From the IMG/VR virus record IMGVR_UViG_3300032208_000014, positions 1-57,328 of that record: a stretch of 57,328 nt of DNA; one strand, given 5' to 3'. Both the position numbers and the translations under genes were made by a program. Source of the DNA: a virus. Within the stretch, counting starts at the first letter, position 1. Every line of letters starts with the position of its first letter. This document shows positions 1 to 57,328 of this stretch, piece by piece. The notes under the pieces were generated by a model, which worked only from the letters and a program-made list of their open reading frames with translations, was not told where the DNA came from and ran no database searches.

Positions 1-2
1 AA

Positions 3-8
3 TATAAA
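3..8 (+). promoter_or_regulatory. Possible -10 hexamer at the left end
   Basis: TATAAA lies at bases 3-8. If the map is circular, TTGACG at 57309-57314 sits 16 nt upstream, giving a sigma70-like promoter for the late block. Without the junction only the -10 is present, so the call depends on circularity. Confidence 0.35.
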
Positions 9-71
9 GTGCCTGTAGGAGTCCCTAGGGGGTCTAAAAAATTTCAATTCTAATTTCGTTTGGAGGTTCAG

Positions 72-542
72 GTGCCGAGGTACAAGGTCATGGAGGAGTG
101 GGATATAGACCCAATGATCGAGTTGGGTGCAGCGATGCACGCGGAGAGTGCCTTTCGTGACTTGGACTATAGTCGTGACAAGTGTTTTCAGTTAGGTGTG
201 CGTTGTATCTCGCACCCTGATCGTTACTTTGGATACTGCGCGTATGAGGGTGACGAGTTGACGGGTATGTTGATTGGTCAGCTGGTGCCTTACTATTTTG
301 GAAATGACCTTCTCGCAAACGACATTCTCTGGTATGTTAGGGAGGACAAGCGTGGTTCGATGATGGGTATTCGTTTGTTGAATGCCTTTAGGGACTGGGC
401 AAAGGAGCGAGGTGCGAGTGAGGTTTGCATTGGCGTTTCGACTGCGTTAGACTTGGATAGGACGCATAAATTGTTGTCACGGATGGGATTTACACATGTT
501 GGTGGCACATTCAAAGAGGCGGTGAAGAATGTTGAAGCTTGA
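72..542 (+). CDS. GNAT-family acetyltransferase-like protein
   Basis: This 156-residue protein has the length and layout of a GNAT N-acyltransferase. A central strand (GMLIGQLV) is followed by a basic loop (REDKRGSMMGIRLLNAF) resembling the acetyl-CoA pyrophosphate loop, then a helix and a C-terminal GF-type strand (LLSRMGFTHVGG). GTG at 72 is preferred because GGAGG at 62-66 lies 5 nt upstream; an in-frame TTG at 60 would overlap that site. The stop overlaps the next gene by 14 nt, so it is the first gene of the late operon. Similar genes sit beside terminase genes in marine phages. The substrate cannot be read from sequence. A role in modifying host or virion proteins is only a guess. Confidence 0.75.
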   Translation: MPRYKVMEEWDIDPMIELGAAMHAESAFRDLDYSRDKCFQLGVRCISHPDRYFGYCAYEGDELTGMLIGQLVPYYFGNDLLANDILWYVREDKRGSMMGIRLLNAFRDWAKERGASEVCIGVSTALDLDRTHKLLSRMGFTHVGGTFKEAVKNVEA

Positions 543-2049
543 TTGGTTGACTCTTGAACCTCGGTTCATTGATCGGAGTGTTTGTTTTTGTACTGGTGGC
601 AGTGATACGAGCGGCGATGAGCCAGACGGCGTAACGTTTACTTCAGGCCCGGGTTACAAACCAGGCGATGGTATTAAGATTAGTTCTGACACGTTGGCTG
701 CAAATTCCACCGATGACACTTATAGAGGGTTTAATACTTCTCCTGCAAGACAAGCTGAGATTTTTGGAACGGGCACTTACAACGATCCGTATGAAACTGG
801 CACGGGGGCTGATCCAAACATTGGATTTGTATCTGGTGTCACGGGCGATGCAGAGTTTACGGGTGCTCCGTCTGTTGCGAGTGCTGCGTTAGCATCATTA
901 GATGATTCTTTCAACTTGTCTCCTGCTGCCTCTCCATCACAGAACCTGACCGCTGAACAAAAGGCTATTGTTGAGACTGCTCTTTCTAGGGGAGAGCAGC
1001 CACCTGACTTTAGTAAGCCAATGACAGTTGCGGAGTTAGCACGCGAAAAAGAACTTGAGGATATTTTCAGTGAAACCAACCTTGACCCAGCAGCAGGTCA
1101 AGAGGAGCAACGCGCAAGAAACGAACAACAAATGGCTGACCGTGCGGTGGCGTTGAACGCAATCAATGACATGCTAGGTATTTCTCGTGCGCAGGATGCA
1201 ACAGCACAGGATGTTCTTGGTGGTGGCATCTCGACTATTACCGGTCCTGTATCTCGTCCGCAGGTGCAGGGTCCGCCTCAAATGCCCGACACGGTATATG
1301 ACTCAGACATGGGGATGGTCGGCTCTGGAACCTCGGCTCCTACTGGAGATTTGTACGGCGGTTATGAGGACGACCCAGCGTATGATGCGGACATTTTTGG
1401 CACACCTCGCTATGCTGGCGGCATTACAGGACTAGACGGCAAGTTGCAGGGCTTTGACATGACAGGTTACACAGGCCGGAGTGACCAGCCTCGTGACCCG
1501 AATGTTTCGAGCATGGGCGATTTTGTGGACACTGCAACAAGAGGCGGGATCCTAGGTAAGGTAACCGATTATGGAATAATCCCGAATGTTGTGTCTCGGC
1601 TCACGGGTCAGACACCTATGGACATGCGCCGCGAGAGTGTCAGAGAGTTCTTTGAAGCGGGTGCGCAGTTTAATCCAGAGTCCGGCAAGATGGAACTGCC
1701 TGCGGGTAAGGGGATGTTGAAGATGAGCGACTCCGGCATGGTTACTTACTCTGGTCAGTCCGATCCAAACTATACGGGCATGTACTCTAACTTGGTTAAT
1801 CCTTCGACAGGTGGAGGCGGAGGCGGCGGTAGCATGACCGATGCGACAGGTGCACCTGTTAATGACCCTTGTCCACCTGGATACAAAATGGTTGATGGTT
1901 CTTGCCAGCCAGACGGCACTAGCACAGATGGTTCACAGGCAGGGGTCGGCAGCACAACCTTCTCGCCTTTCTATACACCGCAGCAGGTTGCTACAATTAA
2001 CCCGTTTGTTCTTCAGCCCTATCCTAATCAAACCATGCCCTTTAGTTAG
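529..2049 (+). CDS. Low-complexity probable virion protein with a small Cys loop
   Basis: This is a 506-residue acidic protein rich in Gly, Ser, Thr and Asp, with no enzyme motif that I recognise. A run of seven glycines at about residues 425-431 precedes a short two-cysteine segment (DPCPPGYKMVDGSCQPD), which looks like a disulfide-closed minidomain. Two further cysteines lie near residues 19-21. The start overlaps the GNAT gene and the terminase gene follows 2 nt after the stop, so it is translated with packaging genes. Composition and position suggest a structural or accessory virion protein, but this is inference. The N-terminal LEPR codons fall on one copy of a 12-base word repeated in this window (552-563). 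Confidence 0.6.
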   Translation: MLKLDWLTLEPRFIDRSVCFCTGGSDTSGDEPDGVTFTSGPGYKPGDGIKISSDTLAANSTDDTYRGFNTSPARQAEIFGTGTYNDPYETGTGADPNIGFVSGVTGDAEFTGAPSVASAALASLDDSFNLSPAASPSQNLTAEQKAIVETALSRGEQPPDFSKPMTVAELAREKELEDIFSETNLDPAAGQEEQRARNEQQMADRAVALNAINDMLGISRAQDATAQDVLGGGISTITGPVSRPQVQGPPQMPDTVYDSDMGMVGSGTSAPTGDLYGGYEDDPAYDADIFGTPRYAGGITGLDGKLQGFDMTGYTGRSDQPRDPNVSSMGDFVDTATRGGILGKVTDYGIIPNVVSRLTGQTPMDMRRESVREFFEAGAQFNPESGKMELPAGKGMLKMSDSGMVTYSGQSDPNYTGMYSNLVNPSTGGGGGGGSMTDATGAPVNDPCPPGYKMVDGSCQPDGTSTDGSQAGVGSTTFSPFYTPQQVATINPFVLQPYPNQTMPFS

Positions 2050-2051
2050 TC

Positions 2052-3512
2052 ATGAGTCTTGAGACAGTACCAGAGGAAGTAGCACGCGAGATACTTGCTC
2101 TTCAGCAGCAGACGGTAAAGCTGCACATTCGCGAACAAGCGAAAGAAGAGTTCATGCCGTTTGTACACCATGTGTATGACGGCTTTGTTGAGGGAAGACA
2201 CCACCGCGTTATTGCGGAAAAACTGGAACGAGTAGCAAGGGGCGAGTTGAAGAGGCTCATAGTTAATATGCCTCCTCGTCACAGTAAGTCAGAGTTTGCA
2301 TCTTATTTGATGCCTGCTTGGTTCTTGGGTCGCAACTCAAAGCTCAAGATTATTCAAGCAACGCACAACACCGAGCTTGCCGTAAGGTTTGGTCGTAAGG
2401 TTCGTGACTTGTTAGCTACACCAGATTATCGAGTCGTGTTTCCCGATACCAACCTGAAGGCAGACGATAAGGCGGCTGGACGCTGGGGTACGGCAGAAGG
2501 CGGGGAGTATTTCGCGGCAGGGGTGGGCGCGGCGATGACTGGACGCGGTGCGGATTTGTTAATTATTGATGACCCGCACTCGGAACAGGACGCATTGTCG
2601 TCTACAGCATTTGATCATGCTTTTGAGTGGTACTCATCAGGACCACGACAACGTTTGCAGCCAGGTGGTGCGATCATTATTGTTATGACGCGCTGGGGCA
2701 TGAAAGACTTGACAGGTCAGGTTTTGAAGATGCAGGCGCAGGACTCTATGGCTGACCAATGGGAGGTTGTAGAGTTTCCGGCTATTTTGCCAAGTGACAA
2801 GCCTTTGTGGCCTGAGTTCTGGAAAATGGATGATTTGATTAAGGTCAAGGCATCGCTTCCTGTTGGCAAATGGAATGCGCAATGGCAACAAAATCCGACA
2901 GCCGCCGAAGGGGCGATTGTCAAGAAGGAGTGGTGGAATGTCTGGGAAAAGGAAGATATCCCTTCTGTTAAATACATTATTCAATCATACGATACCGCGT
3001 TTAGCAAAAAGGAAACCGCTGACTATTCTGCTATTACCACTTGGGGAGTATTTGAAAACGAAGAGACAGGAGCAGACAATGTTATACTTATGGATGCGCG
3101 AAGAGGTCGCTGGAATTTTCCAGAACTTAAAGGCGTTGCGGCAGAAGAGTATGAATACTGGGAACCAGATATGGTCATCATTGAAGCGAAAGCTTCAGGG
3201 CAACCGCTGACGGACGAGCTGCGTGCGGCGGGTATACCCGTCATGAACTATACACCAAGCAAAGGTCGTGATAAGATAACGCGTATGCACACAGTTGCTC
3301 CGTTGTTTGAGGCGGGTATGGTGTGGGCACCCGAACAGAAGTTCGCAGATGAGGTTATTGAAGAGTGTCTTGCGTTCCCGCATGGGGAGCATGACGACTT
3401 TGTCGATAGCATGACAATGGCACTGATGCGGTTTAGGCAGGGTGGCTTCATCGAACTAGACGGCGAGAACGACAACGAAAATTGGTATCCTAGGAAGAAG
3501 GAGTATTATTGA
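2052..3512 (+). CDS. terL: Terminase large subunit
   Basis: This 486-residue packaging ATPase-nuclease pumps DNA into the prohead. The ATPase part shows a Walker A-like PPRHSKSE (residues 74-81), Walker B LLIIDDPHSE (169-178) and a coupling motif VMTRW (211-215). The nuclease part keeps acidic residues in SYDTA (D314), IIEAK (E378) and HDDFVDS (D448-D452), the RNase H-like metal site expected of large terminases. Length is normal. The C-terminal part resembles the psiM2 ORF9-type phage terminase family. The stop overlaps the next ATG (TGATG). The small subunit is not next to it but near 52.8 kb, across the window ends. Confidence 0.95.
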   Translation: MSLETVPEEVAREILALQQQTVKLHIREQAKEEFMPFVHHVYDGFVEGRHHRVIAEKLERVARGELKRLIVNMPPRHSKSEFASYLMPAWFLGRNSKLKIIQATHNTELAVRFGRKVRDLLATPDYRVVFPDTNLKADDKAAGRWGTAEGGEYFAAGVGAAMTGRGADLLIIDDPHSEQDALSSTAFDHAFEWYSSGPRQRLQPGGAIIIVMTRWGMKDLTGQVLKMQAQDSMADQWEVVEFPAILPSDKPLWPEFWKMDDLIKVKASLPVGKWNAQWQQNPTAAEGAIVKKEWWNVWEKEDIPSVKYIIQSYDTAFSKKETADYSAITTWGVFENEETGADNVILMDARRGRWNFPELKGVAAEEYEYWEPDMVIIEAKASGQPLTDELRAAGIPVMNYTPSKGRDKITRMHTVAPLFEAGMVWAPEQKFADEVIEECLAFPHGEHDDFVDSMTMALMRFRQGGFIELDGENDNENWYPRKKEYY

Positions 3513-3673
3513 TGGCTGACAAGTCAACAAAAAAGAAGCTCAATAAGATTAGTGGGCAACTTAAAAAAGCTTCTAACATGCACGCGGCTCAGTCAAAAAA
3601 GATTGCTACACTCGCTAATTCTTTTAACGGTGGCGGCTTAGTCCGTAAGGGAACATTCAAAGGAACATTCTAA
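3512..3673 (+). CDS. 53-residue basic protein ending KGTFKGTF
   Basis: A tiny ORF fills the gap between terminase and portal, overlapping both at TGATG and TAATG junctions. It is lysine-rich (MADKSTKKKLNK at the start) and ends GGGLVRKGTFKGTF. A similar ending (GKSFSGTY) occurs in the protein at 7795-8196, so the short Gly-Lys-Phe tail may be a shared functional tag. Translational coupling on both sides makes it a real gene. The function is unknown; its place suggests a small packaging or portal accessory. Confidence 0.75.
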   Translation: MADKSTKKKLNKISGQLKKASNMHAAQSKKIATLANSFNGGGLVRKGTFKGTF

Positions 3674-6141
3674 TGGTTTTACCTCCACGCCCGATGGGCA
3701 GCTTGACAGACTCTGGTATTGAACCACCAGAGGGAATGGACATCGAAGTGCCGCAGGTAGAAGATTTTGCTGGTGGTGCAGAGGTCATGCAACAGCCTGA
3801 CGGCAGTGCAATGATACAGGCTCTAATGGGCGGCGAGGGAATGGCGGTTGAAGCCGAAGCCTATGACCATAACGCGAACCTAGCCGAAATTATTGATGAT
3901 GCTGTATTGGGTGAAATCTCTAGTGATCTTCGTGCTGCTTATGAAGATGACATGGAGTCAAGAGAAGAGTGGAAAGAAGCATACACAAAAGGTCTTGACC
4001 TTCTAGGTATTCGTTATCAGGAACGCAGTGAGCCATTTCAAGGAGCATCAGGCGTAACTCATCCTCTTATCGCTGAGTCCGTAACACAGTTTCAAGCACA
4101 GTCATACAAGGAACTTCTCCCAGCTGGCGGACCTGTCAAGACACAGGTTATAGGCTCGAAGACCGCCGAGAAAGAAGCACAAGCAAGTCGTGTCAAGAAC
4201 TTCATGAACTATCAGATTACTGAAGTCATGGAAGAATTCGACCCAGATACCGACCAAATGCTTTTCTATCTACCTCTGTCTGGGTCTACCTTTAAGAAAG
4301 TATATTTTGACCCCGCTAAGAATCGAGCGGTATCAGCCTTTGTCCCTGCCGAAGATTTGGTTGTGCCGTACTCCGCAACAGACTTGGCAACAGCCCCACG
4401 AGTGACACATGTTTTGCGCATGGACGACAATCAAGTGCGCAAGATGCAAGTTGCAGGTATCTATAAGGATGTAGAGATAACCGCCACTGACGATGATGAT
4501 GACATTGTTAAGGATAAGGTTGATGAGATTGAGGGTGTAAGTCGTGGATACACCGATGACATACATACAGTTCTTGAGTTTCATGTAGATTTAGACCTAG
4601 AGGGTTTTGAAGACGCAGGACCAGACGGCACGCCAACAGGCATCAAGCTCCCCTACATTGTGACGCTCGACCACGGGTCTGGCGAAATCCTGTCAATCAC
4701 AAGAAACTATGAGCAAGGCGACCAAAGCAAAACTAAGCGTCAATACTTTGTTCATTACAAGTTTTTGCCTGGTCTAGGTTTCTACGGCTTTGGTCTGATC
4801 CACATGATTGGTGGGCTGGGTCGTGCGGCTACAAGTATTCTGCGTCAGTTGATTGATGCTGGTACATTGGCGAACCTGCCATCTGGCTTTAAGGCACGCG
4901 GTATTCGTATTCGTAACGATGATGAGCCTTTGGCACCGGGTGAGTTCCGCGACATTGATGCACCCGGCGGAGACATTCGTAACTCTATCATCCCGCTACC
5001 TTTCAAAGAACCGTCCGGCACACTAGCGTCACTGCTTGGTAGTTTGATTGAAGGTGGACGCAGATTTGTGTCAATCGCAGACCAGCAAATAGGCGACAAC
5101 AAAAGCGGCGACATGCCTGTAGGCACAACAGTTGCGTTGCTTGAGCGTGGCATGAAAGTTATGTCTGCCATTCACAAACGTCTGCACTATGCGCAACGTA
5201 TTGAGTTTCGTTTGTTGGCACAGATTTTGGCACAGAACTTGCCGCCTGTGTATCCATACGAGGTAGCAGGTGCACCGTCCGAAATCAAAGCACAGGATTT
5301 TGATGGACGCGTGGATGTTATTCCAGTATCCGACCCGAACATCTTTTCGATGTCACAGCGTGTTACACTGGCGCAGACACAATTACAGTTGGCGCAGTCA
5401 AATCCACAGATCCATAATCTACACGCTGCGTATAAAAGAATGTATCAAGCCTTGGAAGTGCAGAACATTGATGAAATTCTGCCACCGAAGCCACAGCCAA
5501 AACCCACAGGTCCAAGCATCGAGAACGCGAAAGCGTTGCAGGGTGAAATCATAAATGCGTTTCAAGAACAAAACCATGATGCACACATCATGGCGCATGT
5601 GACATTTATGAAGCTACCAATAGTGCAGACGACTCCAAACATTTATGCTATATTCATGGCTCACCTTCAGGATCACATATCCATGAAGGCGCGGCTTCAG
5701 GTTATGCAACAAGTACAGGCTCAACAGGCTGAAGCACAACAGGCCGCGCTGGCTGCTCAAATGGGAGCAATCGACCCAATGGTTGCTCAACAGGCTATGC
5801 AACAGGCTCAGACGGTAACGCCGGAACAGATAGAGTCCGAAGTGGCTTTGTTGGAGGCACAGTTTACTGAGGAACTAACTCAGATGCTGGCACCCGCACA
5901 AGGTCAACAGGATCCATTAGTTCAAATACGGCAACAAGAACTTGCCATTAAGGCCGCAGAGGCAGAACGCCGTGCACAACAGGATTCAGCGGAACTTGAC
6001 TTAGAACGTCAGAAGCTCCAGCAAAAGGCCATGACTGACGCAGCGCGTATCGAACTCCAAGAGGAGATCGCAGAGGACAGAGCAGACGTTAACAGAGAGC
6101 GCATTCAGACCCAGCGAGAAATGGCGATGAATCGTGGCTAG
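3673..6141 (+). CDS. Portal protein (P22-like)
   Basis: At 822 residues this is the size of P22-type portals. It forms the dodecameric ring through which DNA enters and to which the connector binds. The N-terminal third contains the typical region around FQGASGVTHPLIAESV and the following QSYKELLPAGGPV. The C-terminal 150 residues are Gln/Ala/Glu-rich and predicted helical, matching the coiled barrel of P22-like portals. It starts on the TAATG junction with the preceding small gene. A poly-Asp stretch (DDDDD) is near residue 277. Position directly after terL supports the call. Confidence 0.9.
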   Translation: MVLPPRPMGSLTDSGIEPPEGMDIEVPQVEDFAGGAEVMQQPDGSAMIQALMGGEGMAVEAEAYDHNANLAEIIDDAVLGEISSDLRAAYEDDMESREEWKEAYTKGLDLLGIRYQERSEPFQGASGVTHPLIAESVTQFQAQSYKELLPAGGPVKTQVIGSKTAEKEAQASRVKNFMNYQITEVMEEFDPDTDQMLFYLPLSGSTFKKVYFDPAKNRAVSAFVPAEDLVVPYSATDLATAPRVTHVLRMDDNQVRKMQVAGIYKDVEITATDDDDDIVKDKVDEIEGVSRGYTDDIHTVLEFHVDLDLEGFEDAGPDGTPTGIKLPYIVTLDHGSGEILSITRNYEQGDQSKTKRQYFVHYKFLPGLGFYGFGLIHMIGGLGRAATSILRQLIDAGTLANLPSGFKARGIRIRNDDEPLAPGEFRDIDAPGGDIRNSIIPLPFKEPSGTLASLLGSLIEGGRRFVSIADQQIGDNKSGDMPVGTTVALLERGMKVMSAIHKRLHYAQRIEFRLLAQILAQNLPPVYPYEVAGAPSEIKAQDFDGRVDVIPVSDPNIFSMSQRVTLAQTQLQLAQSNPQIHNLHAAYKRMYQALEVQNIDEILPPKPQPKPTGPSIENAKALQGEIINAFQEQNHDAHIMAHVTFMKLPIVQTTPNIYAIFMAHLQDHISMKARLQVMQQVQAQQAEAQQAALAAQMGAIDPMVAQQAMQQAQTVTPEQIESEVALLEAQFTEELTQMLAPAQGQQDPLVQIRQQELAIKAAEAERRAQQDSAELDLERQKLQQKAMTDAARIELQEEIAEDRADVNRERIQTQREMAMNRG

Positions 6142-6153
6142 GGAGATTTTAAA

Positions 6154-6600
6154 ATTCTGGCGGAACTCGCGGCTGCAAATGCGGCTTTTACAATTATTAA
6201 GAAGGCTGTTCAAAACACAGGTGACATAGCCAAAGCAGGAAAAGCTATATCAGATTTTGTTATAGCGAAGGAAGAGTTACAACGTAAAGGCAACAAAAAG
6301 AAAAAGACTGGAGTTAGGTCTTCTGATTTGGAAGAGTTTATGGCTCTGGAAAGCATCCGGCAGAAAGAACAACAGTTAAAACAAATTATGATATACACAG
6401 GCAGGCCTGGGCTTTGGCATGATTGGCAAAAGTTTCAAGCAGATGCTAGAAAAGAAAGAAGGGTAAGAGAGGAACTTGCAAAACGCAGAAGAGCTGAAAT
6501 ACTAGATGCTATTGGAATAGGAGCGGTGGTGTTGTTAATATCAGCTATGGTTGCAGGTTTAGTTGCTTGGATTGCGTGGTTGAAGGGGATGTTTGATTAA
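6154..6600 (+). CDS. Membrane-anchored conserved phage protein, probable ATT start
   Basis: The frame is open from the portal stop at 6141 to 6600. The first ATG/GTG/TTG is TTG at 6328, but the upstream 58 codons read as a typical protein (AELAANAAFTIIKKAV, then ISDFVIAKEEL). They match the N-terminal pattern I recall for this marine phage family. AGGGAG at 6140-6145 lies 8 nt before an in-frame ATT at 6154, which I take as the start; CTG at 6157 is the alternative. The body has a helical stretch (MIYTGRPGLWHDWQKFQ) and a basic region, and it ends in one membrane helix (IGAVVLLISAMVAGLVAWIAW). It is coupled to the next gene by TAATG. The function is unknown; a lysis or virion-membrane role is possible. 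Confidence 0.65.
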   Translation: MLAELAAANAAFTIIKKAVQNTGDIAKAGKAISDFVIAKEELQRKGNKKKKTGVRSSDLEEFMALESIRQKEQQLKQIMIYTGRPGLWHDWQKFQADARKERRVREELAKRRRAEILDAIGIGAVVLLISAMVAGLVAWIAWLKGMFD

Positions 6601-6806
6601 TGAGTGCAGAAGACGTAGCAAGAAAGCTATTAGAACTTAAAATACTGCCCAGATTCATGATGTTGTGTATGACAGGCGTGTACATTAGATGCATAGAATG
6701 GGCACTTTCGCAGCCGGATTTAACAACTCAGCAGGCTTCGCTAATTTCAGTGGTCACGGGTGCCATGACAGGCAGTCTGGCAGTTTGGTTAAACTCAGAG
6801 AAGTAA
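6600..6806 (+). CDS. Small membrane protein, holin-like
   Basis: This 68-residue protein has two hydrophobic stretches (ILPRFMMLCMTGVYIRCIEW and SVVTGAMTGSLAVWL). Size and topology fit a small holin or antiholin-type protein. It overlaps the preceding stop (TAATG) and is followed without a gap by another membrane gene. No catalytic motif is visible. Context with two more membrane proteins supports a lysis role, but the endolysin is 30 kb downstream. Confidence 0.55.
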   Translation: MSAEDVARKLLELKILPRFMMLCMTGVYIRCIEWALSQPDLTTQQASLISVVTGAMTGSLAVWLNSEK

Positions 6807-7202
6807 ATGCCAGCTAAATTAAATGAAAATACTGAAGTAGCTTTGCCGCTTCGGAATATTATCAGCATGGTTGCAGCGGCTAGTTTGGCAACGTGGGCTT
6901 ACTTTGGGTTGATAGAGAGGCTCAATACATTAGAAACCAACCAGACTATGATGCAGGCTGACCTAGAGCAAAACACAGAGTTTCGGATTAAATGGCCTCG
7001 TGGCGAAATGGGCAGTCTACCTGCCGACAGCGAACAGTTTATGCTGATTGAGCATTTAGCAACTGAGTTAGAGAAGTTACAGGTAGAGATAGAAGAAGGC
7101 CGCGCTCCGTATGACCAGCAACAAAAATTGACACTAGAGTTTTACGAAAAACGTATTAGTAATCTTGAAGAAAACTTAGAAAAGATGCGGAACGGTGGTT
7201 GA
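6807..7202 (+). CDS. Single-pass membrane protein with coiled coil
   Basis: At 131 residues, it has an N-terminal membrane helix (about 17-36, IISMVAAASLATWAYFG), followed by a long heptad-rich region running to the C terminus (EHLATELEKLQVEIEEG and YEKRISNLEENLEKM). This one-helix plus periplasmic-coil layout is that of an i-spanin, though no overlapping o-spanin is clear. It begins directly after the preceding stop. The 3' end overlaps the next gene by 8 nt. The product may span the periplasm at lysis or sit in the virion; the sequence does not decide. Confidence 0.5.
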   Translation: MPAKLNENTEVALPLRNIISMVAAASLATWAYFGLIERLNTLETNQTMMQADLEQNTEFRIKWPRGEMGSLPADSEQFMLIEHLATELEKLQVEIEEGRAPYDQQQKLTLEFYEKRISNLEENLEKMRNGG

Positions 7203-7404
7203 GTTAACTTTTGTTTTATTGCTGGTTATGGGCGGGGAGAAAGTAGAATACACCCCGTACAAGTCACTTGGTGAGTGCCTTTCTGTGCGCCGCAAGATAA
7301 AACGTAATGTAGGCCACACCAACAATTTTGACCAAAAGTGGTCTTGTAAGGAATTAAAAGTTATGATGTTAAATGGAGAAATCTTAGATTTCATTGAGGA
7401 GTAA
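7195..7404 (+). CDS. Small hydrophobic-N-terminus cysteine protein
   Basis: At 69 residues with a GTG start overlapping the previous gene, it begins with a hydrophobic stretch (LTFVLLLVM) that could be a signal or anchor, then YTPYKSLGECLSVRR and a second cysteine (SCKEL). The same layout (short hydrophobic N terminus, a Y/P-x-S/T-x-x-x-C helix and one late cysteine) is seen in the proteins at 47887-48093 and 49147-49356. The family is not one I can name. Because it follows the coiled-coil membrane protein, an outer-membrane spanin partner was considered, but no lipobox is present. Confidence 0.5.
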   Translation: MVELTFVLLLVMGGEKVEYTPYKSLGECLSVRRKIKRNVGHTNNFDQKWSCKELKVMMLNGEILDFIEE

Positions 7405-7407
7405 ACT

Positions 7408-7788
7408 ATGTTTCAGGCTCTTATTGGCCCTATCGCATCATTGGCAGGCTCATTTGTTGAGGGGCAGGTATCCAAGCAAAAGGCGAAAGCAACTCTTGCA
7501 CAAACTGAGGCAGAAGCGAAAGCTGAAATAATGAAGACCGCAGCTACCCACGACAGTAAGTGGGAGTTGATTATGGCGGAGTCTACAAAATCCTCAATTA
7601 AAGATGAATTAGTCACGGTGATTATATTGATTCCCGTAATTCTGGTTTTTATTCCCGGCATGGAACAAGTGGTGAAGAATGGCTTTGACCGTTTGAACGA
7701 GTTGCCTGACTGGTATCAATACTTGGTTTTTCTTGTATGCTCTGCGGCACTAGGAATCAAGGGATTGGACAAGTTCCGTAAGAAGTAG
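7408..7788 (+). CDS. Three-TM holin-like protein (GTA holin type)
   Basis: This 126-residue protein has an N-terminal amphipathic/coiled part rich in Lys, Ala and Glu. Two clear membrane segments follow (LVTVIILIPVILVFIPGM, about 70-88, and YLVFLVCSAALGIKGL, about 106-121) and it ends KFRKK. Pattern and length match the 3TM holin family found in gene transfer agents and marine phages. Such holins form the membrane lesions that let endolysin reach the wall. It starts at ATG 7408, 3 nt after the upstream stop. The assignment is from family pattern, not a search. Confidence 0.65.
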   Translation: MFQALIGPIASLAGSFVEGQVSKQKAKATLAQTEAEAKAEIMKTAATHDSKWELIMAESTKSSIKDELVTVIILIPVILVFIPGMEQVVKNGFDRLNELPDWYQYLVFLVCSAALGIKGLDKFRKK

Positions 7789-7794
7789 TAATCT

Positions 7795-8196
7795 ATGGCA
7801 AAGGAGACTGTCATGCCAAAGAACAAATATACTGAAAAGCAAATGAAAATTGCTCGTGTAGCAGAACCGCGTGATGAAATCACAGGTGCGGATTTTGAGA
7901 AGCTCAACAATAGTAAAGCTATGGGCGGCATGATAAAGTACGCTGAAGGTGGTGATACACGCCGCGAGATGCTGATGCAATTACGCGAAGACGCTCTAGA
8001 AAAAGGTGACGATGATGCAATTAAAGAGATTGATGCAGAATTGTTTCAGATGGGTGATGATGGCGGTACAAAGAAGCTTCGTTACGGCGGTAAGGTCCAA
8101 GGGTACAAAGATGGTATGTCAGTGTCAGTAAACCCATCCAAAGGTCGTGGTTGTGGTATAGCTGTATCAGGCAAGAGCTTTAGCGGAACCTACTGA
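7795..8196 (+). CDS. Uncharacterised virion-region protein ending GKSFSGTY
   Basis: This is a 133-residue hydrophilic protein. ATG at 7795 and 7813 are both possible starts. The middle has a charged helix (RREMLMQLREDALEKG) and Gly-rich loops (GGMIKYAEGG, LRYGGKVQGYKDGM). The end reads KGRGCGIAVSGKSFSGTY, similar in style to the end of the 53-residue protein at 3512-3673. Such Gly-Cys-Gly plus F-x-G tails are familiar from marine podovirus small proteins but have no assigned role. It is coupled to the next gene by ATG overlap at 8196. Confidence 0.6.
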   Translation: MAKETVMPKNKYTEKQMKIARVAEPRDEITGADFEKLNNSKAMGGMIKYAEGGDTRREMLMQLREDALEKGDDDAIKEIDAELFQMGDDGGTKKLRYGGKVQGYKDGMSVSVNPSKGRGCGIAVSGKSFSGTY

Positions 8197-8558
8197 TGAC
8201 GATTAACATCTCCATAAGCATTTTGCCTGATGGGGCGATACCTGTAGATGTAATGGGCGGCGAAAACAACAACTGTCCATTAGCTACGCAGGATGAAGAA
8301 CTTAACGCTGAAAATCGTCAGATAGCGGTTGAAGAAGCGGACTATCGCGAAGCACTTCGCGCAGAATATGTATGTGGAAATTGTTCCGCGTACAACCAAA
8401 CCGATGAAATTAAGAAATGCATCGGTGACGATACAGGCAACACTGGATATTGTCAGATTTGGAAGTTTGTGTGCGAGAGCAAGAACGTGTGTGATAATTG
8501 GGCAGAAGGCGGTCCTATCACCAGTGAAAAACAACCTTCCTACAAAGACAATATGTAA
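8196..8558 (+). CDS. Cysteine-rich protein with HiPIP-like motif
   Basis: This 120-residue protein has seven cysteines (27, 60, 63, 75, 86, 93, 99). The core is CGNC, then a Cys after 11 residues, then GYCQIW, and then two more cysteines ending VCDNWAEGG. Cys-x2-Cys, a third Cys, and G-[YW]-C-x2-aromatic is the cluster-binding pattern of high-potential iron-sulfur proteins, so a 4Fe-4S centre is possible; zinc is the alternative. It lies between two small head-region genes and is coupled to both. Similar proteins occur next to scaffold and coat genes in marine phages. Whether it enters the virion is unknown. Confidence 0.6.
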   Translation: MTINISISILPDGAIPVDVMGGENNNCPLATQDEELNAENRQIAVEEADYREALRAEYVCGNCSAYNQTDEIKKCIGDDTGNTGYCQIWKFVCESKNVCDNWAEGGPITSEKQPSYKDNM

Positions 8559-8770
8559 TGGATGTTGCAGACTTTTCAAAACATGTTTATAACTTACTAG
8601 CAAGACGCGAAGAGCAAATCGCGGAGATGCTAACATCTGGTGGTGTTCAAAACTTTGAGCAGTACCAGCGGCTTGTAGGCGAGGTACAGGGTCTTGTCTA
8701 CGCTAAAGAAGAGATTAAATCCCTGCTGGAGAAACACATAGACGATGCCGAAGACTTTATACGTTCCTGA
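8558..8770 (+). CDS. Small helical protein of the head module
   Basis: This 70-residue, largely helical protein (QYQRLVGEVQGLVYAKEEIK, then LLEKHIDDAEDF) starts on a TAATG junction and overlaps the next gene by 26 nt. It resembles short helical proteins that accompany head genes in marine podoviruses and some head-tail adaptor helices. No motif fixes a function. Tight coupling to the GroES-like gene downstream suggests co-translation. Confidence 0.6.
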   Translation: MDVADFSKHVYNLLARREEQIAEMLTSGGVQNFEQYQRLVGEVQGLVYAKEEIKSLLEKHIDDAEDFIRS

Positions 8771-9206
8771 TCACATCGCGCAGGCAAAAGACAAACCCTC
8801 AGTTGAAACCGCTTATGTTGAGCAGACAGACAGGGTTCTTGACCCAAGTTTAATCGACAAATCTTTGACAGAACGCTTGCCGCAACCAACAGGTTGGCGG
8901 CTTCTTGTTATGCCTTATGCAGGTAAGGCTAAGACAGACGGCGGTATTTACATCCCAGATCAAGCACGAGAGCGGGAAGCATTAGCTACCGTTGTTGCGT
9001 ATGTTCTGAAACTAGGTCCATTGGCTTATCAAGATCCAAATAAGTTTGGAGACAATCCAGAGCCGTGGTGCGAAGAAGGCCAGTGGGTCTGCATAGGCAG
9101 GTATGCTGGGTCTAGATTTAAGATTGATGGCGGTGAAGTTCGCATTATTAATGATGATGAAGTTATCGCAACAATTCTTGAACCTGATGATGTAAAACAT
9201 GTCTGA
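8745..9206 (+). CDS. GroES/Cpn10 co-chaperonin homologue
   Basis: This 153-residue protein carries a Cpn10 core from about residue 45: LPQPTGWRLLVMPY, then KTDGGIYIPDQAREREALATVV, which corresponds to the mobile-loop and strand region, and an ending SRFKIDGGEVRIINDDEVIA similar to the last strands of GroES. It probably caps the host GroEL to help fold the coat protein, as T4 gp31 and related phage co-chaperonins do. The 40-residue N-terminal extension is not part of the family. It sits immediately upstream of scaffold and coat genes, which fits that job. Confidence 0.8.
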   Translation: MPKTLYVPDHIAQAKDKPSVETAYVEQTDRVLDPSLIDKSLTERLPQPTGWRLLVMPYAGKAKTDGGIYIPDQAREREALATVVAYVLKLGPLAYQDPNKFGDNPEPWCEEGQWVCIGRYAGSRFKIDGGEVRIINDDEVIATILEPDDVKHV

Positions 9207-9216
9207 GGAGTTAAAA

Positions 9217-10119
9217 ATGGCAGAGGCCGAAACGCAAGTTCAGGAGGACGAAAATGTTGAAGTTACTCTTGATCAGTCTAATGAACCTGATGAAAAGAAT
9301 ACTGAAGAAGTTACTGTTTCGTCTGAAGATACGAGCAGCGATAGTCCAGCTTCATCTGATGATGAGTTGGACAACTACAGTAAGGGTGTTCAAAAACGTA
9401 TTAAAAAGCTGACCGAAAAAGTTCGCTTTGCAGAACGAGACAAAGAAGAAGCGACTCGTCTTGCTAAGACCATTAAGGAAGAAAACGAAGAACTAAAGTC
9501 TCGCCTGACAAGTTTAGATACTGGATATTTAAACGAATACGGCACTCGACTTGAAAGTCAGCTTTCACAGGCTAAAGCCGCATATCGAGATGCTCATGAA
9601 CGTGGCGATGTGGATTCTATGTTTGACGCGCAACAGGCATTGTCTAAAATCTCTATAGAACAGGAGAGATACAGACTTGCAAAACAGCGACAAGAACAAC
9701 AACCCGCCGCGCCAGCCGCAGAAACAACACATAGTCAGGTTCAACCCAGTGCTGCACCGCAGGCGACAGCTCCAGACCCAAAGGCGGAAAAGTGGGCGGA
9801 AAAAAATGAATGGTTTGGTGATGACGAGATTATGACGCAGGCCGCGTTTGTCATTCACAACAATCTTCGCTCTGAAGGGTTTGACGGAACCGAAGATGAG
9901 TATTATACTCAACTTGATACTCGTCTAAAGGAACGCTTTCCTAAAGAGCTTGGATCAAAAGAAAACGAGGGAAGTCCGAGGGTCGCCTCCGCTTCAACTT
10001 CCGCATCTCGCAGTACAAAACAGGGGCGCAGGACCGTCAAGTTGTCACCGTCACAGGTGGCTATTGCTAAAAAACTTGGTGTTCCTTTAGAAGAATACGC
10101 TAAGTATGTAAAGGACTAG
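9217..10119 (+). CDS. Scaffolding protein
   Basis: This 300-residue, strongly acidic protein has an unstructured Glu/Asp/Ser N terminus and a coiled-coil segment (about residues 55-110, including KKLTEKVRFAERDKEEATRL). A second helix (YRDAHERGDVDSMFDAQQAL), a Gln/Ala/Pro linker and a basic C terminus (RRTVKLSPSQVAIAKKLGVP) follow. Acidic body with basic tail is typical of podovirus scaffolds, whose tail binds the coat protein. ATG 9217 is chosen because GAGGAG at 9205-9210 lies 6 nt upstream; an in-frame ATG at 9199 would lack a site. Position before the coat gene supports the call. Confidence 0.8.
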   Translation: MAEAETQVQEDENVEVTLDQSNEPDEKNTEEVTVSSEDTSSDSPASSDDELDNYSKGVQKRIKKLTEKVRFAERDKEEATRLAKTIKEENEELKSRLTSLDTGYLNEYGTRLESQLSQAKAAYRDAHERGDVDSMFDAQQALSKISIEQERYRLAKQRQEQQPAAPAAETTHSQVQPSAAPQATAPDPKAEKWAEKNEWFGDDEIMTQAAFVIHNNLRSEGFDGTEDEYYTQLDTRLKERFPKELGSKENEGSPRVASASTSASRSTKQGRRTVKLSPSQVAIAKKLGVPLEEYAKYVKD

Positions 10120-10122
10120 ACC

Positions 10123-10584
10123 ATGAATGACGCAAGAAAACCTCGGTCAACACAAACACGCGAAAAATCTTCGCGCCGCAAGCCTTGGGCACCGCCCAGC
10201 CGCTTAGATGCTCCTGAAGCACCTCCTGGATATCAGCATCGCTGGATCAGGACTGCACTCAGAGGTGAAGAAGACAAAATTAACGTTCATTCACGACTTC
10301 GTGAGGGATGGGAACCAGTCAGAGCCGATGAGTACCCCGGATCCGAGTTTGCTTCTATTGATGATGGTAAGCATGAGGGAGTTATTGGAAACGGTGGGTT
10401 AATGTTAGCCCGAATACCTGAAGAGACAGCGCAGGAAAGAACCGAATATTACCGGGGACGGACCCGCGAACAAATGACAGCTGTAGATCAGGACCTTATG
10501 AAGGAACAACATCCTTCTATGCCTATCACTAATGAAAGGCAAAGTCGTGTAACCTTCGGAGGCCGCACTCGCGACTCCGATTAA
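10123..10584 (+). CDS. Conserved marine phage head-region protein
   Basis: This 153-residue basic protein contains GYQHRWIRTALRGEEDKINV, REGWEPVRADEYPG, EGVIGNGGLMLARIPEE and SRVTFGG. This set of motifs recurs in marine podovirus genomes between scaffold and coat genes. The N terminus is Arg/Lys/Pro-rich and probably disordered. It starts 3 nt after the scaffold stop. I cannot assign a function; a minor head or decoration role is plausible from position. Confidence 0.65.
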   Translation: MNDARKPRSTQTREKSSRRKPWAPPSRLDAPEAPPGYQHRWIRTALRGEEDKINVHSRLREGWEPVRADEYPGSEFASIDDGKHEGVIGNGGLMLARIPEETAQERTEYYRGRTREQMTAVDQDLMKEQHPSMPITNERQSRVTFGGRTRDSD

Positions 10585-10603
10585 TTAGAGAGGTATTGCT
10601 ATC

Positions 10604-11239
10604 ATGGCAAATTCCAACGGTGCTTTCGGACTTCGTCCGATTGGTGTAGTCGGTCAGGCTGCAAACACCAATGGTGCGACTGAATATCGTATCGCCTCTG
10701 GAAACACAAACGCGATTTACCAAGGATCCCCTGTTATCCCACTGTCAACTGGTTTTATTGACATTGTTGGCGCGGCTGCTGGTGGATCTGTAGGTCTTGT
10801 TGGTGTGTTCTGGGGTTGCGAATACGTTTCGTCCACCACTGGTGAGAAAATTTTCTCAAACTACTGGCCTGGCTCAGGCGCGGATTCTAACCATCCCGTC
10901 AAAGCCTTCGTGTATGACAATCCAATGCAAACATTCGTTATCGCATCAGACGCTTCATTGACAAATGAAAGCACTGCACGCGGTCATGTGTTTGCTAACG
11001 CAAACTTTGCAGCGGGTGCTGATGGTTCAACAACCACAGGTATTTCTTCTGCTAAGTTGGGTGTCAGCACTATCGCAACTACCAACACGTTACATCTGCG
11101 TATTATGGGTATTCAAGACGACCCTGAAAATGCAGACTTTACCGCTGCTGGTATTGGTTTAATTGTTCGATTGAATAACAGTTTCAACTCACCAAACGGT
11201 GCGATTGCGGCTGGTACTCCATCGACTACTGGCGTATAA
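10604..11239 (+). CDS. Putative head structural protein upstream of coat
   Basis: This 211-residue Gly/Ala/Thr/Asn-rich protein begins with NGAFGLRPIG, a start seen in marine phage structural proteins. It has beta-rich composition with no signal peptide or cysteine cluster, and ends in a flexible tail (GAIAAGTPSTTGV). AGAGG at about 10586-10590 precedes ATG 10604. It is the gene just before the major coat protein and probably encodes a capsid decoration or minor coat protein. The assignment is from composition and neighbourhood. Confidence 0.7.
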   Translation: MANSNGAFGLRPIGVVGQAANTNGATEYRIASGNTNAIYQGSPVIPLSTGFIDIVGAAAGGSVGLVGVFWGCEYVSSTTGEKIFSNYWPGSGADSNHPVKAFVYDNPMQTFVIASDASLTNESTARGHVFANANFAAGADGSTTTGISSAKLGVSTIATTNTLHLRIMGIQDDPENADFTAAGIGLIVRLNNSFNSPNGAIAAGTPSTTGV

Positions 11240-11251
11240 GGAGACTGAGTA

Positions 11252-12163
11252 ATGGCTATTTCACGCGCACAACTCGCGAAAGAGCTTGAGCCTGGTCTTA
11301 ACGCTCTTTTTGGCATGGAGTACAATAGGTACGAAAACCAACATGCCGAAATTTTCACCACTGAGTCCTCAGATCGTGCATTTGAGGAAGAGGTGATGTT
11401 GTCAGGCTTTGGAGCCGCTCCGACTAAGTCGGAAGGTTCTGCCGTCAGTTTTGACGATGCCAACGAAGCATTCACCGCTCGGTACAACCATGAAACCATT
11501 GCACTGGCATTCTCAATCACTGAGGAAGCAGTCGAAGATAACCTGTATGACCGCTTGTCATCTCGTTATACTCGTGCTCTTGCCCGTTCAATGGCTCACA
11601 CAAAGCAGGTTAAAGCTGCATCTATCCTGAACAATGCATTTACCGCTGGCGCGTCAGCTGGTGGTGACGGTGTTGCTCTGTGTGATGCATCACACCCGCT
11701 TACAAACGGCAACACGTTTGCAAACGAACCCGGAACAGCTGCTGATCTGAACGAAACTTCTTTGGAAGACGCTTTGATCAACATCGCAGGTTTTGTTGAC
11801 GAACGTGGCCTGAAAGTTGCACTGCGTGGCACAAAGCTGATCATTCCGCGTCAGCTTCAGTTCATTGCAGAGCGTCTGATGGTGTCTAACCTTCGTGTTG
11901 GAACTGCTGACAACGATGTAAACGCACTTCGGTCAATGGGAATGTTGCCGGACGGCTACGCTGTCAACGACTTCTTGACAGACCCAGATGCGTTCTTCAT
12001 CATGACAGATGCACCTCGTGGCTTCTTGCACTTTGAGCGTGTTCCTCTGTCAACTCAGATGGAAGCAGACTTCGACACAGGCAACATGCGGTTCAAGGCT
12101 CGTGAGCGTTACAGCTTCGGCTTTTCTGACCCACGTTGCGTGTTCGGTTCACCCGGCGCATAA
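11252..12163 (+). CDS. Major capsid protein
   Basis: This 303-residue coat protein is of the Mu gpT-like/HK97-type group common in marine podoviruses. It shows the characteristic RAFEEEVMLSGFGAAP and YNHETIALAFSITEEAVEDN segments, ARSMAHTKQVKAASILNNAF, a HPLTNGN loop and a C-terminal RERYSFGFSDPR. The N-terminal arm, residues 3-24 (ISRAQLAKELEPGLNALFG and on), is repeated almost exactly in an unrelated small gene at 48704-48769. The gene ends 23 nt before a strong terminator, as expected for the most highly expressed product. Confidence 0.9.
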   Translation: MAISRAQLAKELEPGLNALFGMEYNRYENQHAEIFTTESSDRAFEEEVMLSGFGAAPTKSEGSAVSFDDANEAFTARYNHETIALAFSITEEAVEDNLYDRLSSRYTRALARSMAHTKQVKAASILNNAFTAGASAGGDGVALCDASHPLTNGNTFANEPGTAADLNETSLEDALINIAGFVDERGLKVALRGTKLIIPRQLQFIAERLMVSNLRVGTADNDVNALRSMGMLPDGYAVNDFLTDPDAFFIMTDAPRGFLHFERVPLSTQMEADFDTGNMRFKARERYSFGFSDPRCVFGSPGA

Positions 12164-12185
12164 ACAGTTTCCTCCCTGGAGACTT

Positions 12186-12214
12186 AAAGGGCGGCTTTTC
12201 AGTCGCCCTTTTTT
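12186..12214 (+). terminator. Rho-independent terminator after coat gene
   Basis: An 8-bp stem (AAAGGGCG at 12186-12193 pairing with CGCCCTTT at 12204-12211) has a 10-nt loop and a run of T. It would separate head genes from downstream virion genes or set coat mRNA level. Confidence 0.9.
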
Positions 12215-12281
12215 GTTGTATAGTTACTTATCCCTGACAGTCGCATGGTGCGGCTGACACTAGCCGAGACAGGAGATTAAA

Positions 12282-12764
12282 TTGGCTAATACAACATTTA
12301 ACGGTCCCGTCCGTTCAGAAAACGGGTTCAAGACAATCATCAAAAACTCCACAACTGGTGCTCTCACCAACGAAATGACTTTGTCTACCTACAGCACTTC
12401 AATCACAATCGCTGCATCTGGTACAGATCATAAAGAATCATCTATTGGTATTCCGTCTAACTTTATTCCTATGGGCGTTGCCATCACAGTAACAAGTGCT
12501 GCGGCTAACAACGTGAACTTGGTTGATATTGGCACAGACGCTGACACAGATGGTTTCGTAGACGGCATCGCTGTTGCTATTAACTCAACAGGGTTCAAAG
12601 GTTTCTTCCCTTGTAACGGTGTACTGGGCATGTCTGGTGGAACAACTACCGCTGCTACAGAGACTGCTGACGAAGTTGAAGTTGTGATTTCCGGCACAGC
12701 AGGTGCTGGTGGCGTTGTTGCTCTGAAGTTCTTTGGTATTGCTTCTGATTCACCAACTGCTTAA
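12282..12764 (+). CDS. Structural protein (TTG start)
   Basis: This 160-residue Thr/Gly/Ala-rich beta protein begins MANTTFNGPVRSENGFK, a start seen in marine phage virion proteins. TTG at 12282 is supported by AGGAG at 12271-12275, 6 nt upstream, with no ATG nearby. It is the first gene after the coat terminator. One cysteine is in FFPCNGV. It is probably a head-decoration or connector-region protein; no motif decides. Confidence 0.7.
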   Translation: MANTTFNGPVRSENGFKTIIKNSTTGALTNEMTLSTYSTSITIAASGTDHKESSIGIPSNFIPMGVAITVTSAAANNVNLVDIGTDADTDGFVDGIAVAINSTGFKGFFPCNGVLGMSGGTTTAATETADEVEVVISGTAGAGGVVALKFFGIASDSPTA

Positions 12765-12776
12765 TAGGAGGCTGAC

Positions 12777-13049
12777 ATGGCTGCTTCTATTACAGCAAAA
12801 ACAGCAACAGCTACAGGCACCTTGCTTGGTGGCAGAACTCGTCTAAAAGCGTTCTATGTAAAGACCGCTGGTAGTGGTTCACCTGCGGTTGTTTTTAAGA
12901 ACGGTTCTGGTGGTGCAACATTGTTGTCAATGGTCTTTCACACATCTGATGATAATCAGATAACAATACCCGATCACGGTATTGTGTTTGATGATGAATG
13001 CCATGTTACGTTGACCAACGTAGACTCAATTACAGGGTTCTTCGGCTGA
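12777..13049 (+). CDS. Small beta-rich structural protein
   Basis: This 90-residue protein (TLLGGRTRLKAFYVKTAG, then HGIVFDDECHVTLTNVD) resembles short virion proteins that follow the coat gene in marine podoviruses. It has an all-beta look, with no membrane segment. GGAGG sits 5-6 nt before ATG. The stop overlaps the next start (TGATG). Its role is unknown. Confidence 0.65.
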   Translation: MAASITAKTATATGTLLGGRTRLKAFYVKTAGSGSPAVVFKNGSGGATLLSMVFHTSDDNQITIPDHGIVFDDECHVTLTNVDSITGFFG

Positions 13050-13336
13050 TGGCACGCGCCCCGAAAAAGATGCCGAAACGAAACAAGAAAAATTTCCGCC
13101 CCACTGAAAAAGGGGCGGGAATGACTAAAGCTGGTGTCAAGGCTTACCGCCGTGCCAATCCTGGGTCAAAGTTAAAGACGGCTGTTACGGGCAAAGTAAA
13201 GAAAGGCTCGAAAGCAGCAAAACGCCGCGCATCATATTGTAGCCGTTCAAAAGGGCAGATGAAGATGCATAATATTAATTGTAGTAAAACACCGAAAAAG
13301 CGCATTTGCGCGGCTCGGCGGAGATGGAAGTGTTGA
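13049..13336 (+). CDS. Very basic small protein with conserved Cys (DUF6321-like)
   Basis: Of 95 residues, 33 are Lys or Arg. Landmarks are KAGVKAYRRANPGSKLKTAV, KKGSKAAKRRASYCSRSKGQM and the end ARRRWKC. This layout matches a family of basic phage and bacterial proteins that I recall as DUF6321, not verified here. ATG 13049 is chosen for its TGATG overlap; an upstream in-frame start would run far into the previous gene. It is the first of four consecutive very basic proteins (13.05-14.14 kb). A nucleic-acid-binding, perhaps packaged, role is an inference from charge. Confidence 0.75.
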   Translation: MARAPKKMPKRNKKNFRPTEKGAGMTKAGVKAYRRANPGSKLKTAVTGKVKKGSKAAKRRASYCSRSKGQMKMHNINCSKTPKKRICAARRRWKC

Positions 13337-13557
13337 ACTTGAACAGCATCATAGGTGGCGCAACGTTAGGATTCATTGGTTGGATAGCTTTTAGCGTGGT
13401 TGATTTGAAGACAGAAACGGCTGTTATAGCTGTTAAAGTTGATCAAAATCATAAAATGTTAGCAGAGCTTTGGGATTATTATCTTCAAGACAGGGTGAAT
13501 AATGACAATATCGCGTGGGCAACTCGCAAGCCAGATATCAAAATCACCTCGAACTAA
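13324..13557 (+). CDS. Small membrane protein
   Basis: At 77 residues from ATG 13324 (TTG 13306 is possible), it has one membrane helix (IIGGATLGFIGWIAFSVV) followed by a coiled segment (KTETAVIAVKVDQNHKMLAEL). It overlaps the end of the preceding basic gene by 13 nt and the start of the next by 56 nt. The pattern of one helix plus a short coil recurs in marine phages among head genes. The function is unknown. Confidence 0.55.
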   Translation: MEVLNLNSIIGGATLGFIGWIAFSVVDLKTETAVIAVKVDQNHKMLAELWDYYLQDRVNNDNIAWATRKPDIKITSN

Positions 13558-13744
13558 GGGGAAGAACATGGCAAAAGACGCATGTTACAAAAAGGTAAAA
13601 GCACGTTACAAAGTTTTTCCTAGTGCATATGCTTCAGGGGCTATCGCAAAGTGCCGCAAGGTTGGAGCGAAGAACTGGGGCACAGGTGGCAAGAAAAAGA
13701 AAAGGAAGTCTAGCAGTGGCAAAAGACGAGGTAAGACCTACTAG
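13502..13744 (+). CDS. Basic protein with SAYASGA motif (DUF5872-like)
   Basis: The conserved core is ACYKKVKARYKVFPSAYASG followed by CRKVGAKNWG, then a Lys/Arg/Ser tail. I recall this core as DUF5872, unverified. Two starts are possible. ATG 13502 gives an N terminus MTISRGQLASQIS, which echoes the coat protein start (MAISRAQLAKEL). ATG 13568 has the better ribosome site (AAGGGG) and gives 58 residues, 20 of them Lys/Arg. I list the longer form because the N-terminal motif looks selected. It is part of the basic-protein cluster; a DNA-binding role is inferred only from charge. Confidence 0.65.
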   Translation: MTISRGQLASQISKSPRTKGKNMAKDACYKKVKARYKVFPSAYASGAIAKCRKVGAKNWGTGGKKKKRKSSSGKRRGKTY

Positions 13745-13859
13745 ACCAAAACGTAAGTTTCGTGGAAAGTTAGTAAAGGGCACTGCGGTAGCTCGTGGCT
13801 GCGGTTGTGTTTGTGGTCGCAGGCGCAAAAGAACAAAAGGTGCAGTGGAGCAATCTTAA
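13716..13859 (+). CDS. 47-residue basic protein with GCGCVCG
   Basis: It starts at GTG 13716 (AGGA at 13703-13706) and overlaps the previous gene. Sixteen of 47 residues are Lys/Arg, with a short cysteine motif ARGCGCVCGRRRKRTKG near the C terminus. RGCG-x-V followed by a basic tail recurs in marine phage miniproteins. The cysteines could bind a metal or form a disulfide. It is coupled to the next gene through TAATG. Confidence 0.6.
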   Translation: MAKDEVRPTRPKRKFRGKLVKGTAVARGCGCVCGRRRKRTKGAVEQS

Positions 13860-14140
13860 TGGCTGTTCGTAAAACAAAAAAAGGACTAGCACTTAAACGT
13901 TGGTTCAAAGAGGATTGGAAAGATGTTCGCACAGGCAAGCCCTGTGGCAGGAAGAAAGGGGAAAAACGTGGTGTCCCTTATTGTCGCCCGTCTAAGCGAG
14001 TTTCAAGTAAAACCCCGAAGACATCGGGTGAATTGTCGTCAAGTGAAAAAAAGAGTAGAATATCTCAAAAGAAACGGTTGGGTCAGCCAGCTGGTAAACC
14101 TCGCCGTGTCAAAGCTGTTCGGCGAAAAAGGAGAAAGTGA
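13859..14140 (+). CDS. Very basic protein with WFKEDW motif
   Basis: This 93-residue protein has 36 Lys/Arg. Landmarks are LKRWFKEDWKDVRTGKPCGR, GVPYCRPSKRVSSKTPKTS and a C-terminal basic block. I recognise this as a recurrent phage family, with proteins sometimes annotated only as hypothetical, with two cysteines flanking a basic loop. It starts on TAATG and ends on TGATG, so it is tightly coupled. It is the last of the four basic proteins between the coat and connector genes. Confidence 0.7.
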   Translation: MAVRKTKKGLALKRWFKEDWKDVRTGKPCGRKKGEKRGVPYCRPSKRVSSKTPKTSGELSSSEKKSRISQKKRLGQPAGKPRRVKAVRRKRRK

Positions 14141-14340
14141 TGGGTCATTGTGTTTCAAAGAAATCCAAAAAACGGCAGGGCTTAAAAGATGGCGGTTTCG
14201 TCAGCCCTCGCAAAGCTATGGCTATGGGTTACCAGATGGGTGGGAATGTAGATGTGAAAAGAGCACAAGTATTTGCGCAGAATCTTGGAAATATGATGCG
14301 GGGTTCTGTTCCAATGCGTAAGCCCAAAGGCATGATGTAA
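14140..14340 (+). CDS. Small basic protein, unknown
   Basis: At 66 residues from ATG 14140 (AGGAG at 14129-14133), it is Lys/Met/Gly-rich, with QGLKDGGFVSPRKAMAMGYQ and an ending RGSVPMRKPKGMM. It overlaps both neighbours. There is no recognisable domain. It is probably another small virion-module protein. Confidence 0.6.
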   Translation: MGHCVSKKSKKRQGLKDGGFVSPRKAMAMGYQMGGNVDVKRAQVFAQNLGNMMRGSVPMRKPKGMM

Positions 14341-15008
14341 TGGCTACTTCAGGTTCAAGAGATTTTGACCTAGACTTTGCTGAACTGGCAGAGGAAGCCT
14401 ACGAGAGATGCGGCTTAGAGTATCGAACAGGATACGATGCTCGTACAGCAAGGCGTTCTCTAAATCTAATGTTTGCCGACTGGGCAAATAGAGGAGTAAA
14501 TCTCTGGACGGTGAAGCAGGGCACTCAAGCCTTGACTGCGGGTACAGCAACCTACACACTCAACAGCAGCTATTCAGATTTGCTTGAAGTTGTTCTTCGT
14601 AGGAGTGGCACAGACTACAATTTGTCTAGAATGTCTCGTTCTGACTACATGTCTCTGCCTAACAAAACCACACAGGGCAGGCCAAGTCAGTTTTTCTTCA
14701 ATCGACAAATAACGCCTGAGATAACACTTTGGGCGACCCCTGAAAACTCAACTGATACGTTGGTTTTTTACTATATACAACGCATTGAAGATGTTGATAC
14801 TTTGGCAAATACAACGGACGCACCTTTTAGGTTTTTGCCGTGTATGGTTGCTGGTTTGGCTTACTACCTTGCTATAAAACGAGCACCAGAGCGTGTTCAA
14901 CTATTAAAAGCCGTGTATGAGGAAGAGTTCCAACGTGCAGCTGATGAGGACGAGGATCGAGTACCGCTAAAGTTACAGCCAAGTATTAGTTATCTTCGTA
15001 TTGTGTGA
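14340..15008 (+). CDS. Head-tail connector protein (adaptor)
   Basis: At 222 residues, it opens with a helical segment (FAELAEEAYERCGLEYRTGY, ARTARRSLNLMFADWANRGV), then a beta region (LTAGTATYTLNSSYSDLLEV) and C-terminal helices (MVAGLAYYLAIKRAPERVQL). This is the pattern of P22 gp4/T7 gp11-like adaptor proteins that join portal and tail. It starts on the previous stop. A second protein of the same kind is at 16247-16894. Confidence 0.75.
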   Translation: MATSGSRDFDLDFAELAEEAYERCGLEYRTGYDARTARRSLNLMFADWANRGVNLWTVKQGTQALTAGTATYTLNSSYSDLLEVVLRRSGTDYNLSRMSRSDYMSLPNKTTQGRPSQFFFNRQITPEITLWATPENSTDTLVFYYIQRIEDVDTLANTTDAPFRFLPCMVAGLAYYLAIKRAPERVQLLKAVYEEEFQRAADEDEDRVPLKLQPSISYLRIV

Positions 15009-15583
15009 TGGCAAGATACGCATCTGGCAAAAACGCATACGGTATTTCTGACCGTTCTGGGTTTCGCTATAGACTTTCGGAAATGATCACCGAATGGAAC
15101 GGCGCAAAAGTTGGTCCAGATGAGTACGAGTCAAAGCATCCTCAATTAGAACCAGCTTTTCCTGGGGCTGACCCGCAAGCCCTTTTCAAACCTCGTCCAG
15201 ACACTACTAATGAGGTGGCTGGTCAAGTTCTTTTAATACTAAATCCCTTCCAGTCAGGTGCTTTAGGCTCTAATGTAATTACAGTGTACGAACCCTCTCA
15301 TGGTCGTAGTACATCTGATGTTGTTGTCTTTCGTAAAACGGAGGGATTTGATGGGTTTACAAAAACGTCTTTGGAAAAAGCTACAGGATATGCGATTACT
15401 GTTCTTAACGCTGACTCCTACACAATCGCAATCACTGGAGGTGAAACAGCAACAGTCGGAAACGCACGAGGCGGTGGTGGTCATGCGACCGCTGGGCCAG
15501 GCACAGCGTCAACAACAGCATCGACCTTTGATTCAACAAGTGTTACACTCGATTCGACAAGCAAGACTTATGATGAGGCTTAA
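15008..15583 (+). CDS. Conserved tail-region protein
   Basis: This 191-residue protein starts MARYASGKNAYGISDRSGFR, then LSEMITEWNGAKVGPDEYE and KHPQLEP, a set of motifs conserved in marine podoviruses between connector genes. The rest is a Thr/Ser/Gly-rich beta region. TGATG overlap fixes the start. It is probably a tail or connector accessory protein; the role is not known to me. Confidence 0.65.
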   Translation: MARYASGKNAYGISDRSGFRYRLSEMITEWNGAKVGPDEYESKHPQLEPAFPGADPQALFKPRPDTTNEVAGQVLLILNPFQSGALGSNVITVYEPSHGRSTSDVVVFRKTEGFDGFTKTSLEKATGYAITVLNADSYTIAITGGETATVGNARGGGGHATAGPGTASTTASTFDSTSVTLDSTSKTYDEA

Positions 15584-16234
15584 ATGGCAAAGCAAACAGT
15601 AGGAATTGGTTCAAACGCGAATGACGGCACGGGTGATACTCTGCGTGACGGCGCAGATAAGATTAATGATAATTTCACCGAAATCTACAATGCGTTGGGG
15701 AACGGCACTACACTAACTGACATCATTGATACAAACGGTGTTATTGACGTTAGTTCTGGTGCAAACAAAATTGTTTTTTACTATGCTGCTTTGACTGATT
15801 TGCCTAGCGCATCAACTTATCATGGTGCGATTGCACATGTCCACGCAAATGCTGGCATGTACTTTGCTCATGGCGGTAATTGGATACGAATAAACGATGA
15901 AGTTAGTGGTCCTATAACTAAATATACAGTAACAGCGGCTACGGGTTCTGCCTATACTTTTTCCGGTCCTGGGGCTACTGCTGGCAACAATCCTAACTTT
16001 ACCTTTTATAAAGGTCACACATACTTAATAGACAACTCTTCCTATGTTACTAGCCACCCTTTGCAGATACGGACATCTAATGGCGGCTCTGCTTTTACAA
16101 CAGGGGTCACAGAAAACTATAACAGCACCGCTGGGCTGACTCAGTTTATCGTGCCACATGAGCCTAGTGATACTTCGCTAGTATATCAATGCACTGTTCA
16201 CAGCAGCATGGTTGGAAACATAACAATAGTATAG
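15584..16234 (+). CDS. Virion protein with a C-terminal cupredoxin-like domain
   Basis: At 216 residues, the N terminus (GIGSNANDGTGDTLRDGADK, then INDNFTEIYNALG) is a trimeric fibre start found in T4-like and marine phage structural proteins. The C-terminal 100 residues have a cupredoxin pattern (FYKGHTYLIDNSS, SHPLQIR, FIVPHEPSD, VYQCTVHSSMVGNITI). The four type-1 copper ligands expected in that fold are present: His158, Cys203, His206 and Met209 (Cys-x2-His-x2-Met). Most likely it is a tail or neck fibre; whether it binds copper is unknown. Confidence 0.75.
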   Translation: MAKQTVGIGSNANDGTGDTLRDGADKINDNFTEIYNALGNGTTLTDIIDTNGVIDVSSGANKIVFYYAALTDLPSASTYHGAIAHVHANAGMYFAHGGNWIRINDEVSGPITKYTVTAATGSAYTFSGPGATAGNNPNFTFYKGHTYLIDNSSYVTSHPLQIRTSNGGSAFTTGVTENYNSTAGLTQFIVPHEPSDTSLVYQCTVHSSMVGNITIV

Positions 16235-16246
16235 TGAGCAAGTGAC

Positions 16247-16894
16247 ATGTCATTTACATATACACAGCTACAAGATGCAATAAAGGATTTCGCGGAAAAC
16301 ACCGAAACATCGTTTGTTACAAATTTGCCCGTGTTTATTCGTGGTGCAGAAGATCGTATTTTTACGATGGTTGATTTAGAACTGTTTCGTAAAAACGCCA
16401 CCTCTGCCCTAACGAGCAGCGATCCGTATCTAAGTGTTCCAACCGATTATTTGTCACCGTTTTCATTACAGATTACTAGCACGGGCAATAAAGCATTTTT
16501 ACTCCAAAAAGATGTAAATTTTGTTCAACAGTATGCGATTGATTACGGCAGTAATGCGGTGCCTCAATACTACAGTGTTTATGATGTTGACAATTTTATT
16601 GTTAGTCCAACTCCTGATAGTAATTACACCGTAGAACTTCACTACTACTACAGACCAGCTAGTATCACCGCTGGTTCTGGATCTGGTACGTCATGGCTGA
16701 GTGAGAACGCCCCTAATGCTCTTCTTTACGGTTCACTTGTGGAAGCGTATACTTACATGAAGGGTGAACAGGACATGATGCAGCTGTATGAGCAACGATT
16801 CTTACAGGAGATTCAACGTCTGAAAGATTTGGCAGAAGCTAGAGAAAATTCAGATGCGTATCGTAGGGGTTTACCCGATAGGCCAAGGACTTAG
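16247..16894 (+). CDS. Second connector/adaptor-like protein
   Basis: This 215-residue protein has helical ends and a beta middle. Landmarks are YTQLQDAIKDFAENTETSFV, FIRGAEDRIFTMVDLELFRK, LSVPTDYLSPFSLQI, LHYYYRPASI and LYGSLVEAYTYMKGEQDMMQ. The order matches podovirus adaptor or tail-tube proteins that plug the portal. It lies 12 nt downstream of the cupredoxin gene. Two paralogous adaptors in one genome are common in this phage group. Confidence 0.7.
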   Translation: MSFTYTQLQDAIKDFAENTETSFVTNLPVFIRGAEDRIFTMVDLELFRKNATSALTSSDPYLSVPTDYLSPFSLQITSTGNKAFLLQKDVNFVQQYAIDYGSNAVPQYYSVYDVDNFIVSPTPDSNYTVELHYYYRPASITAGSGSGTSWLSENAPNALLYGSLVEAYTYMKGEQDMMQLYEQRFLQEIQRLKDLAEARENSDAYRRGLPDRPRT

Positions 16895-16903
16895 GAGTAA
16901 CAA

Positions 16904-17332
16904 ATGGCAACAAGTAACGCAGCAACCACTTACCTTGAGAATAAAATACTTAGTTTTATTTTCAAGAATAATGCTGGTTCATTCGCAACACCGGGCGACA
17001 GTATATATGTTGGCTTGGCAACGGCAGTTTCTGACGCAGAGGCTGGTTCATTAACAGAAGCAACCTTTGGTTCGTATGCACGACAGCAAGTGACCGCAGC
17101 TAACTGGACACTGGCTTCTGCAAGCACGGATCAACAGACAGTTACCAACGCAGCTAATATTGAGTTTCCGGCATCAACTGGAACCAGCAATACTGTGACA
17201 CATGCATTTCTTGTAGATGCGGCTTCAAGCGGTAACATTCTGTTTGTTGGTGCGCTGGACGCAAACAAGACTATTGCTACGGGGGATATCTTCCGCATTA
17301 ACGCTGGGAATCTTACAGTCGAGTTGAAGTAA
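16904..17332 (+). CDS. Tail/fibre structural protein
   Basis: This 142-residue Ala/Thr-rich protein begins with YLENKILSFIFKNNAGSFAT, then GDSIYVGLATAVSDAEAGSL, a pattern recurrent in marine phage tail genes. It is beta-rich with no catalytic motif. AGGAG lies before ATG 16904. It is translationally coupled to the next fibre gene. It is probably a small tail fibre or fibre-base component. Confidence 0.65.
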   Translation: MATSNAATTYLENKILSFIFKNNAGSFATPGDSIYVGLATAVSDAEAGSLTEATFGSYARQQVTAANWTLASASTDQQTVTNAANIEFPASTGTSNTVTHAFLVDAASSGNILFVGALDANKTIATGDIFRINAGNLTVELK

Positions 17333-17712
17333 TGGCTCTTGTTCTGAAAGACCGCGTGAAAGAAACAACCACCACAACGGGCACTGGCACATATACTCTT
17401 GCTGGTGCTGTAGGTGGCTTTGAGGCGTTTAGTCAAATAGGTAATGGTAACACTACCTATTACGCTTGCACGGATGGAACCGACTTTGAGATAGGTATTG
17501 GAACCTACACTGCATCTGGTACAACCTTGGCTCGTACCACAATTTTGCAGTCTAGCAATTCTGATAATGCTGTTAGTTGGTCATCAGGCACCCGCACTAT
17601 CTTCTGTACGTTGCCAGCAGAGAAGATGATATTTAATGACGCGAGTGGAACCGCGCAGAACTTTACAGAACAAGACCCGAATGCGTTGGCATTCGCAATA
17701 GCATTGGGATAG
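17332..17712 (+). CDS. Small tail-fibre protein
   Basis: This 126-residue protein contains LKDRVKETTTTTGTGTYTLA, GFEAFSQIGNGNTTYYAC and LARTTILQSSN, the hallmark of a fibre module often found at the N terminus of marine and Caulobacter phage fibres. Beta-rich. It starts at the previous stop. It is likely a docking or shaft unit. Confidence 0.7.
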   Translation: MALVLKDRVKETTTTTGTGTYTLAGAVGGFEAFSQIGNGNTTYYACTDGTDFEIGIGTYTASGTTLARTTILQSSNSDNAVSWSSGTRTIFCTLPAEKMIFNDASGTAQNFTEQDPNALAFAIALG

Positions 17713-17716
17713 AAAA

Positions 17717-18046
17717 ATGGCTAACGCATTTAAAACATTTACAGACACCGCAGTGGGGACAGCCAACGCAGATGTTTATACCTGTCCTAGTTCAACGGAA
17801 ACAACAATTATCGGATTGAACATTGCCAACATCCTAACTGTTTCTATCACGGTAAACGTACAGCTAATCAACAATGATGGCGACAATGTGCATATTGTAA
17901 AGTCAGCTATTGTCCCTGTTGGCTCGTCACTGGTAGCAGTTGGCGGCGATCAGAAGATTGTGATGAACGCTTCTGACATTTTGAGAATAACAGCCAGCCA
18001 AGCATCAGCGGCGGACGTTACCCTGTCTGTATTGGAGATTACCTGA
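17717..18046 (+). CDS. Small beta-rich tail protein
   Basis: This 109-residue protein (TCPSSTETTIIGLNIANI, VQLINNDGDNVHIVKSAIVP, ASDILRITASQA) looks like a single compact beta domain, of a kind found in marine phage tail clusters. The next gene starts inside its stop codon. Its function is unknown beyond the fibre context. Confidence 0.65.
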   Translation: MANAFKTFTDTAVGTANADVYTCPSSTETTIIGLNIANILTVSITVNVQLINNDGDNVHIVKSAIVPVGSSLVAVGGDQKIVMNASDILRITASQASAADVTLSVLEIT

Positions 18047-18258
18047 TGGCACTTAGCACGATTGATACAAATCAGATTAAGGACGGTGGTGTGCATAACG
18101 CAGACATTGCGGCATCAACTACCACTAACCCGTTTCGCACAAACGCTACCAGCATTACTAGCGACCTGACTGTGGCTTCCACAGAAAACGCAGGGGCTTT
18201 TGGACCAATAACCATCTCCGCAACAATCACTGTTAATGGAGTGTTGACCGTTGTCTAG
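18046..18258 (+). CDS. Short fibre linker protein
   Basis: This 70-residue protein opens with a fibre-type ladder (STIDTNQIKDGGVHNADIAA) and ends with ITISATITVNGVLTVV. The same ending style (LTIDTSTAITVNGNLTIL) closes the protein at 22022-22750. It may be a short trimerising unit linking fibre genes. It overlaps the next gene by 8 nt. Confidence 0.6.
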   Translation: MALSTIDTNQIKDGGVHNADIAASTTTNPFRTNATSITSDLTVASTENAGAFGPITISATITVNGVLTVV

Positions 18259-18787
18259 TCGTATTCTTGTAGATGAAATATATGGCAAGACTTCTAACTC
18301 GTCTGCACTAACGATTGGCAGTAATGGTCTTGTTACGCCTAAAGCTGTAGCCTTTCAAGTTGAAGCCACTGACACAGACCAAAGTTATACAGCAAGTGCC
18401 TATGCGAAGATAACTTGGGAGACAGTTACATTAGATACTGGAAGTTATTGGGACACCACAAATAATAGATATACGCCACAGGTTGCTGGTTGGTATTTAT
18501 TTGGTGGCACAGTCAGAGTTCAATTTCCCAGTCTTGTAAACTTTGTTGCTTTTAACATAGCAAAAAACGGCAACACAAGTGATGGCACGGCTTTAATGTC
18601 ACAAATTCAAAACTCTTCTACGGATACTTTTGGCAATGGTGAGTATGCAATGCCCACTGGCATGATTCAACTGAACGGTTCTACCGATTATGTTGAGGTA
18701 TACTTTCAATCTGATGAAGCCGCAACTATTCACGACCACGCTACCAGAAAGTCGTATTTCTGGGGACATCTTGTTCACGCAACTTAG
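18251..18787 (+). CDS. Tail-fibre tip with C1q-like domain (copy 1)
   Basis: At 178 residues from TTG 18251, the N-terminal docking motif SSRILVDEIYGKTSNSSALT resembles that of the other short fibre genes here. The rest has a C1q/TNF-like jelly-roll pattern (YWDTTNNRYTPQVAGWYLFG, IAKNGNTSDGTALMSQ, FWGHLVHAT). Such domains are trimeric ligand-binding heads at phage fibre tips. It overlaps the previous gene by 8 nt. The target is unknown. Confidence 0.65.
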   Translation: MSSRILVDEIYGKTSNSSALTIGSNGLVTPKAVAFQVEATDTDQSYTASAYAKITWETVTLDTGSYWDTTNNRYTPQVAGWYLFGGTVRVQFPSLVNFVAFNIAKNGNTSDGTALMSQIQNSSTDTFGNGEYAMPTGMIQLNGSTDYVEVYFQSDEAATIHDHATRKSYFWGHLVHAT

Positions 18788-18795
18788 GAAAAACA

Positions 18796-19275
18796 ATGGC
18801 ATCAGAACTGGGCGTACAAACAATACAGCACACTAATGGCACAGATGCTATGACCATAGATAGCAGTGGTCGTATTCTTCAGCCAACTAAACCAGCGTTT
18901 ACAGCACACAGAACAAGTAATCAAAATTCAGGAATAATTATATTTGACACTGCTTTGGTAAACCAAGGTTCGCATTACAACACAAGCAATGGAAAATTTA
19001 CTGCGCCTATAGCAGGTCTTTATCATTTTTCATTTCAGGCTTTAAGCGATAATGACGGAACAGACGCTTATTATAGTGTGTCTTTATATATCAACGGGTC
19101 TTCGTATGCTGTTGAACAAAGTTACACTTACGAAGATAATGATTCAACTGCTGGAGGTTCTATTGTAGCGTCTCTTTCTGCTAACGATTATGTTCAAGTT
19201 CATAGTAGTAAAAAGGTATATGGGTACGCGGCAACCTTTAATTGTACATATTTTTCAGGCTTTCTAATAGGATAG
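18796..19275 (+). CDS. Tail-fibre tip with C1q-like domain (copy 2)
   Basis: At 159 residues, the N-terminal docking motif is ASELGVQTIQHTNGTDAM, then the linker TIDSSGRILQPTKPAF, then a clear C1q-like domain (IIIFDTALVNQGSHYNTSNG, FTAPIAGLYHFSFQA, YFSGFLIG end). GSHYN followed by G-x-F-x-AP-x-AG-x-Y is diagnostic. It is one of five copies in this array. Confidence 0.8.
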   Translation: MASELGVQTIQHTNGTDAMTIDSSGRILQPTKPAFTAHRTSNQNSGIIIFDTALVNQGSHYNTSNGKFTAPIAGLYHFSFQALSDNDGTDAYYSVSLYINGSSYAVEQSYTYEDNDSTAGGSIVASLSANDYVQVHSSKKVYGYAATFNCTYFSGFLIG

Positions 19276-19284
19276 AGTAACAGG

Positions 19285-19845
19285 ATGACTAGCATAATAA
19301 AAGCTGACCGTGTTCAAAGTACATCCGATGGGTTTGTTCTTCCTCCTGCTGGCGGCGTTATTCAAACGCAGTATTTACAATATACAAGCACAACTAGCAC
19401 TTCTTGTCCAAATGCCACTAATGTATCACTTGACCACTTAGCGGTGAGCATTACACCTATATCAACCAGTAGCATTATAAGAATTGATGCAATGGTAAAC
19501 GGTGAGTGGTCTAATCAAGGTTCTGCCTATAACTCAGTTTGGTTTTTTTACAGAGGTAGCACAAAGCTGGGTCATGTCAGTGCTGACCACTTACCTGTAG
19601 GTGTTCTTATGGGTACAAGTATAACTTATGATGCCGCAAACAACGCCTCGACACCAGAACACGCAGTTTACAGTTACTTTGATACGCCTTCGACAACCAG
19701 CCAGATAACTTACAAGGTAGGTGTTTATCAGGGTCAGAGTGCTACTCAAACGTGGTACACTAATAGAACTGTAGGTGATAGTACTAATAATTCTCAGTAT
19801 GAAAGAGGCACATCGTTTATTAGCGTGACGGAGATAGCTGGATAA
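19285..19845 (+). CDS. Tail-fibre protein, EIAG family (copy 1)
   Basis: At 186 residues, the start MTSIIKADRVQSTSDGFVLP is the docking motif. The body has LAVSITPISTSSIIRIDAMV, YFDTPSTTSQITYKVGVYQG and the end SFISVTEIAG. This family recurs at 23295-23837 and 24764-25282 and is common in marine phage fibres. The jelly-roll-like head probably binds a surface glycan or protein. ATG of the next gene overlaps the stop. Confidence 0.7.
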   Translation: MTSIIKADRVQSTSDGFVLPPAGGVIQTQYLQYTSTTSTSCPNATNVSLDHLAVSITPISTSSIIRIDAMVNGEWSNQGSAYNSVWFFYRGSTKLGHVSADHLPVGVLMGTSITYDAANNASTPEHAVYSYFDTPSTTSQITYKVGVYQGQSATQTWYTNRTVGDSTNNSQYERGTSFISVTEIAG

Positions 19846-20750
19846 TGGCATACATCGGCGCACAACCAAATAAGCAGTTAACAAAGACAACGAGTCAGTC
19901 CTTCAACGGCACAGGTTCGGCGACCGCGTTTACACTTAACCGCGCCGTGAACACTGGTGAGGAGCTAGAGGTGTTCGTTGACAACGTGCAGCAGGAGCCT
20001 GGGGTTGGCAAGTCATACACAGCCACAGGAACTACACTGACGTTTGACGAAGCCCCGCCGTCTGGTACAGGTAACGTGTACGTTATCTATCGCGGTCAGG
20101 CAGAGGTAACAACACGGCTGGAAGCACCAGACCTTTCTATTACAACTGCGAAGCTGGCGGCTAGTGCGGTGACTACAGCGAAGATAGCTGATGATGCTGT
20201 AACATCTGACAAGCTAGCGCATGACCTAACTGTGCAGACCAGCCTAAGTGTGCCAACAATCAAAGACAGCAGCGGTTCAAATACTGCTATGACGATTAAT
20301 AGCAGTGGGATTATTTCTACGCCAGCAAGGCCAGCATTTTACGCTTATGGTGACGATGGTTGGACAGGGCTGGCCGCTATTAATACTTATTACATAGGTG
20401 GTTTTGACCACACTGAGTTTAATATTGGCAGTCATTATAATACAAGCACTAAACTTTTCACTGTGCCTGTGAGTGGTGTTTATCTCTTTAGGTCGCAAGT
20501 TTATTTTAACGACAGTGGCAACCCGACAGTGCAAATTGCTTTTCAACAAACCAGTAGCGGCTCTACTACGCTTATAGCTTTTACGGCTCAACAGCAAGCT
20601 GGAGACGGAACTATTGGTATAACAAGAATTTATAATGCAGTGGCTGGTCAACAAATCGGTGCTTATGTTTACAAGTCCGCTCTTACTGCAAACACTGATT
20701 ATTTCTTAGGTATAAATCATTCTTATTTTTCTGGCGTATTTTTAGGGTAG
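19845..20750 (+). CDS. Long tail fibre with C1q-like tip (copy 3)
   Basis: At 301 residues, it combines an N-terminal baseplate-type domain (AYIGAQPNKQLTKTTSQSF, TGEELEVFVDNVQQEPGVGK) and a repeated ladder (TTAKLAASAVTTAKIADDAV). The linker is TINSSGIISTPARPAF, followed by a C1q-like head (HTEFNIGSHYNTSTKLFTVP, SYFSGVFLG end). It shows how the short neighbouring genes correspond to parts of longer fibres. The N-terminal domain is shared with 22022-22750. Confidence 0.75.
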   Translation: MAYIGAQPNKQLTKTTSQSFNGTGSATAFTLNRAVNTGEELEVFVDNVQQEPGVGKSYTATGTTLTFDEAPPSGTGNVYVIYRGQAEVTTRLEAPDLSITTAKLAASAVTTAKIADDAVTSDKLAHDLTVQTSLSVPTIKDSSGSNTAMTINSSGIISTPARPAFYAYGDDGWTGLAAINTYYIGGFDHTEFNIGSHYNTSTKLFTVPVSGVYLFRSQVYFNDSGNPTVQIAFQQTSSGSTTLIAFTAQQQAGDGTIGITRIYNAVAGQQIGAYVYKSALTANTDYFLGINHSYFSGVFLG

Positions 20751-20759
20751 GAGTTTGAA

Positions 20760-21848
20760 ATGCCATTAAGCAAAATTAAAACAAACTCTGTAGCTGACGA
20801 GGTTTTTGAAACAGGGCCTAATCTTATTCAAAACGGATCTATGGCTGTTAGCCAACGCGGAAGTAGCTTTAGCTTTGCACATGACGGAACGAGGTCAGCT
20901 TACACTTTAGATAGGTTTTCTTTTTCTATGAGAAGTACATCAGATGAGTTTGACTGTACAGTTGCACAAGTGACTGATGCGCCTGCTGGTTTTTCAAAGT
21001 CTCTAAAACTGACAACAGGCACTGCTGAAAGTGCTGTTGGTTCAGATGAATATTACAATTTCTATCACCCAATCGAGGCACAAAACTTACAGCACTTACA
21101 ACACGGCACATCAGGCGCAAAAAAAGTAACTGTATCTTTTTATGTTAAATCTTCAATAACAGGAACTTTTGGTTTTAGTGCATACAAAGCAGACAACACC
21201 CCGCGAGTTATAGCAAAAACTTACACAATAAGCAGTGCGAACACATGGGAAAGAAAAGAAATTACGATAGAGGGCGACACGAGCCAATCTATTGATAATG
21301 ATAATGGCGGAGGAATGTGGCTTTATTGGATGATGGGGGCGGGTACAGACTTTAACAGTGGTGCTTCTACAACAACTTGGGCAGATTATGGAAGTGGCAC
21401 AACATGGTTTCAAGCTAGTGCTACAAATAATGTTGTTACAACAGCAAGCGCAACTTGGCAACTAACAGGCGTACAACTTGAAGTAGGCGAAAAGGCAACG
21501 CCTTTTCAGCACGAGAGCTATGGGGCAACATTACGCAAATGCCAACGCTATTATTTCCCAGCGCAAAACTACAATATTTACTCAGGATGGGCTATGACAT
21601 GGGGCAGTGGTACGCAGTATCCAAAAGTTAACGCTGATTTTCCTGTCCCTATGAGAGCCGCGCCTAGTATTACTTACGGGCAGTCTAACAGCGGCACTGC
21701 GAATCAAATTGAATGGGTTGACGGTTCAACCACAGGCGCGAGTTCATGGGGTGTAGGCGTAAATGGTATCTATTACGTTTTTACCCCCTCAAACATAGCT
21801 GCAAATATTTCGGGTCAGTTTAGATATACAGCAGATGCGGAGATATAA
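20760..21848 (+). CDS. Tail fibre with carbohydrate-binding-like domain
   Basis: At 362 residues, it begins with PLSKIKTNSVADEVFETGPN, then LIQNGSMAVSQRG and YTLDRFSF. A CBM-like jelly roll follows, ending ATWQLTGVQLEVGEKATPFQ, HESYGATLRKCQRYYFP and a C-terminal variable domain. LIQNG, QLTGVQLEVG and the CQRYY motif are typical of phage fibres that bind surface carbohydrate. The C-terminal 100 residues are probably the receptor-contact part. Confidence 0.75.
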   Translation: MPLSKIKTNSVADEVFETGPNLIQNGSMAVSQRGSSFSFAHDGTRSAYTLDRFSFSMRSTSDEFDCTVAQVTDAPAGFSKSLKLTTGTAESAVGSDEYYNFYHPIEAQNLQHLQHGTSGAKKVTVSFYVKSSITGTFGFSAYKADNTPRVIAKTYTISSANTWERKEITIEGDTSQSIDNDNGGGMWLYWMMGAGTDFNSGASTTTWADYGSGTTWFQASATNNVVTTASATWQLTGVQLEVGEKATPFQHESYGATLRKCQRYYFPAQNYNIYSGWAMTWGSGTQYPKVNADFPVPMRAAPSITYGQSNSGTANQIEWVDGSTTGASSWGVGVNGIYYVFTPSNIAANISGQFRYTADAEI

Positions 21849-22022
21849 ATGAACATCACAAGCGCAAAGTACGGGACAGACCAGAACGGAAACAATATTG
21901 GGGTCATGGCAGTTATTGACGGCGGAACAATGTGGGTTCCAAATGACCCTGATAACCGACATTGGGAAGCTGTTGTTGAGTGGGAAAAGAAAGACGGCAA
22001 TACAATACAGGACGCTGACTAA
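21849..22022 (+). CDS. 57-residue protein between fibre genes
   Basis: This small acidic protein (MNITSAKYGTDQNGNNIGVM, WVPNDPDNRHWEAVVEWEKK) starts directly after one fibre gene and its stop overlaps the next start. The D-N-x-x-[YW]-x-x-[FV] pattern with a charged end resembles short tail-fibre accessory or assembly proteins found in marine phages. It is too short to assign firmly. Confidence 0.65.
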   Translation: MNITSAKYGTDQNGNNIGVMAVIDGGTMWVPNDPDNRHWEAVVEWEKKDGNTIQDAD

Positions 22023-22750
22023 TGGCATATATAGGCATTGACCCAAACGTAGGTGACATCAGCTTTCAGACCTTTACAGGCACTGGAAGCGCAACTGCGT
22101 TTACACTGGCACAAAGCGTTGTCAGCGGCGAAGCCATTATGGTTGTTATTGGTAACGTCATTCAAGAGCCAGGGATAGGCAAGGCGTATACAGCGCAAGG
22201 CACAACTCTCACCTTCTCCTCACCGCCAGCTAATGGCGATGTAATACAGGTGCGCTACTTTGGTCGTGCCGTGGATCAGCCTACCAGTTTTGCAATGCAG
22301 TTGTTCAGGTACACAGCAACAGCAAGTCAAACCGCCTTTACAGGTGCGGATGCTAACGGTGCAATACTGGCCTTCTCTGGTAACGATGTGGATGTATATC
22401 TAAACGGTGTGCATCTTGACAGTTCAGACTTCACTGCCAGCAATGGTGATACAATCACACTTGGTTCTGGTGCAGCGGTAAACGATGAGTTAGTTATCCG
22501 CGCTTTTCGTGCATTTACTGTGACAGATACAGTCAGCAAGTCTAGCGGCGGTACATTCGCGGCTGAGATTACAGCGACACAGTTTCAGACTACAAACACC
22601 ACAGTTGATACCGCTGTATTCCGCACCAATGGACAAACAGTAGACGAGGATACTACAATAGCATCGACCAAGAACGCATTGGCGATTGGTCCGTTGACCA
22701 TAGACACATCAACTGCGATTACCGTCAATGGTAATCTGACAATACTGTGA
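22022..22750 (+). CDS. Tail-fibre base protein
   Basis: This 242-residue protein starts AYIGIDPNVGDISFQTF and contains VVIGNVIQEPGIGKAYTAQG and VRYFGRAVDQP, the same N-terminal domain as 19845-20750. A second similar domain follows (AFSGNDVDVYLNGVHLDSSD, DELVIRAFRAF). It has no C1q head; it ends LTIDTSTAITVNGNLTIL. It probably provides a platform onto which separately encoded tips dock. Confidence 0.7.
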   Translation: MAYIGIDPNVGDISFQTFTGTGSATAFTLAQSVVSGEAIMVVIGNVIQEPGIGKAYTAQGTTLTFSSPPANGDVIQVRYFGRAVDQPTSFAMQLFRYTATASQTAFTGADANGAILAFSGNDVDVYLNGVHLDSSDFTASNGDTITLGSGAAVNDELVIRAFRAFTVTDTVSKSSGGTFAAEITATQFQTTNTTVDTAVFRTNGQTVDEDTTIASTKNALAIGPLTIDTSTAITVNGNLTIL

Positions 22751-22757
22751 GGCACAG

Positions 22758-23291
22758 ATGGCTTCAATACTGAATGTAAATAAGATTAGGGCGGCGGGTT
22801 CGACAGCAGACGGCCTTACGATTGACAGTAGTGGACGCATTAATACACCTGCCAGACCTTTATTTAGAGTTGGCATGACAAATACTACTTCAGGTTCAAC
22901 TGGCGGTATAATTATATTTGACACTGCTATAAACAATGTTGGTAATCATTACAGTACTAGCACGGGTATTTTTACTTGTCCTGTTGCTGGATTTTATCAA
23001 TTTGGGCATAGCATCTTATTTCAAGATGTAGCTACTTCAGATGACAGTATTCATACTTATTACAGGGTAAACAGTAATTCAGCTACTGGTTATCTTTTTG
23101 ACCGAGCAGATGGATTAGATGCAAATGGCTATTCAGGCACAGGCGGTTATTTAAATTCTAGAGGTAATGGTATAATGCAGCTCGCGGTTAACGATACGGT
23201 TGACTTGTATTTTACCTGCACTGGTTCAATTCAAATTCATGGAAACTCGAATTCAAATTGGAGTCAGTTTTACGGATATTTAATAGGATAA
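22758..23291 (+). CDS. Tail-fibre tip with C1q-like domain (copy 4)
   Basis: At 177 residues, the docking motif is ASILNVNKIRAAGSTADG, the linker LTIDSSGRINTPARPLF, then a C1q-like head (GGIIIFDTAINNVGNHYSTS, IFTCPVAGFYQFGHSI, WSQFYGYLIG end). It resembles copies 2 and 5 in order and length but diverges in the surface regions, as expected for receptor-binding variants. Confidence 0.75.
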   Translation: MASILNVNKIRAAGSTADGLTIDSSGRINTPARPLFRVGMTNTTSGSTGGIIIFDTAINNVGNHYSTSTGIFTCPVAGFYQFGHSILFQDVATSDDSIHTYYRVNSNSATGYLFDRADGLDANGYSGTGGYLNSRGNGIMQLAVNDTVDLYFTCTGSIQIHGNSNSNWSQFYGYLIG

Positions 23292-23294
23292 ATC

Positions 23295-23837
23295 ATGTCA
23301 ACATTATTCGTAGATACAATAAATGAGAAGACCACAAACAACGGGGTGGAGATTCCGGGTCATGTTATCAATGTTCAGTCTGTAAAGTTTAGTGGTACTC
23401 AAACTACAACCAGTAGTTCGTTTACAGATGTTACAGATTTAAGCATAACTATGACACCAAAATCATCTAGTTCTAAATTTTTTGTATCTTGTTCTATGGC
23501 TGTAGGTTGTGACAATTATTTTGTTTATCTTAGATTGGTAAGAAATGGAGTAGCTTTACTAACCCCTGACGACACAGGTAGCAATAGAAGTACGTCTCAT
23601 TTTCAATATATGAGTGATGTTGTTGGCTCAAGTGCTTATATACTTTTGCATCTTCCAGCGCAACATCTTGATTCACCTAATACTACATCTGCTGTTACTT
23701 ATAAAGTTCAATTTGCTATAAGGTCAGATACTAGTATGTCAGGCTATATTAATAGAACCCATAGAAATTTAGATAATGCAGGCGGCTATGATGCTAATGG
23801 TGTATCAACACTTACTGTTATGGAGATTGGCGGATGA
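23295..23837 (+). CDS. Tail-fibre protein, EIAG family (copy 2)
   Basis: At 180 residues, the start is STLFVDTINEKTTNNGVEIP. The body has DLSITMTPKSSSSKFFVSCS, LDSPNTTSAVTYKVQFAIRS and the end STLTVMEIGG. Same family as 19285-19845 and 24764-25282. The 3' end overlaps the next fibre gene by 4 nt. Confidence 0.7.
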   Translation: MSTLFVDTINEKTTNNGVEIPGHVINVQSVKFSGTQTTTSSSFTDVTDLSITMTPKSSSSKFFVSCSMAVGCDNYFVYLRLVRNGVALLTPDDTGSNRSTSHFQYMSDVVGSSAYILLHLPAQHLDSPNTTSAVTYKVQFAIRSDTSMSGYINRTHRNLDNAGGYDANGVSTLTVMEIGG

Positions 23838-24358
23838 CCAGCATATTAAAAGTCACCGAAATCCAAGACCCAACGAACTCGAACAGTGCGCTATCGATTG
23901 ACAGCACTGGACGCATCACTACCCCAGCTAGACCAGCGTTTAGAGCGGGGTTAACTGCCAATTATTCTCACGGAAGTGGGGGTGTTGATATGTCGGCTAA
24001 CGGAACTTGGGGCGTGCTTTTTGACATAGGTGGAAACTTCAACACTTCCACTGGACTGTTTACCGCCCCTGTAGCTGGCATTTATATGTTTACTGGAGTT
24101 TGGGGCACTAATTCAATGACCAACACTATGACTTATGCAAGTTGGGAGTTTACGGTTAATGGCTCAAGAACAAACACATTTTGGCATGGCCATGACCTTG
24201 ATGGTTCGGCATCATATCACGGTCACGCTAACACTGGCGTTTACCAGTTATCAGCAAATGATACAGTTGGTATATATTCCGAAATATCACAATCAGTAAC
24301 AATAAATGGTAACGCTAGTATGACTTACAGTAACTTCTGCGGGTTTTTGGTGGGGTAA
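23834..24358 (+). CDS. Tail-fibre tip with C1q-like domain (copy 5)
   Basis: At 174 residues, the docking motif is TSILKVTEIQDPTNSNSA, the linker LSIDSTGRITTPARPAF, then a C1q-like head (FDIGGNFNTSTGLFTAPVAG, FWHGHDLDGSASYHGHA, SNFCGFLVG end). A His-rich surface loop (HGHDLDGSASYHGHAN) is peculiar to this copy and could bind metal. It overlaps the previous gene (ATGA). Confidence 0.7.
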   Translation: MTSILKVTEIQDPTNSNSALSIDSTGRITTPARPAFRAGLTANYSHGSGGVDMSANGTWGVLFDIGGNFNTSTGLFTAPVAGIYMFTGVWGTNSMTNTMTYASWEFTVNGSRTNTFWHGHDLDGSASYHGHANTGVYQLSANDTVGIYSEISQSVTINGNASMTYSNFCGFLVG

Positions 24359-24361
24359 ATA

Positions 24362-24760
24362 ATGGCATCAGTATCAGAAGCAATTCAAGCACTAGACCCA
24401 AACTGTCAGTTTGTACTGCGTGGCGAACCCACAGACGCGATTAGTTTTAACGCGGCCTTTAGTCTTGTAGTGGGCGTAGATGAGAGTGGTTCAGCTATAC
24501 TATCTGATGACTCAAATGATTGGGAAAGGGCAGGAATAACATGGGGCACGGTCAAAACAAAACTGAACGAACTTAACGAACTAGAGCCAATGAAGCGGTT
24601 GCGCGAGGAGCGTAACCGCCGTATCGCTGAGACAGATTGGTGGGCATCGTCTGACCTTACCATGTCCGCAGAACGCACAGCCTATCGTCAGGACTTGCGC
24701 GACATAACTAAAATCTTCTCATCACTTGACGATGTGGTGTGGCCTGATAAGCCGGAGTAA
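24362..24760 (+). CDS. Tail fibre assembly chaperone-like protein
   Basis: At 132 residues, the C-terminal half (RLREERNRRIAETDWWASSD, then RTAYRQDLRDIT) matches the conserved end of phage tail-fibre assembly proteins, where R-x-x-R-N-x-x-[IL]-x-x-T-D-W is the signature. Such proteins help fold or trimerise fibres and are encoded beside them. The N-terminal half is variable. Confidence 0.75.
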   Translation: MASVSEAIQALDPNCQFVLRGEPTDAISFNAAFSLVVGVDESGSAILSDDSNDWERAGITWGTVKTKLNELNELEPMKRLREERNRRIAETDWWASSDLTMSAERTAYRQDLRDITKIFSSLDDVVWPDKPE

Positions 24761-24763
24761 GCT

Positions 24764-25282
24764 ATGAGTAACGCCCGTAATCTTGCTAATCTGTTAGGTA
24801 CAAGCACTACAGTTCCGTCTTCTAAACAGCCTGCTGGTTCTGTGTTGCAGGTAAAAAGTGATGTTTTAACAGGAGCTGCATCCACTTCAGGCACAACTTT
24901 TGTTGACACTGGGCTGTCTGTTGATATTACACCAAGCTCTACGTCCAGTAAATTTTTAATTATAGTAAATTTGGGTCTTGTCGGTGTAAATTCAAGCGAT
25001 GGTGTTATGACCAAACTTTTTAGAGATTCTACTGAGATAGCTTCTGCAACTGGTGCAGATACACGAAATCTTTTTACACAGAGTTACTACGGTGCTACAT
25101 CCAATTATTATGTAGGAACTAGCAATCACTTTTTTGATACGCCTTCTACATCATCACAAATTACTTACAAGCTACAATTTGCAATGACAGGCTCAACAAA
25201 CACAGGCTACATAAATAGAAGACCCAGTGATAATTTTGCTAGAACAAGCTCTAATTTTACTGTTATGGAAATAGCAGGCTGA
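24764..25282 (+). CDS. Tail-fibre protein, EIAG family (copy 3)
   Basis: At 172 residues, the start is SNARNLANLLGTSTTVPSSK, a fibre N terminus common in marine phages. The body has LSVDITPSSTSSKFLIIVNL, FDTPSTSSQITYKLQFAMTG and the end NFTVMEIAG. Third member of this family in the array. The next gene starts on its last base (TGATG). Confidence 0.7.
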   Translation: MSNARNLANLLGTSTTVPSSKQPAGSVLQVKSDVLTGAASTSGTTFVDTGLSVDITPSSTSSKFLIIVNLGLVGVNSSDGVMTKLFRDSTEIASATGADTRNLFTQSYYGATSNYYVGTSNHFFDTPSTSSQITYKLQFAMTGSTNTGYINRRPSDNFARTSSNFTVMEIAG

Positions 25283-26001
25283 TGTTCGGCGAACTGTCGA
25301 TATCAGAAAACCCGCTTGCCACCCAAGGCATTGTGCTTTTTGGGTCTGAATCGCTTGACGCAAACTTCACGCAGTCAACAGACTTATCCGCCATACTTAA
25401 CGGTAGTATGTCGGTTGATGCTTTCTTCTCAAAGGTGTCCGCAGCGGCGGGGACGCTGGTTGCTGAAATAGAAATTACATCTGACTTTACACAGACCACA
25501 CAGGGGCTGCGTTTTGCTACTGGCGTGGCTGACTTAGATTTTCAGTTTGACCAGACAACAGCGGCAAACCTTACAGCGTCTGGTGACGCATCAGTTGATG
25601 CTAACTTCACACAGACAAGCACCGCAGTCAAAGTAGCCTCTGGCGTAGCTCAAGTAGACTTTAACTTCACACAAACATCCGCTGCTATAGCTATACTTTA
25701 CTTGCTCAGTGACCAAACTGCACAATTTGATTACGACCCACTAGGTGGTTTGCTGCTTAGAACAGGGCTGAGTATGGATTCTCAGTTCGACATTACGCAG
25801 GCTCTGGGCGGGTTCTTGCGCTTTGCGGCGCAGACAATGGACAGTGTGTTTATTATGACGGCAGATGGTGCTATACTCTGGGTAAAGGTTGACGCAGGTG
25901 GTACACCAGAAAGCTGGACACAGGTGACACACACAGGCGATAGCTGGACTGAAATAAACGCAGGCACATCGTCTGAAACATGGACAAACAAGGTGGTATA
26001 A
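25282..26001 (+). CDS. Repetitive tail protein (FTQT repeats)
   Basis: At 239 residues, it is built from degenerate repeats of roughly 20-25 residues with the core V/L-D-x-x-F-T-Q-T/S (SLDANFTQSTDLSAIL, EIEITSDFTQTTQGLRFATG, ASVDANFTQTSTAVKVASG, QVDFNFTQTSAAI). The C-terminal Trp-rich part (ESWTQVTHTGDSWTEINA) has SxxW repeats. Such repeats suggest an elongated beta-stack or shaft. No homologue is named with confidence. Confidence 0.65.
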   Translation: MFGELSISENPLATQGIVLFGSESLDANFTQSTDLSAILNGSMSVDAFFSKVSAAAGTLVAEIEITSDFTQTTQGLRFATGVADLDFQFDQTTAANLTASGDASVDANFTQTSTAVKVASGVAQVDFNFTQTSAAIAILYLLSDQTAQFDYDPLGGLLLRTGLSMDSQFDITQALGGFLRFAAQTMDSVFIMTADGAILWVKVDAGGTPESWTQVTHTGDSWTEINAGTSSETWTNKVV

Positions 26002-26793
26002 ATGGCAAGTACATTTACTTCAAACTCAGGTATTGAAAAACCGGGATCTGGTGAACAGGCTGGGGCTTGGGGGACAACTGTCAATACAAACTTTGACATC
26101 ATTGACCGTGTCTTAAACGGCGTTGTTACGCTTACTTTGACAGGTACAACCACAACACTTACCACAACAGACGGGGCTTTGTCAGACGGTCACTATAAAG
26201 TGTTGGTGTTATCTGGTTCTCCGTCAGGCACAAATACAGTTACTATTACTCCAAATGACCAGTCAAAGCTGTATCTTGTAAACAACACCACCTCACAATC
26301 TGTTGTGTTCACACAAGGCTCTGGCGGTAACGTTACTATTTTAGCAGGAGCATCCGCTTGGATTTATGGCGATGGCGCGGGTTCTGGCGCACAGGTTCGT
26401 GTGTTGCCCTCTGATGTTGTTGGGGACACGACCCCACAGCTTGGAGGAGATTTGGACGTTAATGGAAACTCGATTGTCTCTACCAGCAACGGAAATATTA
26501 ACATTACACCCAACGGCACAGGCACAGTTGCCATATCTAAGTTGCAGGCAGCAAGCTTAAACTATCCTACGGCTGACGGCACAAACGGTCAGTATCTGCA
26601 AACAAACGGATCTGGCACTCTAAGTTTTTCTACTGTGCCGATCAGCGGCACTACCTTTACACTAGGTAGTTGGACTATAAGTGTAGTTAGTAATGAACTG
26701 GTATTTAGCTACAGCGGCACGGGTGTAGCTAAAATAAAAACCACAGGTGAAATTGTATCTGCGGACGACATCACAGCTTCAGGAACAATCTAA
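26002..26793 (+). CDS. Tail-fibre protein
   Basis: This 263-residue Thr/Gly/Ser-rich protein starts with FTSNSGIEKPGSGEQAGAWG, TTVNTNFDIIDRVLNG, a fibre N-terminal module widespread in marine podoviruses. It also contains QLGGDLDVNGNSIVSTSNGN, a beta-ladder unit, and ends in a short beta domain. It begins directly after the previous stop. Confidence 0.7.
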   Translation: MASTFTSNSGIEKPGSGEQAGAWGTTVNTNFDIIDRVLNGVVTLTLTGTTTTLTTTDGALSDGHYKVLVLSGSPSGTNTVTITPNDQSKLYLVNNTTSQSVVFTQGSGGNVTILAGASAWIYGDGAGSGAQVRVLPSDVVGDTTPQLGGDLDVNGNSIVSTSNGNINITPNGTGTVAISKLQAASLNYPTADGTNGQYLQTNGSGTLSFSTVPISGTTFTLGSWTISVVSNELVFSYSGTGVAKIKTTGEIVSADDITASGTI

Positions 26794-27519
26794 ATGGCTC
26801 TTCCAAGTTCTGGCGCAATTAGTTTAAGCGAAATAGCTTCACAGTATGGCGGAACCGCACCGCACAGCTTGAAGGATTATTATCGTAATGGCACAGAAGG
26901 TGTTCCTGATACAGCATCAACGCAAAGCATACCGACAAGCGGTGAGATTGGAATTAAGGACTTTTATGGTAGTTCTGAATCCAGCAACAGAGACATACGG
27001 GTTTGGATGTCTTATTTGTTTAACGAAAACGGATTTGGCGTAACCTCACAAAGCAGCACAGCCGCTCCTTCGAGCATATCCGCCGTTGCAAATGCTGTAG
27101 CTTGGCAACCTGTGTTTCGTGCGGGGCTAGGCTATATAACCAGTGCAAGTATTACAATTTCACAAAACGAAGATACATCTGCCTACAACAACAATGTGGT
27201 TTTGTACGGCGGCACAAGTGACAGCACCGTGACTAATGTAGTTGCGGCTTGGAACGCTGGATCTAGCGGCAGCACTGGTGGAGCTAGAAGCTACAGCATA
27301 GCATGGACTAATGCGGGGCTTATAAGCTCTATTACTTACACAGGTGGAAGCTATAACACGGGCATTATTGTTTGGGCTACCGATAATGTAAGCTCCGCAA
27401 ATAGCTCTGGATATACATGGTTTGGATTTAAAGTTACCAACCCTCCTAGCTTTGGTAAGGGTGCCCGTGTTCTGGGCGGTACTTTCTATAGTTCTTCTTC
27501 ACAGCCGCAACCGTCATAG
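26794..27519 (+). CDS. Tail protein with ALPSSGAISLSEIA start
   Basis: At 241 residues, the N terminus ALPSSGAISLSEIASQYGGT, APHSLKDYYRNG recurs in many marine phage tail proteins and ends with GEIGIKDFYG, a repeat of the same phrase. The C-terminal 180 residues form a Ser/Ala/Asn-rich beta domain. It is the last gene of the fibre array. Confidence 0.65.
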   Translation: MALPSSGAISLSEIASQYGGTAPHSLKDYYRNGTEGVPDTASTQSIPTSGEIGIKDFYGSSESSNRDIRVWMSYLFNENGFGVTSQSSTAAPSSISAVANAVAWQPVFRAGLGYITSASITISQNEDTSAYNNNVVLYGGTSDSTVTNVVAAWNAGSSGSTGGARSYSIAWTNAGLISSITYTGGSYNTGIIVWATDNVSSANSSGYTWFGFKVTNPPSFGKGARVLGGTFYSSSSQPQPS

Positions 27520-27526
27520 GTGGTAC

Positions 27527-29668
27527 ATGCCCTTAACTAAGTTACAGTTTAAGCCAGGTATTAACAGAGAGGTCACTTCGTATTCAAACGAAGGGGGCTG
27601 GCGCGACTGTGACAAAATTAGATTTCGGTTTGGCTATCCTGAAAAAATGGGTGGTTGGGAAAAGTACACAGAAAGTACCTATGATGGCTCTGCTCGTGCG
27701 CTGCATAACTGGATTGCGCTAGATGGCTCTGACTATCTGGGCATAGGCACTCACCTTAAATACTATATTGAAGAAGGTGAAAGCCTGAACAACATAACCC
27801 CGCTTCGCAACACCACTGCGGCAGGAGACGTTACATTCGCTGCAACAAATGGTTCTGCTACTATTACTGTTACAGATGTAGGACACGGTGCTTTTCAGTT
27901 CGATTTTGTTACTTTTTCCGGGGCAGTTAGTCTTGGAGGTGTAATTACCGCTACCGTTCTTAATCAGGAATATCAAGTTGCACGAGTTGTAGACGCTGAC
28001 ACATACGAGATTACCAGCGCAGTAGCCGCTAACTCGTCAGACTCAGGTAACGGTGGTTCAAGCACCGTAGGTGCGTACCAAATAAATGTAGGTCTAAACA
28101 CCTCTGTTGGCGGTACAGGTTGGGGTGCGGGTCTTTACTATGGTGTAACTAACGGCGCATTGCAGACAACACTCAACGAAGGCGGCACACTGTCCGCAGC
28201 CGACACAACAATTACCGTAACAAGCACCACAGGCATTGTAGCTAGTGATGTTGTGTTAATTGGCAATGAACTTATTCTAGTTGGTGGTATATCAAGCAAC
28301 GACCTGACAAGTTGTACACGCGGTCACTCTGGCACTACAGCTACAACACATGCTGATGGTTCTGTTGTAAGATTAGCACTAGGTAACGCTGACCCAGCAA
28401 ATGACTTTTCAGGCTGGGGACAAGCGGCATCAGGTGGTTTGACAACGACCACACAGATACGTTTGTGGTCACATGATAACTTTGGGGAAGATCTGCTTAT
28501 CAATCCACGCGATGATGAAATCTACTATTGGGACAGAACAAACAACCTGTCCACTCGTGCTGTAAAGTTGAACACAATCACAGGCACAAAGCGAAGTGTT
28601 CCGACTGTAGCCAAACAGGTTCTTGTTTCTGACCGTGACAGGCATGTTATTGCTTTTGGAGCAGACGGTTTGAACGCTAGTGCATCAGCAACAGATGGCA
28701 ATGGCACACAAGACCCTTTGCTCATCCGCTTTTCTGACCAAGAGAACCCAACTGAATGGTATCCTACGGCAACCAACACAGCGGGTGATTTACGTTTGGG
28801 TGCAGGATCAACCTTCATGCAAGCCGTAGAAACAAAGCGTGAGATACTGGTGTGGACGGACACCGCCCTTACTTCCATGCGTTTTATTGGTCCGCCATTT
28901 ACTTTTGGCCTACAGCAACTGTCCAGTAACATCACAATCATGAGTCCAAATGCGGCTGTAGCGACAGAAGATTTTGTTTTCTGGATGGGTATTGATACGT
29001 TCTATGTCTATGCTGGACAGACACAAACACTTCCCTGCACAGTTAAGGACAAGGTTTTCCTAGATTTTAACCTTACACAAAAAGACAAGGTTGTCGCAGG
29101 CATCAACTCTGAGTTTAGTGAAGTAACATGGTTCTATCCGTCCGCTAGTTCTAGTGAAAACAATCGATATGTCACATACAACTACAGTGAAAAGGTATGG
29201 TACTTTGGTACGCTTGAAAGAACGGCATGGTTGGATCGTGGAACTCGAACCTTCCCTATAGCTACAGGGGACGGATACATTTACAACCATGAGCTTGGTT
29301 ATGATGACGATGGCTCTGCTATGAGTTCATTTATCGAGTCGGCGGCGATAGATATTGGTGACGGCGATAGATTTACATATTTGCGTAAAGTCATACCTGA
29401 CCTAACTTTTGACGGGTCAACTAATCTTGCTTCACCGCAAGCTACGTTTACAGTCAAGGCGCGTAATAATCCTGGGGCAGACTTTGACAGCACGCAGTCC
29501 GGCACAACCAGTCGTACACAAACCACACCAGTGGAGGAGTTTACAGAACAGCTTGATTTAAGAGTGCGTGGACGTTCTTTTGCTCTTCGTGTAGAATCAA
29601 GTGCATTAGGGTCTAAATGGAAGTTGGGCAGTCCTCGCGTAGATATAAGACAAGACGGTAGAAGATAA
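27527..29668 (+). CDS. P22 gp10-like tail hub / DNA stabilisation protein
   Basis: At 713 residues, it starts with LTKLQFKPGINREVTSYSNE, GGWRDCDKIRFRFGYPEKMG, GW, the signature of the large stabilisation protein in marine podoviruses. Later landmarks are RSVPTVAKQVLVSDRDRHVI, LIRFSDQENPTEWYPT, VWTDTALTSMRFIGPPFTFG and VFWMGIDTFYVYAG, a beta-propeller-like pattern. ATG 27527 is preferred; an upstream in-frame start would overlap the previous gene by 98 nt. It seals the portal-connector after packaging. Confidence 0.8.
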   Translation: MPLTKLQFKPGINREVTSYSNEGGWRDCDKIRFRFGYPEKMGGWEKYTESTYDGSARALHNWIALDGSDYLGIGTHLKYYIEEGESLNNITPLRNTTAAGDVTFAATNGSATITVTDVGHGAFQFDFVTFSGAVSLGGVITATVLNQEYQVARVVDADTYEITSAVAANSSDSGNGGSSTVGAYQINVGLNTSVGGTGWGAGLYYGVTNGALQTTLNEGGTLSAADTTITVTSTTGIVASDVVLIGNELILVGGISSNDLTSCTRGHSGTTATTHADGSVVRLALGNADPANDFSGWGQAASGGLTTTTQIRLWSHDNFGEDLLINPRDDEIYYWDRTNNLSTRAVKLNTITGTKRSVPTVAKQVLVSDRDRHVIAFGADGLNASASATDGNGTQDPLLIRFSDQENPTEWYPTATNTAGDLRLGAGSTFMQAVETKREILVWTDTALTSMRFIGPPFTFGLQQLSSNITIMSPNAAVATEDFVFWMGIDTFYVYAGQTQTLPCTVKDKVFLDFNLTQKDKVVAGINSEFSEVTWFYPSASSSENNRYVTYNYSEKVWYFGTLERTAWLDRGTRTFPIATGDGYIYNHELGYDDDGSAMSSFIESAAIDIGDGDRFTYLRKVIPDLTFDGSTNLASPQATFTVKARNNPGADFDSTQSGTTSRTQTTPVEEFTEQLDLRVRGRSFALRVESSALGSKWKLGSPRVDIRQDGRR

Positions 29669-29898
29669 TGTCAAGTAATCAAGTTGCACCACCAAGGCTC
29701 CCCGAACCGCCAGTTGAATACACACAACAATATATGGCGGATCTAACCCGCTCGTTACAAACTTTTATTGAGCAGGAGCGTAACCCCGGTGAAATGCGCG
29801 GCACTAAATTAACCTTAACAGACCTGCCAACGTCAGCGACTGGACTTGAGGTGGGAAGCCTATATAATGATAGTGGCACAGTGAAGGTTGTAACATAA
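29668..29898 (+). CDS. Small tail protein
   Basis: This 76-residue protein (PPRLPEPPVEYTQQYMADLT, RSLQTFIEQERNPGEMRG, TGLEVGSLYNDSGTVKVV) has a helix followed by a beta hairpin typical of short fibre-attachment proteins in marine podoviruses. It is coupled to both neighbours by overlapping stop/start codons. Confidence 0.65.
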   Translation: MSSNQVAPPRLPEPPVEYTQQYMADLTRSLQTFIEQERNPGEMRGTKLTLTDLPTSATGLEVGSLYNDSGTVKVVT

Positions 29899-30707
29899 TG
29901 TTAAAAGGTCTGAAAAGTTTATTACCAATAGCAGGAGCCGCCGCTGGATACTTTCTTGGCGGTCCTGCGGGTAGCGCGGCTATAAACGCGGCTCTCGGCT
30001 CTGGTATCGGCACACTAGCAGCTGGTGGGGATCCTGAAGACGCAATCAAAAACGCTATTCTAGCTGGCGGTGCTGGTGCTGGCCTTAGTTCTTTGGGTAT
30101 TGGAACAGGTGCAACAGGTGTCGCGGCACAGTCCGCAGGCGCAAAAGCCGCAACTCAGGCGGCGGCAACAAAAGCGGCGGCAACAAAAGTGGCGGCTGGA
30201 GAGGCAGCAAAAGGCGGCTTGTTTGGTTCAGGGATTAGTGCTGGGGACGTAGCTCTTGGTAGTTCTCTCTTAGGTCTGTTGAGTGGCGCAGAGGACGAGG
30301 ACATTACAGACGAACCTGTCGGAGAAACAAACCCTGATTATGAGGGAATACCATATAAAGGCTTGTTTGTAGACCCAGATACAGGAATAGCGTATGATAC
30401 AATAGAAGAATTAGAGGACGCAGTAAATGCGCGGAAGAATCTTGCCTCTGGTGGTATTGTTGCTTTGAAAGAAGGTGGCACAGCTACTCCCGGTGAAGCA
30501 GGGTACATCGAAGGTCCTGGTACTGGTACATCGGACAGTGTCGATGCAGCAATATTCCAAAATGGAAAACGGGTATCAGAAGCCGCACTATCTGATGGTG
30601 AATTTGTATTTAGGGAAAAATCTGTTGTAGGCGCAGGAAATGGAGACAGAGAGCTAGGTGCCAAACGTCTGTACGCTATGATGGATCATTTTGAAAGGAT
30701 GGCTTGA
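29898..30707 (+). CDS. Internal virion protein with Gly/Ala-rich N terminus
   Basis: At 269 residues, the first 120 are hydrophobic Gly/Ala-rich (LPIAGAAAGYFLGGPAGSAA and on), suggesting membrane insertion. The C-terminal region has IEGPGTGTSDSVDAAIF, ALSDGEFVFREKSVVGAGNG and RELGAKRLYAMMDHFERMA, conserved in marine podoviruses. It is probably one of the ejection proteins that enter the host envelope with the DNA. Confidence 0.65.
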   Translation: MLKGLKSLLPIAGAAAGYFLGGPAGSAAINAALGSGIGTLAAGGDPEDAIKNAILAGGAGAGLSSLGIGTGATGVAAQSAGAKAATQAAATKAAATKVAAGEAAKGGLFGSGISAGDVALGSSLLGLLSGAEDEDITDEPVGETNPDYEGIPYKGLFVDPDTGIAYDTIEELEDAVNARKNLASGGIVALKEGGTATPGEAGYIEGPGTGTSDSVDAAIFQNGKRVSEAALSDGEFVFREKSVVGAGNGDRELGAKRLYAMMDHFERMA

Positions 30708-31576
30708 TGTCAACCGTTACTTCAACCTCACAATCTCTTCCTGCGTATCAGGAAGAGTATTTAAAAAACTTACTGTCTAGTGCAGAAGGGTTAGCCAATC
30801 AGCCGACCACAATTCCCGATTATCAAGTTGCGGAGATGACACCCGCCCAACAACGGGCTATTCAACTTGGTATTGATGGCATAGGCGCGTATCAGCCTAT
30901 GATGCAGGCAGGTGCTACGACACTAGGTCAGGGCGTAGCCGCCCTAACACCATCTGGCTACCAGCAATTTATGAATCCATACATCGACCAAGTTGTAGAT
31001 CAAAGTATGCAGGATTTACAGCGTCAGGCAGACATTGAGCGTCAGCGGATTGGTTCTGGTGCCATACAAAGCGGTGCTTTTGGTGGCTCTCGTCAGGCGG
31101 TGGCAGAACAAGAACTACAGAGAAATACAGCCGATGCAATGGCTCGTCAGTCTGGACAGCTTCGCTCACAAGCGTTTGAAAGCGCACAGAACAGAGCACA
31201 GCAAGCAGGAGAACTGTTTGGTAAGCTCGGACTCCAACAAGCTGCGCTAGGCGAATCCGCGCAAGCTGCACAACAACGAGATATCGGCATCTTGTCTCAG
31301 TTAGGTGGTCAAGAGCAACAACAGATGCAGGCCGAGATTGACGCACAACGTGCCACGAGCCTTGAACGCCAGTACGAACCATATCAGCGAATTGGCTTTA
31401 TGTCTGACATTTTCCGTGGTGTACCAACACAAACACAGACACTGACTTCCACAACTGCACCTAAACCAAGTCTGTTTTCACAAATAGGTGGTATCGGCAT
31501 GGGTATCGCGGGACTTCAACAAGCAGGTGCGTTTGGTGAGGGCGGGTTGTTCAGTAGCATATTTAATAGAGGTTAG
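30707..31576 (+). CDS. Internal virion protein, Gln/Ala-rich
   Basis: At 289 residues from ATG 30707 (TGATG), it is helical, Gln/Ala/Gly-rich, with conserved AYQEEYLKNLLSSAEGLANQ, YQQFMNPYIDQVVDQSMQDL and GAIQSGAFGGSRQAVAEQEL. A short hydrophobic Gly-rich stretch is near the end (IGGIGMGIAGLQ). This profile matches the second ejection-type protein in this phage group. Confidence 0.7.
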   Translation: MSTVTSTSQSLPAYQEEYLKNLLSSAEGLANQPTTIPDYQVAEMTPAQQRAIQLGIDGIGAYQPMMQAGATTLGQGVAALTPSGYQQFMNPYIDQVVDQSMQDLQRQADIERQRIGSGAIQSGAFGGSRQAVAEQELQRNTADAMARQSGQLRSQAFESAQNRAQQAGELFGKLGLQQAALGESAQAAQQRDIGILSQLGGQEQQQMQAEIDAQRATSLERQYEPYQRIGFMSDIFRGVPTQTQTLTSTTAPKPSLFSQIGGIGMGIAGLQQAGAFGEGGLFSSIFNRG

Positions 31577-31579
31577 GAC

Positions 31580-33760
31580 ATGAGCGTATACAATCGTAAG
31601 ATGTTTAAGCGGAATGCCCGTAACGCTTTAAATCAATCAGCAGGGGTACAAAACTTCCGACTTGGTGGACAGGTAGGACCGTATCAAACATTTACTGACC
31701 CCACATCTGGTAGAACCTACGGCGGAATCAGCCCGTCAAGTGGCGGTGTTAGATCTCTTCAACCGTTTAGTCTCGCGCAAAGATATCTTCAAGGTGGACG
31801 CAGTGCTGGTTATGGAAGAGGTTCTGCTATCAGTCCGGGTGAGTTTGCTGCCTTGCAAGCCTATGAAAGCGCGAACATGGCGGGGCGGAGAATAAAAGAT
31901 CCAACAGGTACAAGAATTGGTGGGGTGTTTGAAAGTATCTTAAATCCCGCTGGTAGAGTTGCGGCAGGTGGTGGCGCATTTGCTCGTAGCCTTGCTAGTT
32001 CGGCAACACAGGGGATTTTAGGTTCTGGAAAAGAAGGCGATGCTACATTTGGTGATCGCGTATCTTCAATGCGCGGACCTGAGCTTGATAGAGATTTTCT
32101 TGCTGACCAAGGAATCGCAGAACTTATAGACGCTAGAAATATGCAAACGGCATCTTCTCGTGGTCGTGGGTTTCCTGTCACTCGCATACCTGAAGGTGGT
32201 ATGGCGGCAGATCGAATTAAGCAAGAACAACTTAATCGTAATACTATGGATAACAGCCCAGAAGCCATTGCGCGTAGAGAAGCAGAAGCAGAAGCACGCA
32301 AGCAGATGGAACAACAAGGCATTGTTTTCTCAGATCAAGAGACTGGTAAAGTTGGTGACAAAAGCGAAACCGAATTTATGGCTGGTTTGATTATGGATGA
32401 CATTCAAGCCGCCCAGCAAGACCAGCGTAAAGAAGATGAGTATCTAAAAGCAGTAGAGGCGGCAGATCGTGACGAAGCTGATGTGGATCTAGCAGAGTAC
32501 AAAAAAGAAGAGGATAAGTCTGGTGACGGTGCATCTGGTGGCGGCGGTCAAGAGGGTGGTGATGCCGCCCCCTCCGCCAAAGAGGAAATCGAAAGAGTTA
32601 TTAATAGCGGAACAAAAGAAGAGCAAGAAAAAACTCTAGACGGGTTTATTCAGGAGTTCATGGATAAGGCACCGGGTTACGAAGGTGCAGACAGCGGTCT
32701 TATTCTTGCCAAGATTGGTTTTGCTATGGCGGCGGGTAAGAGTCCGAACGCTATCGAGAACATCGCTTCTGCCATGAGCGATGGTGCGGATATGCTGATT
32801 AAAGACAAAGCAAAACGAGACGAGTTTGACCGTCAACTTAAATTATCGGCAATGCAGTATGGATTAACTGAAACAAGTAAACTAAGAGCACAAGAAAGAC
32901 TTGATGATCGTAACTTCTTGAGTTTAGTAGACAAGGACGGAAAACCTGCACGCATAAGCATGACAGAGTTAATGGCAAATGACGGTAAAATCCCAGAAGG
33001 GCTACTGGATAAAGATGTGTACTTAGCTCAAGAAAAAGCAGCTTTAGAAAGATTAAGGAATGTAAACGCTCAAACGAAGGCACTAAGATCAGAACTTTTG
33101 TTATCGGATGAGGCTGCTCGTAAGATACAAGGGGATTATGGGAAAGAGGCGAAACGTTACATAGATGCTGAAGTGGGTATTGAGTTTACGGAAAAGGCTT
33201 TACTTAACATAGCGGATGATGGGTCTGTTGTAGGTCTTAAAGGTGGTGCAAAAGATTTAGCAAACAGACTGGCAAACGCAGGTGGAATTGATCTTGGAAC
33301 AAGCTTTGAAACAAAAGCCGAATTTGAAGCAAACGTAAGACAGGCTTTTCAAAAATTAATTCCTGTTTCTTTGGCTGGGGTACAATCTGCAAATTCTATT
33401 TCAAACAAAGATGTTCAATTTCTAGCTGATGCCTATATTGAGTCAGCAATTTTACAAGGCGGAGTCTTTAATTTAGCGATGATTGACGAAGACGTTTTAG
33501 CTAAAAAGTTAGGTGGAGTTATAAACGAGTTTAGAAGAAATCAAGCTCTTGCTGCAGGAAACATGCGGGGTATTGAAGAAAGACTTACAAATCGTATTTT
33601 ACCGGGTCAAGGTCAAGGTTCGGCGGTAACGCTTTTAGCAGAGTCAAAGAAGTCGCTTGAACCGTTTGGTGTTGGTCAAAGAACTACATCAGGGTTGGTT
33701 GACACTGGTGAGAAAAACTCTCAAGGTATGCCTATCTTTAAACTACCGTCCGCTGGTTAG
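31580..33760 (+). CDS. Large internal virion protein
   Basis: This 726-residue protein has a basic N terminus with PYQTFTDPTSGRTYGGISPS, and a long charged helical middle with GGGGQEGGDAAPS separating two parts. In the C-terminal half, GADSGLILAKIGFAMAAGKS, PNAIENIASAMSDGADMLIK recurs in marine podoviruses. It is probably ejected with DNA or forms the inner core. No enzymatic motif is visible. Confidence 0.65.
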   Translation: MSVYNRKMFKRNARNALNQSAGVQNFRLGGQVGPYQTFTDPTSGRTYGGISPSSGGVRSLQPFSLAQRYLQGGRSAGYGRGSAISPGEFAALQAYESANMAGRRIKDPTGTRIGGVFESILNPAGRVAAGGGAFARSLASSATQGILGSGKEGDATFGDRVSSMRGPELDRDFLADQGIAELIDARNMQTASSRGRGFPVTRIPEGGMAADRIKQEQLNRNTMDNSPEAIARREAEAEARKQMEQQGIVFSDQETGKVGDKSETEFMAGLIMDDIQAAQQDQRKEDEYLKAVEAADRDEADVDLAEYKKEEDKSGDGASGGGGQEGGDAAPSAKEEIERVINSGTKEEQEKTLDGFIQEFMDKAPGYEGADSGLILAKIGFAMAAGKSPNAIENIASAMSDGADMLIKDKAKRDEFDRQLKLSAMQYGLTETSKLRAQERLDDRNFLSLVDKDGKPARISMTELMANDGKIPEGLLDKDVYLAQEKAALERLRNVNAQTKALRSELLLSDEAARKIQGDYGKEAKRYIDAEVGIEFTEKALLNIADDGSVVGLKGGAKDLANRLANAGGIDLGTSFETKAEFEANVRQAFQKLIPVSLAGVQSANSISNKDVQFLADAYIESAILQGGVFNLAMIDEDVLAKKLGGVINEFRRNQALAAGNMRGIEERLTNRILPGQGQGSAVTLLAESKKSLEPFGVGQRTTSGLVDTGEKNSQGMPIFKLPSAG

Positions 33761-33768
33761 GAGAGGTT

Positions 33769-36700
33769 ATGGGTTCTATTATTGTTGAAACCGCTCAAGG
33801 ACCTGTTCAGGTAGACATTGCTGGAGACACTCCAACAGAAGAAGAACAGCAAGCTATTATTTCACAGTTTAGCGGACCACAACCGACTCAGTCCGAAATT
33901 GATTTTGCAACAGCCTCTTTGGATGAAATCAGAGACTATGCACGCGCCAAACGCATGGCAGGCATAGACCCAAAAACAGGGGAACAAATCACTGAAGAAG
34001 AGTATGTCAGCAAGTACAAAGAACCTGGTGTAGATTATACCTCTGGGGTTGACAGTATTGGTGGTTTCTCACGCTTCCAGTTTGGTCGTATGGACACGGC
34101 TGATGAAAAGTCCAACTATCTGCGCACTGTTGTGGGCAGCGATGGTTATCGTGTAGACCCGCTAGGCAGGCATATTCTGACACAAGAAGGTCGCACCAAA
34201 CTCGGTCTTGGTGAAGGTCGTGAACTTGCCATCGATGAAGAAGGTTTCTCATTTAACGATGTCAAAGAGTTTGCAGGAGCGACTGCACTACCTATCGCTA
34301 CAGGCATAGGTGCGAGTCTTGTTGCATCTGGCGTAGGATTCTTACCCGGCGTGTTAATTGTCGGCGGGGCAACCGCCGCAGGTAAACTTCTTGACGAAGG
34401 CATCGAAGCAGCAGAAGGTCTGCAAATGCAGTCGGCTGGTGAGATTGCTCGTGACGTTGCAATGGAAGGTGTGTTTGGTGGTCTTGGTGAAGGCGTTGGA
34501 CGAGGCATATCAAAGCTGTTTGGTCGCATCATCAAAGGTCCAGGGGGCGAAGCAAACGAAGCATTGCGTGCACAGGCTCGTGACGTAATTAATCGCGGCT
34601 ACCGTCCAACCGTAGCAGGCGCAACCAGTGAAGAGTTTCGCCCTATCCTGAACCGTTTGCAAGCGGTGTACGAAGGGGTCTTTCCGAATCAAAAGGCCGC
34701 GATGCAAAACCTACAGCAAGTGGTCGCTGACCTTCGAGCCGCTGGTATTGCAGATGACTCAGCAATCAACAACCTTGATGAGATTGTGAAAAAAGACATT
34801 ACCGATTTCTTTGCATCTGGAGATGAAACGCTTGCTCAAGCACAACGCCGGATGGATGATGCTGTGCGCAATGAAATAGATCAAGTCATGCGTAACTTGA
34901 AGGATGGCAAGAGCATACCAAAAAATCTACAGGACATGATTCGCCAGCGCAAAGCTGTCTTTGATGAGGACGTAGACCGTTTGTACACAATGGCAACGAA
35001 TGCGTTGCGCGGCAAAAAAATCATTTCAACAAAAGGTATTAAAGAAGAACTCGCTCGTCTTGAAACTGATAGCATCGCTGATATTGCGAGCACAGGGTTT
35101 GCTGCAAAAGTGCGCGCACTTGGAGAGTTTGCTACACCTCAAGAAATAGGTCGTCTGCGTAAAGGTTTGACAGATGCAACGTACAATCCGTCAATTATGA
35201 ATGATGTCAACGTAGGAGCACTTGGTTCATTAAAAGCCTCAATCAATGACGCTTTTACACAAGCCGAAATAAATCTGGGTTTAATGCAAAATCCTGCATT
35301 GATACCCGCCGATGCAACGGTGACTTTACCAAAAGGGTTTACGTTAGGTGACATTTCCGCTGAACAGGGTAAAGAAGCACTCGGTCTGTTGCGTAGAACA
35401 AACCTGTTGTATCGCACTGGAATAAAACGTTTTGACAACGTGGTGGTGCAGGACATCGTCAAGCAAGCGCAGAACGGTCAGATGAATATGAAGTTCATCT
35501 TTGACAAGATTGTGCAAGAAGATAATCCAGAAGCACTTGATCAACTATTGAAAGCTATTCGTGGTGCGCCAACAAACAAGGCACTTGGCGCAGAAGCAGG
35601 TATAGCAGACTTGGACGCTGGTGCTCGAATCTTGAAACAGCAACAGATTGGCGGACGGAGCGTTGAACAAGCTCTTAAAGATGTAGAGGGTCTTGCACCA
35701 AACGACCCAACCAGACGATTCGTGGAAGGTGAAGCGGCACGTTTGGAACGGGAAGCCTTTGAACGCGCAAAAATACGCGGCAAGGGTTCAGAGATGGCGG
35801 ATCAAGTTCGTCAGGGTCTAGCCAAGATGTATCTTGAAAAACAACTCCGTGCATCTCGAACCATTGACCCCGCAACGGGGGAGGCTGTTATCGACCCTAT
35901 TGAACTTGTCGCAAACCTACGTCAAAAAGGAACAACGGTTGACAAACTGTTTGGCGATGACATGAAAGCACTCGATGATGTTATTAGTGTTCTTGAGCGC
36001 GGCAAGGCAAACCTTTCACCAGGGGTAGCAGAAGCACTGCGAAGCAAGCCACTTGGTCAGGCACTTAAAGACTTTCAAGCCGCACAGACTGCACGTTCTG
36101 CTTTAAACAGAGACAGGCTAATAAACACTTTACAACAAACAGATGACCCTGAAGTCATCGCACAGACAGTGTTTAATTCACCTAGTTCTATTCGTCAGGC
36201 ACAAAAGTTCTTGTCCCCTGAGAGAATGAATCAGGTGAAAGATGCTGCAATGGGCAGAATCCTTAAACAGATTGGTGCCACTGTCGATGAGGCTGGCGAA
36301 ATTCGCATGACGGACGACTTCATAGAGTCCTTTAAGTCTGGCAGGCTTGGTAACAAACTGCAATCTGTATTGCGGTCTTATGGTGACGATACACTAAACG
36401 CAATGTTTGGACCTAACGGTGCAGAAGGTTTGACAGCTATGGCGGAGACAATGGTTAAAGCTTCTAACGCATCAATCAAAGGCAAAGGCGGTTTGGCGGC
36501 ACCAAATATCGCCCTTGGTCTGGGCTTGTTTCAGCTTATGGGCAACCTAACTACGGCGTTGCCAACTGCCGTCATGTACGCGGGAATGTCTAAGGCATTG
36601 CGTAATCCAAAGGTTCTTCGTATGATGATGGCTTCTCGCAAGCCGAATAGTGTCAAGGAATTTATGTCTGGCAAGTTCAAGGCGAATGACCCCATCGCGC

Positions 36701-36963
36701 AAGGTTTTCAAGCATTCTGGCAAATCATGTCCGCAGCAACTGTTCAAGGTGGTCGGATGGCTACTGAGCAAGCAACAGAAGAAGCAAGACCCGCAACACA
36801 ATTAGCAATGCAAGAATTACAGCCACAGATACAACAAACAATAAGTCAGATACCACAGGTGCAACCAGCACAGGCAGGCACAACGGCACAGGTATCTCCA
36901 ATCTTGAATCCTAACCCCGCCACGCAGGCACTTGCGCAGGCACTTGGGAGAACTAATCCATGA
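33769..36963 (+). CDS. Very large ejection-type internal virion protein
   Basis: At 1064 residues, it is the longest gene in the window. The N terminus begins with GSIIVETAQGPVQVDIAGDT, PTEEEQQAIISQFSG. A Gly/Ala hydrophobic segment (about 177-208) could insert into membrane, and most of the rest is charged helix. Near the C terminus is another hydrophobic region (LGLGLFQLMGNLTTALPTAV) and a Gln/Pro/Ala tail. There is no lytic transglycosylase motif, unlike some T7 gp16-like proteins. The stop overlaps the lysozyme gene (ATGA). Confidence 0.65.
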   Translation: MGSIIVETAQGPVQVDIAGDTPTEEEQQAIISQFSGPQPTQSEIDFATASLDEIRDYARAKRMAGIDPKTGEQITEEEYVSKYKEPGVDYTSGVDSIGGFSRFQFGRMDTADEKSNYLRTVVGSDGYRVDPLGRHILTQEGRTKLGLGEGRELAIDEEGFSFNDVKEFAGATALPIATGIGASLVASGVGFLPGVLIVGGATAAGKLLDEGIEAAEGLQMQSAGEIARDVAMEGVFGGLGEGVGRGISKLFGRIIKGPGGEANEALRAQARDVINRGYRPTVAGATSEEFRPILNRLQAVYEGVFPNQKAAMQNLQQVVADLRAAGIADDSAINNLDEIVKKDITDFFASGDETLAQAQRRMDDAVRNEIDQVMRNLKDGKSIPKNLQDMIRQRKAVFDEDVDRLYTMATNALRGKKIISTKGIKEELARLETDSIADIASTGFAAKVRALGEFATPQEIGRLRKGLTDATYNPSIMNDVNVGALGSLKASINDAFTQAEINLGLMQNPALIPADATVTLPKGFTLGDISAEQGKEALGLLRRTNLLYRTGIKRFDNVVVQDIVKQAQNGQMNMKFIFDKIVQEDNPEALDQLLKAIRGAPTNKALGAEAGIADLDAGARILKQQQIGGRSVEQALKDVEGLAPNDPTRRFVEGEAARLEREAFERAKIRGKGSEMADQVRQGLAKMYLEKQLRASRTIDPATGEAVIDPIELVANLRQKGTTVDKLFGDDMKALDDVISVLERGKANLSPGVAEALRSKPLGQALKDFQAAQTARSALNRDRLINTLQQTDDPEVIAQTVFNSPSSIRQAQKFLSPERMNQVKDAAMGRILKQIGATVDEAGEIRMTDDFIESFKSGRLGNKLQSVLRSYGDDTLNAMFGPNGAEGLTAMAETMVKASNASIKGKGGLAAPNIALGLGLFQLMGNLTTALPTAVMYAGMSKALRNPKVLRMMMASRKPNSVKEFMSGKFKANDPIAQGFQAFWQIMSAATVQGGRMATEQATEEARPATQLAMQELQPQIQQTISQIPQVQPAQAGTTAQVSPILNPNPATQALAQALGRTNP

Positions 36964-37412
36964 ACTTAGATAAACTACGCGAAGAGCTTGCAGAAGATGA
37001 AGGCTGCAAGTATGAAATTTATTTGGACCACCTTGGTCTGGAGACATTCGGAATTGGTCACCTCGTGACAATGGACGACCCTGAGTACGGTAAACCCGTA
37101 GGTTCGCCTATCACGCAAGAACGTGTTCAGTCTGTGTTTCGGCGCGACATCGCCATAACAATGGACGACTGCAATCGTATGTATGACAACTTCGAGGACC
37201 TGCCGGAAGAAGCACAATTAATCCTAGCAAACATGATGTTCAATCTTGGTTACAGCCGCATGAGCAAATTTAAAAAACTTCGTGCCGCTGTAGAGTCACG
37301 GAACTGGGATGAATGTGCCGCTCAGATGGAAGACTCGAAGTGGTATACGCAGGTGCCGAATCGCGCACGGCGTTTGATTTCCAGGATGCAGGATTTATCC
37401 GAACAAAAGTAG
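36960..37412 (+). CDS. Endolysin, T4-type lysozyme (GH24)
   Basis: At 150 residues, the T4 lysozyme catalytic triad is visible: Glu14 in EDEGCKYEIY, Asp23 in YLDHLGLETFGIGH and Thr29. The ending NRARRLISRMQ corresponds to T4 NRAKRVI. It cleaves the glycan strand of peptidoglycan. No signal peptide or SAR helix is present, so it needs a holin; candidates are 29-30 kb upstream (6.6-7.8 kb). It overlaps the ejection gene by 4 nt. Confidence 0.9.
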   Translation: MNLDKLREELAEDEGCKYEIYLDHLGLETFGIGHLVTMDDPEYGKPVGSPITQERVQSVFRRDIAITMDDCNRMYDNFEDLPEEAQLILANMMFNLGYSRMSKFKKLRAAVESRNWDECAAQMEDSKWYTQVPNRARRLISRMQDLSEQK

Positions 37413-37453
37413 GACAGGCAGGCTTCCCCTGCAATACTCATGCGGGGGGAGTC

Positions 37454-37864
37454 ATGTTTGCACGAGAACTTCACACAGGCAAAATTGGAGAGCACATATG
37501 TGCTTTGCGTATGCTCAAGGCAGGAATCAGCGCATCTATTGTTAATTTAGAAACAGTTGATGTCATAGCTTGGGACAGAAACAAGGTCTGGCGTGTGCAA
37601 GTTAAGTCTGGGCATATTCGATATGAAAAGGATCGGCAGGCAGGATATCAGTTTAACATAGCGGTGGGGGGCAAGCAAAAACGCCCCCTTACTTATGAGG
37701 ACTGTGACATCGTTGCTTTGGTTGCTATTGAACACGAACAGGTTTGGTTTTATCCAGTCGATACGCTGCGCAGAGCAAAATCAAAACGCGTCAAAACATC
37801 TAAGTTTGATGACCCGCATCTATGTCTGAAAACATGGGAACGTGCACTAGACCACTACTCATGA
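37454..37864 (+). CDS. PD-(D/E)XK endonuclease-like protein
   Basis: At 136 residues from ATG 37454 with a G-rich site just upstream. The motif set GKIGEHICALRMLKAGI (Glu), VDVIAWDRN (Asp) and WRVQVKSGH (Gln-x-Lys) matches the PDDEXK_5-type nuclease core. The rest has a beta-rich C terminus. Possible roles are Holliday junction or host DNA cleavage. An in-frame upstream extension would overlap the lysozyme gene and is not supported. It is the last gene before the terminator that ends the 37 kb plus-strand block. Confidence 0.7.
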   Translation: MFARELHTGKIGEHICALRMLKAGISASIVNLETVDVIAWDRNKVWRVQVKSGHIRYEKDRQAGYQFNIAVGGKQKRPLTYEDCDIVALVAIEHEQVWFYPVDTLRRAKSKRVKTSKFDDPHLCLKTWERALDHYS

Positions 37865-37867
37865 AAA

Positions 37868-37910
37868 AAAAGACTGCGTTGATCAGGGTTGCCTGCACAG
37901 TCTTTTCTTT
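37868..37910. terminator. Bidirectional terminator between converging blocks
   Basis: A 9-bp stem (AAAAGACTG at 37868-37876 with CAGTCTTTT at 37898-37906) has an inner CAGG/CCTG hairpin. A runs lie before and T runs after it, so both strands can terminate. It separates the late plus-strand operon from the minus-strand DNA polymerase. Confidence 0.85.
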
Positions 37911-37934
37911 CGTGGTGACTATATAGATATGATC

Positions 37935-39839
37935 CTAGCCTACTTCACCCCAGTTGTCACCAAGTTCTTGATCAACTTTGCTAGGAATTTTTAACTCTAG
38001 GCTCGTTTCCATAATCTCTGTAATACGCGATGCCTGTTGCTCGGACTCGACATTGAAGCATAGTTCGTCATGCACCGTGAGCAACGGCACTAGTCCCTCC
38101 TTGTAACACTCTACCATCGCCTGTTTGGTTTGATCGGCTGCCGAACCTTGGATCAATCTGTTCAATGCCTTGTATGTAAACGCACGCTGCAACGGTTGCA
38201 TGGGATATTCTTTACGCGCCTTGTCTAACGGCAGAGGCTTATTGTACCCAAACTTCTTTGGTTCCCACATATCAAATCTGCATAACCTGCCAAGTATCGT
38301 TCTAATCTGTCCGTGGGCATCGGCTCTTTCCGCCACCATGTCCGCCAAGCCTTTAACAAACGGAACCCTGTTATGGTACTGCTTCAATAGGTCTGTAGCT
38401 TCATCTTTGGTGATATCCATCGTGTTTGCCAGCTTGCCCTTGCCCATACCGTACATGATACCAAGGTTTACCGTCTTAGCCTGTTTGCGCGTAATACCTG
38501 CAAGGTCTGCCACCATTTGATGGAAGTCAGCATCCCCTTTCTTGTATTCTTCAACCACTTCATCAATAGCATAGTGCCTTTGATCGTTTGGTAGGGATGC
38601 ACAGTAATGCACCAAGAGCCTCGGTTCTTGGCTCGAATAGTCGAAGCTGCCCCATTTGCACCCATCATCCGGCACAAACAGGCCACGAATCATGGACTTA
38701 ATCTCTGGGTCACGCGCAGGGATTTGCTGGAGGTTTGGATTACTGGACGAAAATCTACCTGTCACAGTTCCGCCATCATCTGACCGCAGTGGATGAAACT
38801 CGCAGTGTATCCGCCCTTTGTACGAGAACTTTAAAATGTTGTCGATGAATGTATTGCTTGCCTTATCTAGTTCGCGCAGCCTAAGTATGCGTCCTGCAAT
38901 CTCATGTGGGTGGTTCTGTAAAAACTCTTTTCTGAAAGACGGCTGTTTAGTGTCTTCTGTCCGGCTGTAGTAAAGACCATAGTGGTCAAATACTTTTGCC
39001 ACACTGGTTGCTACCCACGGCTGTACCTCGATTCCTGTGTCGTGCTTAATGCCCGAAACAAGTTCTTTCTTTGCCTTAATTAAGCCAGCTTTTGCCTGCT
39101 CGGCTTTGTCTAGATCTACAGCCACACCCTTCTCGCGCATGTCAAGCAGGACAGGTATCAACGCTGTTTCAATGTCAAAGATTGTCATCAGGCTCTGCTG
39201 TTCCAAATCGATACGCATCTGGTTCCACAGCTTTAAGGTAAGTTCTGCATCTTTCTCGGCGTATGCACCCACAAAGCTAGAGTTTAGCTTCCACATCTCA
39301 GCCTTGGGGTCGATGCCAAAGTCCGCCGCTGCGGCTCGAAGAGTGCGCTCATCCTTACGCTCGTTCAGATAATCTTTTGCCAGATTGTTCAGGCTGTAGC
39401 TGAAGCGGTTCTCGTTCAGTAGCGGCGCGGCAATCATGGTGTCGATTATCGTGCCTTGAACCTTGACTCCTGCCCACCGTAGCCAGCCAGCATCGTATGT
39501 GGCGTTGTGCATAATTTTAGGAATGTCTGGTGTAGCCAACTGATCCTTCAGCCAAGACATCACACGCTTCTTTGAAATGTTGCCCCCGCCCTCGTGTGCG
39601 ATTGGGTAGTATCCAACAAAGTCACCAGCTGCGATAGCCACACCTACAATAAAGCCATCGCCCCTTGCCCAGCCAGGACCTAGCGTCATGATGTTGGGGT
39701 CACTTGTTTCCAAGTCAATGGCAATGTAATCCGCGTTACGCAGATCAGGGAAGTGGTCAGGTGGGAACCAATCTTTCTCGATTGTGTCCAAGTCCAGCCT
39801 GTTCAGATAACTAATCTGACTGCTTTCTTTCGAGGTCAT
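37935..39839 (-). CDS. DNA polymerase, family A, with 3'-5' exonuclease
   Basis: This 634-residue replicative polymerase shows exonuclease residues in IDLET (D42, E44), HNATYD (D116) and YAEKD (Y193, D197). Polymerase motif A is FDYSSQEPR (D400, E405), motif B RKQAKTVNLGIMYG (R451, K455, Y463) and motif C VHDE (590-592). The position equivalent to E. coli Phe762 is Leu459 (codon CTT at 38463-38465), a variant well known in marine viruses. ATG 39839 is chosen because GGTGGAGAG lies just upstream; an in-frame ATG at 39878 has no site. There is no 5' nuclease domain. It is the last gene of the replication operon. Confidence 0.93.
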   Translation of the reverse strand: MTSKESSQISYLNRLDLDTIEKDWFPPDHFPDLRNADYIAIDLETSDPNIMTLGPGWARGDGFIVGVAIAAGDFVGYYPIAHEGGGNISKKRVMSWLKDQLATPDIPKIMHNATYDAGWLRWAGVKVQGTIIDTMIAAPLLNENRFSYSLNNLAKDYLNERKDERTLRAAAADFGIDPKAEMWKLNSSFVGAYAEKDAELTLKLWNQMRIDLEQQSLMTIFDIETALIPVLLDMREKGVAVDLDKAEQAKAGLIKAKKELVSGIKHDTGIEVQPWVATSVAKVFDHYGLYYSRTEDTKQPSFRKEFLQNHPHEIAGRILRLRELDKASNTFIDNILKFSYKGRIHCEFHPLRSDDGGTVTGRFSSSNPNLQQIPARDPEIKSMIRGLFVPDDGCKWGSFDYSSQEPRLLVHYCASLPNDQRHYAIDEVVEEYKKGDADFHQMVADLAGITRKQAKTVNLGIMYGMGKGKLANTMDITKDEATDLLKQYHNRVPFVKGLADMVAERADAHGQIRTILGRLCRFDMWEPKKFGYNKPLPLDKARKEYPMQPLQRAFTYKALNRLIQGSAADQTKQAMVECYKEGLVPLLTVHDELCFNVESEQQASRITEIMETSLELKIPSKVDQELGDNWGEVG

Positions 39840-40092
39840 ATATCTCTCCACCCAGTGCTGCGTAACCTGCGATATCAACCCATGTGTCTGTATGTTCTGG
39901 GCTGTTAATTAAACGCGATAGTTTCAAAGAAATCATTGCCTGTACGACCTGCGCAACAGTAACTTCTTGTCCGAATATGGGACTCCATAAGTCTGCTACA
40001 CGCTGGAAATTTTCAGCAGCATCACCATAGTCCTCGGCTCTCGGACCATTGACCAGTCCCTCGGCTTTTTCTAGAAGTTCTTTTCTGTTCAT
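39811..40092 (-). CDS. DUF6378-like protein
   Basis: At 93 residues, the conserved phrases LVNGPRAEDYGDAAENFQRV, ADLWSPIFG, MISLKLSRLINSPEHTDTWV and DIAGYAALGGEIY fit the phage family I know as DUF6378 (unverified). The helical build resembles small nucleotide-pool hydrolase folds, but no catalytic set is clear. It is coupled to the helicase upstream (overlap 4 nt) and to polymerase downstream. Confidence 0.75.
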   Translation of the reverse strand: MNRKELLEKAEGLVNGPRAEDYGDAAENFQRVADLWSPIFGQEVTVAQVVQAMISLKLSRLINSPEHTDTWVDIAGYAALGGEIYDLERKQSD

Positions 40093-41609
40093 ATGTCGTA
40101 CCTGTATTTAGCCTCGTGGTCTACGATGTGTAAGTTTTCTTTTGCGCGAGTGATGCCTGTGTAAAACACTCGATGTTCATCGTCTTGGTCAGGGTTGTTC
40201 ACGGCAGGCCAACAAGACTCCGTAAACAACATGATATTATCGTCCTCACCACCTTTCATGCGGTGAATTGTAGACAGCTTTATGCGTGGGGTTTTAAGCG
40301 ATTCGCCTCGGAGTTGCAGAGCAGCAACATACCTTCTATCCTCCTTGGACATATTAACTATGTCCGCCGCTGGAGTGTCCATCCCAGCTATAAGTCCATG
40401 ATTTTCAACAAGTATATCATAGCCGTATAAACCCTCTGGGTCTAGTGCAGACAATGATTTTATAGAACCACGCTTGACAACGGCATTATCACCCGCCTTG
40501 GGCACTGCCTCATACAACTTAATCAGTGCGTCATGACTAACAACCTTGCCTTCCGCCAAGGCGTTCCAAATGTTCATGACCTCTAGCATTGTTTCGTTGA
40601 TGCTAAGTTTGTTGTTGATTCTAAAGAGATAGCCGTCATCCCGAAGCTGATGCGCTATCTTTGTAATGATTTTGTTAGTCCGCCCCATGATAGTCCACGA
40701 ACCCTGATCTACATCAATGTCATACCAGCTGCTATGAAACTGCACATCTCCGTGTCGCTCCATTGGGTTCCAGTCTTTTTGATAACGGTAGTCAATCCGC
40801 CTCACGACACTGTTAGCTAGAGAAAACACAGATTGCGGTACGCGATAGCTTTGCGTCAGAACGGTCTTGTTATCACAAGCGTTCATAAACTGCCCTACAT
40901 CTACGCCGTTCCAACGGTGGATACACTGGTCATCGTCACCTGCATACCAGACACGCTCGGCATTCTCTTTAACAACCTGAACCTGCTTCCACTGCAACGG
41001 TGTCAGGTCCTGGGCCTCGTCTACAATCAGAACATCTAACTGAGGTGCTGTGCCTTGCTCCACAAACAATTCAATCATGTCTGTAAAATCATACTTGTTG
41101 TTGTCGGCCTTGTAGTCAGCGTACACATGGTCAATATGAAGCAACTGTTCCCAATGTAGGTCGTAGTCGGCTCTGTCGTTAAACTCATCCTCTATCAAAA
41201 TGCACCGCATCTTGGCTCTGGATATTATTGACAAATACTTATTGCCCATCTGGTGCGACATAGGTATCAGCCCCTCGCCCATTTGTTCGGACGTACTGGA
41301 ATCAAACCTAACCCCAAGATCCCATTCTAATGCTTGCAAGTCTGTAGGTCCGATAACGTTTTGTTTTTCCATGCCCAACCACGCAAAGCCTAATGCGTGT
41401 AGTGTCTTGAACCACGGCAAGTCGTTGATCTCCAGATTAAACTTGCCCATAGCCCTGTCTCTTGCTTCCTCGATTGATTTCTTAGAGAAAGAAACAAAAC
41501 CTATGCGGTCAGGAGGCGTACCATTATCAAGCTCCTTCTGCATGATTTCCATCAAGGTATGGGTCTTACCGCATCCAGGTGGTCCGAATATAAGAGTTTC
41601 AGTCGGCAT
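40089..41609 (-). CDS. UvrD/Rep-like superfamily 1 helicase
   Basis: At 506 residues, Walker A is GPPGCGKT (near residues 8-15), Walker B IVDEAQDLTPLQ, motif III AGDDDQCIHRW, motif IV QSYRVP, motif V STIHRMKGGEDDNI and motif VI FYTGITRAKENL. The complete set indicates an active 3'-5' DNA helicase. ATG 41609 starts inside the upstream HTH gene. It probably unwinds DNA for the phage polymerase or repairs forks. Confidence 0.9.
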   Translation of the reverse strand: MPTETLIFGPPGCGKTHTLMEIMQKELDNGTPPDRIGFVSFSKKSIEEARDRAMGKFNLEINDLPWFKTLHALGFAWLGMEKQNVIGPTDLQALEWDLGVRFDSSTSEQMGEGLIPMSHQMGNKYLSIISRAKMRCILIEDEFNDRADYDLHWEQLLHIDHVYADYKADNNKYDFTDMIELFVEQGTAPQLDVLIVDEAQDLTPLQWKQVQVVKENAERVWYAGDDDQCIHRWNGVDVGQFMNACDNKTVLTQSYRVPQSVFSLANSVVRRIDYRYQKDWNPMERHGDVQFHSSWYDIDVDQGSWTIMGRTNKIITKIAHQLRDDGYLFRINNKLSINETMLEVMNIWNALAEGKVVSHDALIKLYEAVPKAGDNAVVKRGSIKSLSALDPEGLYGYDILVENHGLIAGMDTPAADIVNMSKEDRRYVAALQLRGESLKTPRIKLSTIHRMKGGEDDNIMLFTESCWPAVNNPDQDDEHRVFYTGITRAKENLHIVDHEAKYRYDI

Positions 41610-41820
41610 CAACCTTGTCCCGTGGCCTGTTTGCTAACCAATCCTCAACCTCGGAACGCAACCAACGTGTGGTGCTGTTCTGGTCTGCTTCTGGTCCTAG
41701 CACTACTGGCTTTGGGAAATGATCTTGGTCTACCCATCGGTAGATTGTGGAACGGGCAACGCCCAACCAATCTGTCAGGTCACCCACCTTCAGGTAACGA
41801 TCATCAGAATGGGATGTCAT
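41599..41820 (-). CDS. AlpA-like helix-turn-helix regulator
   Basis: At 73 residues, YLKVGDLTDWLGVARSTIYR, WVDQDHFPKPVVLGP and TRWLRSEVEDWLANRPRDK match the AlpA/HTH_17 (MerR-like) winged-helix pattern found in phage regulators and excisionases. Nested inside the replication operon with overlaps on both sides, it may regulate that operon. No integrase gene is present, so a pure excisionase role is unlikely. Confidence 0.8.
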   Translation of the reverse strand: MTSHSDDRYLKVGDLTDWLGVARSTIYRWVDQDHFPKPVVLGPEADQNSTTRWLRSEVEDWLANRPRDKVDAD

Positions 41821-43336
41821 TTTCTATCTCCTTCTTTGGAATATGAACTTCGTTATCGTCAAACTCTGGAACAAACCAAACGCGGACATTTTGCCATCGC
41901 CCTGTCTTGTCATCCTTGAGCTTGTAGTATGTGTTACAGTCACCACCGTTGTTTAAAATCTTCAGTCGTTCCTGTATCTGTGGCCTGTTAAGCTGCACGA
42001 AGTTTCGTGATCGTAAAAACTCTTGCAACCCCTTCATCGTAAAGAACGTCAAATCGTTCTCTGTCCACGGCTTACCAAGCCGTAGTTCTTCTGGTGCTCT
42101 CGCACGAATCCTGCTTGTACAAAAGATTTCCAAAAGTTCTTCAAACTGACCTGTGGTAGTCAGTTCTTTCGGCACCTCAATCGCCGTAGCAGTAGACATC
42201 AGATTGTTTACAAGCTGTTGCCAATCCGCTGGCTTCATGGTCGGAGGCATAAAATCAATTTGCTCCATACACGCACGTTGAAACTGCAACGGCATTTGCA
42301 GTTGTTCAGTAGACAACTCCAACCGCTGACCATTGACATCCAAGAAGTACAGGCGCGGGTCAGACTTCAGAATAGTAAGACCGCCCATAGATGGAGCCGC
42401 AGCGGAACCGCCCACACCATGTTCCATCGTCCGGCATTGGTCACGATTACAATAACTAGACATCGGCTCTTCCTTACATTTGTAGCCGTACTTGTCTTTT
42501 TCGATTGACTTCTGCAACGTGACCACTTCGTCCGCTGGCATCGGTGGTTTACATATCTTCTGGTTCCACGACTCTAGCTTCTTTTTCCAGTCGTCTGGAT
42601 ACTTCTTGCGTAAGAACACACCTGTATGAAACATAGCGTTGTTCCGCATACCCTGTGGTATGCCCATCAATACAAGGTTCTTGATACATGGTATCAGGCC
42701 GTCAAACTCATCGCTCTTAGTCTCAAACTTCAAAGCGTTCAACGCATCCAATGTAGTGCGTTTCTTTTCAATAACCTTCAAGAAATCAAGTAACTCAAGT
42801 TCTTCCCCCTTATCATCAAAAGCATATCGCACAGTGTTCTCGCTATCGAAGTATGGCAGGTTGATAAAGTTACCAACATCGCCACGGTCAGCGAGGATCT
42901 GATCTTGTTTTGGAAATATTTCACAGCCAGAAAAGCCGAGCACCGCAGAGAACTCGGTCAGACAGTCGCGCATGTCTACAGCCCTAATCCACTCTTTTGT
43001 GAACAGGTAGAGATGTGCACCACCAGATTTAGAACGACAAACTACAAACGGTATCTTGAGTTGCTTGCACTTCTTGGCTATCTCGGCATGGTCGATAGGG
43101 TACTTGTCAATGTCCAATACACCGAACTTACACATATTCTTATCATTAATAGGAATTGATCCCACACCTTTTTCACCATTGATATGTTGTGCAATTAACT
43201 CCTTTGTAAGCGGCTGTTTGACGATAAAACTTTTAGCTTCTGTTTTACCATTACGGCGTTGCTGTCCGATTGTGGTTTGACCGTGGGCGGCATCCGATCC
43301 CTCGAATGCCGCCGCAAAACGATCAACAATATCCAT
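41804..43336 (-). CDS. Archaeo-eukaryotic-type primase with SSB-like tail
   Basis: At 510 residues, AEP-type motifs are GVLDIDKY (D75-D77 region) and CRSKSGGAHLYLF (His108), with QDQILADRGDVGNFINLPYF following. A Cys cluster is near residues 285-300 (YKCKEEPMSSYCNRDQC), and a C-terminal helical domain follows. The protein ends EIENDIPF, identical in its last four residues to the SSB of this phage (HEDDIPF) and to E. coli SSB (DDDIPF). It probably makes primers for the family A polymerase. TOTE-type and phage primase-helicase relatives are alternatives, but no helicase motifs are present. Confidence 0.8.
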   Translation of the reverse strand: MDIVDRFAAAFEGSDAAHGQTTIGQQRRNGKTEAKSFIVKQPLTKELIAQHINGEKGVGSIPINDKNMCKFGVLDIDKYPIDHAEIAKKCKQLKIPFVVCRSKSGGAHLYLFTKEWIRAVDMRDCLTEFSAVLGFSGCEIFPKQDQILADRGDVGNFINLPYFDSENTVRYAFDDKGEELELLDFLKVIEKKRTTLDALNALKFETKSDEFDGLIPCIKNLVLMGIPQGMRNNAMFHTGVFLRKKYPDDWKKKLESWNQKICKPPMPADEVVTLQKSIEKDKYGYKCKEEPMSSYCNRDQCRTMEHGVGGSAAAPSMGGLTILKSDPRLYFLDVNGQRLELSTEQLQMPLQFQRACMEQIDFMPPTMKPADWQQLVNNLMSTATAIEVPKELTTTGQFEELLEIFCTSRIRARAPEELRLGKPWTENDLTFFTMKGLQEFLRSRNFVQLNRPQIQERLKILNNGGDCNTYYKLKDDKTGRWQNVRVWFVPEFDDNEVHIPKKEIENDIPF

Positions 43337-43338
43337 GA

Positions 43339-44166
43339 CTAGAACGGAATATCGTCTTCGTGGTCTATGTTGGTGGTTCCTTGCGCGATATCAGAGCCAG
43401 TTGACTCCTCTTCCTGTTGGGCTTTTGCTTCGCCCTTTAGAACCATCTCACGGAACGCTTTTGCCTCTGCAAAGACATTAGCACTGTCAACCTGACCAAT
43501 CCTTGAGATTGACCAAGACGACCAGCTACCACGGTCATTGGACTCGTCAATACCTGTAAAGTTCCACATAATCCCGAACAGCGGTGGGGTACGCATGTTA
43601 CCCTGCGAGTCCGGCAGCTTTTGCATCGCAATTTGTGTCTTCCAACGGCGGCTCACCTTCAGACCTGTAGAACGGAAGTCAATCACAGCCTTTTGTGTAG
43701 TTCCGTCTTCATTGAGGATCATGCAGTAAAAATTGTCAGACTTTACCAACTCACCTTCTACATTGCCGCCTGCGTCCATGACCCATTCCTTCGCACCATC
43801 ACGCTTCACACGCTTCAACAAGGGCTGAAGCTTTGGGTCAGAGAGATTGTATCTTTCATACCCACCTGCGTCAGTCTTAAACGCATAAATAGTTTCTTGG
43901 TGGACTGGAATAACAGTGATGCCTTTCTCTGGATCCCAAATCTGCTTCGTGATGGTGTTATAGATTTCACCCGCACGAAGTTCTTTGATGAAAGCAGGTT
44001 TCGCTTTCTGCATGGCCTCCGACATTGGATGCGCTAGACGGACATACGGGATTTCCATTTCACTAACATCAAAGTTAACACCCGCTCCCTCTTCCTCAAA
44101 CATTGCATCCATAAGATCATTGGTTGCGACAGCGGTTTCTTTTTTCTTTGCTACTTGTGTGCTCAT
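43339..44166 (-). CDS. Single-stranded DNA-binding-like protein
   Basis: At 275 residues, beta-rich core motifs include EIPYVRLAHPMSEAMQK, IYNTITKQIWDPEKGITVIP, and NFYCMILNEDGTTQKAVIDF. A Gln/Glu-rich linker and an acidic tip NIDHEDDIPF follow, the last four residues of which match the tail of bacterial SSB that recruits replication proteins. It likely coats ssDNA. It lies 2 nt upstream of the primase gene. Confidence 0.75.
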   Translation of the reverse strand: MSTQVAKKKETAVATNDLMDAMFEEEGAGVNFDVSEMEIPYVRLAHPMSEAMQKAKPAFIKELRAGEIYNTITKQIWDPEKGITVIPVHQETIYAFKTDAGGYERYNLSDPKLQPLLKRVKRDGAKEWVMDAGGNVEGELVKSDNFYCMILNEDGTTQKAVIDFRSTGLKVSRRWKTQIAMQKLPDSQGNMRTPPLFGIMWNFTGIDESNDRGSWSSWSISRIGQVDSANVFAEAKAFREMVLKGEAKAQQEEESTGSDIAQGTTNIDHEDDIPF

Positions 44167-44736
44167 TTATTTATTCCTCTTTACATCGGCAGTTCTTGCA
44201 ACATAGGCTCCAAACATATCCAAATCTATTGGTAGATTTTTCTCGACACGTTCTTTTACAAACGCCTTCAAGGTCATTGCGTGGATATGTGTTTTCTTTT
44301 CGGGGTGAAACCCCTTCTGCTCAAGGTCGTACATCACATCACCTGCAACGTTATCTTCACCTCGACCAAAAGAAACGATGACATCGTTCTTTATAATGTC
44401 ATCCAGACCGTGTTCACGGAGCCATGCAAAGGCTTCCTGCCTGCGGTCAGCAGGGATAGACGCAGATACAAAAGGTTTCAGCTGCACGGTTGCACCGTCA
44501 ACGTCCACACGCTCGATACCCATTTCATCCATGAGCATCGGTATTTGTTCCGTAGCTATCCGCTGTTTCTCTGCTTTTAGTTGCTTGAGATATTCTTCAC
44601 ACTGAATGATTTGCTCATTCTTATCCCTCAAGTCTTTAACCAAATCAGAAAGTGTTTTGCCTGTGTCGGCATTTACACCAGATAATGACGAGGGGTCTAC
44701 GACCTCATCGTCAAAGATGTCGATTACTTCTTTCAT
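44167..44736 (-). CDS. Coiled-coil protein at head of replication operon
   Basis: At 189 residues, the N-terminal 80 contain a long helix (KDLRDKNEQIIQCEEYLKQL and KAEKQRIATEQIPML). The remainder has EAFAWLREHGLDDIIKNDVI, VSFGRGEDNVA, and KKTHIHAMTLKAFVKERVE. The same protein type occurs next to SSB genes in marine podoviruses; Gam-like nuclease inhibitor was considered but not supported. First gene of the minus-strand replication operon. Confidence 0.65.
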   Translation of the reverse strand: MKEVIDIFDDEVVDPSSLSGVNADTGKTLSDLVKDLRDKNEQIIQCEEYLKQLKAEKQRIATEQIPMLMDEMGIERVDVDGATVQLKPFVSASIPADRRQEAFAWLREHGLDDIIKNDVIVSFGRGEDNVAGDVMYDLEQKGFHPEKKTHIHAMTLKAFVKERVEKNLPIDLDMFGAYVARTADVKRNK

Positions 44737-44764
44737 ACAAGTATATCCTCTTCAGGTTTATGGG

Positions 44765-44793
44765 TTGACGGAACCACTCCGAACCTCTATGTT
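44765..44793 (+). promoter_or_regulatory. Sigma70-like promoter for the SNF2 operon
   Basis: TTGACG (44765-44770), 17-nt spacer, TATGTT (44788-44793). A ribosome site AGGAGG (44803-44808) and the start codon follow within 25 nt. The whole 78-bp divergent gap with the replication operon is a likely control region. Confidence 0.8.
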
Positions 44794-44814
44794 GTACCAT
44801 ATAGGAGGACATGT

Positions 44815-46272
44815 ATGGAAGTCAACTACAAATTTAAAACGACACCATATGTACACCAGAAGGAAGCCCTAGACCGTAGTATTCACAAGAACCTTTACGG
44901 GTTCTTTATGGAGATGGGGACTGGTAAGTCGAAGGTGTTAATAGATACCATTGCGTATCTTAGCGACACAAATCAGATTAACTTTGCTTTTATTATCGCG
45001 CCCAAGGGCGTGTACCGTAATTGGGTAAACAAAGAAATACCTGACCACTTTTGTGAAGATGTCCCCCATCATGTTTGCTACTGGCAAGCCAAAGACACTA
45101 AGGCTTATCGCAAAGAGCTAGAACAATTCTTCATGAATACCGAACCAGGTGTCAAGATATTTGTTATGAATGTCGAAGCATTTAGTTCAGGCAAAGGCAA
45201 GAAGATCGGGGAATGGATTGCCCATAAATTTGGCTGTCAAGGATTGATTGCTATTGACGAATCCACAACTATTAAAACCCCCACTGCCAAACGCACGAAG
45301 GTGCTTACAAAGATAGCGTCCAGCTTCAAGTATCGCAGGCTGCTGACAGGTTCGCCTGTAACTAAATCGCCTATGGATCTTTATACTCAATGTGAGTTTC
45401 TTGAACCTCGGCTCTTGGGTTATGATTCCTACTATGCGTTTCGGGGTCGGTACGCAATCCTGCGCAAACAGAAGATGGGCATTAAAGAGTTTCAAACGAT
45501 AGTCGGGTTTCGTAACTTAGAGGAGTTAACAGACAAGATTGCTCCGTTTACTTATCGGGTTCTGAAAAAAGATTGTCTGGACCTGCCGGATAAAAACTAC
45601 ACCGTGCGCTATGTGGATATGACGCTAGAACAGGTGCGCATGTACAAGGACATTCAGAAAGAGGCGATGGTGTTGCTGGAAAACGGCGACATCGTGACAG
45701 CTATGCAGGTGATGACGCAGCTTCTGCGGCTCCAGCAAATACTTTCGGGACACCTGAAGACAGATGATGGCGATATAGTTGAGGTGGACACTAACCGCAT
45801 ACATGCGCTGCTTGAATGTGTTGAAGAAGTTTCGGGTAAGATAATCATCTGGTCGCGCTTCCGTTACGATATCAAGAAAATTTTTACTGCCCTGCAACGT
45901 CAATTCGGGAACAATTCTGTGGTATGCTATTATGGAGACACAAGTGACGAAGATCGTCAGAAAGCGATACATCAGTTCCAGAACGGTGACGCTCGATTCT
46001 TTGTAGCTAATCCTGCAACAGCTGGTTATGGCCTCACGCTGACTGCGGCAAACACCGTGATATATTATGCTAATGACTTTAATCTTGAAACTCGGATCCA
46101 GTCAGAAGATAGATGTCACCGAATAGGTCAGAAGAACGCGGTCACATACATAGACCTGATTACAGAAAAAAGCATTGATGAAAAAATTGTGAAGTCGTTA
46201 CGAAACAAGATTGACATCGGGGCGAAGGTACTCGGAGAGGAGGCGAGAGAATGGCTACAGATCCAAAAATAA
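44815..46272 (+). CDS. SNF2-family helicase-like ATPase
   Basis: At 485 residues, motif I is MEMGTGKS (residues 32-39), motif II AIDESTTIK, motif III LTGSPVTKSPMDLY, motif V GYGLTLTAANTVIYY and motif VI SEDRCHRIGQK. This is a complete SNF2/DEAD-like core, short and without extra domains, as in phage SNF2 proteins. Such proteins remodel or unwind DNA in replication, repair or defence. It heads the plus-strand operon behind a strong promoter and Shine-Dalgarno AGGAGG. Confidence 0.9.
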   Translation: MEVNYKFKTTPYVHQKEALDRSIHKNLYGFFMEMGTGKSKVLIDTIAYLSDTNQINFAFIIAPKGVYRNWVNKEIPDHFCEDVPHHVCYWQAKDTKAYRKELEQFFMNTEPGVKIFVMNVEAFSSGKGKKIGEWIAHKFGCQGLIAIDESTTIKTPTAKRTKVLTKIASSFKYRRLLTGSPVTKSPMDLYTQCEFLEPRLLGYDSYYAFRGRYAILRKQKMGIKEFQTIVGFRNLEELTDKIAPFTYRVLKKDCLDLPDKNYTVRYVDMTLEQVRMYKDIQKEAMVLLENGDIVTAMQVMTQLLRLQQILSGHLKTDDGDIVEVDTNRIHALLECVEEVSGKIIIWSRFRYDIKKIFTALQRQFGNNSVVCYYGDTSDEDRQKAIHQFQNGDARFFVANPATAGYGLTLTAANTVIYYANDFNLETRIQSEDRCHRIGQKNAVTYIDLITEKSIDEKIVKSLRNKIDIGAKVLGEEAREWLQIQK

Positions 46273-46475
46273 GTGGATGTATTGATATCCTGATTGAATA
46301 CAAAAAGGGCGGGTATACTTTAGACCAAGCAGTAGACAGATTTAGAAAGCTTTCGGGAATGCGAGAGGATGTCGCAAGAGAGTATATCCGAAGCATGTCT
46401 CGTGATAATATTATCTCTCTAAACACGAAACGAAAAGCATTGGAGAATGATAATGAGCCAGATATTGCAGGGTGA
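46251..46475 (+). CDS. Small helical protein
   Basis: This 74-residue protein (SGCIDILIEYKKGGYTLDQA, VDRFRKLSGMREDVAREYIR) is helical and overlaps both neighbours (22 and 23 nt). Pattern and length suggest a small DNA- or protein-binding helper of the SNF2 operon. No family is recognised. Confidence 0.55.
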   Translation: MATDPKISGCIDILIEYKKGGYTLDQAVDRFRKLSGMREDVAREYIRSMSRDNIISLNTKRKALENDNEPDIAG

Positions 46476-46659
46476 CGGGAAGATGCAGCAAGATTTAAAA
46501 ATGGGACTTTGCCCAAGATGCCGGACAAATATGCCACCCGTAAATGTACACGGGCACACGCAGTGCACTGTATGCCACTTGGTTATAGACGAGTGCTGTC
46601 AAGGCGAAACTGCATCTTGCAACTTTGACACAACAGACAAGGCTGGGTCGCTGTCGTGA
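46453..46659 (+). CDS. Zinc-ribbon miniprotein
   Basis: At 68 residues, two Cys-x2-Cys pairs (LCPRCRTNMPPV and HTQCTVCHLVI) form a zinc ribbon, followed by DECCQGETASC. ATG 46453 has TGGAGA 6 nt upstream (a second ATG at 46447 abuts the site). Found next to SNF2 genes in marine phages, it may help recruit or regulate the helicase, which is inference. Confidence 0.7.
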   Translation: MSQILQGDGKMQQDLKMGLCPRCRTNMPPVNVHGHTQCTVCHLVIDECCQGETASCNFDTTDKAGSLS

Positions 46660-47108
46660 AACTGGAGGTTGTCCCTGTAACTACACGCGAGGCGAATGAG
46701 TTTGTTGCTAATTTTCACAGACACAACAAACCAACTAACGGCGGAAAGTTTTCAATCGGGGCAATTTACGGTGATGAACTTGTCGGAGTTGCTATAGTCG
46801 GGCGACCCGTGGCAAGGATGCTCGATGATGGGTTGACTGTTGAGGTTACCAGAGTTTGCGTTGTAGATCACGCACCCAAAAACACTTGCAGTTTTTTGTA
46901 CGGACGGTGCTGGCGCATCTGGCAACAGATGGGCGGCAAGCGCATGATTACATATACTTTGCAGGAAGAGTCGGGGTCTTCGCTTCGGGGTGCTGGCTGG
47001 AAAATAGTCGGGGAAGTAAAACCCACAGAGCGGGGCTGGGACAGGGATAACCGCAAACGAAATTGGCAACCAATCTACGGACAGATGAAGTTCAGGTGGG
47101 AAGCATGA
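46656..47108 (+). CDS. XF1762-family protein (GNAT-like)
   Basis: At 150 residues from GTG 46656, overlapping the previous stop (GTGA). Key phrases FVANFHRHNKPTNGGKFSIG, VGVAIVGRPVARMLDDG, VEVTRVCVVD and TYTLQEESGSSLRGAGWKIV fit the XF1762 family of phage and prophage proteins, predicted to be acyltransferases with a role in modifying DNA or protecting it. Found beside a PP-loop reductase-like gene here and in other phages. Confidence 0.8.
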   Translation: MKLEVVPVTTREANEFVANFHRHNKPTNGGKFSIGAIYGDELVGVAIVGRPVARMLDDGLTVEVTRVCVVDHAPKNTCSFLYGRCWRIWQQMGGKRMITYTLQEESGSSLRGAGWKIVGEVKPTERGWDRDNRKRNWQPIYGQMKFRWEA

Positions 47109-47887
47109 TTTTATCTTGGTGGTCGGCAGGCGTGACCAGCGCGGTAGCAACTAAACTTGCAATCGACAAATACGGGAAAGACAGAGTGCTGCCCGTCTAC
47201 TTCCATATCGACTCGGCTCACCCAGACAACGAGCGGTTCATTCGGGAGTGCGAGGAGTGGTATGGTCGGGACATCATGATCACCAAGTCGCACAAGCATA
47301 ACAACCAGTTCGAGGTCATCGAGAAAGACAAGTATGTAAACGGTCCTGGGGGTGCACGCTGCACTCTGGTTTTGAAGAAACGGGTTCGGGAGCGGATTGA
47401 ACGGGAGATGGAGTATGAGGCACAGGTCTTCGGGTTCGAGTTTTCCAAGAAAGAAGTCAATCGGGCGGTGCGGTTCAAGGAACAATATCCTGGGTCAAAG
47501 CCCATCTTTCCGCTCATCGAGAAGAAGCTGACCAAGCCGGAGTGTCTGTATTATCTTGAGGCGGCTGGCATCGAGCGACCAGAAATGTATAAGCTTGGCT
47601 ACGGCAACAATAACTGCATCGGTTGCGTAAAAGGCGGCAAAGGGTACTGGAATAAAATCCGCAAAGACTTCCCCGAATATTTTGACCGCATGGCTGCAGC
47701 AGAGCGGCTGGTTGGTAACTCATGCCTGCGTGGTGTGTATCTGGACGAGCTAGATCCAAACTCTGGACACAAGCAGAATTATGTCATGCCTGACTGCGGA
47801 AACTTTTGTGAAATAGAATTTGCAGATATCATGCACAAAGATATAGACTTAATAATGAAGCAACCAGAACAGTTGAGTTTATTCTAA
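47105..47887 (+). CDS. PP-loop (PAPS reductase-like) protein with C-terminal clamp motif
   Basis: At 260 residues, the PP-loop ATP-pyrophosphatase signature is SWWSAGVTSAVATK (residues 4-17), with HIDSAHPDNERF after it. Cys pairs in NNNCIGCVKGG and MPDCGNFCEIEF suggest an Fe-S or zinc site. The last five residues are QLSLF, the consensus peptide by which proteins bind the bacterial beta sliding clamp. ATG 47105 overlaps the previous stop. PP-loop enzymes of this type act in sulfur chemistry, including DNA phosphorothioation; a DNA-modifying role is likely but unproven. Confidence 0.85.
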   Translation: MILSWWSAGVTSAVATKLAIDKYGKDRVLPVYFHIDSAHPDNERFIRECEEWYGRDIMITKSHKHNNQFEVIEKDKYVNGPGGARCTLVLKKRVRERIEREMEYEAQVFGFEFSKKEVNRAVRFKEQYPGSKPIFPLIEKKLTKPECLYYLEAAGIERPEMYKLGYGNNNCIGCVKGGKGYWNKIRKDFPEYFDRMAAAERLVGNSCLRGVYLDELDPNSGHKQNYVMPDCGNFCEIEFADIMHKDIDLIMKQPEQLSLF

Positions 47888-48093
47888 TGTATGAGGCGGC
47901 ATTACTTGCCTGCTTGATGGGCAACCCAAAACACTGCATGGAAGCAACGGATATCAGAGGACCTTATCCAACGGCTGAACAGTGCGAAGAACGATTGGTC
48001 GAAATGACTCGCGACACAATAAAAATGTGGAAGGAGTTTGGTGCGCCTATCTTAATTGTCCGCACAGGTTGTAAAGAAAGAAAAAGTATTTGA
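47887..48093 (+). CDS. Small cysteine protein
   Basis: At 68 residues, it starts on the previous stop (TAATG). Hydrophobic N terminus (AALLACLMG), then KHCMEA, GPYPTAEQCEERLVEMTRD and a last Cys (TGCKERK). Layout parallels the proteins at 7195-7404 and 49147-49356. A periplasmic or membrane-associated role is possible; nothing proves it. Confidence 0.55.
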   Translation: MYEAALLACLMGNPKHCMEATDIRGPYPTAEQCEERLVEMTRDTIKMWKEFGAPILIVRTGCKERKSI

Positions 48094-48118
48094 CTTGTTA
48101 AATCCTGGATATTATAAA
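48090..48118 (+). promoter_or_regulatory. Sigma70-like promoter
   Basis: TTGACT (48090-48095), 17-nt spacer, TATAAA (48113-48118), overlapping the stop of the previous gene. It drives the 60-residue gene at 48145. The core ACTTGTT, ATCCTGGATAT and TAAAC recur upstream of the minus-strand gene at 54689. Confidence 0.8.
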
Positions 48119-48144
48119 CAAGTATAAATAGTCAGGAGGACAAT

Positions 48145-48327
48145 ATGACAATCAAACATGAAATCCGTAAAATGAAAGAAACTCGTGAAGATGAGAGCGG
48201 TATCACCTATCTATATAGCTTTGGCAGATACAAGTATCTCACATATAAAGAGGCCAAAGAGATAGAAGAGAAGTATCACATTTGTAAGTCTCAACTTTGG
48301 CAAGGTGAAAAGTTGATTTCATATTAA
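48145..48327 (+). CDS. Small basic protein, own promoter and terminator
   Basis: At 60 residues (TIKHEIRKMKETREDESGIT, EIEEKYHICKSQLWQGEKL), it forms a monocistronic unit: promoter 48090-48118, AGGAGG ribosome site, gene, terminator 48331-48355. Such isolated, well-expressed small genes are typical early phage host-takeover genes. The function is unknown. Confidence 0.65.
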   Translation: MTIKHEIRKMKETREDESGITYLYSFGRYKYLTYKEAKEIEEKYHICKSQLWQGEKLISY

Positions 48328-48330
48328 AGA

Positions 48331-48358
48331 AAAGGGGCGGTTCTTCCGCCCCTTTCTC
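48331..48358. terminator. Terminator between converging operons
   Basis: A perfect 10-bp stem (AAAGGGGCGG at 48331-48340 with CCGCCCCTTT at 48346-48355), 5-nt loop and T-rich tail. A-rich sequence on the other side allows it to work for the minus-strand gene 48422-48601 as well. Confidence 0.85.
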
Positions 48359-48389
48359 GTATAGTGTTTTTTGGATTTAACGACCCGCA

Positions 48390-48401
48390 TCTTGAACCTC
48401 G
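48390..48401 (+). repeat. 12-base dispersed word TCTTGAACCTCG
   Basis: The same 12 bases occur at 552-563, 45399-45410, 48390-48401, 51907-51918 and 52394-52405, always on the plus strand, although the genes they lie in point in both directions. This copy is intergenic, followed by GATCTCGGATC. Chance expectation in this window is below 0.01 copy. Confidence 0.7.
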
Positions 48402-48421
48402 GATCTCGGATCTTTATCGGG

Positions 48422-48601
48422 TTACGTTTTGCCATATTCCTTTCGGATAAGCACCGCCAACTGCCGTGCTATTGTCCGCTCCTCTTCCTCTGCTGCGCTG
48501 CGCAACAAATTATAGGCATCAATCGGGACAGCCACATTTCGGAACTGTGCCTTATTCTCAACAGGGGGTCTACCCCTTTTTACTGCTTGAACCGCTTCCA
48601 T
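48422..48601 (-). CDS. 59-residue ribbon-helix-helix-like protein
   Basis: Starting directly after the stop of the upstream gene (TAA then ATG), it reads MEAVQAVKRGRPPVENKAQF, then RNVAVPIDAYNLLRSAAEEE and ERTIARQLAVLIRKEYGKT. The strand (NVAVPI), two helices and an N-terminal RGRP AT-hook-like core are the layout of Arc/CopG-type DNA-binding dimers. It is probably a transcription regulator. Last gene of the minus-strand operon, next to the terminator. Confidence 0.7.
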   Translation of the reverse strand: MEAVQAVKRGRPPVENKAQFRNVAVPIDAYNLLRSAAEEEERTIARQLAVLIRKEYGKT

Positions 48602-49163
48602 TTATGCCGCCTTTCTTGGTCTGCCGCGCTTTTTCTTTTTGTTTGCGTGGTACTTTTCCCGAGCCTTCCGATTTCTTTCCAGTCGGGCTTTTTCCTCTTG
48701 GTCGTATTCCGTTCCGAACAGGGCGTTCAACCCTGGCTCTAGCTCCCTTGCTAGTTGAGCGCGAGGGATGTTCCGAGCCTTCCCCCGTGTCTCGCGATGC
48801 GGATCCACATAAATCATCTTCTCTTGGTCGTACACGAGATCCATTTCGTCTATCATGTTCACTAAGTTTCTGATCATCCGCAGGTCGCAATCCTCCAGAA
48901 TGAACCTGACGCTTTTTCCGCGCAGCAGGTTTAGTGTGTCGTTTATGACATTCAGTTGTGTTGACATCCTTGTGCCTCCTTACTTCTACTTCGATATAAT
49001 ACCCATGATGACCATCGCCTCTCCTCGGCACGCTGGCTTGCTGGTCCAGCTGGTCAATCACGGCCTCCAACTCGGTGGGCTTACAGACCACCTCCTTCAC
49101 AATCGCTTTCCTGTTTGAGTACAGCGTAATTGTGAAATCTAATATTTTATTTTCGTTCTTCAT
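48570..49163 (-). CDS. Small protein with an unusually long overlapping frame
   Basis: The first 66 codons (ENKILDFTITLYSNRKAIVK, ELEAVIDQLDQQASVPRRGD, YIEVEVRRH) look like a real beta-alpha miniprotein. No in-frame stop follows until 48570, so the frame reads 130 more codons (very basic, Arg/Lys/Ser/Gly) across the whole AT-hook gene in another frame. Either the gene truly is 197 residues and overprints its neighbour, or a single-base error hides a stop near 48950. The N-terminal part is likely genuine; the end is uncertain. Confidence 0.45.
   Translation of the reverse strand: MKNENKILDFTITLYSNRKAIVKEVVCKPTELEAVIDQLDQQASVPRRGDGHHGYYIEVEVRRHKDVNTTECHKRHTKPAARKKRQVHSGGLRPADDQKLSEHDRRNGSRVRPREDDLCGSASRDTGEGSEHPSRSTSKGARARVERPVRNGIRPRGKSPTGKKSEGSGKVPRKQKEKARQTKKGGINGSGSSSKKG
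48602..48967 (-). CDS. AT-hook protein carrying a coat-protein N-terminal peptide
   Basis: At 121 residues. Residues 67-88 (IPRAQLARELEPGLNALFGT and on) match coat protein residues 3-24 at 19 of 22 positions; 13 of the 19 identical residues use different codons, so the peptide, not the DNA, is conserved. The C terminus is a basic helix and KKKKRGRPRK, an AT-hook core. The N-terminal 60 residues (LNVINDTLNLLRGKSVRFIL, NLVNMIDEMDLVYDQEKMIY) are helical. AAGGAGG sits 7 nt before ATG. It could bring DNA and coat protein together, or block coat assembly. Unlike any family I know. Confidence 0.75.
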   Translation of the reverse strand: MSTQLNVINDTLNLLRGKSVRFILEDCDLRMIRNLVNMIDEMDLVYDQEKMIYVDPHRETRGKARNIPRAQLARELEPGLNALFGTEYDQEEKARLERNRKAREKYHANKKKKRGRPRKAA

Positions 49164-49356
49164 GTTTGTAGCTTGTTATTACACAATCATCAAGAACTAT
49201 TTTTTGATTACGAGGCAACTCATAGAGCCGCCACTGGTTTAGTTGAACATTACATTCTTGCACAGACTGGAAAGTTTTTGGATAAAATTCAGTCGTGCAC
49301 TTACTGTCGCCGCCAGCATAAACTGTGCAGACGAGTGCCATCGCTTTAACAATCAT
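49147..49356 (-). CDS. Small cysteine protein with hydrophobic N terminus
   Basis: At 69 residues (MIVKAMALVCTVYAGGDSKC, then YPKTFQSVQECNVQLNQWRL and VLDDCVITS), it has the same layout as 7195-7404 and 47887-48093. A second start (Met6, 49341) would shorten the N terminus by five residues. It overlaps its neighbours at both ends. Export or membrane attachment is possible. Confidence 0.55.
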   Translation of the reverse strand: MIVKAMALVCTVYAGGDSKCTTEFYPKTFQSVQECNVQLNQWRLYELPRNQKIVLDDCVITSYKHEERK

Positions 49357-49534
49357 AATTATCGTCAGCCTCTGTATAACTTATAATTTTTAAATTTATG
49401 ACTTCGCTGTCCGTGGGGTGCAGTTCAGGATCTTCTTCAATCAGCTCAACTGCCTTCCCCATCGTTTCCGCCTTGACAATGAAATAGTGCGTACCATGAA
49501 CGATATATTCTTGGGCTACTAAAAATTCTTTCAT
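49346..49534 (-). CDS. Small acidic protein
   Basis: At 62 residues from ATG 49534, which overlaps the upstream stop (ATGA). It reads MKEFLVAQEYIVHGTHYFIV, KAETMGKAVELIEEDPELHP, a beta-alpha-beta ferredoxin-like pattern. An upstream in-frame start would add 16 residues inside the previous gene and is not supported. Unknown function. Confidence 0.6.
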   Translation of the reverse strand: MKEFLVAQEYIVHGTHYFIVKAETMGKAVELIEEDPELHPTDSEVINLKIISYTEADDNYDC

Positions 49535-49701
49535 AAAGTGCGCCGCCGTTGCATCGTGCGTTTTGTTATCGGACTGCCCCAATCATTCTTCCGCCACTTC
49601 GCACCAACATCCTTGCGCAGCGGGGAGGCATACAGCTCTTCCCGCTTGCGCTTCAGATAGTTTTCAAATTCTTGGACGGTCATTTCAGCCGCTGTTTTCA
49701 T
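49531..49701 (-). CDS. Small basic protein
   Basis: At 56 residues from ATG 49701 (AAGGAG 7 nt upstream), overlapping the previous stop by 17 nt. It reads MKTAAEMTVQEFENYLKRKR, EELYASPLRKDVGAKWRKND, with a basic tail. Helical and Arg/Lys-rich, it could bind nucleic acid. No family recognised. Confidence 0.6.
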   Translation of the reverse strand: MKTAAEMTVQEFENYLKRKREELYASPLRKDVGAKWRKNDWGSPITKRTMQRRRTL

Positions 49702-50008
49702 TTTCGCGCTCCTTGTCATAGTCCATCCATGATTTGACGATGGGGTCATCTTTTTTGATGTCCACAAAAATTTCCATCCTTACGGTATCGTCACTCCCAC
49801 AGTACGGGTCTTCCTTACTGTGTTCTTTCAACTTAGCCTTCCAATGACCATACGGAGCAAAGTGATCAAAAAAATCTGCCACATCTTCAAACGTGAGATA
49901 ATACATTCCGCACTCATGGTCGCGACAACTAGCTTTAATCACCTCAGTCGCACCGCCACGCCTTTGCGTAATTATCGCTTGATATGTGCTATGTGGTTCA
50001 TACGGCAT
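49685..50008 (-). CDS. Small phage protein, unknown
   Basis: At 107 residues from ATG 50008; ATG 50017 is possible but abuts GGGAGG. It reads YQAIITQRRGGATEVIKASC, YYLTFEDVADFFDHFAPYGH, and ends in an acidic tail. It looks like a compact alpha-beta domain. Overlaps at both ends show it is co-translated in the minus-strand operon. Confidence 0.6.
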   Translation of the reverse strand: MPYEPHSTYQAIITQRRGGATEVIKASCRDHECGMYYLTFEDVADFFDHFAPYGHWKAKLKEHSKEDPYCGSDDTVRMEIFVDIKKDDPIVKSWMDYDKERENENSG

Positions 50009-50216
50009 CCTCTCCATCCTCCCTTTTCAATATATCGCGGATCACATGAAACTCGGTGACCTTGCCATCGACCATCCATTCCAATTCCCTATCGGGTTGG
50101 GCTTTGCTTTCCCATATCTGGAACGCTTCTTCACGTTCGTCTGCGGCATCATCGCTGACCTGCATCTCGAACATATAGGTAACCTGTTCGGTCACCTCGA
50201 CCCTATATTTCCGCAT
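49998..50216 (-). CDS. Small phage protein
   Basis: At 72 residues from ATG 50216, with GGAGG 6 nt upstream. It reads MRKYRVEVTEQVTYMFEMQV, REEAFQIWESKAQPDRELEW, VTEFHVIRDI, a beta-alpha-beta pattern seen in many small phage proteins. Unknown function. Confidence 0.6.
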   Translation of the reverse strand: MRKYRVEVTEQVTYMFEMQVSDDAADEREEAFQIWESKAQPDRELEWMVDGKVTEFHVIRDILKREDGEDAV

Positions 50217-50427
50217 CTTCATCCTCCACATAGCCATCGCCATCGCACTTCTCGCAAGTGTCCATGTAGCCTTCGAGATAGCCACCGTTCATCCAATCAA
50301 CGACTGGACGTTCATATTCCACTTCACCATAGCCACCGCATTCAGGGCAGAGTTTCATCCCTGCCTGAATTTGTGCTGCGTGGTACTGCTCACGCCAATG
50401 TTTCGTGATGTCTGACAAATTGCCCAT
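50203..50427 (-). CDS. Mini zinc-finger protein (DnaJ-type CxxCxGxG)
   Basis: At 74 residues from ATG 50427 with GGAGG upstream. Two motifs, LCPECGGYGEV and CEKCDGDGY, give the paired Cys-x2-Cys-x-Gly-x-Gly of the DnaJ zinc domain, here in a tiny free-standing protein. It probably binds one zinc. A second such protein is at 52225-52419. It may act as a folding or regulatory helper, which is not shown. Confidence 0.7.
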   Translation of the reverse strand: MGNLSDITKHWREQYHAAQIQAGMKLCPECGGYGEVEYERPVVDWMNGGYLEGYMDTCEKCDGDGYVEDEDAEI

Positions 50428-50578
50428 CCTGGACCTCCAACTGCTCAAGTTCCATTAAACGCCTGACATCCTCCCAGACCCTAACGCACGACATACCATG
50501 CTTCGCGACCCACGCTTCTCGGCTCATGTCCATCGCGTCCTCTTCCATATCCATCAGCCATGCCTTGACTTTTCCCAT
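50390..50578 (-). CDS. Small protein overlapping two frames
   Basis: At 62 residues from ATG 50578 with a perfect GGAGG site. It reads MGKVKAWLMDMEEDAMDMSR, EAWVAKHGMSCVRVWEDVRR. It overlaps the zinc-finger gene downstream by 38 nt and the gene at 50481-50684 by 98 nt in another frame. The strong ribosome site supports it. Confidence 0.6.
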   Translation of the reverse strand: MGKVKAWLMDMEEDAMDMSREAWVAKHGMSCVRVWEDVRRLMELEQLEVQDGQFVRHHETLA

Positions 50579-50684
50579 TTTTACCTCCGTAAATTTGAAA
50601 CCAATGGTCAGTGCAGTACGCCCGATTTCCATCGAGCGCATCCGCCTTTTTATCGCATTTATCGCATTTTCTGATACTAAGCAT
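50481..50684 (-). CDS. Small Cys-rich protein after the methyltransferase
   Basis: At 67 residues, ATG 50684 overlaps the methyltransferase stop. It reads MLSIRKCDKCDKKADALDGN, RAYCTDHWFQIYGGK. Cys-x2-Cys followed by a Cys-x2-His suggests a treble-clef-like zinc site. The second half overlaps 50390-50578 in another frame and looks less protein-like, so the true end may differ. Confidence 0.5.
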   Translation of the reverse strand: MLSIRKCDKCDKKADALDGNRAYCTDHWFQIYGGKNGKSQGMADGYGRGRDGHEPRSVGREAWYVVR

Positions 50685-51813
50685 TCATCCCCCTCATCAA
50701 GTGACAGATAACATCAACCGTCCATCCATTACCAAGCATACGATACCGCTGGGTATTTGACACATGATTTGTGTAATTTTCTGGAACGGTCTGTAAACGC
50801 TCACATTCTAAAGGCGTAAGCTTACGCCATTGAAGCTGGTCAATGTCAGCCACAATGCTGTCCTTATATATGGTGGACAGACAATTCGACTTCTCATCTT
50901 CTCGCACCTCGACCCTTGATTTGAGGGGAATGGACTTGTCGTTATCTTTGCGCTTGCCATTCTCATCGAGCCTGCGTTTCACGATCCTCGCACCTCGAAG
51001 CAACACTTTTGGTTCAAGATTGCCACCAGATGCCGCGCACAAACTTGGGGCTTTGCCGTCTGGATCATAAACCCTGCGATTATAATCGTGACCCTTCAAG
51101 TCTGCGTGCCCAGCCAATATCAAGCCTGTGCCATCCAACTCCATGTCGAACACAAGCTGTCTGCGATTTTTCTGAAAATATGACTTCAGATTACCGCCCT
51201 TGAAATAGTTCGCATCTATGCAATGCGACTTGTCACGGTCAGTCCAGCCATCTTCGAGAATATCTTTGAGCATGATATTTCGGTTGCGTGGTGCACCCTC
51301 GACAGGGATGTTTGTCCAATACAGGCGGTCACGATTTTGCGCTGACACCAGATTAGAATTTATCCTGATAGGTTCGACCCCAAGCTGACTGGAAATTACA
51401 TCCTGATATTCCTGTTTCATATTAACATTCTCAAGCAGGAAATATTTTGGCTTCAACTCCCTCAACAGGCGCACATATTCAAAAAACAATTTACTGCGTG
51501 GGTCGTCAAAGTTCAGTTGCTTGCCAGCAAACGAAAACCCCTGACAGGGCGAACCGCCAATCAATATGTCTATCGTGTGTCGAAAGAAACCCTTTTCGAG
51601 GTCAACACCATTATGAGCGACACACAAACGCCCATCCTTGGTTTTAAGTTTGGTCACATCGCCCATGTGTATCGTGTCAGGATAATTGGCCTTCGCAACT
51701 TGGATTGCATATTTGTCAATTTCTGACGCGAAATAATTTTCGACCTTGAAGCCGCACCGCTCAAGAGCGATGCGACCACAAGACATTCCATCAAATAAAC
51801 TAAGAACGTTCAT
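50677..51813 (-). CDS. DNA (cytosine-5) methyltransferase
   Basis: At 378 residues, it shows motif I LSLFDGMSCGRIALERCGF, motif IV GGSPCQGFSFAG with catalytic Cys90, motif VI LLENVN, motif VIII QNRDRLYWTN, motif IX KLTPLECERLQTVPENYT and motif X YRMLGNGWTVDVICHL. All parts of an active Dcm/DNMT-type enzyme are present. The target-recognition region is about residues 185-310. It probably methylates phage DNA against host restriction; no restriction enzyme is beside it. Confidence 0.9.
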   Translation of the reverse strand: MNVLSLFDGMSCGRIALERCGFKVENYFASEIDKYAIQVAKANYPDTIHMGDVTKLKTKDGRLCVAHNGVDLEKGFFRHTIDILIGGSPCQGFSFAGKQLNFDDPRSKLFFEYVRLLRELKPKYFLLENVNMKQEYQDVISSQLGVEPIRINSNLVSAQNRDRLYWTNIPVEGAPRNRNIMLKDILEDGWTDRDKSHCIDANYFKGGNLKSYFQKNRRQLVFDMELDGTGLILAGHADLKGHDYNRRVYDPDGKAPSLCAASGGNLEPKVLLRGARIVKRRLDENGKRKDNDKSIPLKSRVEVREDEKSNCLSTIYKDSIVADIDQLQWRKLTPLECERLQTVPENYTNHVSNTQRYRMLGNGWTVDVICHLMRGMNA

Positions 51814-52235
51814 GCCGCTCCCCTTCCATATTCTTCCATCATCTCATCGTGAGTGCCTTCCCAGATAGTTTCCCATTCAGTCGAACCATCCTTGTAATAT
51901 CTGGACTCTTGAACCTCGACACATAAAGCCTGAACACCATCTAAACGATTAAAGTAAATGGTGTAATAATAGTCGCACCAATGATGCTCCTCTAAAACAT
52001 CATCCTCACCATTCAAATGATTTGACACCAGCCGAACCTCGCCACCACGCTTATTCTTGTTGGCGGCAACAAACGCGGACGCAAATTCGTCCGCCTCGAA
52101 CCTCGGCAGTTTCCATGCGAAACCCTTCGCGGCCTCGATGAAATGAACCGCACCCTGCGGATAATTGTCGTAATGCTTGTACACAAAGCACTCGCCATCA
52201 CCATCCCGAAATTTATAAATTGCTCTAGTTCCCAT
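51810..52235 (-). CDS. Conserved phage protein (MGTRAIYKF start)
   Basis: At 141 residues from ATG 52235 with GGAGG. It reads MGTRAIYKFRDGDGECFVYK, HYDNYPQGAVHFIEAAKGFA, WKLPRFEADEFASAFVAANK, a family frequent in phages with unknown function. A copy of the dispersed 12-base word falls in the V-E-V-Q-E codons. ATGA overlap with the methyltransferase. Confidence 0.7.
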   Translation of the reverse strand: MGTRAIYKFRDGDGECFVYKHYDNYPQGAVHFIEAAKGFAWKLPRFEADEFASAFVAANKNKRGGEVRLVSNHLNGEDDVLEEHHWCDYYYTIYFNRLDGVQALCVEVQESRYYKDGSTEWETIWEGTHDEMMEEYGRGAA

Positions 52236-52419
52236 TTTCGTCCTCCATAGTATAATGAAACTTGAACCCCGAACCCGAACACTTGTGACAATCAACAACG
52301 TCACCATAGTTATCAGCCTCGAAACCGTGGCCGCAGCACCAATCACAGTACACACCAAACTCGATGCGTGAACCTTGAACCACGAGCCTTGTATCTTGAA
52401 CCTCGCTTACATAAGCCAT
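52225..52419 (-). CDS. Second mini zinc-finger protein (CxxCxGxG)
   Basis: At 64 residues from ATG 52419 with GGAGG 5 nt upstream. YCDWCCGHGF and CHKCSGSGF give two DnaJ-type Cys-x2-Cys-x-Gly-x-Gly motifs. The N-terminal EVQDTRLVVQGSR is encoded by a short repetitive DNA stretch (12-base word plus a related copy). First gene of the 48.4-52.4 kb minus-strand operon. Confidence 0.7.
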   Translation of the reverse strand: MAYVSEVQDTRLVVQGSRIEFGVYCDWCCGHGFEADNYGDVVDCHKCSGSGFKFHYTMEDENGN

Positions 52420-52480
52420 TTTTACCTCCATGTAATAAGACTTTATATAATATACTACTACAAGACAACATAGGACACAA
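52420..52480 (-). promoter_or_regulatory. AT-rich promoter region for the minus-strand operon
   Basis: Read on the minus strand, TTGTCT is followed 15 nt later by TATAAA, then the GGAGG of the gene at 52419. The spacing is short, so the exact promoter is uncertain, but the AT-rich block before a long operon is the expected place. Confidence 0.4.
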
Positions 52481-52496
52481 GATATAATATGCAAAT

Positions 52497-52785
52497 GTTT
52501 GTCACGTTTGTCACATATATAGAAGGATTTCCTGAAAAAAAAAAAATAAAAAAAATATTTCCAGACGGTGTGACAAGTGTGACAAGTGTGACAAGGGGGG
52601 TTAAACACATGAAAAACAACAATACTGCTTGTCACGTTTGTGTCACGTTTGTCACGGTACTAAGGGGGTTTTGGTATTTTCCCATATATATAGCTTGTGG
52701 AATTATGTCTAAGTTTTTGCTAAAACAGGGGGAGAAGTGTGACAAGTGTGACAAATTGAGAGGACAACCGTGACAAGTGTGACAA
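52497..52785. repeat. Iteron-like array of TTGTCAC/GTGACAA with an A-tract
   Basis: Eleven perfect copies of the heptamer TTGTCAC (on either strand) lie in 289 bp. Plus-strand copies are at 52499, 52508, 52629 and 52649. Inverted copies GTGACAA are at 52570, 52579, 52588, 52739, 52748, 52770 and 52779, mostly as 9-bp tandem units. A run of A with few T (52535-52557) lies between the first groups. No convincing gene fills 52420-52769: the frame that spans it is just repeated Val-Thr-x codons. The array ends inside the first codons of terS. It could be a replication origin, packaging site or operator. Confidence 0.75.
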
Positions 52786-53321
52786 CAATAGAAGAGGACG
52801 ACAAACAGGTAAATAATCGCCAGCGCGAATTTGCTCGTTATTATGTGGAGGGCATATATTCAAATGCTGAATGTGCTAGAAAAGCTGGTTACTCTCCTGC
52901 CTCTGCCATGTCGATGGCATCTAAATTATTGAACGGCTCATATGCTCCTCATGTTGTGGAGTATATACAAGAACTCCGACAGGAACGTGAAAGGCGATAT
53001 GGCGTGACCGTCATTGGTCAGCTGAAAAGACTGGACGAACTTTCGAGAGGGGCTGAAGATGCTGGTCAATTCTCAGCTGCAATCAACGCTGAAAAAATCC
53101 GTTCCGCTCTGGGTGGGTTGACTGTCGATAGACGAGAACAAATCCACCAGCTTGACGATATGACAAAAGAAGATATCGCCCTGCGGCTCAGTGAACTTCG
53201 GAAGCAATATCCGCAGGCGTTTATCGAGGGTACATATACGGAGAAAACGGATGCTAGAGAAAAACTTTTGGTCAGCAGTAAAGAAGAACCTGCCACCGAA
53301 ATCCTTTCCGACACGGATTGA
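52770..53321 (+). CDS. terS: Terminase small subunit
   Basis: This 183-residue DNA-recognition subunit has conserved QREFARYYVEGIYSNAECAR, KAGYSPASAMSMASKLLNGS, EYIQELRQERERRYGVTVIG, RLDELSRGAEDAGQFSAAIN and AEKIRSALGGLTVDRREQ, typical of a phage small terminase with an N-terminal helix-turn-helix and helical oligomerisation core. GTG 52770 lies within the repeat array, so the protein could control itself. It sits on a plus-strand island inside minus-strand genes and is about 6 kb from terL only if the ends join. Confidence 0.88.
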   Translation: MTSVTTIEEDDKQVNNRQREFARYYVEGIYSNAECARKAGYSPASAMSMASKLLNGSYAPHVVEYIQELRQERERRYGVTVIGQLKRLDELSRGAEDAGQFSAAINAEKIRSALGGLTVDRREQIHQLDDMTKEDIALRLSELRKQYPQAFIEGTYTEKTDAREKLLVSSKEEPATEILSDTD

Positions 53322-53712
53322 AAACAGGCATGGGGGTGGTGTTCCTGATGTTCATGTTGTGTGGGATTGTTTGCCCTTCTGGGTAGAATTAAAAGTAAGC
53401 AAAGGAAAGGGTGTAAATCTCTCGCCCCAACAAATTGCGTGGAATACCGCATATTCTCGTTGTGGAGGGGTTTCATTCATCTTGGTTAAAGGGACAAGGT
53501 CGGGCGACCTATTTTTATTTGAGGGCAGTCGGGCGGCTGAAATCGGGGAAATCGGGCTTGCAGCGGAACCTTTGTATCGGGGTCGGGACTGGACAGAGCT
53601 ATGGGACAGGGTTCGGGACTCGTGGTTCGGGGATCGGGGTTCCAGGGTCGGGGCTATCGGGTCGGGGGTCCAGGCCCAGGACTCACCAGTCCAAGGGGTC
53701 AGTATGAACTGA
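53251..53712 (+). CDS. PD-(D/E)XK-type nuclease
   Basis: At 153 residues from ATG 53251, overlapping terS by 71 nt. The core HGGGVPDVHVVWDCLPFWVE, LKVSKGKGVNLSPQQIAWN shows Asp and Glu-x-Lys of a VRR-NUC or Holliday-junction-resolvase-like fold, then YSRCGGVSFILVK. The last 45 residues are encoded by a G-rich repetitive stretch (53535-53690) and look unlike the family, so they may be a recent addition. It may resolve DNA before packaging. Confidence 0.75.
   Translation: MLEKNFWSAVKKNLPPKSFPTRIENRHGGGVPDVHVVWDCLPFWVELKVSKGKGVNLSPQQIAWNTAYSRCGGVSFILVKGTRSGDLFLFEGSRAAEIGEIGLAAEPLYRGRDWTELWDRVRDSWFGDRGSRVGAIGSGVQAQDSPVQGVSMN
53629..53668 (+). repeat. G-rich island 1 (G-quadruplex motif)
   Basis: Six runs of three to five G (53629, 53636, 53645, 53650, 53659, 53664) are separated by 2-5 bases on the plus strand, enough for a G-quadruplex. 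It lies within the 3' end of the nuclease gene and is built on TCGGG units as at 54.8 and 56.2 kb. Confidence 0.6.
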
Positions 53713-53884
53713 CCTCTCGGAGGATCTTGATCAGCTGGTCGGGAGTGTCCGCAGCGAGAGTGTTGTCGTGCTCCCCTACGTTGTTATCGAAAATGACCAC
53801 ATGGTAGCGGTCACCTTCATAGTTTTCTGTCACCTGGACCTGCCACCCATTAGGCAGGTCCGCGTCAAATGCAAGGTCGGTCAT
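53699..53884 (-). CDS. Small acidic phage protein
   Basis: At 61 residues (TDLAFDADLPNGWQVQVTEN, YEGDRYHVVIFDNNVGEHDN), a compact beta-rich protein. It overlaps the nuclease gene tail by 14 nt on the other strand (converging ends) and the next minus-strand gene by 4 nt. Unknown. Confidence 0.6.
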   Translation of the reverse strand: MTDLAFDADLPNGWQVQVTENYEGDRYHVVIFDNNVGEHDNTLAADTPDQLIKILREVSSY

Positions 53885-54090
53885 TCAAATGCCTCCCTTG
53901 CTATCTGTCTTAGTTTTGCTGCGTGCTTCCTTTCCTCTAAGGTCGCTTCCCTTGCCTGATCATCCCATTCGAGAAGATCCTCTAAACTATCAAAGCCTAG
54001 ATCCGCGTCTTTTGGATCAGGCGTGTCTGTTAACGTGCCATCCGGCTGTAGGTAAAAAGGCCAGCTGTCACTCATTACATACATTTTCAT
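53881..54090 (-). CDS. Small acidic protein
   Basis: At 69 residues (KMYVMSDSWPFYLQPDGTLT, DSLEDLLEWDDQAREATLEE, RKHAAKLRQIAREAFE), it starts on the previous gene's ATGA. A beta start and C-terminal charged helix. Unknown function. Confidence 0.6.
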   Translation of the reverse strand: MKMYVMSDSWPFYLQPDGTLTDTPDPKDADLGFDSLEDLLEWDDQAREATLEERKHAAKLRQIAREAFE

Positions 54091-54689
54091 TTTACCGCCT
54101 CCACAATTTGAGAAACTCCGTTATTAGGAATGTAGCAAAGCAAACAGTCTTTGCATTTTTGACCTGTGCAATTCTGCACTGTCTCACTGTCAGGTGACAC
54201 GTTGTTAAATGTTCTGTCGAAGAATCGCGGTGGTGTGTCCATAACCGCATCAATGCGCGGATTGGAATAGATAAGGATTAAATTGTCCGGCTTGTCGTTC
54301 TGTAAATAGAACTTGCGGATGAATCCCTTGCGCTTAGTCCATAGCGCGAACTTTGTATGCGGATTGTGTAACGCGATGTTGTGCAAGTTTTCAAGATGCG
54401 TCATATTGATTAATTCGCCATGACCTTGAAACCGAACAAACGCTTGTAGGAATGTTGGCAATAAATGAGTTGGAATGATGCCAAGTGATAAAGCTTGGCT
54501 ATTCCGTTCCCATGCCGGAATGCATCCCTTGCGGAATGTTTCTAACATCTCGACTGAATAGCATTTTGTGCAGATGATATCATCCGAGCCGCACGCGTGC
54601 ATTTTTTGGCAATAAGGATTCGATAGCGTGTTAGTATTAACAGCTTTGAAATCCTCAAGCTTGCCTGTCATATTTGAAATTGTAAGCAT
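54087..54689 (-). CDS. GP88-like protein with two Cys clusters
   Basis: At 200 residues, it has LSNPYCQKMHACGSDDIICT, KCYSVEM near the N terminus and CTGQKCKDCLLCY near the C terminus. Middle phrases THLENLHNIALHNPHTKFAL, WTKRKGFIRKF resemble the GP88 family of phages and bacteria, in which paired Cys clusters may hold an Fe-S centre. Family assignment is from memory and moderate. Confidence 0.6.
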   Translation of the reverse strand: MLTISNMTGKLEDFKAVNTNTLSNPYCQKMHACGSDDIICTKCYSVEMLETFRKGCIPAWERNSQALSLGIIPTHLLPTFLQAFVRFQGHGELINMTHLENLHNIALHNPHTKFALWTKRKGFIRKFYLQNDKPDNLILIYSNPRIDAVMDTPPRFFDRTFNNVSPDSETVQNCTGQKCKDCLLCYIPNNGVSQIVEAVK

Positions 54690-54723
54690 TTAACCCTCCA
54701 TAGTTTTGCTTATAATTTAGTTT

Positions 54724-54753
54724 ACCATATCCAGGATGATAAAAACAAGTAAA
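54724..54753 (-). promoter_or_regulatory. Probable promoter of the 54689 unit
   Basis: On the minus strand TTTACT, 18-nt spacer, TATGGT. The stretch shares ACTTGTT, ATCCTGGATAT and TAAAC with the promoter at 48090-48118, so it is probably the same class even though its hexamers are weaker. Confidence 0.5.
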
Positions 54754-54760
54754 AAGATAT

Positions 54761-54804
54761 TCGGGTCGGGCAGCACTAAGACCGGGGTCGGGGTCGGGGT
54801 CGGG
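54761..54804 (+). repeat. G-rich island 2 (G-quadruplex motif)
   Basis: GGGG, TC, GGGG, TC, GGGG, TC, GGG at 54784-54804, with a further TCGGGTCGGG at 54761-54770, is a regular G-quadruplex motif. It lies between the terminator of the upstream unit and the promoter of the 54689 gene, in no gene. Confidence 0.7.
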
Positions 54805-54806
54805 AT

Positions 54807-54838
54807 TAAAAATAGCCCAGGAGCTGCAGCCCCTGGGC
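54807..54838 (-). terminator. Terminator of the 55.8-54.9 kb unit
   Basis: A stem GCCCAGG (54815-54821) with CCTGGGC (54832-54838), followed on the minus strand by TATTTTTAA. It ends transcription of the genes between 55761 and 54900. Confidence 0.75.
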
Positions 54839-54899
54839 CTCTTGTTATATGGAGGACTAACAAGAATTATTAACATATACACCTGGACCAGCTGCGCAG

Positions 54900-55004
54900 T
54901 CAATCATCAAACTTAATCGCGTAGATGAGACTGGAGATAATGGCGACTAGATAAAAGATAACCAGCCCGATGTTGATCAGGCTGGTTATATCAAAGTTGT
55001 TCAT
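54900..55004 (-). CDS. 34-residue membrane miniprotein
   Basis: Starting one base after the upstream stop (TAG, C, ATG), this reads MNNFDITSLINIGLVIFYLV, then AIISSLIYAIKFDD: a single membrane helix with short polar ends. GGTGG lies just before ATG. Very short, so chance cannot be ruled out, but the hydrophobic segment and coupling favour a gene. Confidence 0.45.
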   Translation of the reverse strand: MNNFDITSLINIGLVIFYLVAIISSLIYAIKFDD

Positions 55005-55005
55005 G

Positions 55006-55383
55006 CTACCACCAGCAATCGTAAAACACTCTGGCGTTGTCTGACAATTCTTGTCTCGCCCATTGGCAAAACTCTAAATCCCTGTCACGGTATTCCTCTT
55101 GCGACTCATCTTGAAATTGATGACCCCAAAAACATCCGCCTTCTGAGTGTGGTAAAGTTTTAGTTTTAATTGCTTCTTCCAGCTGGTCGATATCATCAAG
55201 AGACAGTTCAACAGGGTTGCAATTAAAATCGCGCTCACCATTAACTCCACCTTTCTTGTTGAATACATCCACCATAAACTCGTGAAGTTTAGCGTGTTTG
55301 CGCCATTGAAATTGGAAGTGAACATTCCCTTCCTTTACATCATCCATATCATCTGCTGAAAATGCATATTGGTCTAAACCCAT
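55006..55383 (-). CDS. Conserved phage protein (MGLDQYAFSA start)
   Basis: At 125 residues, it has MGLDQYAFSADD, FQFQWRKHAKLHEFMVDVFN, FNCNPVELSLDDIDQLEEAI, GGCFWGHQFQ and an end VFYDCWW, a set of phrases that recurs in many phages and gives a small alpha-beta enzyme-like protein. Its function is unknown. GGAGG and ATG sit 7-9 bases after the previous stop. Confidence 0.75.
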   Translation of the reverse strand: MGLDQYAFSADDMDDVKEGNVHFQFQWRKHAKLHEFMVDVFNKKGGVNGERDFNCNPVELSLDDIDQLEEAIKTKTLPHSEGGCFWGHQFQDESQEEYRDRDLEFCQWARQELSDNARVFYDCWW

Positions 55384-55392
55384 TTTGTCCTC

Positions 55393-55761
55393 CTATGCTA
55401 CGATTTCTAATTGTGTTTCAGATAAGCCAATTTCTAGTTCGCATGTTTCCATCATACGCTGAACCTGTTTCTTGGCTAATGGGATAAACTCCGCAAAGTC
55501 ATCACGACTAACCGCGTAAGTCTTGTCCCAAATGTCAGGCTGGTTTCTGTCATAGCCCTTAGCATAAATGACATGAACACCATCTGCGCCATCTATGTCA
55601 CGCTCGGCAGATGGTGACATAACATAAATGCCATCATCTTTAACCAACCACAATCCATAGTCGTCTGTTGTTTCGTCAACGTATGGAATCTTGCGATCAT
55701 GTTTCATCATGTGCGTTAGCATACGCTGAAACTCTTTACTCTTAAATTTTAGTCTATGCAT
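55393..55761 (-). CDS. DUF3085-like protein
   Basis: At 122 residues from ATG 55761 with a GGAGG site. Key region LKFKSKEFQRMLTHMMKHDR, YGLWLVKDDGIYVMSPSAER, GVHVIYAKGYD resembles DUF3085 phage proteins (unverified). An upstream in-frame start would place the N terminus on the promoter region. First gene of its unit. Confidence 0.7.
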   Translation of the reverse strand: MHRLKFKSKEFQRMLTHMMKHDRKIPYVDETTDDYGLWLVKDDGIYVMSPSAERDIDGADGVHVIYAKGYDRNQPDIWDKTYAVSRDDFAEFIPLAKKQVQRMMETCELEIGLSETQLEIVA

Positions 55762-55794
55762 TATTACCTCCATATAGACTGTTGTTGATGTCTC

Positions 55795-55823
55795 ATCATA
55801 CCATAATAACAAGTATAAAACAA
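55795..55823 (-). promoter_or_regulatory. Sigma70-like promoter, minus strand
   Basis: TTGTTT, 17-nt spacer, TATGAT. It is followed by the GGAGG of the gene at 55761. It contains ACTTGTTATTATGG, the repeated promoter element. Confidence 0.75.
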
Positions 55824-55825
55824 AC

Positions 55826-55850
55826 AAAAAGGGCGGCATTTCTGCCGCCC
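55826..55850 (-). terminator. Terminator of gene 55873-56154
   Basis: A perfect 8-bp stem GGGCGGCA (55831-55838) with TGCCGCCC (55843-55850) and a 4-nt loop, followed on the minus strand by TTTTTGTTTG. Confidence 0.85.
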
Positions 55851-55872
55851 CTTCCGCATCCTATGGAGGAAT

Positions 55873-56154
55873 TTATGGATGAACATAGTCCCATCGTCTA
55901 GGATTGTCTCTATGATTTTCATCAAACGGTGGGTTGTCCACAATCTCGACCTTATCGCCCATGCTCTCTAGTTTGTGGATGAACTTAGGAAGATCAACAT
56001 CCTCTTCAAGAGCATAGATTTCTCGGTTAGGCGTGCAATAAGAAAACTTGCTGATATCGTTTTCTGTCATTCTCGCATGAGCGAGCTGATGTTTTGTGAC
56101 AAGTCCCCATCCATGCGATGGGTCAGATACAAATGTTACGGTTGTGGTGTGCAT
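55873..56154 (-). CDS. Conserved phage protein (FVSDPSHGWG)
   Basis: At 93 residues from ATG 56154 (GGAGG upstream); a 97-residue form starts at 56166. It reads HTTTVTFVSDPSHGWGLVTK, YALEEDVDLPKFIHKLESMG, a small alpha-beta protein found in many phages and bacteria. The function is unknown. It has its own promoter and terminator. Confidence 0.7.
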   Translation of the reverse strand: MHTTTVTFVSDPSHGWGLVTKHQLAHARMTENDISKFSYCTPNREIYALEEDVDLPKFIHKLESMGDKVEIVDNPPFDENHRDNPRRWDYVHP

Positions 56155-56186
56155 ATTATCCTCCATTAGACTGTTAGCAATAATTT

Positions 56187-56215
56187 ATATTATCACATCA
56201 AGACAGAATAAACAA
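56187..56215 (-). promoter_or_regulatory. Sigma70-like promoter, minus strand
   Basis: TTGTTT, 17-nt spacer, TAATAT, followed by GGAGG of the gene at 56154. Confidence 0.75.
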
Positions 56216-56227
56216 ATAAAATTAATC

Positions 56228-56262
56228 GGGTTCGGGTCGGGATTGTTCGGGTCGGGTTCGGG
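56228..56262 (+). repeat. G-rich island 3 (G-quadruplex motif)
   Basis: Six GGG runs with loops 3, 2, 7, 2 and 3 form a nearly mirror-symmetric G-quadruplex motif on the plus strand. As at 54.8 kb, it lies between a terminator (56340-56368) and a promoter of minus-strand genes. Confidence 0.7.
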
Positions 56263-56277
56263 ACTGGTGAGACTGGT

Positions 56278-56304
56278 GACATGGTCGGCAGGCCATGTCT
56301 TTTA
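56278..56304 (+). terminator. Hairpin with T tail on the plus strand
   Basis: GACATGG (56278-56284) pairs with CCATGTC (56293-56299), followed by TTTTA. It looks like a terminator for plus-strand RNA, though no plus-strand gene is nearby; it may end an antisense or island-derived RNA. Confidence 0.4.
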
Positions 56305-56339
56305 TATAGTAAGAACACTATTTGAACAAAACTCCAGTC

Positions 56340-56368
56340 GAAAAAAATGGGCGGATTGCTCCGCCCAT
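56340..56368 (-). terminator. Terminator of the 56.8-56.4 kb unit
   Basis: A 9-bp stem ATGGGCGGA (56347-56355) with TCCGCCCAT (56360-56368), 4-nt loop, and on the minus strand seven T. Confidence 0.85.
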
Positions 56369-56372
56369 CCTA

Positions 56373-56612
56373 TTAGTCCAGCAGTACCATGTAGGCACGC
56401 GGCTCATGCTGCCTGAACCAATCCAGACCAGCGCGTACAATTTGCCAATGCTCTTCGCGTCCAGATTTTTCTGCTAACATTTGCGTGCCCATGATAACGT
56501 CATAGACTGCTACTGCATCTGGTGAGAGCATTACGCTCTCACCTGTAAAAATGTTTGATACCTCTTCTGGCTCATCAAGAACCATGCATTTAAATGGTAA
56601 TTCTCTTTTCAT
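56373..56612 (-). CDS. Conserved small phage protein ending YMVLLD
   Basis: At 79 residues from ATG 56612, ATGA overlap with the previous gene. It reads MKRELPFKCMVLDEPEEVSN, MLSPDAVAVYDVIMGTQMLA, GLDWFRQHEPRAYMVLLD. This layout is common among marine phage small proteins. The function is unknown. Confidence 0.65.
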   Translation of the reverse strand: MKRELPFKCMVLDEPEEVSNIFTGESVMLSPDAVAVYDVIMGTQMLAEKSGREEHWQIVRAGLDWFRQHEPRAYMVLLD

Positions 56613-56791
56613 ATCCACAATGCTCCGTCCCAATAATCTTCATTAGCGCAATTGATTGCCTCTTTTGGAGACAGGCCGTCCTGATAGTAATCATACCAGC
56701 TGGCATCAGGTAGATCATCGATGCCTAGACCAATAAGAGAAGACACGATTTTGTCGCACTGCTCATACCATTTCATGAATTTATTTTCCAT
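56609..56791 (-). CDS. Small acidic protein
   Basis: At 60 residues from ATG 56791 (GGAGG). It reads NKFMKWYEQCDKIVSSLIGL, GIDDLPDASWYDYYQDGLSP, typical of small phage proteins. It starts 22 nt after a terminator hairpin, so it may be read by leaky termination. Confidence 0.6.
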   Translation of the reverse strand: MENKFMKWYEQCDKIVSSLIGLGIDDLPDASWYDYYQDGLSPKEAINCANEDYWDGALWI

Positions 56792-56807
56792 TGTTACCTC
56801 CATAGGA

Positions 56808-56835
56808 AAATTGGCTAGGCCATGATGGCCTAGCC
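56808..56835 (-). terminator. Terminator hairpin
   Basis: A perfect 10-bp inverted repeat GGCTAGGCCA (56813-56822) and TGGCCTAGCC (56826-56835) with a 3-nt loop, followed on the minus strand by AATTTT. It lies between the genes at 56843-57085 and 56609-56791. Confidence 0.75.
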
Positions 56836-56842
56836 TAGGTGA

Positions 56843-57085
56843 TTATTTCCAAGTAAACATTTTGCGTGTTTGCGTGTATGCCTCTTTAGCGGCATATTGA
56901 AAATCCTGCTCTTGATAAAAAGCATAGCCTGCGTCAACCGCTAGCGACTGCGTGTCTTTCAAGCGAGCTTGTGTTTTCTTGATAATTTCCTTCAGGTGAT
57001 AAACCTCAGCCTGCATGGCCTCTTTGTCACCTGAAGTAGCTAATTTCTTAGCGGCAGTTAAGTCTTTTTGGATTTGATGTAACAT
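56843..57085 (-). CDS. Helical coiled-coil protein, first gene of the right arm
   Basis: At 80 residues (MLHQIQKDLTAAKKLATSGD, EVYHLKEIIKKTQARLKDTQ), helical and Lys/Gln-rich. ATG 57085 has GGAGG upstream, and its promoter is at 57123-57151. The first gene read leftward from the palindrome array, so probably early. Function unknown. Confidence 0.65.
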   Translation of the reverse strand: MLHQIQKDLTAAKKLATSGDKEAMQAEVYHLKEIIKKTQARLKDTQSLAVDAGYAFYQEQDFQYAAKEAYTQTRKMFTWK

Positions 57086-57122
57086 AATCTTACCTCCATA
57101 GTTTGGTTATGTTTACCTAGTA

Positions 57123-57151
57123 AACATAATACTTAAACATATAAAAAACAA
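57123..57151 (-). promoter_or_regulatory. Sigma70-like promoter, minus strand
   Basis: TTGTTT, 17-nt spacer, TATGTT (same -10 as at 44788). It reads leftward into the gene at 57085 and lies about 20 nt from the first palindrome of the array. Confidence 0.75.
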
Positions 57152-57172
57152 GTGATAAGCAGCTTTTTTTGT

Positions 57173-57313
57173 GTCAAACGTTTGACAGGCTCGGCTGGTC
57201 CTGGCGTCAAATTACTGACGCGTTTGTCAAATTATTGACTTGACAAGGGGTTACTTGGGGTATTTCGGACGGGTCGTCAAATTATTGACACCCCACCCCG
57301 TCAAATTTTTGAC
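57173..57313. repeat. Array of five 14-bp palindromic GTCAAA sites
   Basis: Five sites of the form GTCAAxxxxxTGAC start at 57173, 57206, 57226, 57276 and 57300. The first (GTCAAACGTTTGAC) is a perfect palindrome; two are GTCAAATTATTGAC. Gaps between starts are 33, 20, 50 and 24 bp. TTGAC half-sites resemble -35 boxes. No gene lies in 57086-57328. Probably an operator or origin cluster controlling divergent transcription. Confidence 0.8.
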
Positions 57314-57328
57314 GGGTCTGTGCCGCCC

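What the first reader, a model, noticed from the sequence alone, without database searches (positions are those of the whole stretch)
52497..52785. Iteron-like array with A-tract directly before the small terminase
Eleven copies of TTGTCAC in both orientations surround an A-rich tract of about 25 bp and run into the first codons of terS. It could be an origin (iterons plus easily melted DNA), a packaging site bound by TerS, or an autoregulatory operator. Chance expectation is far below one copy.
Basis: partly seen in the sequence, partly recalled or inferred. Interest (0 to 1): 0.82.

Follow-up and report, generated by a model that had tools for sequence, protein, structure and literature searches.

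The report
Phage origin repeats read by primase
The repeated 7-letter DNA words next to this phage's terminase gene are most likely the place where it starts copying its DNA; across related phages the word changes completely while the terminase can stay identical, and it changes in step with a few amino acids at the tip of the phage's own primase, which gives a natural protein-to-DNA recognition code.

Summary
The array is real: 11 exact GTGACAA/TTGTCAC copies in 287 bp (about 0.06 expected), plus one degenerate copy. The same layout lies upstream of terS in most of 199 related IMG/VR loci, but the 7-bp unit differs between phages (21 units in the curated set), every copy changed together. What tracks the unit is the C-terminal winged helix of the archaeo-eukaryotic-type primase (41804-43336, 9 kb away). 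Two primases differing at 3 of about 510 residues, all in this patch, have different units. Residue 472, on the predicted wing, predicts base 5 in 50 of 53 leave-clade-out tests (baseline 28); among close pairs 22 co-change and the base never changes alone. No column of seven other proteins compares. The locus also holds the window's least stable DNA. Best reading: a replication origin whose iterons are read by the primase wing, resembling P4 alpha, SaPI Rep and PLE RepA origins. Binding and origin activity are inferred, not measured.

The parts
52499..52514 (-). Block 1: two units (GTGACAA on the - strand), 9-bp pitch
   Evidence: exact matches
52535..52561 (.). A/T tract between blocks 1 and 2; candidate unwinding element. 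The least stable 40-bp window of the 57-kb record starts at about 52433, just left of block 1
   Evidence: sequence; nearest-neighbour stability scan
52570..52594 (+). Block 2: three tandem units GTGACAA, 9-bp pitch
   Evidence: same block in relatives
52629..52655 (-). Block 3: two exact units (52629, 52649) and one degenerate unit GTGTCAC (52640), - strand
52739..52785 (+). Block 4: four units (52739, 52748, 52770, 52779); the last two encode the first codons of terS
52770..53321 (+). terS (PF03592; PHROG 51). Neighbour of the array, not its reader
   Evidence: exclusion
41804..43336 (-). Archaeo-eukaryotic-type primase (PF22548 AEP-TOTE, weak PriCT-1, PHROG 21866), inferred reader of the array
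41867..42067 (-). C-terminal winged-helix domain of the primase, aa about 424-490
   Evidence: AlphaFold2 models; fold comparison
41912..41953 (-). Specificity patch, aa 462-475 (NNGGDCNTYYKLKD), reaching into the first wing strand (468-474); residue 472 tracks base 5 of the unit
40089..41612 (-). UvrD-like helicase of the replication module
   Evidence: PF00580 E 1.9e-24
37935..39878 (-). Family A DNA polymerase of the replication module
   Evidence: PF00476 E 6.6e-61

Best explanation
The array is the phage's replication origin. Seven-bp iterons at a 9-bp pitch, in oppositely oriented blocks around an A/T tract, are bound by the C-terminal winged helix of the phage's own archaeo-eukaryotic-type primase (41804-43336). 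The base contacts lie largely on the wing (aa 468-474). Bound primase would melt or hold open the A/T tract and prime there, and the co-encoded UvrD-like helicase and DNA polymerase A would extend. Shown: the array, its covariation with the wing patch, the exclusion of TerS as specificity determinant, and the low stability of the locus. Inferred: physical binding, melting, priming and origin activity. Patch and iterons diversify together, giving at least 21 cognate specificities.
For: Array layout is conserved with a changing unit; 165 of 199 loci exceed all 40 shuffles and same-strand spacing peaks at 9 bp. Identical TerS occurs with different units. Close primase pairs with different units differ by 8% in the body but 32% in aa 462-475; pairs with the same unit differ by 6% in both. 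G075 and G076 primases differ only at I463T, G465S and Q470L, with units GATACAA and GTTACAA. Residue 472 versus base 5: 22 co-changes, 0 base-only, 4 residue-only; best column of the primase and far above any column of 7 other proteins; leave-clade-out 50/53 versus baseline 28/53. Distinct lineages agree, e.g. patch TKxNI goes with GTACTCA in both L576 and L538. Winged-helix model with the wing at 468-474/481-490. The array locus holds the globally least stable window in 8 of 25 records and lies in the top 0.21% in all. The array stays put when terS moves.
Against: No binding, unwinding or origin mapping could be done. G043 and G044 have identical arrays and TerS but primases only 59% identical in the body, with residue 472 R versus S: recent exchange, chimeric contig, or a limit of the code. 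G071 also breaks the residue 472 rule. Units were framed by eye in 70 loci, and some arrays are mixed or degenerate (G010, G011, G013, G018, G029, G060, G087, L596). 34 of 199 loci have arrays too short to beat shuffles, or none. For bases other than 5 the code is confounded with deep phylogeny. Fold matches for the C-terminal domain are weak (no Foldseek E below 0.1; VIA Z at most 6.8).
Confidence: 0.8

Rival explanations
1. Packaging site (cos/pac) bound by TerS, as lambda cosB by gpNu1 or SPP1 pac by G1P.
For: Position directly upstream of and into terS in most relatives, repeats in two orientations around an A-tract, and a hypervariable helix in TerS.
Against: 100% identical TerS with different units (L106/L107; L221/L222; L109/L111). 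No TerS column co-varies (best column: 11 co-changes against 11 base-only). terS without an array in the L034/G012 lineage, with the array left at its old site.
Confidence: 0.04
2. Operator array: the primase C-terminal domain (or a protein of the same specificity) binds the array to regulate the divergent transcription around it, not to start replication.
For: The array sits in a divergent intergenic region; promoter-like hexamers overlap some units, but the scan is only slightly above shuffles.
Against: A primase as reader, the A/T tract, and the least stable DNA of the record at the same locus point to an origin. In G012 terS is no longer downstream, yet the array persists.
Confidence: 0.1
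3. Another, unsampled phage or host protein reads the array, and the primase patch follows it indirectly.
For: Only genes near the primase plus TerS were scanned (UvrD, PolA, 43339, 44167, SNF2, 41599, TerS); UvrD and PolA were never identical in different-unit pairs.
Against: None of those proteins has a column remotely as good. The 3-residue natural experiment and the cross-clade residue-base agreement are most simply explained by direct reading.
Confidence: 0.05
4. Structured RNA or DNA hairpin in which inverted copies keep pairing.
For: Blocks 2 and 3 are inverted repeats.
Against: Spacing between units differs between the arms and between relatives; tandem copies in one arm share the same unit, which pairing does not require; covariation is with a protein patch.
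Confidence: 0.01

Closest known systems
Phage P4 alpha protein with its origin repeats
   [quoted passage not shown] 2002).
   Different: P4 alpha has a Toprim-type primase and unwinding activity in one protein. Here the primase is of archaeo-eukaryotic type, no helicase domain was found, and many cognate specificities exist in one phage group.
pRN1 ORF904-type replication proteins
   Same: Archaeo-eukaryotic primase with C-terminal winged helix (PMC4234260).
   Different: pRN1 has an SF3 helicase domain and a stem-loop as suggested origin, no iterons; no diversification of cognate pairs is reported in what I read.
PLE RepA/ori and ICP1 Odn
   Same: Initiator DNA-binding domain and iterons covary and swap; cognate pairs are required; an origin-directed nuclease selects for change (PMC8263062).
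   Different: RepA_N domain and three ~30-bp semi-palindromic iterons in a satellite; whole-domain swaps rather than point changes in a wing.
SaPI Rep and SCCmec Cch2 origins
   Same: C-terminal domain of the initiator reads short repeats (PMC7581432); VIA Z 5.0 and 5.8 to the SaPIbov1 Rep and SCCmec Cch C-terminal regions.
TcpK of plasmid pCW3
   Same: Winged helix that reads tandem 9-nt boxes through the beta-wing (PMC6137059); top Foldseek rows for our domain (E 0.1, weak).
   Different: Relaxosome accessory protein at an origin of transfer; not a primase.
lambda cosB / SPP1 pac (from memory)
   Same: Repeats at the small-terminase gene.

Membership tests
Iteron-type replication origin with its own initiator | Multiple short repeats of one unit at regular pitch | tested here: met
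   11 exact copies, 9-bp pitch
Iteron-type replication origin with its own initiator | Adjacent A/T-rich, easily melted DNA | tested here: met
   Least stable 40-bp window of the record at the array locus; top 0.21% in all 25 records tested
Iteron-type replication origin with its own initiator | A replication protein of the same element with matching specificity | tested here: met
   By covariation only: primase aa 462-475 and residue 472
Iteron-type replication origin with its own initiator | Sequence-specific binding of the initiator and autonomous replication | not testable with these tools
   needs the bench
P4 alpha-like primase-initiators | Winged helix in the same protein as the primase domain | tested here: met
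   AlphaFold2 models; AEP domain by Pfam and Foldseek
P4 alpha-like primase-initiators | Toprim primase with a helicase domain in the same protein | tested here: not met
   AEP-type primase; only AEP-TOTE and a weak PriCT-1 in Pfam, helicase is a separate gene
TcpK fold | Structural similarity to TcpK | tested here: inconclusive
   Foldseek E 0.1; VIA Z 6.2, tied with PadR-like winged helices
TerS-bound packaging site (cosB/pac) | Site specificity follows the small terminase | tested here: not met
   Identical TerS with different units; no covarying TerS column; array stays when terS moves
TerS-bound packaging site (cosB/pac) | DNA ends or headful start at the site | not testable with these tools
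   no read data

The most novel reading that the evidence does not exclude
A primase of the archaeo-eukaryotic type is by itself the origin-binding initiator in a large group of environmental phages. A handful of residues on the beta-wing, with residue 472 for base 5, form a readable recognition code that has been re-set many times together with all copies of the iteron, possibly under pressure from origin-directed nucleases, satellites or competing phages.
Probability: 0.5. Interest if true: 0.85.

Novelty: new variant of a known kind. Interest (0 to 1): 0.75.

Why it matters
It would place the replication origin of a widespread group of environmental phages; the one genome survey of cultured relatives' kin that I checked (PMC9599517, main text) does not describe an origin. 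That makes two questions directly testable: how a winged helix changes specificity while 6 to 12 sites must follow, and what drives such turnover. Orthogonal origin/initiator pairs would also be useful tools.

Tried and rejected
TerS as reader was my first hypothesis, because the TerS helix is hypervariable; rejected by identical TerS with different units. The upstream minus-strand gene as reader: L222 and L225 share it in the stretch seen, yet have different units. Partial Mantel over sliding windows along the primase was confounded by deep clades (window 98-105 ranked first), so I used close pairs and leave-clade-out tests instead. EM motif finding drifted to A-tracts and palindromes; exact k-mers plus framing by eye were used. 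blastn of the region against cultured phages found nothing. phmmer against PDB found no relative of the primase. The P4 alpha origin-binding domain did not appear among the listed fold matches; that is no evidence against similarity. Repeats downstream of terS (TTGCGCC and others) were looked at as a possible packaging site: they are dispersed heptamer repeats of unknown role and were left open. The 94-aa ORF 52489-52773 across the array has no family match and is probably spurious.

Full report
Observation. TTGTCAC/GTGACAA occurs 25 times in the window against 10.9 in shuffles; 11 of these lie in 52499-52785, where about 0.06 would be expected. They form four blocks of alternating orientation with a 9-bp pitch inside blocks. 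An A/T tract lies between blocks 1 and 2, and the last copies run into the first codons of terS. The record is an IMG/VR virus of 57,328 bases. terS (PF03592, PHROG 51) and terL (PHROG 38) are clear.

The unit changes, the layout does not. A search with TerS gave 80 viral loci, and four more scans gave further ones, in all 199 unique loci with a full upstream region. Most carry an array upstream of terS, but with different units: GTGACAA, GTAACAA, GGGACAA, GTAAACA, GTAATCA, GTAACGA, GTATCCA, GTACTAA and others. 165 of 199 exceed all 40 shuffles; the rest are short or degenerate arrays or the L034 group. In near-identical phages the spacer DNA is largely unchanged while every copy of the unit has changed.

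L106 and L107 have identical TerS proteins but GTAAACA and TGACTCA; L221 and L222 have identical TerS but GTCAACA and GTTCTCA; L109 and L111 have identical TerS but GTAATCA and GTAAATC. In G012 (L034 lineage) terS lies in the tail gene cluster without an array, while an array of the same kind sits next to the homologue of window 53191-53712, which in the window follows terS.

The primase is the covarying protein. Comparing the contigs of L106 and L107 gene by gene showed an AEP-type primase 97% identical overall, with the changes clustered near the C-terminal end; the same patch changes between L109 and L111. I then collected array and primase from the same contig for 70 loci, 57 non-redundant. 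In close pairs with different units the body differs by 8% and aa 462-475 by 32%; in close pairs with the same unit both differ by 6%. For pairs that share no genome, different-unit versus same-unit patch difference gives p = 0.0002 (Mann-Whitney). The cleanest pair is G075/G076: three differences in the whole primase, I463T, G465S and Q470L, with GATACAA versus GTTACAA.

A residue-base code. Residue 472 against base 5 gives A to A, N and Q to T, H, K and R to C, T to G, with exceptions G071 and one of two S cases. It has the highest association with base 5 of all primase and TerS columns. Among pairs with at least 75% body identity there are 22 co-changes, 0 base-only and 4 residue-only changes. 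The same scan on UvrD, PolA, the 43339 and 44167 proteins, SNF2, the small 41599 protein and TerS gives nothing comparable. Predicting base 5 from residue 472 using only primases under 70% identical works in 50 of 53 cases; always guessing the commonest base gives 28. This column was picked as the best of many, so the leave-clade-out result and the pairs gathered after the first two are the fairer tests. Other positions suggest a code (470 Q with a purine at base 2; 470 K with C at base 3 in most cases) but are less secure because of deep clade structure.

Structure. AlphaFold2 places helices 434-443 and 451-461 and strands 468-474 and 481-490 in the C-terminal domain, a winged helix with the variable patch at and before the first wing strand. 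The N-terminal part matches CRISPR-associated Prim-Pol structures. For the C-terminal domain the matches are weak: TcpK of pCW3 leads the Foldseek list at E 0.1, and VIA gives PadR-like proteins (Z 6.8), TcpK (6.2), SCCmec Cch (5.8) and SaPIbov1 Rep (5.0). TcpK reads tandem 9-nt boxes through its beta-wing (PMC6137059), the mode inferred here.

Why an origin. The least stable 40-bp window of the record starts at about 52433, beside block 1; in 25 records the array region is always in the least stable 0.21% and is the global minimum in 8. AT-rich intergenic DNA is common, so this is supporting, not proof.

Known relatives of the idea. P4 alpha binds origin repeats with a winged helix, and pRN1 ORF904 joins an archaeo-eukaryotic primase to a winged helix (PMC4234260). 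SaPI Rep and SCCmec Cch2 read repeats with C-terminal domains (PMC7581432). PLE RepA and its iterons covary and are under attack by the ICP1 nuclease Odn (PMC8263062). The last gives a possible driver for the turnover seen here; nothing in my data tests it. The cultured relatives are Pelagibacter phages HTVC023P and HTVC027P and two others, with TerS only 33-35% identical; HTVC023P has a CTAGGAAA array upstream of terS. The survey of 80 uncultivated HTVC023P-type genomes has no occurrence of 'origin of replication' or 'iteron' in its main text (PMC9599517). The host of the window's phage is unknown.

Weak points. Units were framed by eye; G043/G044 contradict simple covariation; only near-primase genes and TerS were scanned as alternatives; no experiment was possible.

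Noticed in passing
downstream of terS in G001-G006; example G005 12460-13545: Dispersed heptamer repeats TTGCGCC (3 to 13 copies, often head to tail) in intergenic DNA mostly 0.8-2.2 kb downstream of terS; window and G007 have CCCGACC-type repeats, G008/G009 CCTGCGC-type. Role unknown.
   Followed up: partly
G014 25300, G025 11950, G004 25350, G024 30800 (contig coordinates): Other dense short repeats elsewhere in relatives (CCTGAGC x25, AGCCAGA x24, ACTCAAC x13, CTTTAGC x11), not at terS.
   Followed up: no
G043 (L066) and G044 (L072): Identical terS and array region (555 of 555 bases) but primases only 59% identical in the body: recent primase replacement or chimeric contig.
   Followed up: partly
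TerS helix region, aa about 41-56 of window TerS: TerS itself has a hypervariable helix inside an otherwise strongly conserved N-terminal domain, which does not follow the array; its own DNA target is unknown and may be the true packaging site.
   Followed up: no
window 50677-51813 (-): C5 cytosine DNA methyltransferase (PF00145, E 1.1e-46) close to the array.
   Followed up: no
window 54087-54689 (-): GP88-family protein (PF17338, E 1e-5) between terS and the record end; function unknown.
   Followed up: no

What the first reader, a model, noticed from the sequence alone, without database searches (positions are those of the whole stretch)
57173..57313. Five-site palindrome array at the right end
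Five 14-bp sites with GTCAA and TGAC half-sites lie in 141 bp between a leftward gene and the window end. This looks like a cooperative operator or an initiator-binding origin. No phage repressor was recognised; AlpA-like and RHH-like proteins are candidates.
Basis: seen in the sequence. Interest (0 to 1): 0.78.

Follow-up and report, generated by a model that had tools for sequence, protein, structure and literature searches.

The report
Operator-like sites at phage genome end
A marine phage carries five copies of a short mirror-image DNA site at the junction between its leftward and rightward genes, right beside what looks like the place where its DNA is cut for packaging; the sites look like ordinary docking points for a control protein that is still unidentified.

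Summary
The five sites are real: four exact copies of GTCAA-N4-TTGAC and one with one mismatch, at the stated places. The four exact copies are the only ones in the window (0.06 expected). The right edge is not a natural gap: a close relative (L244) reads straight through it, so the window's two ends are neighbours with 81 bp missing. In relatives the spot is a conserved block about 2 kb upstream of terL. Metagenome contigs repeatedly stop there at one nucleotide, and others start about 13 nt before it, as a lambda-like cos site with a ~13-nt 5' overhang would give; this is inferred, not shown. The sites fall into two modules. Promoter-side sites keep one AT-rich flank although their distance to the conserved core varies; a cos-side site sits 28-31 nt from the core start. 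The set arose once in the TerL tree and was lost at least three times, while the core stayed. In a sister group similar arrays lie about 190 nt from the same core. I read it as an operator array for the leftward operon, with extra copies inside the cos block. Packaging-protein sites are the main rival. Nothing favours an origin; the RHH protein is unlikely and no AlpA domain was found. The binding protein is unknown.

The parts
57173..57186 (.). site 1, GTCAAACGTTTGAC, perfect palindrome, promoter-side
   Evidence: homologous position -75 from core in L244
57206..57219 (.). site 2, GTCAAATTACTGAC (one mismatch to GTCAA-N4-TTGAC)
57226..57239 (.). site 3, GTCAAATTATTGAC, just left of the conserved core (start 22 nt before core start)
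57248..57258 (+). conserved core GGGTTACTTGG of the cos-like block, kept in relatives with and without GTCAA sites
57276..57289 (.). site 4 ('B'), GTCAAATTATTGAC, starts 28 nt after core start; fixed at +28 to +31 in relatives
57300..57313 (.). site 5, GTCAAATTTTTGAC, replaces a conserved CCCCTTGACA half-site of most close relatives
57320..57328 (+). last bases of the record, GTGCCGCCC; in relative L244 the next 13 nt are CACCCTCCCGCCC, the proposed cohesive-end sequence (absent from this record)
57107..57129 (.). separate perfect inverted repeat TTATGTTTAC-CTA-GTAAACATAA between the array and the leftward gene; operator or leader hairpin, not tested
56843..57085 (-). first gene of the leftward operon, 80 aa, no family; nearest gene to the array
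1..59 (+). left-end side of the same block; GGAGTCCC at 18-25, an element found at this place in the 15 relatives checked and mostly nowhere else in the stretches searched
2052..3512 (+). terminase large subunit
   Evidence: phrog_38, E 5.6e-106
52770..53321 (+). terminase small subunit, candidate binder in the rival reading
   Evidence: PF03592, E 7.1e-11

Best explanation
The array is a set of binding sites for one two-fold symmetric DNA-binding protein, acting as a transcriptional operator at the junction where the leftward (presumed early) operon starts, a junction that is also the phage's cos-like genome end. Promoter-side sites carry a -35-like TTGACA pointing left, so bound protein would cover the leftward promoter region and turn it down (or up, if it is an activator). 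In the window's clade one or more copies also sit inside the cos-like block at a fixed distance from its core, so the same protein would occupy DNA next to the cut site. Shown here: the sites, their clustering, the two kinds of spacing, gain and loss as a set, and the continuity of the window's ends. Inferred: that a protein binds, that binding regulates transcription, that the block is a cos site.
For: Symmetric 14-mers, clustered. Divergent junction. In 25 of 28 rows listed (window included) an upstream site precedes the core; at distances from -14 to -105 most of these keep the same leftward flank (TTGAC followed by an AT-rich stretch of the type AAATTAAATGTATTTTATTTGTT), so these sites follow the leftward promoter side rather than the core. 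TerL tree: label changes 4 (3 forced) among 31 rows, 1 of 500 shuffles as low; most simply one gain and at least three losses; the B- members inside the B+ clade (L141, L145, L167, L179) have no GTCAA site near the core at all, while the core stays. In a sister group (TerL 66-69%) the cos-like block is kept but the array lies about 190 nt to the left of it. Other palindromes sit in the same place in some relatives without GTCAA sites, e.g. TTAGAC-N4-GTCTAA in L190, as in operator-specificity switching.
Against: No canonical -10 box follows the TTGACA in the window, and the sigma-70 scan found no site there. No regulator gene tracks the sites: none of the window's proteins that I compared is in all site-bearing and no site-free relatives. 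Site B lies on the far side of the core from the leftward gene, at rigid spacing, which an operator does not need. Binding, expression timing and cooperativity are untested.
Confidence: 0.5

Rival explanations
1. The sites are part of the packaging signal: TerS (or a host DNA-bending protein) binds the palindromes flanking the core and positions TerL to make the staggered cut just to the right, like cosB/cosQ of lambda or (recalled) pac of SPP1.
For: Site B is fixed at +28 to +31 from the core start in 27 of 36 distinct segments, the other 9 lacking it (many of these contigs were selected with a pattern that includes site B, but the 11 TerL-selected B+ relatives agree), and the core lies 94-96 nt from the proposed cut in the 21 of 45 segments where the anchor could be read. 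Contig ends pile up at the cut. TerS is the only recognised DNA-binding protein with a hit in all eight compared relatives. In loci with such arrays and a detectable terL, the array is upstream of terL in 39 of 41 cases.
Against: The sites were lost at least three times among close relatives that keep the core, and in the sister group they lie about 190 nt away from the core; an essential packaging site should not be so dispensable. TerS is also present in relatives without the sites. TerL-upstream placement is not significant when 9 TerL groups are the unit.
Confidence: 0.28
2. Replication origin: the palindromes bind an initiator or host DnaA-like protein.
For: Intergenic, near a strand and skew switch; TTATCCACA, the recalled DnaA box, precedes the core in relatives L215 and L216.
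Against: Skew follows gene strand everywhere in the window; no such box in the window array; iteron-type repeats lie at terS instead.
Confidence: 0.08
3. The contig-end pile-up at CACCC[TA]CCCGCCC is a sequencing or assembly artefact (G-runs on the bottom strand that could form a quadruplex, or strain branching), so the block is not cos but an ordinary promoter/leader region. This rival concerns the cos inference and is not exclusive of the others.
For: The reverse complement GGGCGGG[AT]GGGTG is G-run rich; most clade contigs that hold core and site B cross the spot; three further contigs end 60-110 nt beyond it (L254, L257, L281), and the window itself starts near there.
Against: Right ends of L038, L266, L269 and L280 stop at the same nucleotide with different flanks, left ends start about 13 nt earlier; dropout would be ragged and would not give an overlap of this kind.
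Confidence: 0.25

Closest known systems
Lambdoid cos (cosQ-cosN-cosB), phages lambda, 21, N15
   Same: About 200-bp block near the terminase genes; TerS and IHF sites flank the nick site; 12-base 5' extensions in lambda-like phages (PMC4669245, passages read). Here a ~180-bp conserved block, flanking sites and an inferred ~13-nt 5' overhang.
   Different: GTCAA sites lie on the side away from terL; sites are palindromic and dispensable; terS is 4.5 kb away; no binding shown.
HK97 cos
   Same: TerS site close to a defined cleavage position (PMC11331095, passages read).
   Different: HK97 uses one 15-bp site and a 10-nt 3' overhang; the contig ends here fit a filled-in 5' overhang.
Operator arrays of phage repressors such as 434 (recalled: ACAA...TTGT 14-mers in sets)
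   Same: 14-bp two-fold symmetric sites repeated at a divergent junction.
   Different: No repressor recognised among the proteins scanned; binder unknown; some sites lie in the packaging block.
Roseophage R4C cos
   Same: Marine phage with a 14-bp 5' protruding cohesive end near the terminase genes (PMC6836515, passages read).
   Different: A siphophage whose cos lies upstream of terS; no palindrome array was mentioned in the passages I read.

Membership tests
Phage operator array | Repeated symmetric sites, more than chance | tested here: met
Phage operator array | Sites overlap or abut a promoter they control | tested here: inconclusive
   TTGACA half-sites with a conserved flank, but no canonical -10
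Phage operator array | Cognate DNA-binding protein encoded by the phage | tested here: inconclusive
   no protein of the window follows presence of the sites; RHH fails in both directions; small divergent proteins could be missed, and a host protein would not show
cos packaging site | Unique physical genome terminus with complementary overhangs | tested here: inconclusive
   contig-end pile-up with ~13-nt overlap; no reads from virion DNA
cos packaging site | TerS-binding sites next to the cut | not testable with these tools
   needs a binding assay
cos packaging site | Conserved block near the terminase genes | tested here: met
   core to GGAGTCCC spacing mostly 158-186 nt (two at 262, one at 311) in 45 segments; about 2 kb upstream of terL
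Initiator-binding origin | Initiation of replication at the site | not testable with these tools
   skew uninformative

The most novel reading that the evidence does not exclude
A single protein occupies both the leftward promoter and the DNA beside the cos cut site through the same palindrome, coupling shut-off of early transcription to the start of packaging; the coupling sites were acquired once in this clade and are replaced by other palindromes in some relatives.
Probability: 0.15. Interest if true: 0.7.

Novelty: new member of a known kind. Interest (0 to 1): 0.42.

Why it matters
It gives an uncultured marine phage group a concrete control region and a likely genome end, found from contig ends alone. 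If sites for one protein do sit both at an early promoter and inside a cos block, the switch from expression to packaging becomes testable in one short DNA segment.

Tried and rejected
The loci and the control loci were not analysed further.

One shared regulator beside arrays in other phages: the 115 array-flanking proteins that I scanned, of 228 references listed, are heterogeneous; XRE-type HTH_3 matches 3 of 115.

Array position at contig ends in general: 8 of 138 clusters within 150 nt of an end against 3.8 expected, p=0.04; not used as support.

IHF site: GTCAANNNNTTG resembles the recalled IHF consensus WATCAANNNNTTR, but the outer G and the two-fold symmetry do not fit; not tested.

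RNA families: only Mu-gpT-DE elsewhere. Papers: two HTVC023P/HTVC027P papers gave nothing on promoters, motifs or cos in the passages searched. A search for papers holding GTCAA, TTGAC, phage and palindrom gave two unrelated listings. PhageTerm (PMC5557969) was seen as a search listing only.

Full report
Observation. The right end of the record holds five 14-bp sites, four exact GTCAA-N4-TTGAC and one with a single mismatch. The exact form occurs four times in the window, all here, against 0.06 expected. The record is a virus contig of 57,328 bp classed as linear, meaning only that no end repeat was found.

The window edge. Contig L139 is 100% identical to the window over 12,325 bp but starts 77 nt further left. 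Contig L244, a close relative (97.5% over the last 158 nt of the window, 99.3% over 430 nt of L139), reads from the array into the left end. Between the last base of the window and the first base of L139 it has four bases. The window's ends are therefore neighbours, and 81 bp are missing. The array lies between a leftward set of small genes and, across the missing stretch, a rightward set with a GNAT protein, terL and portal.

Conserved block. In TerL relatives the homologous region, about 2 kb upstream of terL, holds GGGTTACTTGG and, mostly 158-186 nt later (two at 262, one at 311), GGAGTCCC (32 relatives; 45 distinct segments). The core to the last C before TAG (the anchor) is 94-96 nt in the 21 of 45 segments where that anchor could be read by pattern. 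The 13-mer before the anchor is CACCC[TA]CCC[GAC]CCC in most of these and is replaced by unrelated sequence in other relatives at similar overall spacing, for example L145 and L189.

Contig ends. Of the contigs holding the core and site B, ten end within 600 nt after the core; three of these (L266, L269, L280) end at the anchor nucleotide. For ten uniformly placed ends, three within any 3 nt has probability 0.006, and three in a window fixed beforehand 2.5e-5. I defined that window after seeing the left ends, so the first figure is the safer one. L038, found by another scan, ends at the same nucleotide. The window and L282 end about 13 nt earlier. On the other side, four of four contigs that hold the GGAGTCCC pattern and start within 600 nt upstream start within a 9-nt interval (L139, L148, L161, L237; probability 1e-5 if uniform), and L200 and L153 start close by. 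Right ends reach the anchor and left ends begin up to 13 nt before it (L200 about 15), which fits filled-in 5' overhangs of about 13 nt, as in lambda-like cos sites. Against this, most of the clade contigs cross the spot, three contigs end 60-110 nt beyond it, and the stretch is G-run rich on the bottom strand. The 55-kb contig of L161 has one end at the 13-mer; its other end stops short of where the array should begin, not at the anchor. I treat cos as likely, not shown.

Two modules. Site B starts 28-31 nt after the core start in 27 of 36 distinct segments, and the other 9 lack it; many of these contigs were selected with a pattern that includes site B, but the 11 TerL-selected B+ relatives agree. 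The upstream site lies at -14 to -165 in 25 of 28 listed rows, and most of them share one leftward flank after TTGAC despite that variation (the clearest exceptions are L150, L208, L172, L255 and L280). Upstream sites thus follow the leftward promoter side, and site B follows the core.

Evolution. On a TerL tree of 31 rows, site B needs four changes (three forced by supported branches), most simply one gain and three losses: L141, L145, and L167 with L179. These four have no GTCAA site at all near the core. In a sister group with TerL 66-69% identical the core-like GGGGTTACT and AAATTCATT remain 105 nt apart, against 103-104 for the core to ATTYATT in six window-clade contigs, but the array lies 188-194 nt left of the core. 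A third group (TerL about 40-43%) has an array upstream of terS with a GGAGTC element beyond it. Over all loci with array and terL, the array is upstream of terL in 39 of 41 cases, but this is not significant at the level of 9 TerL groups.

Who binds. Eight long relatives were compared with the window's proteins. The RHH protein is missing from G010, which has sites, and present in G007, which has none. TerS is present in all eight. Of 36 small window proteins only RHH_5 and Terminase_2 are recognisable DNA-binding families. A host protein or an unrecognised small protein remains possible.

Reading. The gain and loss as a set and the tie to the leftward flank speak for an operator; the rigid site B speaks for a second role in, or at least accommodation within, the cos-like block. 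I give 0.5 to the operator reading, 0.28 to packaging sites and 0.08 to an origin; the artefact rival concerns the cos inference and is not exclusive of these. The most novel open reading is one protein serving both promoter and cos.

Noticed in passing
window 52498-52785: A second, different array around the start of terS: 9-bp units TTGTCACGT/GTGTGACAA in both orientations in five clusters. In relatives the unit changes as a set (GTGTAACAA, GTGTTACAA, GTGGGACAA, ACGTTACGG and others) at the same place, apparently independent of the GTCAA sites.
   Followed up: partly
window 57107-57129: Perfect 10-3-10 inverted repeat in the leader of the leftward gene; some relatives have a different repeat (TTAATGTC...GACATTAA) in the corresponding leader.
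   Followed up: no
L140 7228-7310, L141, L160, L252: Conserved leader GGGGTCGC...GCC...CCGATTTCCC before the first leftward gene in relatives, absent from the window; possible structured RNA.
   Followed up: no
window 12232-12284: Rfam Mu-gpT-DE RNA match downstream of the capsid gene.
   Followed up: no
window 46656-47887: Mom-like DNA modification protein next to a PAPS reductase-like protein, and a DNA methyltransferase at 50677-51813.
   Followed up: no
window start; L254 and L281 right ends: A second coincidence of contig ends near +81 from the 13-mer, at an imperfect palindrome ACAAATTAATTGT in relatives.
   Followed up: no
L032, L121, L048, L044, L077, L110: Contigs with several separate GTCAA-N4-TTGAC clusters in one phage, as in a multi-operator regulon.
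   Followed up: no
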